Shown piece by piece: positions 1 to 9,504 of a DNA stretch of 9,504 bases (the first letter of the stretch is position 1; the number at the start of each line of letters is the position of its first letter). Both the position numbers and the translations under genes were made by a program. The DNA comes from an uncultured Fidelibacterota bacterium. Its GTDB lineage: Bacteria; Marinisomatota; Marinisomatia; Marinisomatales; UBA1611. The stretch lies in NCBI GenBank assembly GCA_913041325.1, contig CAJWHU010000051.1, positions 1-9,504 on the forward strand, read 5' to 3'. The notes beneath the pieces were generated by a model. That model was not told where the DNA came from, did no database searches, and worked only from the letters and a program-made list of their open reading frames with translations.

Positions 1-51
1 TTCCTTGGTTGGCAGTTGCAAAACAGGGATAAAAATAAGAAAACTAATTAA
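1..51 (+). CDS. Possible 3' end of an upstream gene (partial)
   Basis: Frame 1 is open from the window edge to a TAA at 49-51 and would encode FLGWQLQNRDKNKKTN, which looks like the end of a membrane helix followed by a basic cytoplasmic tail. It stops 6 bases before the next start codon, a typical operon spacing. Frame 3 is also open to a TAA at 30-32 and frame 2 to a TAA at 55-57, so the frame choice is a judgement based only on composition and spacing. The product cannot be named. Confidence 0.3.
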   Translation, partial: FLGWQLQNRDKNKKTN

Positions 52-57
52 GCTTTA

Positions 58-219
58 ATGGAAGCACTTCCTCTAATTATACTGCTGTTATTATTTTTTT
101 GTTTTATACTCGTTTTCGAAATTGTAAAAATAAAAAAACAGCTAAGAAAAGTATCCAGATTGACCCAGGTGATGAAAACAGATTTAAAAAAATTGATAGA
201 CAATAATAGCATTAAATAA
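58..219 (+). CDS. Small single-helix membrane protein, 53 aa
   Basis: An ATG at 58 opens a 53-codon frame ending in TAA at 217-219. The product begins MEALPLIILLLLFFCFILVF: a very hydrophobic stretch at residues 4-22, then a Lys/Arg-rich, probably helical segment (residues 23-53) with heptad-like spacing of Ile, Leu and Val. By the positive-inside rule the basic C-terminal part is cytoplasmic. The shape resembles small assembly or accessory subunits, or TatA-like and septum-type mini-proteins, but no family motif is visible and I do not recognise it. No clear Shine-Dalgarno precedes the ATG. It lies 65 bases upstream of the HEAT-repeat gene on the same strand, so it could be the last gene of the preceding unit or share the bc-complex transcript. 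The hydrophobic-then-amphipathic pattern is what makes it more than a chance ORF. Confidence 0.6.
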   Translation: MEALPLIILLLLFFCFILVFEIVKIKKQLRKVSRLTQVMKTDLKKLIDNNSIK

Positions 220-234
220 TTTTATAAATCCTTT

Positions 235-263
235 TTGTTGGGCGTAAGGTTTTTAAATAAATT
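235..263 (+). promoter_or_regulatory. Weak candidate sigma70-type promoter for the bc-complex operon
   Basis: TTGTTG (235-240) and TAAATT (258-263) are separated by 17 bases and match the sigma70 consensus at 3/6 and 4/6 positions. Transcription would start near 270, giving a short leader before the ATG at 285. The region is AT-rich, so chance matches are likely. If the host is Bacteroidota, whose primary sigma factor uses different elements, the call would not apply. Confidence 0.22.
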
Positions 264-284
264 CACCAGTTAATTTTTGGGACA

Positions 285-1166
285 ATGGAACAAACTACAA
301 CATTTGAAGAGCAGAAAAAAGAATCTAGCAGGATCTATTCCCTGTTTTATTCCTTTTTTTTGATTCCCTTTATGATAGCGATCTTTGGAGCCGTTTTCTT
401 TCTTCTCTTTAGATTTATCACATACGAAACTACTGATGCGTCAGAACTACTCAATCAGGTTAAAATAGGCTCAGCGACCAAACGCTGGCAGTCTGCTTAC
501 GAGCTCTCAAAGGTACTCAACGACCCTGATGCAGTGCCCTTTGATTTATCTTTCAAAAACCAAATGGTATCCGCATATGATCACGCTATAAATGATGATC
601 CGTTGGTACGAGCCTACCTGGCCATTGCGATGGGCGCAACGGGGGATCAGTATTACGGAGATAAACTCGTTCTCGGACTAAATGACGAATCAAGAGAGTC
701 CCGGCTTGCTGCCATTCAGGCCGTAGGTATGGTAAAAGAGCAAAGTGCGATTAGTAGGCTTTCTGAAATAATTAAATCGTCCGACTTTCAAGATGAGCGA
801 TTAGCCGCAACTATGTCACTCGGTTTTATTGGTAATAGTAAAACGATACCCCTACTAAAAAGTTTGCTTGACGACGACGAACCTAATATTAGATGGGACG
901 CTGCGATCGGCTTGGCAAAAATGGGTGAAGATTCATCAATCCCAACCATTCAAAATCTAATGGATCGAAATTACCTCTCAACCTTTCCTGAGCTTGACCA
1001 AAATGAAGTAACCAAAGTGATACTAACTGCGATCGAGACGACGACAATCATAGTTGACCAGCGCTTTGAACCACTACTTGAGACACTTGCCAGCTCTGAT
1101 GAGAATTTGAAAGTTAGAAACGCAGCAATTAAAACACTTAAGTTTGCTTACAACAAAAATACATAA
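285..1166 (+). CDS. Membrane-anchored HEAT-repeat protein of the bc-complex operon
   Basis: The 293-residue product has a short N-terminus with KK and R before one strong membrane helix (about residues 18-45), then an all-helical domain. HEAT-like repeats are readable at about 103-131, 133-164, 167-196 and 197-226, each with the 'R..A...L' core and Gly/Asp turn; examples are ESRLAAIQAVGMV, ERLAATMSLGFIG and IRWDAAIGLAKMG. A further repeat lies at 272-288 (VRNAAIKTLKF). HEAT repeats form solenoids that bind proteins; there is no catalytic motif. The positive-inside rule weakly favours N-in topology with the solenoid in the periplasm, where it could hold the Rieske head or the octaheme cytochrome. 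The gene stops 5 bases before the Rieske start, so co-transcription is nearly certain. The start has no good Shine-Dalgarno, but the first Met gives a complete anchor. A role as accessory or assembly subunit is inferred from position only. Confidence 0.85.
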   Translation: MEQTTTFEEQKKESSRIYSLFYSFFLIPFMIAIFGAVFFLLFRFITYETTDASELLNQVKIGSATKRWQSAYELSKVLNDPDAVPFDLSFKNQMVSAYDHAINDDPLVRAYLAIAMGATGDQYYGDKLVLGLNDESRESRLAAIQAVGMVKEQSAISRLSEIIKSSDFQDERLAATMSLGFIGNSKTIPLLKSLLDDDEPNIRWDAAIGLAKMGEDSSIPTIQNLMDRNYLSTFPELDQNEVTKVILTAIETTTIIVDQRFEPLLETLASSDENLKVRNAAIKTLKFAYNKNT

Positions 1167-1171
1167 AAATT

Positions 1172-1726
1172 ATGTCAAAAGAAAAAACAGTACCTAATGC
1201 AGCAGTTGGATCCTCAGCTGAAAACGCCTTTAAAAGACCTGAGAAAAGCAGAAGAAATTTTCTAGGTTGGCTATCGCTAGGCTGGGTTGCGTACCTTGGA
1301 GTTACCGGTGGATTTTTCACTATGATCGTCCGATTTTTGTTTCCGAATGTACTTTTTGAACCACCGCAGTCGTTCAAAATTGGCTACCCTGACGATTTTT
1401 CTAAGAATTCTGTAGACATCAAGTTTAAAAAACAGTTTAACGCCTGGATAGTCAGAGATGAGGAGTCAATATTTGCCCTTTCCACTGTTTGCACGCATCT
1501 TGGTTGTACTCCAAACTGGCTTCCTGTAGAATCAAAGTTTAAATGTCCTTGTCATGGTAGCGGATTTAGAATGACAGGCATACATTTTGAGGGTCCCGCT
1601 CCTAGACCTCTGGAAAGATTTAAAATAGGCCTTGCAAACGACGGTCAAATACTTGTAGACAAGACAAAAAGTTTTAAGTGGGAAAAGGGTGAATGGGAAA
1701 ATCCTGAATCCTATTTGAAAGTGTAA
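1172..1726 (+). CDS. petC: Rieske 2Fe-2S subunit of a cytochrome bc/b6f-type quinol oxidase
   Basis: This 184-residue protein carries both Rieske boxes: CTHLGC (107-112; cluster ligands C107 and H109) and CPCHGSGF (125-132; ligands C125 and H128). C112 and C127 form the expected disulfide pair, and the GPAPRPL 'Pro loop' follows at 141-147. The N-terminus has a twin-arginine signature SRRNFLGW (26-33) directly before one membrane helix (about 33-57), which fits Tat export with an uncleaved anchor. The 2Fe-2S cluster would accept one electron from quinol at the outer site of cytochrome b and pass it on, here presumably to the octaheme cytochrome. Length and motifs are typical of the family. 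It sits between the HEAT gene (5-base gap) and the cytochrome b gene (29-base gap). No Shine-Dalgarno is visible before the ATG. qcrA is an equivalent name. Confidence 0.97.
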   Translation: MSKEKTVPNAAVGSSAENAFKRPEKSRRNFLGWLSLGWVAYLGVTGGFFTMIVRFLFPNVLFEPPQSFKIGYPDDFSKNSVDIKFKKQFNAWIVRDEESIFALSTVCTHLGCTPNWLPVESKFKCPCHGSGFRMTGIHFEGPAPRPLERFKIGLANDGQILVDKTKSFKWEKGEWENPESYLKV

Positions 1727-1755
1727 TGTCTTATTAAATAAATTAACAATCTAAT

Positions 1756-2550
1756 ATGGCAACCAATAAAAACAAAAAGTCCCTTTTAGACACTCTAGGT
1801 GAGTCTCAAATATGGAAATCAATAATTCGTTCTGGAATTCCACGAACACGACGGCAAAGAATGCATGCTGTTCTGGGAAGCGTTTTTTTACATCTTCATC
1901 CTGCAAGGCTACCTAAGCATGCGGTAAAGTTGGGATACACCTGGTGTATGGGTGGACTATCTTTTTTTCTATTTGTCAATCTGACCATTACCGGCATTCT
2001 GCTAATGTTTTATTACCGTCCGACAGTTGAATATGCTTACACGGATATTATTGATCTTGCTGAGCAAGTCCCGCTCGGTATTATGAGGGAGCTGCACCGA
2101 TGGGCTGCTCACTCCATGGTTCTTGTTGTGTGGTTACACATGCTGAGAGTGTTCATGACTGGGTCGTACAAGCCACCCCGTGAATTCAACTGGGGCGTCG
2201 GTGTGCTGCTAATGACTCTTACAATGTTCTTGTCTTTCACTGGATATTTGTTGCCTTGGGATCAGCTTGCAATCTGGGCCGTAACTGTTGGTTCAAACAT
2301 GGCGAGGGCTCACCCTTTTATAGGCCATGAGGGTCCTGGGGCCAGTTTACTCGCAATAGGAGACATTAATTTAGTACATATCGGGTCAGATGTTCGTTTT
2401 GCATTAATAGGAGGCAGGTTCGTCGGCGAGGCTACACTTTTACGATTTTACGTCATACACTGTATTGCTGTGCCGTTTATAATGATGATTTTTATGGCCG
2501 TTCACTTTTGGCGCATCAGAAAAGATGGTGGAATCTCTGGACCTCTATAA
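1756..2550 (+). CDS. petB: Cytochrome b6-type (N-terminal half) cytochrome b subunit
   Basis: This 264-residue integral membrane protein has the four helices A-D of cytochrome b (about 62-87, 111-136, 147-170, 229-252). Heme ligands are H114 and H128 in helix B (within LHRWAAHS and WLHMLR) and H235 and H250 in helix D. The 15-residue step in helix D is the b6-type spacing; bc1 has 14. PWDQ (167-170) and the final RKDGGISGPL match cytochrome b6 closely, so the protein is split from subunit IV at the b6f position. C64, in YTWCMGGL, falls where Cys35 of b6 binds heme ci (cn). Helices C and D are joined by a segment roughly 20 residues longer than in b6. It binds two b hemes and oxidises quinol, probably menaquinol, in the cytoplasmic membrane. 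qcrB is an alternative name. Confidence 0.96.
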   Translation: MATNKNKKSLLDTLGESQIWKSIIRSGIPRTRRQRMHAVLGSVFLHLHPARLPKHAVKLGYTWCMGGLSFFLFVNLTITGILLMFYYRPTVEYAYTDIIDLAEQVPLGIMRELHRWAAHSMVLVVWLHMLRVFMTGSYKPPREFNWGVGVLLMTLTMFLSFTGYLLPWDQLAIWAVTVGSNMARAHPFIGHEGPGASLLAIGDINLVHIGSDVRFALIGGRFVGEATLLRFYVIHCIAVPFIMMIFMAVHFWRIRKDGGISGPL

Positions 2551-2554
2551 AGGA
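2549..2554 (+). promoter_or_regulatory. Ribosome binding site AAAGGA that fixes the subunit IV start
   Basis: AAAGGA overlaps the TAA stop of the cytochrome b6-type gene and lies 7 bases before the ATG at 2562. It is the clearest Shine-Dalgarno in the operon. It favours 2562 over the in-frame ATG at 2508, which lies inside the preceding gene and would add an 18-residue extension with no family support. The overlap of stop and binding site suggests translational coupling, keeping the two halves of cytochrome b at a 1:1 ratio. Confidence 0.75.
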
Positions 2555-2561
2555 TAGTAAA

Positions 2562-3680
2562 ATGTTAGACGCATTCAAAAGCACAGTAGACTACCTATCA
2601 GCACCGACCATCAGTTTCTCAATATTGACTGTTGTTACGCCTATTTTATTTCCTCCAACAGACTGGTTTGACAAAATAAATCGCAAACTTGGTTTTTATC
2701 TACTCTGGACAAAAACTGGTTTAGTTGCTGCAATGGCTGCCATTACTTTCTTCTTCATAGTTGGGTATATGGACACGAACTTTAATGTCATTTTAACGAA
2801 GGCAGACAATTTTCCAATTGTACTAATGGTATATTCCATCTATTATTTTACTTGGCTAGCTATGCACAAAGCTTACGTGAATGACGAAAGACTTGAGAAT
2901 GGTCTAAAGCCTAGTGAATACAATGACCCTGATGATAAAGTACTAGTCTGGCCGGATTTAGTATACATAGAGTTTATCGCACTAATTCTTTTCACTGTAT
3001 TTTTAGTTATTTGGTCAATTTTAGTAGCTGCTCCCCTTGAAGAGCCTGCTAACCCTGCAGCAACTCCAAACCCTTCAAAAGCTCCCTGGTACTTCCTTGG
3101 CCTTCAAGAGATGTTAGTCTATTATGATCCCTGGATTGCAGGTATAGTTTTACCAATATTTTGCGTAGTAGGACTAATGGCTATCCCTTACATGGACATC
3201 AATAAAAAAGGAGATGGTTATTACTCCTTTAAAGAACGAAGAGTAGGTATTTTTATATTCATGTATGGATGGATTGTACTGTGGTTATTTCTCATAGTTT
3301 TAGGAACGTTTTTCAGAGGTCCAAACTGGAATTTCTACGGACCATTTGAATATTGGGACTCACACAAGATTGTGGCTCTAAACAGTGTCAGCCTATCAGA
3401 ATATTTCTGGGTTAAGCTACTTGGCAAGGGCCTACCAGAAAATATCTTGCTCAGAGAATGGTTAGGATTTCTAACTGTTGGAGGGTATCTGTTCGTCCTA
3501 CCTTTAGTGCTAGCCAAAACCGTTTTAAAAGATATGTTCAAAGCATATGGTCCAACTAGGTTTGTTGCACTGATGATATTTGGTCTCGTGATGCTATCTC
3601 TTCCTCTAAAAATGTATCTGAGGTGGATTGCTAATCTGAGTTATTTCATTTCAATTCCGGAATACTTTTTTAACATATAG
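2562..3680 (+). CDS. petD: Enlarged subunit IV (C-terminal half of cytochrome b)
   Basis: From the ATG at 2562 the product has 372 residues, over twice the roughly 160 of b6f subunit IV. The core matches subunit IV: VWPDLVYIEF (129-138), then EEPANPAATP (160-169), then the quinol-site motif as APWY (174-177), then helices at about 191-209 and 228-250. The usual PEWY glutamate is proline (P175). About 125 residues with two predicted membrane helices (about 50-69 and 84-102) precede the core. A C-terminal extension holds a loop with RGPNWNFYGPFEYWD (252-266) and two or more helices (about 299-321 and 331-350), giving about seven helices. It completes the quinol oxidation site. It follows the b6-type gene after 11 bases and precedes the cytochrome gene by 14. 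Enlarged non-PEWY subunit IV forms are known in several non-proteobacterial phyla. An upstream in-frame ATG at 2508 is less likely. Confidence 0.93.
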   Translation: MLDAFKSTVDYLSAPTISFSILTVVTPILFPPTDWFDKINRKLGFYLLWTKTGLVAAMAAITFFFIVGYMDTNFNVILTKADNFPIVLMVYSIYYFTWLAMHKAYVNDERLENGLKPSEYNDPDDKVLVWPDLVYIEFIALILFTVFLVIWSILVAAPLEEPANPAATPNPSKAPWYFLGLQEMLVYYDPWIAGIVLPIFCVVGLMAIPYMDINKKGDGYYSFKERRVGIFIFMYGWIVLWLFLIVLGTFFRGPNWNFYGPFEYWDSHKIVALNSVSLSEYFWVKLLGKGLPENILLREWLGFLTVGGYLFVLPLVLAKTVLKDMFKAYGPTRFVALMIFGLVMLSLPLKMYLRWIANLSYFISIPEYFFNI

Positions 3681-3694
3681 GTAAAGTAAGTTAA

Positions 3695-6600
3695 ATGTTT
3701 ACGAATGACGAAAGATATTGGGACATCAACCTACTAAATAAGTGGTTCGCAATATCGTCCATCATTTTCCTTGCTGTGACTGTATGGATATTCGTTGACG
3801 ATAATGATGATGAATTCAAAGATTATCAACGTGAATTCAGAAAAATGCAAATTCAAGTTGCCCAAGAGAAGTTGGAACAACAGGCTGAAGAAGTTTCGGT
3901 AGAAAAACAAGCATATGAAGATGCTCTCTCTGCCGCAAGGTCTGAATTTGACAGTCGCAGCGAAGAACTTGGAACTTTAATGAGTCAACTTGGTGAGCTA
4001 AAAGACAAGCACTATGACCAGAACATGAAGTTTCAAAGTCACAAAGCTAATGTTGAAGCTCTAAAATATCTTGTTGAATCTGAGAACGCTCACGCCAACC
4101 ATGGGCCCTCTAGCCGGGACGAGTACAATGCAGCATTAGAAAAACTGGATTTATTAAGACTCGCAAGAGAAGATACAGAAATTGAAATAGGTTTACTTGA
4201 AAGTCAGATAAAAGATATTAGATCCATTGTTAAGAAAAAACAGGATGACCTTGACAAGTATACCAAACAGTATACACTAACCGAAAATAAACTTGGTAAA
4301 CTTGATAGAAGTAGAATGTCAATGGCAAACAAGTTAGGGGATATTGTACGAGATTTACCCATCCTCGATTTCCTTGATCCATATTACAAAGTCAATCAGA
4401 TTGTTGTTGCAGATGTGAAATACGACGTCAACTTTGCTGCTGTACCAGTTGTTGATAGATGTACTAGTTGTCATCTGGGAATTGATAATCCAGATTTTTC
4501 TGATGCTCCGCAGCCTTATACTACACATCCTAACCTAGATCTTTATGTAACCTCAAATTCACCTCATCCCATGAACAATTTTGGCTGTACAAGTTGCCAT
4601 GGTGGCAGGAGCAGGGGAACTTCTTTTGTTTCGTCATCTCACACGCCCAATTCATCCGAGGATAAGGAGAGGTGGAAAGAAGAACACGATTGGAAAGTTA
4701 ACCACCACTGGCTCACGCCAATGTTACCCACTAAGTACACTGAAGCCAGCTGTTTTAAGTGTCATAACAATACAAGTGATCTTGCGGGTGGAGAAAAAAT
4801 TAACCTCGGACTAACCTTAATAGATCAGGCAGGATGTAACGGATGCCACCACAACGAGGACTGGCCTACTCTTGCAAAATCTGGACCTAATCTGAAAAGA
4901 ATTAATGAAAAATTAACTGAAGACTGGGTATCTAAATGGGTTAAGAATCCTAGACATTTTCGATATAATACCAGGATGCCATCAATTTTTGAACAACCAA
5001 ACCAGGAAAGTGAAGAGGTTACCGCCTACAATAATGTAGAGATCGCAGGTATCACTGAATATTTATTCGATGGTAAAGAAAAGAATATCGGTAGTAATGA
5101 TGAACAGTTTATAGGTGATGCCATAAGCGGAGAAAAATTATTTAACGCAGTTGGATGCATGGGATGTCATGTATCTGAAAAAAATCCAGAGAATGCTCCA
5201 CACATAAATAATTACGACAATTTAACGAAGGTGCATGGTCCAAATCTTGTTGGAATTGGTTCTAAGGTTTCCGCTGAATGGCTATATGAATGGCTTATGG
5301 ATCCGCAAGCCTATATGCCTGACACGAAAATGCCCAACTTGAGACTAGAACCACAACAGGCAAAAGATATCGCTGCCTATCTCCTCGAAGATAAGAATGA
5401 ATCATTTGATAATCTTCCTGCCCATGACTTCGATCTTGCTGTGCTAGATGAACTAACCACAAACTGGCTAAAAAAGTCAAATCCAGAAAAATTTGCTGTT
5501 GCCAAAGCATCTAAGATGAGTCAAAAGGAAAAACTTAATTTTGTTGGCGAAAAAAGTATACGCCACTACGGATGTTTTGGGTGTCATAATATTGACGGTT
5601 TTGACGATGCAAAACCCATTGGTGTAGAGATAACAGAAGAAGGCTCAAAGCCAGTTGGTAAATTTGACTTCGGTCTCTTCCATGATATCGACCACACAGT
5701 ACCTGCATGGATTGAGAATAAACTAAGGACTCCTAGAATATACGATCGAGGTAAAGAAAGTGAGCACCTTGACTTACTTAAAATGCCTAATTTCTATTTT
5801 TCCGAAGAAGAGATAGAAGCAATCACCGCTGCAGTTCTAGGATTTAATGCAAACAAAGTTAGTGACAACCTGAAAGCACATAATAAGGCACCAGACATCT
5901 ACAAAGAAGGGCATAGATTGGTAAAGCAATATAATTGTCAAGGTTGCCATCAGATAGAAAACAGAGGTGGCCAGCTAGTAGAGCACATTGGACCACCAGA
6001 ATACGGACCACCCAACCTTAATTCCGAAGGTAGAAAGGCTAACCCAGATTGGTTACTGTCTTTTTTCAATAACCCTTCAATTATTCGCCCCAACCTGCAA
6101 GTTAAAATGCCGAGCTTTCATCAAATCAGTGATGAGGAATGGGATGCAATAATTGCATATTTTCAGCATATAGACGATGAGAACATTAATTACAGAGGAG
6201 AGCATGATTTTAACATAAACAGTACTGAATTTATAGCAGGTGCTAAACTACATGAGATAGGCCAGTGTAATAGCTGCCACTTTTATGGAAAAGAGTTTCC
6301 AACAGGTGATGCACCAACCTGGGCAGCAAATTTAGCCATGACCAAAGAACGCCTAAATCCTGAATGGGTAACAGAATGGCTTAAAAATCCACAAAGAATA
6401 ATGCCGGGAACCAAAATGCCTGCACCTTATGTTCCCGACACCACAGTCCTGTATAGCGATGGTGCCAAAGAAACTTGGGGCTCCGAACTAATTGATTTAA
6501 AAGGCGATACAGTTGCAATGCTTGATGGACTAAGAGATTATCTGTGGAATATTGAAGGTGACAAAAACATTGATGACTTAATTAAGGCATACTTTGCAGA

Positions 6601-6712
6601 AAACGGCTATGACTTTGATAGCGAGGATTCGGATGATTATGAGGATGAAGATGACGACTGGGGGGATGAGGATGATGAAGGCGATGACTGGGGTGATGAC
6701 GAGGACTGGTAG
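3695..6712 (+). CDS. Octaheme membrane-anchored cytochrome c with coiled-coil stalk
   Basis: This 1005-residue product has one N-terminal membrane helix (about 17-34, N-in, acidic residues just outside), so the rest is periplasmic. Residues 36-213 are charged and heptad-rich with a break near NHGPSS (135-140), suggesting two long helices folded as a hairpin. Eight CXXCH sites follow, with first Cys at 256, 298, 353, 381, 488, 627, 748 and 858. The first three form a His-rich module; the last five are repeated cytochrome c domains, each ending in a Met-Pro ligand (M428, M546, M697, M805, M908). The tail (973-1005) has 23 acidic residues and ends in DEDW. As the last operon gene with no cytochrome c1 or f nearby, it probably takes electrons from the Rieske cluster and passes them to an oxidase or soluble carrier. 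Function is inferred; heme count is read directly. No Shine-Dalgarno is evident; a strong terminator follows. Confidence 0.95.
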   Translation: MFTNDERYWDINLLNKWFAISSIIFLAVTVWIFVDDNDDEFKDYQREFRKMQIQVAQEKLEQQAEEVSVEKQAYEDALSAARSEFDSRSEELGTLMSQLGELKDKHYDQNMKFQSHKANVEALKYLVESENAHANHGPSSRDEYNAALEKLDLLRLAREDTEIEIGLLESQIKDIRSIVKKKQDDLDKYTKQYTLTENKLGKLDRSRMSMANKLGDIVRDLPILDFLDPYYKVNQIVVADVKYDVNFAAVPVVDRCTSCHLGIDNPDFSDAPQPYTTHPNLDLYVTSNSPHPMNNFGCTSCHGGRSRGTSFVSSSHTPNSSEDKERWKEEHDWKVNHHWLTPMLPTKYTEASCFKCHNNTSDLAGGEKINLGLTLIDQAGCNGCHHNEDWPTLAKSGPNLKRINEKLTEDWVSKWVKNPRHFRYNTRMPSIFEQPNQESEEVTAYNNVEIAGITEYLFDGKEKNIGSNDEQFIGDAISGEKLFNAVGCMGCHVSEKNPENAPHINNYDNLTKVHGPNLVGIGSKVSAEWLYEWLMDPQAYMPDTKMPNLRLEPQQAKDIAAYLLEDKNESFDNLPAHDFDLAVLDELTTNWLKKSNPEKFAVAKASKMSQKEKLNFVGEKSIRHYGCFGCHNIDGFDDAKPIGVEITEEGSKPVGKFDFGLFHDIDHTVPAWIENKLRTPRIYDRGKESEHLDLLKMPNFYFSEEEIEAITAAVLGFNANKVSDNLKAHNKAPDIYKEGHRLVKQYNCQGCHQIENRGGQLVEHIGPPEYGPPNLNSEGRKANPDWLLSFFNNPSIIRPNLQVKMPSFHQISDEEWDAIIAYFQHIDDENINYRGEHDFNINSTEFIAGAKLHEIGQCNSCHFYGKEFPTGDAPTWAANLAMTKERLNPEWVTEWLKNPQRIMPGTKMPAPYVPDTTVLYSDGAKETWGSELIDLKGDTVAMLDGLRDYLWNIEGDKNIDDLIKAYFAENGYDFDSEDSDDYEDEDDDWGDEDDEGDDWGDDEDW
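4793..6547 (+). repeat. Five tandem, diverged monoheme cytochrome c domains
   Basis: Within the octaheme cytochrome, five units share one order: CXXCH, then W-x3-(W/K/F)-hydrophobic-x2-P, then a (K/R)MP ligand motif, then a helix ending near A-(Y/A)-hydrophobic. Approximate residue spans are 367-457, 474-563, 612-716, 733-824 and 845-951. Examples of the middle element are WVSKWVKNP, WLYEWLMDP, WIENKLRTP, WLLSFFNNP and WVTEWLKNP. The matching is at protein level; the DNA is too diverged to be a recent duplication. Unit 3 has about 20 extra residues between heme site and ligand. Confidence 0.8.
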
Positions 6713-6738
6713 ATAGCTAAAATTACTTATAAATAATA

Positions 6739-6764
6739 AAAGCCCCAGTTTATCTGGGGTTTTT
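6739..6764. terminator. Bidirectional Rho-independent terminator between convergent genes
   Basis: CCCCAG (6743-6748) pairs with CTGGGG (6754-6759) around the loop TTTAT. Flanking A bases on the left and T bases on the right (T tract from 6760) extend the stem and provide a U tract in either direction. It lies 30 bases past the octaheme cytochrome stop and ends the bc-complex operon. On the other strand it follows the SCO-fusion gene, whose stop codon (complement of 6764-6766) is inside the T tract. Confidence 0.9.
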
Positions 6765-7600
6765 TATTTTATCACCAATTTGATTGCATTTTCAGCATGG
6801 TTTACGTTCCAATCATCCCCAGGCCACGATGCCAACAGCTTACGATTTGGATCAATCAAAACTGATCTCATAGTGTGTCCAATTTTTTCTTCCTCAACTC
6901 CCCAAAAATTGGCACCAGTTTGCCTAACAATTGAGTATATATCCTCAGTTCTTCCTGTACTAGATAGGATTATAACATTTTTGTTTTGCTCTATTATTGA
7001 TGAATAGTTTCTCTTCAGTACAGACGGAGTATCGTGGATATAATCAAAACTTATCAATAAAAATTCAATCAAATTACTTTCGGAAAAATTATTTGCAAGA
7101 ACATTATTTTTCATAATCACGGCGGGGCACATATTTGGCATAGGACAGCGGGTAAAAATGTAGGATATAAAGCGATATTTACCATCGCTCTGAGATAAAT
7201 TATAATTGATACTGTCAATTGTTAAAAGTGTAACATCATCTATCACATCACCAATTGATTTCTCACTGTACTCATCATCAAAAAAGTCGTCATCTTCAGG
7301 CATATAGCCCCTACCCACAACACTGAATTTATGTGCAAATGGAAGTGAATCATTCCAAACAAACTCAAAAAGTACGCTATCTCCAACCTTAACTTGATTA
7401 AGCTCACCTCCAGGAACAAAAAATGGCATTACCATTGGAGGCATCAAATCTGCAATGGTATCGTGGGCTATCACCACTTTATTAGTATTCAGATCTAGGG
7501 ATCTTATTGTACCCCTAACAGCATATCTATTGCTTGGATTATCACAGTTGATAAGAAACAATATAATAGTAGCATTTAAAAGTAAAATTTTGCAGCGCAT
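6764..7600 (-). CDS. CusF-like/SCO fusion lipoprotein, copper chaperone
   Basis: The 278-residue product starts with a lipoprotein signal whose lipobox LINC places the lipidated Cys at 19, supporting the start at 7600. Residues 27-95 resemble the CusF-like copper domain: H46, then MPPMVMPF (53-60). Aligned to CusF, H46, M56 and M58 match the copper ligands and M53 replaces the tryptophan. An acidic linker (102-113, EDDDFFDDEYSE) leads to a SCO1/SenC thioredoxin-like domain (about 115-276). This has FTRCPMPNMCP (C152 and C158, a CX5C variant of the usual CX3C site) and H242 in GHTMRSVLIDP as third copper ligand. SCO proteins mature the CuA centre of cytochrome c oxidase or act as thiol reductases. 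CusF-SCO fusions are known. The protein should be membrane-tethered outside the cytoplasm. Its gene begins just past a terminator-like hairpin with no nearby Shine-Dalgarno. Confidence 0.9.
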   Translation of the reverse strand: MRCKILLLNATIILFLINCDNPSNRYAVRGTIRSLDLNTNKVVIAHDTIADLMPPMVMPFFVPGGELNQVKVGDSVLFEFVWNDSLPFAHKFSVVGRGYMPEDDDFFDDEYSEKSIGDVIDDVTLLTIDSINYNLSQSDGKYRFISYIFTRCPMPNMCPAVIMKNNVLANNFSESNLIEFLLISFDYIHDTPSVLKRNYSSIIEQNKNVIILSSTGRTEDIYSIVRQTGANFWGVEEEKIGHTMRSVLIDPNRKLLASWPGDDWNVNHAENAIKLVIK

Positions 7601-7602
7601 TG

Positions 7603-7632
7603 AAAAAAAAAGGCGGAATTAATCCGCCTTTT
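7603..7632 (-). terminator. Terminator or attenuator hairpin directly before the SCO-fusion start codon
   Basis: On the minus strand AAGGCGGA (7630-7623) pairs with TCCGCCTT (7617-7610) around a five-base loop, extended by A-T pairs. Eight T bases (complement of 7603-7610) run up to two bases from the SCO start codon. The hairpin lies 20 bases past the cupredoxin-like gene stop, so it terminates that transcript. The downstream gene has no room for its own promoter after the hairpin, so its expression must depend on read-through, a promoter inside the upstream gene, or control at this hairpin. Confidence 0.85.
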
Positions 7633-7652
7633 GAATTTTAGATACTATCTGT

Positions 7653-8363
7653 TTATTTTTTTTTGGGCCTACTGAAAACAAAATCTTTTGTAGTCTCACC
7701 ACTGCCTATAGTTACGCTTGCTTTGAGAGTCCGTTTACCAAATTTTTCTTGCCAACAGATAACGTCATAAGTACCTGCTGGAATACCTTCAATTGAAAAA
7801 TTTCCATTTTTATCGGTTACTGCGAAATAGGGATGATCTGAAACAAGAACCCATGATTTCATCCAGGGATGAACATCGCATTTAATGTAAAAGGGATCTG
7901 GTTCAGATTTCTTGAATGTTGCTTTCTTTTCCTTTACAACTTTGGGCATAGCAAAATTGAACTCTTTATTAACTTTTGGCATAGAATGTATGTTATGCAG
8001 GGTTGCGTCACTGTTTTTTATTAATAGTTCTTGCCCGGCCACCATCCCAAATACATGAGGGGTGTAGATGCATCCCTGCTGATCAAGCACTGCTGGTTCT
8101 GATGGTACGCCTCCGGAATACGGAACATTCTTGAGGTACACTAGTGCCTCTTCCATTGATCCATCTTCACTCATTTTAAAATTTTCGCTAAGTACTGGCT
8201 TGGAGTGAGATGAGCCACAAACGGGATCAGCGTCCATTCTTAAACGCTTCTTTTTTGGTGGTTTACCATCGTACTTGACATTTCCTTTCAGAGTCCCTGC
8301 AATAGTACTACTAATAGAGAATGATAGAATTAGGACAAACTTTGTTATAATTTTATAATTCAT
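7653..8363 (-). CDS. Secreted cupredoxin-like protein with carboxypeptidase-regulatory-like C-terminus
   Basis: The 236-residue product has a Sec signal (hydrophobic 8-20, cleavage near SSTIAG at 18-23). A beta-rich region contains DPVCGSSH (46-53) and QQGCIYTPHV (95-104), then NSDATLHNIHS (117-127) and KCDVHPWMKS (161-170). H123 or H126 with C162, H165 and M168 follow the blue-copper ligand pattern (His...Cys-x2-His-x2-Met). Residues about 178-231 (HPYFAVTDKNGNFSIEGIPAGTYDV) match a carboxypeptidase regulatory-like beta-sandwich. Such proteins often sit beside respiratory complexes and are annotated as cupredoxin-like or methylamine-utilisation-like; their role is not settled. It may shuttle electrons or bind copper in the periplasm. 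AAAGGA lies close upstream of the start. It is upstream of the SCO fusion on the same strand, separated by a hairpin. Copper binding is inferred, not shown. Confidence 0.85.
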   Translation of the reverse strand: MNYKIITKFVLILSFSISSTIAGTLKGNVKYDGKPPKKKRLRMDADPVCGSSHSKPVLSENFKMSEDGSMEEALVYLKNVPYSGGVPSEPAVLDQQGCIYTPHVFGMVAGQELLIKNSDATLHNIHSMPKVNKEFNFAMPKVVKEKKATFKKSEPDPFYIKCDVHPWMKSWVLVSDHPYFAVTDKNGNFSIEGIPAGTYDVICWQEKFGKRTLKASVTIGSGETTKDFVFSRPKKK

Positions 8364-8379
8364 TTTTAATCCTTTAAAA

Positions 8380-8409
8380 TGTATAGAAGTTCTTGTTGGA
8401 TTTTACCAA
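8380..8409 (-). promoter_or_regulatory. Candidate promoter for the minus-strand copper genes
   Basis: On the minus strand TTGGTA (8409-8404) and TATACA (8385-8380) are 18 bases apart, each matching the sigma70 consensus at 4/6 positions. The site is in the 97-base divergent intergenic region, just upstream of the cupredoxin-like gene and its Shine-Dalgarno (8371-8376). The region is AT-rich and the match modest. The oppositely directed gene at 8461 must also be promoted from here, but I see no convincing site for it. Confidence 0.3.
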
Positions 8410-8460
8410 ATATTTTACTCAACACGTAATAGAAAATAAATACTAAGCATTTATGTTTGA

Positions 8461-8982
8461 ATGCTATATACTAGTAAATTTACCCAGTTACTGTATTCAA
8501 ATTATATGTATTTATTCATGATAGCCTGCTACGTATTCATGGCCGTGAGCGCGATCAATCTCACTCTCACAGGCATTAGTGGATATTGGGATTACAAAAT
8601 ACTGGGAGCAAGTCACACGAGATTCGCCCTTTTCACAGTTTTAATTTTTACAATCACTGAAACACTTGTTATGTATTTTTTTATCACCACTGGAAAAGCT
8701 ATCAAAAAAGCGGTAGAAGATGGCTTAGGTAATCATGCGCTCTGGGAAAGAGAGAGAAAATTAAAAATGGTTTTGTTTCCACAGCTAATGCTGACAATAT
8801 TATTAGTTGGTGGCTGGTTTATACACATTGGTGCAATAGAAAATAACATATCACCAATGTGGCTGCATTATCTCTTATTCATTGTTGCTTATATACACCA
8901 TTTCTGGAGCCTTAAAATAAAAAACAATGCATTTAAAAGTCAGATTGCCATCATATCAGAACTTGAACCTGAGGTTAGCTGA
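8461..8982 (+). CDS. Four-helix integral membrane protein of unknown function
   Basis: The 173-residue product has four predicted membrane helices (about 15-39, 54-79, 104-125, 132-152). Histidines lie at or near helix ends: H52, H92, H122, H136 and the pair H146-H147. Charged loops such as KAIKKAVEDG (79-88) and WERERKLK (95-102) separate helices 2 and 3. Paired histidines in a four-helix bundle recall membrane b-type cytochromes or quinone-linked anchors, but no family signature is clear and I do not recognise it. The start at 8461 has no Shine-Dalgarno; internal Met codons at 16 and 20 would shorten only the segment before helix 1. The stop overlaps the next gene's ATG (ATGA), so the two are translationally coupled. 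It diverges from the copper genes and precedes a ferredoxin, so an electron-transfer role is plausible by context only. Confidence 0.8.
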   Translation: MLYTSKFTQLLYSNYMYLFMIACYVFMAVSAINLTLTGISGYWDYKILGASHTRFALFTVLIFTITETLVMYFFITTGKAIKKAVEDGLGNHALWERERKLKMVLFPQLMLTILLVGGWFIHIGAIENNISPMWLHYLLFIVAYIHHFWSLKIKNNAFKSQIAIISELEPEVS

Positions 8983-9140
8983 TGTATTACGCGGCAAAAA
9001 GTCTAGAACTACTAGGCATGTTCATGGTTGCAGTTGGTTTTATTATTCACTACCCAAGACTCATGGACCCTAGATTACTAATTGCAGGAATGATTTGCTT
9101 TGGATCAGGCTGGGCAATTGAAAAATATGTACTAAAATAA
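8982..9140 (+). CDS. Small two-helix membrane protein, 52 aa
   Basis: The ATG at 8982 overlaps the TGA of the preceding gene (ATGA), a classic translational coupling signal, and the frame runs 52 codons to TAA at 9138-9140. The product starts MYYAAKSLELLGMFMVAVGF. It has two short hydrophobic segments (about 8-22 and 31-45) joined by HYPRLMDPR (23-31) and ends with GSGWAIEKYVLK. That shape, with Gly-rich helices and a conserved-looking W-x-x-EK end, is typical of small conserved membrane proteins. I cannot name a family. Coupling suggests a fixed ratio with the four-helix protein, so they may form one complex. Confidence 0.75.
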   Translation: MYYAAKSLELLGMFMVAVGFIIHYPRLMDPRLLIAGMICFGSGWAIEKYVLK

Positions 9141-9145
9141 TATAT

Positions 9146-9164
9146 GAATTTCCGTGAAATTTTT
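9146..9164 (+). terminator. Weak AT-rich hairpin, possible terminator
   Basis: AATTTC (9147-9152) pairs with GAAATT (9156-9161) around CGT and runs into a short T stretch (9160-9164). It lies just past the two-helix protein gene and 43 bases before the ferredoxin start. The stem has a single G-C pair, so it would be weak and may be chance in AT-rich DNA. Confidence 0.25.
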
Positions 9165-9206
9165 ATTAATCTACAGCCCTAAATTATAGAAAGGAAATCA
9201 AGGATT

Positions 9207-9504
9207 ATGGCACCAACATATAACTATTTTAAAGGAATACCTGAACTGCCAGATTATGCAAGGCAAAAGACGAAAAAGCCGAAGCTAATCGCTGTTGTTG
9301 ACGAAGATAATTGCACTGGCTGTCAAGCTTGTGTACCATTCTGCCCGGTCGATTGTATAGAGCCGGTAGCAAGTGACAAGTACGAATTCCCCGTGATCCC
9401 TCCTGTACAAGTTAGATTTAATGAATGTACTGGTTGTCAAGTGTGTGCGAGAGTTTGTACTAGAATGACCTGGGACGCTATTAGAATGTTGGGAACTGAC
9501 AAAT
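9207..9504 (+). CDS. 2x[4Fe-4S] ferredoxin-like protein (5' part, runs off window)
   Basis: The frame is open from ATG 9207 to the window end, giving 99 residues without a stop. Two cluster motifs are visible: C36-x2-C39-x2-C42-x3-C46-P and C74-x2-C77-x2-C80-x3-C84, the second followed by Thr rather than the usual Pro. In such folds the last Cys of each motif ligates the other cluster. An additional C50 follows the first motif (CPVDCIEP). An N-terminal extension of about 30 residues (PTYNYFKGIPELPDYARQ, 3-20) precedes the first motif, longer than in simple clostridial ferredoxins. There is no signal peptide, so it is cytoplasmic. AAAGGA (9190-9195) is a suitable Shine-Dalgarno at about 11 bases; AAGGA at 9200-9204 is too close. 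It could be a free ferredoxin or the electron-transfer subunit of an oxidoreductase encoded downstream. Confidence 0.88.
   Translation, partial: MAPTYNYFKGIPELPDYARQKTKKPKLIAVVDEDNCTGCQACVPFCPVDCIEPVASDKYEFPVIPPVQVRFNECTGCQVCARVCTRMTWDAIRMLGTDK

Follow-up and report, generated by a model that had tools for sequence, protein, structure and literature searches.

The window described here, the whole stretch analysed, comprises 9,504 nt from an uncultured Fidelibacterota bacterium (Marinimicrobia, SAR406; GCA_913041325.1, contig CAJWHU010000051.1, positions 1-9,504 of the forward strand). It carries an operon in which genes for a HEAT protein, a Rieske protein, a b6-type cytochrome b, subunit IV and an octaheme cytochrome c follow one another in that order, with further genes beyond a terminator-like hairpin (Table 1); terminator-like sites number three within 1.1 kb, against 0.5 expected. 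The HEAT protein has a single hydrophobic segment by hydropathy (residues 24-42). Reading of the ORF and its motifs bore out the first-pass annotation of an octaheme protein of 1005 residues with eight CXXCH sites, whose gene starts at 3695, 14 bases past the end of subunit IV at 3680. The same annotation had seen no cytochrome c1, f or small cytochrome c in the operon, and this held for all nine window ORFs scanned against Pfam and NCBIfam; Pfam also detected no NAD(P) oxidoreductase subunit in the window. Downstream, the CusF-SCO1 fusion probably serves copper delivery to an oxidase, and the cupredoxin-like protein, which has additional sub-cut-off matches to PF13620 and to an amicyanin-like model (29 bits), is a possible electron carrier. 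Pfam and NCBIfam searches with the small membrane protein returned zero matches.

Table 1. Features of the window, numbered from its first letter.
Feature	Position	Strand	Basis
Membrane-anchored HEAT-repeat protein, first gene of operon	285..1166	+	PF13646, E 2.8e-24
Rieske [2Fe-2S] protein	1172..1726	+	PF00355
b6-type cytochrome b	1756..2550	+	PF00033
Subunit IV, 372 aa from ATG	2562..3680	+	PF00032
Octaheme cytochrome c, 1005 aa, ATG start	3695..6712	+	ORF and eight CXXCH
N-terminal membrane anchor, residues 17-35	3743..3799	+	Hydropathy; model helix 11-36
Helical hairpin, residues 41-203	3815..4303	+	Model helices 41-87, 89-132, 141-203
Heme 1, CTSCH, residue 256	4460..4474	+	Motif
Heme 2, CTSCH, residue 298	4586..4600	+	Motif
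Heme 3, CFKCH, residue 353	4751..4765	+	Motif
Heme 4, CNGCH, residue 381, candidate ligand Met428	4835..4849	+	Motif and alignment
Heme 5, CMGCH, residue 488, candidate ligand Met546	5156..5170	+	Motif and alignment
Heme 6, CFGCH, residue 627, candidate ligand Met697	5573..5587	+	Motif and alignment
Heme 7, CQGCH, residue 748, candidate ligand Met805	5936..5950	+	Motif and alignment
Heme 8, CNSCH, residue 858, candidate ligand Met908	6266..6280	+	Motif and alignment
Terminator-like hairpin 3' of octaheme gene	6738..6764	+	11-pair stem, then T-rich tail
CusF-SCO1 fusion	6764..7600	-	PF11604, PF02630
Cupredoxin-like protein, CxxHxxM copper motif and carboxypeptidase-regulatory-like domain	7653..8363	-	PF14686 above cut-off
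Small membrane protein, unknown family	8461..8982	+	ORF without family match
2[4Fe-4S] ferredoxin, truncated by window end	9207..9503	+	PF12838

The window thus combines a Rieske gene with a split, b6-type cytochrome b and a subunit IV. The best PDB match of the Rieske protein is 9rk3, the Kuenenia protein Kustd1480 (162.8 bits), with 9rk4 at 82.1 bits and the best b6f protein at 62.4. Residues 60-264 of cytochrome b align to cytochrome b6 (1vf5_A), and the cysteine of the motif YTWCMGG falls over the b6 cysteine that binds heme ci/cN in b6f. Subunit IV has seven hydrophobic segments by hydropathy and matches b6f subunit 4 across residues 114-243, with KAPWY in the position of PEWY; KAPWYF is found in 93 of 101 fetched subunit IV copies, many of them duplicates. 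An alternative ORF for this subunit, with a TTG start, begins at 2508. Near heme ci the alignment of subunit IV is ambiguous, and a glutamate in that region is therefore not claimed.

The octaheme protein uses all 16 of its cysteines in the eight CXXCH sites, where its composition would predict 0.009 such sites, and Pfam recognises cytochrome c domains within it. All 263 homologues of more than 900 aa that were retrieved have exactly eight sites, and 260 of them share a 42-55-28 spacing of hemes 1-4. The set was drawn from 265 proteins in the best 120 of 1008, best 120 of 2790 and best 120 of 1837 matches, with P0098 (590 aa, five sites) and P0244 (705 aa, labelled partial) omitted and with P0002, which is identical to the protein of the window, included; the source names of the homologues span several phyla. 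Low CXXCH counts at L019, L035, L037 and L038/L086 initially suggested heme loss, which we rejected on finding 12 to 88 undetermined residues there; the broken copies L039 and L040 hold approximately 130. No octaheme relatives were found in the viral contigs searched. Outside the CXXCH motifs, all 140 aligned homologues share exactly three invariant histidines and five invariant methionines, a pattern fitting three bis-His hemes and five His/Met hemes. The alignment and model suggest a membrane anchor followed by a long helical hairpin, which may embrace the complex, a probable three-heme bis-His module, five class I-like His/Met domains and an acidic tail. The fold prediction reached a pLDDT of 82.7 with 140 sequences and was poor with 30 (58.5); within the hairpin, pLDDT was 76-94 in the mid-part (residues 71-180) and 45-65 at either end. 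Structure comparison likens the domain of heme 5 (residues 469-568) to the folds of SoxX and cytochrome c. Foldseek with the octaheme model gave zero matches at E <= 0.001 and a list dominated by coiled coils, and its VIA list was informative essentially for residues 69-191 and 469-568. Sequence searches of the PDB gave two weak matches for the whole protein, a cytochrome c and an oxidase subunit 2; with the A2 profile, the best 60 of 75 matches included pieces of alternative complex III subunit A, cbb3 subunit II and cytochrome c. No octaheme relative was among the matches listed in either search.

Upstream of the octaheme gene in relatives, subunit IV was present at 42 of 42 loci with enough flank, and cytochrome b, Rieske and HEAT genes each at 40 of 40. 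Downstream, the genes for CusF-SCO1 (35/36 loci), cupredoxin (31/33), small membrane protein (32/33) and ferredoxin (28/30) recur, and CoxI lies further downstream at 23 of 24 closer loci, L023 being the exception. Pfam identified both COX1 and COX2 at L003 and L017, a CuA motif is present in 28 of 29 CoxII copies, and the aligned stretches of the CoxII copies contain no CXXCH. At the 15 loci of a divergent set the core genes were confirmed; CoxI was not found within the 7-10 kb flanks of L079 and L087, and none was seen in the short flanks of L078 and L080. For a count of co-occurrence we took the 100 strongest octaheme segments among the matches listed (96 genomes, completeness not given; weaker ones dropped) and 91 listed b6-type cytochrome b matches (unsplit and other types dropped), and 88 of these segments are preceded by one of the listed b6-type genes, in the same orientation and at a distance of at most 5 kb. 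Among the other 12, the b6 gene is present at L104-L107, its end lies at the contig edge in L108, subunit IV runs off the contig in L109 and L089, and five are pieces that lie in broken genes or at the end of a contig. Apart from these five pieces, the proposal that full-length homologues follow split cytochrome b genes is thus true within the phylum wherever the contig allows. Shorter, partly similar proteins (e.g. L102, L103), which we excluded from the homologue counts, sit apart from bc genes.

A separate cytochrome c1 or f gene elsewhere in the genome could have served as the Rieske partner. Cytochrome c1 (PF02167, detected in Caulobacter as a control) was found in 0 of 220 phylum genomes, which do not include the window's own, and cytochrome f (PF01333, detected in Synechococcus and, unexpectedly, in Thermotoga) was above cut-off in 0 of 220. 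Sub-cut-off PF01333 matches in 56 of the 220 genomes were rejected as cytochrome f, those listed lying in frames of 693-1530 aa, most of about 1400. Synteny and the negative searches for c1 and f in these genomes uphold, within the phylum, the first-pass view that the octaheme protein takes the place of cytochrome c1/f.

Complexes of this kind are already in print. The 2013 Nitrospina gracilis paper describes an operon with Rieske, split cytochrome b and an 'atypical octaheme cytochrome c' as sole c-type subunit, and states that Kuenenia and Methylomirabilis oxyfera share this operon structure and have a protein like it (PMC3578206). A 2025 Kuenenia paper reports replacement of cytochrome f by a hexa- or octaheme cytochrome; its Kustd1480-1485 complex comprises Rieske, four-helix b6-type cytochrome b, a long subunit IV and, instead of cytochrome f, a large multiheme cytochrome c that contains a TM helix as well as long helices, and the anammox operon includes an NAD(P) oxidoreductase subunit, with NAD(P)H formation proposed (PMC12954380). 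The first-pass statement that one to a few hemes serve in the bc and b6f complexes known so far overlooked these cases, in which Nitrospina, Kuenenia and Methylomirabilis have octaheme complexes (PMC3578206, PMC12954380). Octaheme Rieske/cytochrome b complexes have been described in a small number of nitrogen-cycle bacteria (PMC3578206, PMC12954380), and the Fidelibacterota are a well-supported further case of a little-studied kind. Our limited, open-access literature search found no description of an octaheme complex III in Marinimicrobia/Fidelibacterota, one figure legend of PMC5688066 referring to a 'cytochrome bc1 complex' in generic terms; for structure or biochemistry of any octaheme bc complex, it found only Rieske crystals and AlphaFold3 models.

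The window operon has in common with Kustd1480-1485 the Rieske, b6-type cytochrome b, long subunit IV and TM-anchored multiheme cytochrome c, but it has no NAD(P) oxidoreductase, begins with the HEAT gene and in most relatives adjoins an oxidase. Residues 18-687 of the octaheme protein, from the anchor to past heme 6, align with the c subunit of L097 (27%, E 3e-71), whose contig ends just past heme 6 and whose Rieske protein matches Kustd1480 with 175.9 bits. By sequence, the c subunit of the window is thus homologous to that of a Kustd1480-type operon, as known via this close relative rather than via Kustd1485 itself. The likeness to Nitrospina gracilis, with Rieske by a split cytochrome b and an octaheme protein as the only c-type subunit, is one of description, and a HEAT protein and an oxidase neighbourhood are unmentioned in the accessible text of PMC3578206. 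As in b6f, cytochrome b is split and has the heme ci cysteine, but the window has no cytochrome f, its subunit IV has 372 rather than 160 aa, and KAPWY replaces PEWY; unlike cytochrome bc1, it also has no cytochrome c1.

Other Fidelibacterota have NAD-type operons (L093-L096) with Rieske, b6 and subunit IV as in the window, in which an NAD(P) oxidoreductase-like gene comes first (Pfam, 4/4) and a small cytochrome c follows the octaheme gene; Pfam found NAD(P) oxidoreductase domains at L093-L097 and L101. The octaheme proteins of L093-L095 are homologous to that of the window over hemes 1-8 (27-28%, E 2e-60 to 2e-63; the L096 contig ends earlier), but have 655-703 aa and no helical hairpin. Residues aligned to His316 and Met908 are absent from NAD-type octahemes, and the rule of three histidines and five methionines is therefore restricted to the long type, for which these eight candidates are a direct prediction for redox work. 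It is highly improbable that the stand-alone 2[4Fe-4S] ferredoxin corresponds, on the cytoplasmic side, to the Fe-S domain found in the NAD(P) oxidoreductase subunit of anammox bacteria; a specific kinship of the window ferredoxin to NAD(P) oxidoreductase was rejected, only the general 2[4Fe-4S] pattern being common. At most loci an aerobic oxidase adjoins the operon and the NAD(P) reductase subunit is absent, and an electron-wire role is therefore separable from the NAD(P)H proposal for anammox bacteria. This c-subunit family has a strictly conserved eight-heme layout, and in this abundant ocean phylum it is the only c1/f substitute detected next to b6-type genes.

Given subunits recognisable by sequence, eight heme sites, a conserved gene order and invariant ligand candidates, we consider it very probable that the window encodes the complex III of Fidelibacterota, a b6f-like complex of the Nitrospina/Kuenenia/Methylomirabilis kind with an octaheme protein in place of cytochrome f/c1. 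In the assembled complex, quinol would be oxidised at the Qo site that cytochrome b and subunit IV provide; one electron would travel via hemes b and probably heme ci, and the other would pass to the Rieske cluster and on to the octaheme protein, whose hemes would conduct it to a cytochrome oxidase of CuA type, probably aa3, for which most relatives carry genes downstream. We infer this direction and route because CuA-type oxidase genes follow at nearly all of the closer loci. The final hand-over could be direct or via the cupredoxin encoded in between. In the actinobacterial bcc-aa3 supercomplex, complex III is joined to oxidase without soluble cytochrome c, and its QcrC has two hemes. The window complex would likewise link to oxidase without a soluble cytochrome c, with eight sites in a protein that reaches 27 of 200 bits against the QcrC model (NF050122). 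We tentatively suggest that the octaheme protein is a built-in wire uniting complex III and oxidase, whose eight hemes (three bis-His, five His/Met) would lead from Rieske to CuA without mobile cytochrome c, and that an abundant dark-ocean phylum uses such a unit as its standard aerobic complex III, with relatives in several other phyla. For a III-IV supercomplex the evidence is that of gene neighbourhood, namely CoxI at those same closer loci. The contact with an oxidase raised by the first-pass annotation is favoured by gene order, but not in all clades.

The octaheme protein may equally well be a complex III subunit from which a cupredoxin or soluble cytochrome c shuttles electrons to oxidase, as in ordinary chains, a possibility that we take seriously. 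The cupredoxin gene is a regular neighbour and CxxHxxM is retained in 68 of 68 fetched copies, and a soluble carrier may also work because 7 of 10 genomes have one or more genes for a small class I cytochrome c (<200 aa). However, none was found in G003, G006 and G010 (3/10; completeness not given), and the hydrophobic N-terminus of the cupredoxin may act either as an anchor or as a signal peptide. Furthermore, a related cupredoxin gene (31-34% identical) adjoins NAD-type operons and others occur at oxidase-less loci, and the cupredoxin is therefore not oxidase-specific.

A role as an enzyme instead of an electron relay, acting on nitrite or some other small N or S compound, is improbable for the octaheme protein. 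In octaheme enzymes of the HAO/OTR type, the catalytic heme lacks a distal ligand from the protein. The protein of the window has eight invariant distal ligand candidates for its eight hemes and hence no obvious open site, five hemes show a class I pattern, and the HAO family is absent from the Pfam result; an HAO-type identity was considered and set aside as improbable. What speaks for an enzyme is the Kuste4569-4574 complex of Kuenenia, where an extra HAO-like octaheme protein has been proposed as the link by which quinol oxidation drives the reduction of nitrite (PMC12954380). Extracellular electron transfer and charge storage, both raised by the first-pass annotation, find no support here, and a part for the octaheme protein in an outward conduit to extracellular acceptors is extremely improbable: sub-cut-off matches of cytochrome b and subunit IV to models of the selenite/tellurite ext operon (ExtP, 265 of 290 bits; ExtQ, 65 of 150) and a weak match to an MtrC domain stand against an N-terminal membrane anchor, the finding that none of the other ORFs listed exceeds two CXXCH, and the oxidase genes that accompany the operon at the closer loci.

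The first-pass annotation had proposed that an octaheme cytochrome takes the place of cytochrome c1/f in the operon of the window, and had presented this as an expanded design beyond known complexes. All eight CXXCH sites are confirmed in the protein encoded after subunit IV, and together take up its 16 cysteines. Substitution for c1/f is borne out by a survey of 220 genomes of the phylum: the cytochrome c1 model PF02167 matched none and the cytochrome f model PF01333 none above cut-off, the octaheme profile matched 99 and the cytochrome b model PF00033 matched 127. Genome-level analyses rest on the genomes of related loci. The HEAT-repeat protein may act as an additional subunit or help to assemble the complex.

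Genes and other features of the octaheme operon and its downstream flank
Feature	Position	Strand or orientation	Remark
HEAT-repeat protein, membrane-anchored	285-1166	+	first gene of operon
Rieske	1172-1726	+	
Cytochrome b	1756-2550	+	
Subunit IV	2562-3680	+	
Octaheme protein	3695-6712	+	1005 residues
Terminator-like hairpin	6738-6764		3' of octaheme gene
CusF-SCO1 fusion	6764-7600	convergent to operon	
Cupredoxin-like protein	next after CusF-SCO1 gene	convergent to operon	
Small membrane protein	between cupredoxin-like and ferredoxin genes		
2[4Fe-4S] ferredoxin	9207-9503		incomplete at window end

The design is, however, not without precedent. Nitrospina gracilis has a bc-like operon with an Fe-S subunit, a split cytochrome b and an atypical octaheme cytochrome c as sole c subunit, an operon structure also found in Kuenenia and Methylomirabilis oxyfera (PMC3578206), and a hexa- or octaheme cytochrome c replaces cytochrome f in two Kuenenia complexes, with long helices of Kustd1485 embracing the modelled complex halfway round (PMC12954380). 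A Caldithrix paper treats multiheme cytochromes as acceptors from Rieske proteins, citing Dibrova 2013 for early forms (PMC5317091). What the present analysis adds is the pattern of ligands, how widely the protein is spread, its link with an aerobic oxidase and the existence of two operon types. The window Rieske protein matched the Kustd1480 crystal sequence at 162.8 bits, Kuste4569 at 82.1 and the top-scoring b6f protein at 62.4. Two contigs of a single metagenome-assembled genome binned as Fidelibacterota (G108), C56 (locus L097) and C39 (L101), encode Rieske proteins scoring 175.9 bits against Kustd1480 and 166.9 bits against Kuste4569, respectively. Both carry NAD(P) oxidoreductase-like genes, and their incomplete multiheme subunits align with window octaheme residues 18-687 (L097; 27%, E 3e-71) and 224-571 (L101; 32%, E 1e-57). 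These Rieske scores and multiheme alignments group the window complex with the Kustd1480/Kuste4569-type complexes by sequence, beyond gene order. The anammox-like contigs are probably contamination from an anammox organism, or the result of transfer.

Within the phylum, full-length homologues follow a split cytochrome b wherever the contig extends far enough upstream. In 46 relative loci from reference genomes, each gene being scored only where the flank was long enough, the octaheme gene was preceded by subunit IV in 42/42 and by cytochrome b, Rieske and HEAT-repeat genes in 40/40 each, the last always as first gene of the operon. Across the phylum, a b6-type gene lies directly upstream of 88 of the 100 strongest octaheme segments, and of four more upon closer inspection; among the other eight, three show the last part of cytochrome b or of subunit IV at a contig edge and five are pieces at contig ends or in broken genes. 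Fidelibacterota is the current NCBI name of the phylum, and the 46 loci are labelled Marinimicrobia/Neomarinimicrobiota (36), unspecific 'bacterium' (nine) or Alphaproteobacteria (one); four homologues among the matches listed carry organism names, three Marinimicrobia and one Rhodobacteraceae. The Alphaproteobacteria locus (L019) has a Fidelibacterota-type operon and the Rhodobacteraceae protein (P0097) is of Fidelibacterota type; both are probably mislabelled bins. Sub-threshold PF01333 matches occurred in 56/220 genomes; the frames that hold them are long, mostly about 1400 aa, and may be RNA polymerase subunits; the PF01333 control search was also positive in Thermotoga maritima.

Downstream, where flanks sufficed, genes were found for SCO (35/36), cupredoxin (31/33), the small membrane protein (32/33) and ferredoxin (28/30), and for the oxidase subunits CoxI (23/24), CoxIII (21/22) and CoxII (14/17). 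Pfam confirms COX1 and COX2 in two loci (L003 and L017); CoxIII, CoxIV, CtaA and CtaB are presumptive names, given by position. We infer an oxidase of the aa3 type. Another 15 loci are more divergent, with octaheme identities of 37-48%, and retain the Rieske, cytochrome b and subunit IV genes upstream wherever the contig extends far enough. CoxI is nearby in nine (L081-L086, L089, L090 and L092), L086 being the same genome region as L038, and absent within the 7-10 kb flank of L079 and L087; short flanks limit the look-up in L078, L080, L088 and L091. CxxxC is the usual motif in SCO proteins; the window protein has CPMPNMC at that position, and only 6/69 fetched SCO-like copies matched CxxxC.

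In the proposed route, quinol would be oxidized at the Qo site, which has KAPWY instead of PEWY (93/101 fetched copies, duplicates counted, read KAPWYF), and the high-potential branch would run from Rieske through octaheme to CuA. The motif CPCHGSGF, found in 56/69 Rieske copies, is shared with Kustd1480, and this likeness makes a high potential plausible for the Rieske protein of the window; Kustd1480 is reported to have a midpoint of 335 mV (PMC12954380). The CuA motif is present in 28/29 CoxII copies, with no CXXCH within the aligned stretch. Transfer to the oxidase could be direct, or proceed through cupredoxin or a soluble cytochrome c; of ten genomes, seven have one or more small class I cytochromes c, and none was detected in the other three.

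A second operon type occurs in four loci (L093-L096, from genomes G074, G177, G084 and G175), comprising a pyridine-nucleotide oxidoreductase that also has Fe-S domains (Pfam, 4/4), Rieske, b6 and a subunit IV that is shorter, at 234-237 aa, followed in L093-L095 by an octaheme protein of 655-703 aa and a small cytochrome c; the L096 contig ends upstream of both. This octaheme protein aligns with that of the window across all eight heme sites, but lacks its helical hairpin. The NAD(P) subunit is common to the second type and the anammox complexes, whereas the window type has none. A CoxII-like ORF with two CXXCH sites adjoins the operon in L093. Three inspected genomes with unsplit cytochrome b (L098-L100) have other multiheme arrangements. 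The cytochrome b gene there adjoins genes for proteins that carry 8-12 CXXCH sites, and L098 and L099 also have Rieske; in L099, Rieske, cytochrome b and a 535-aa octaheme protein are consecutive.
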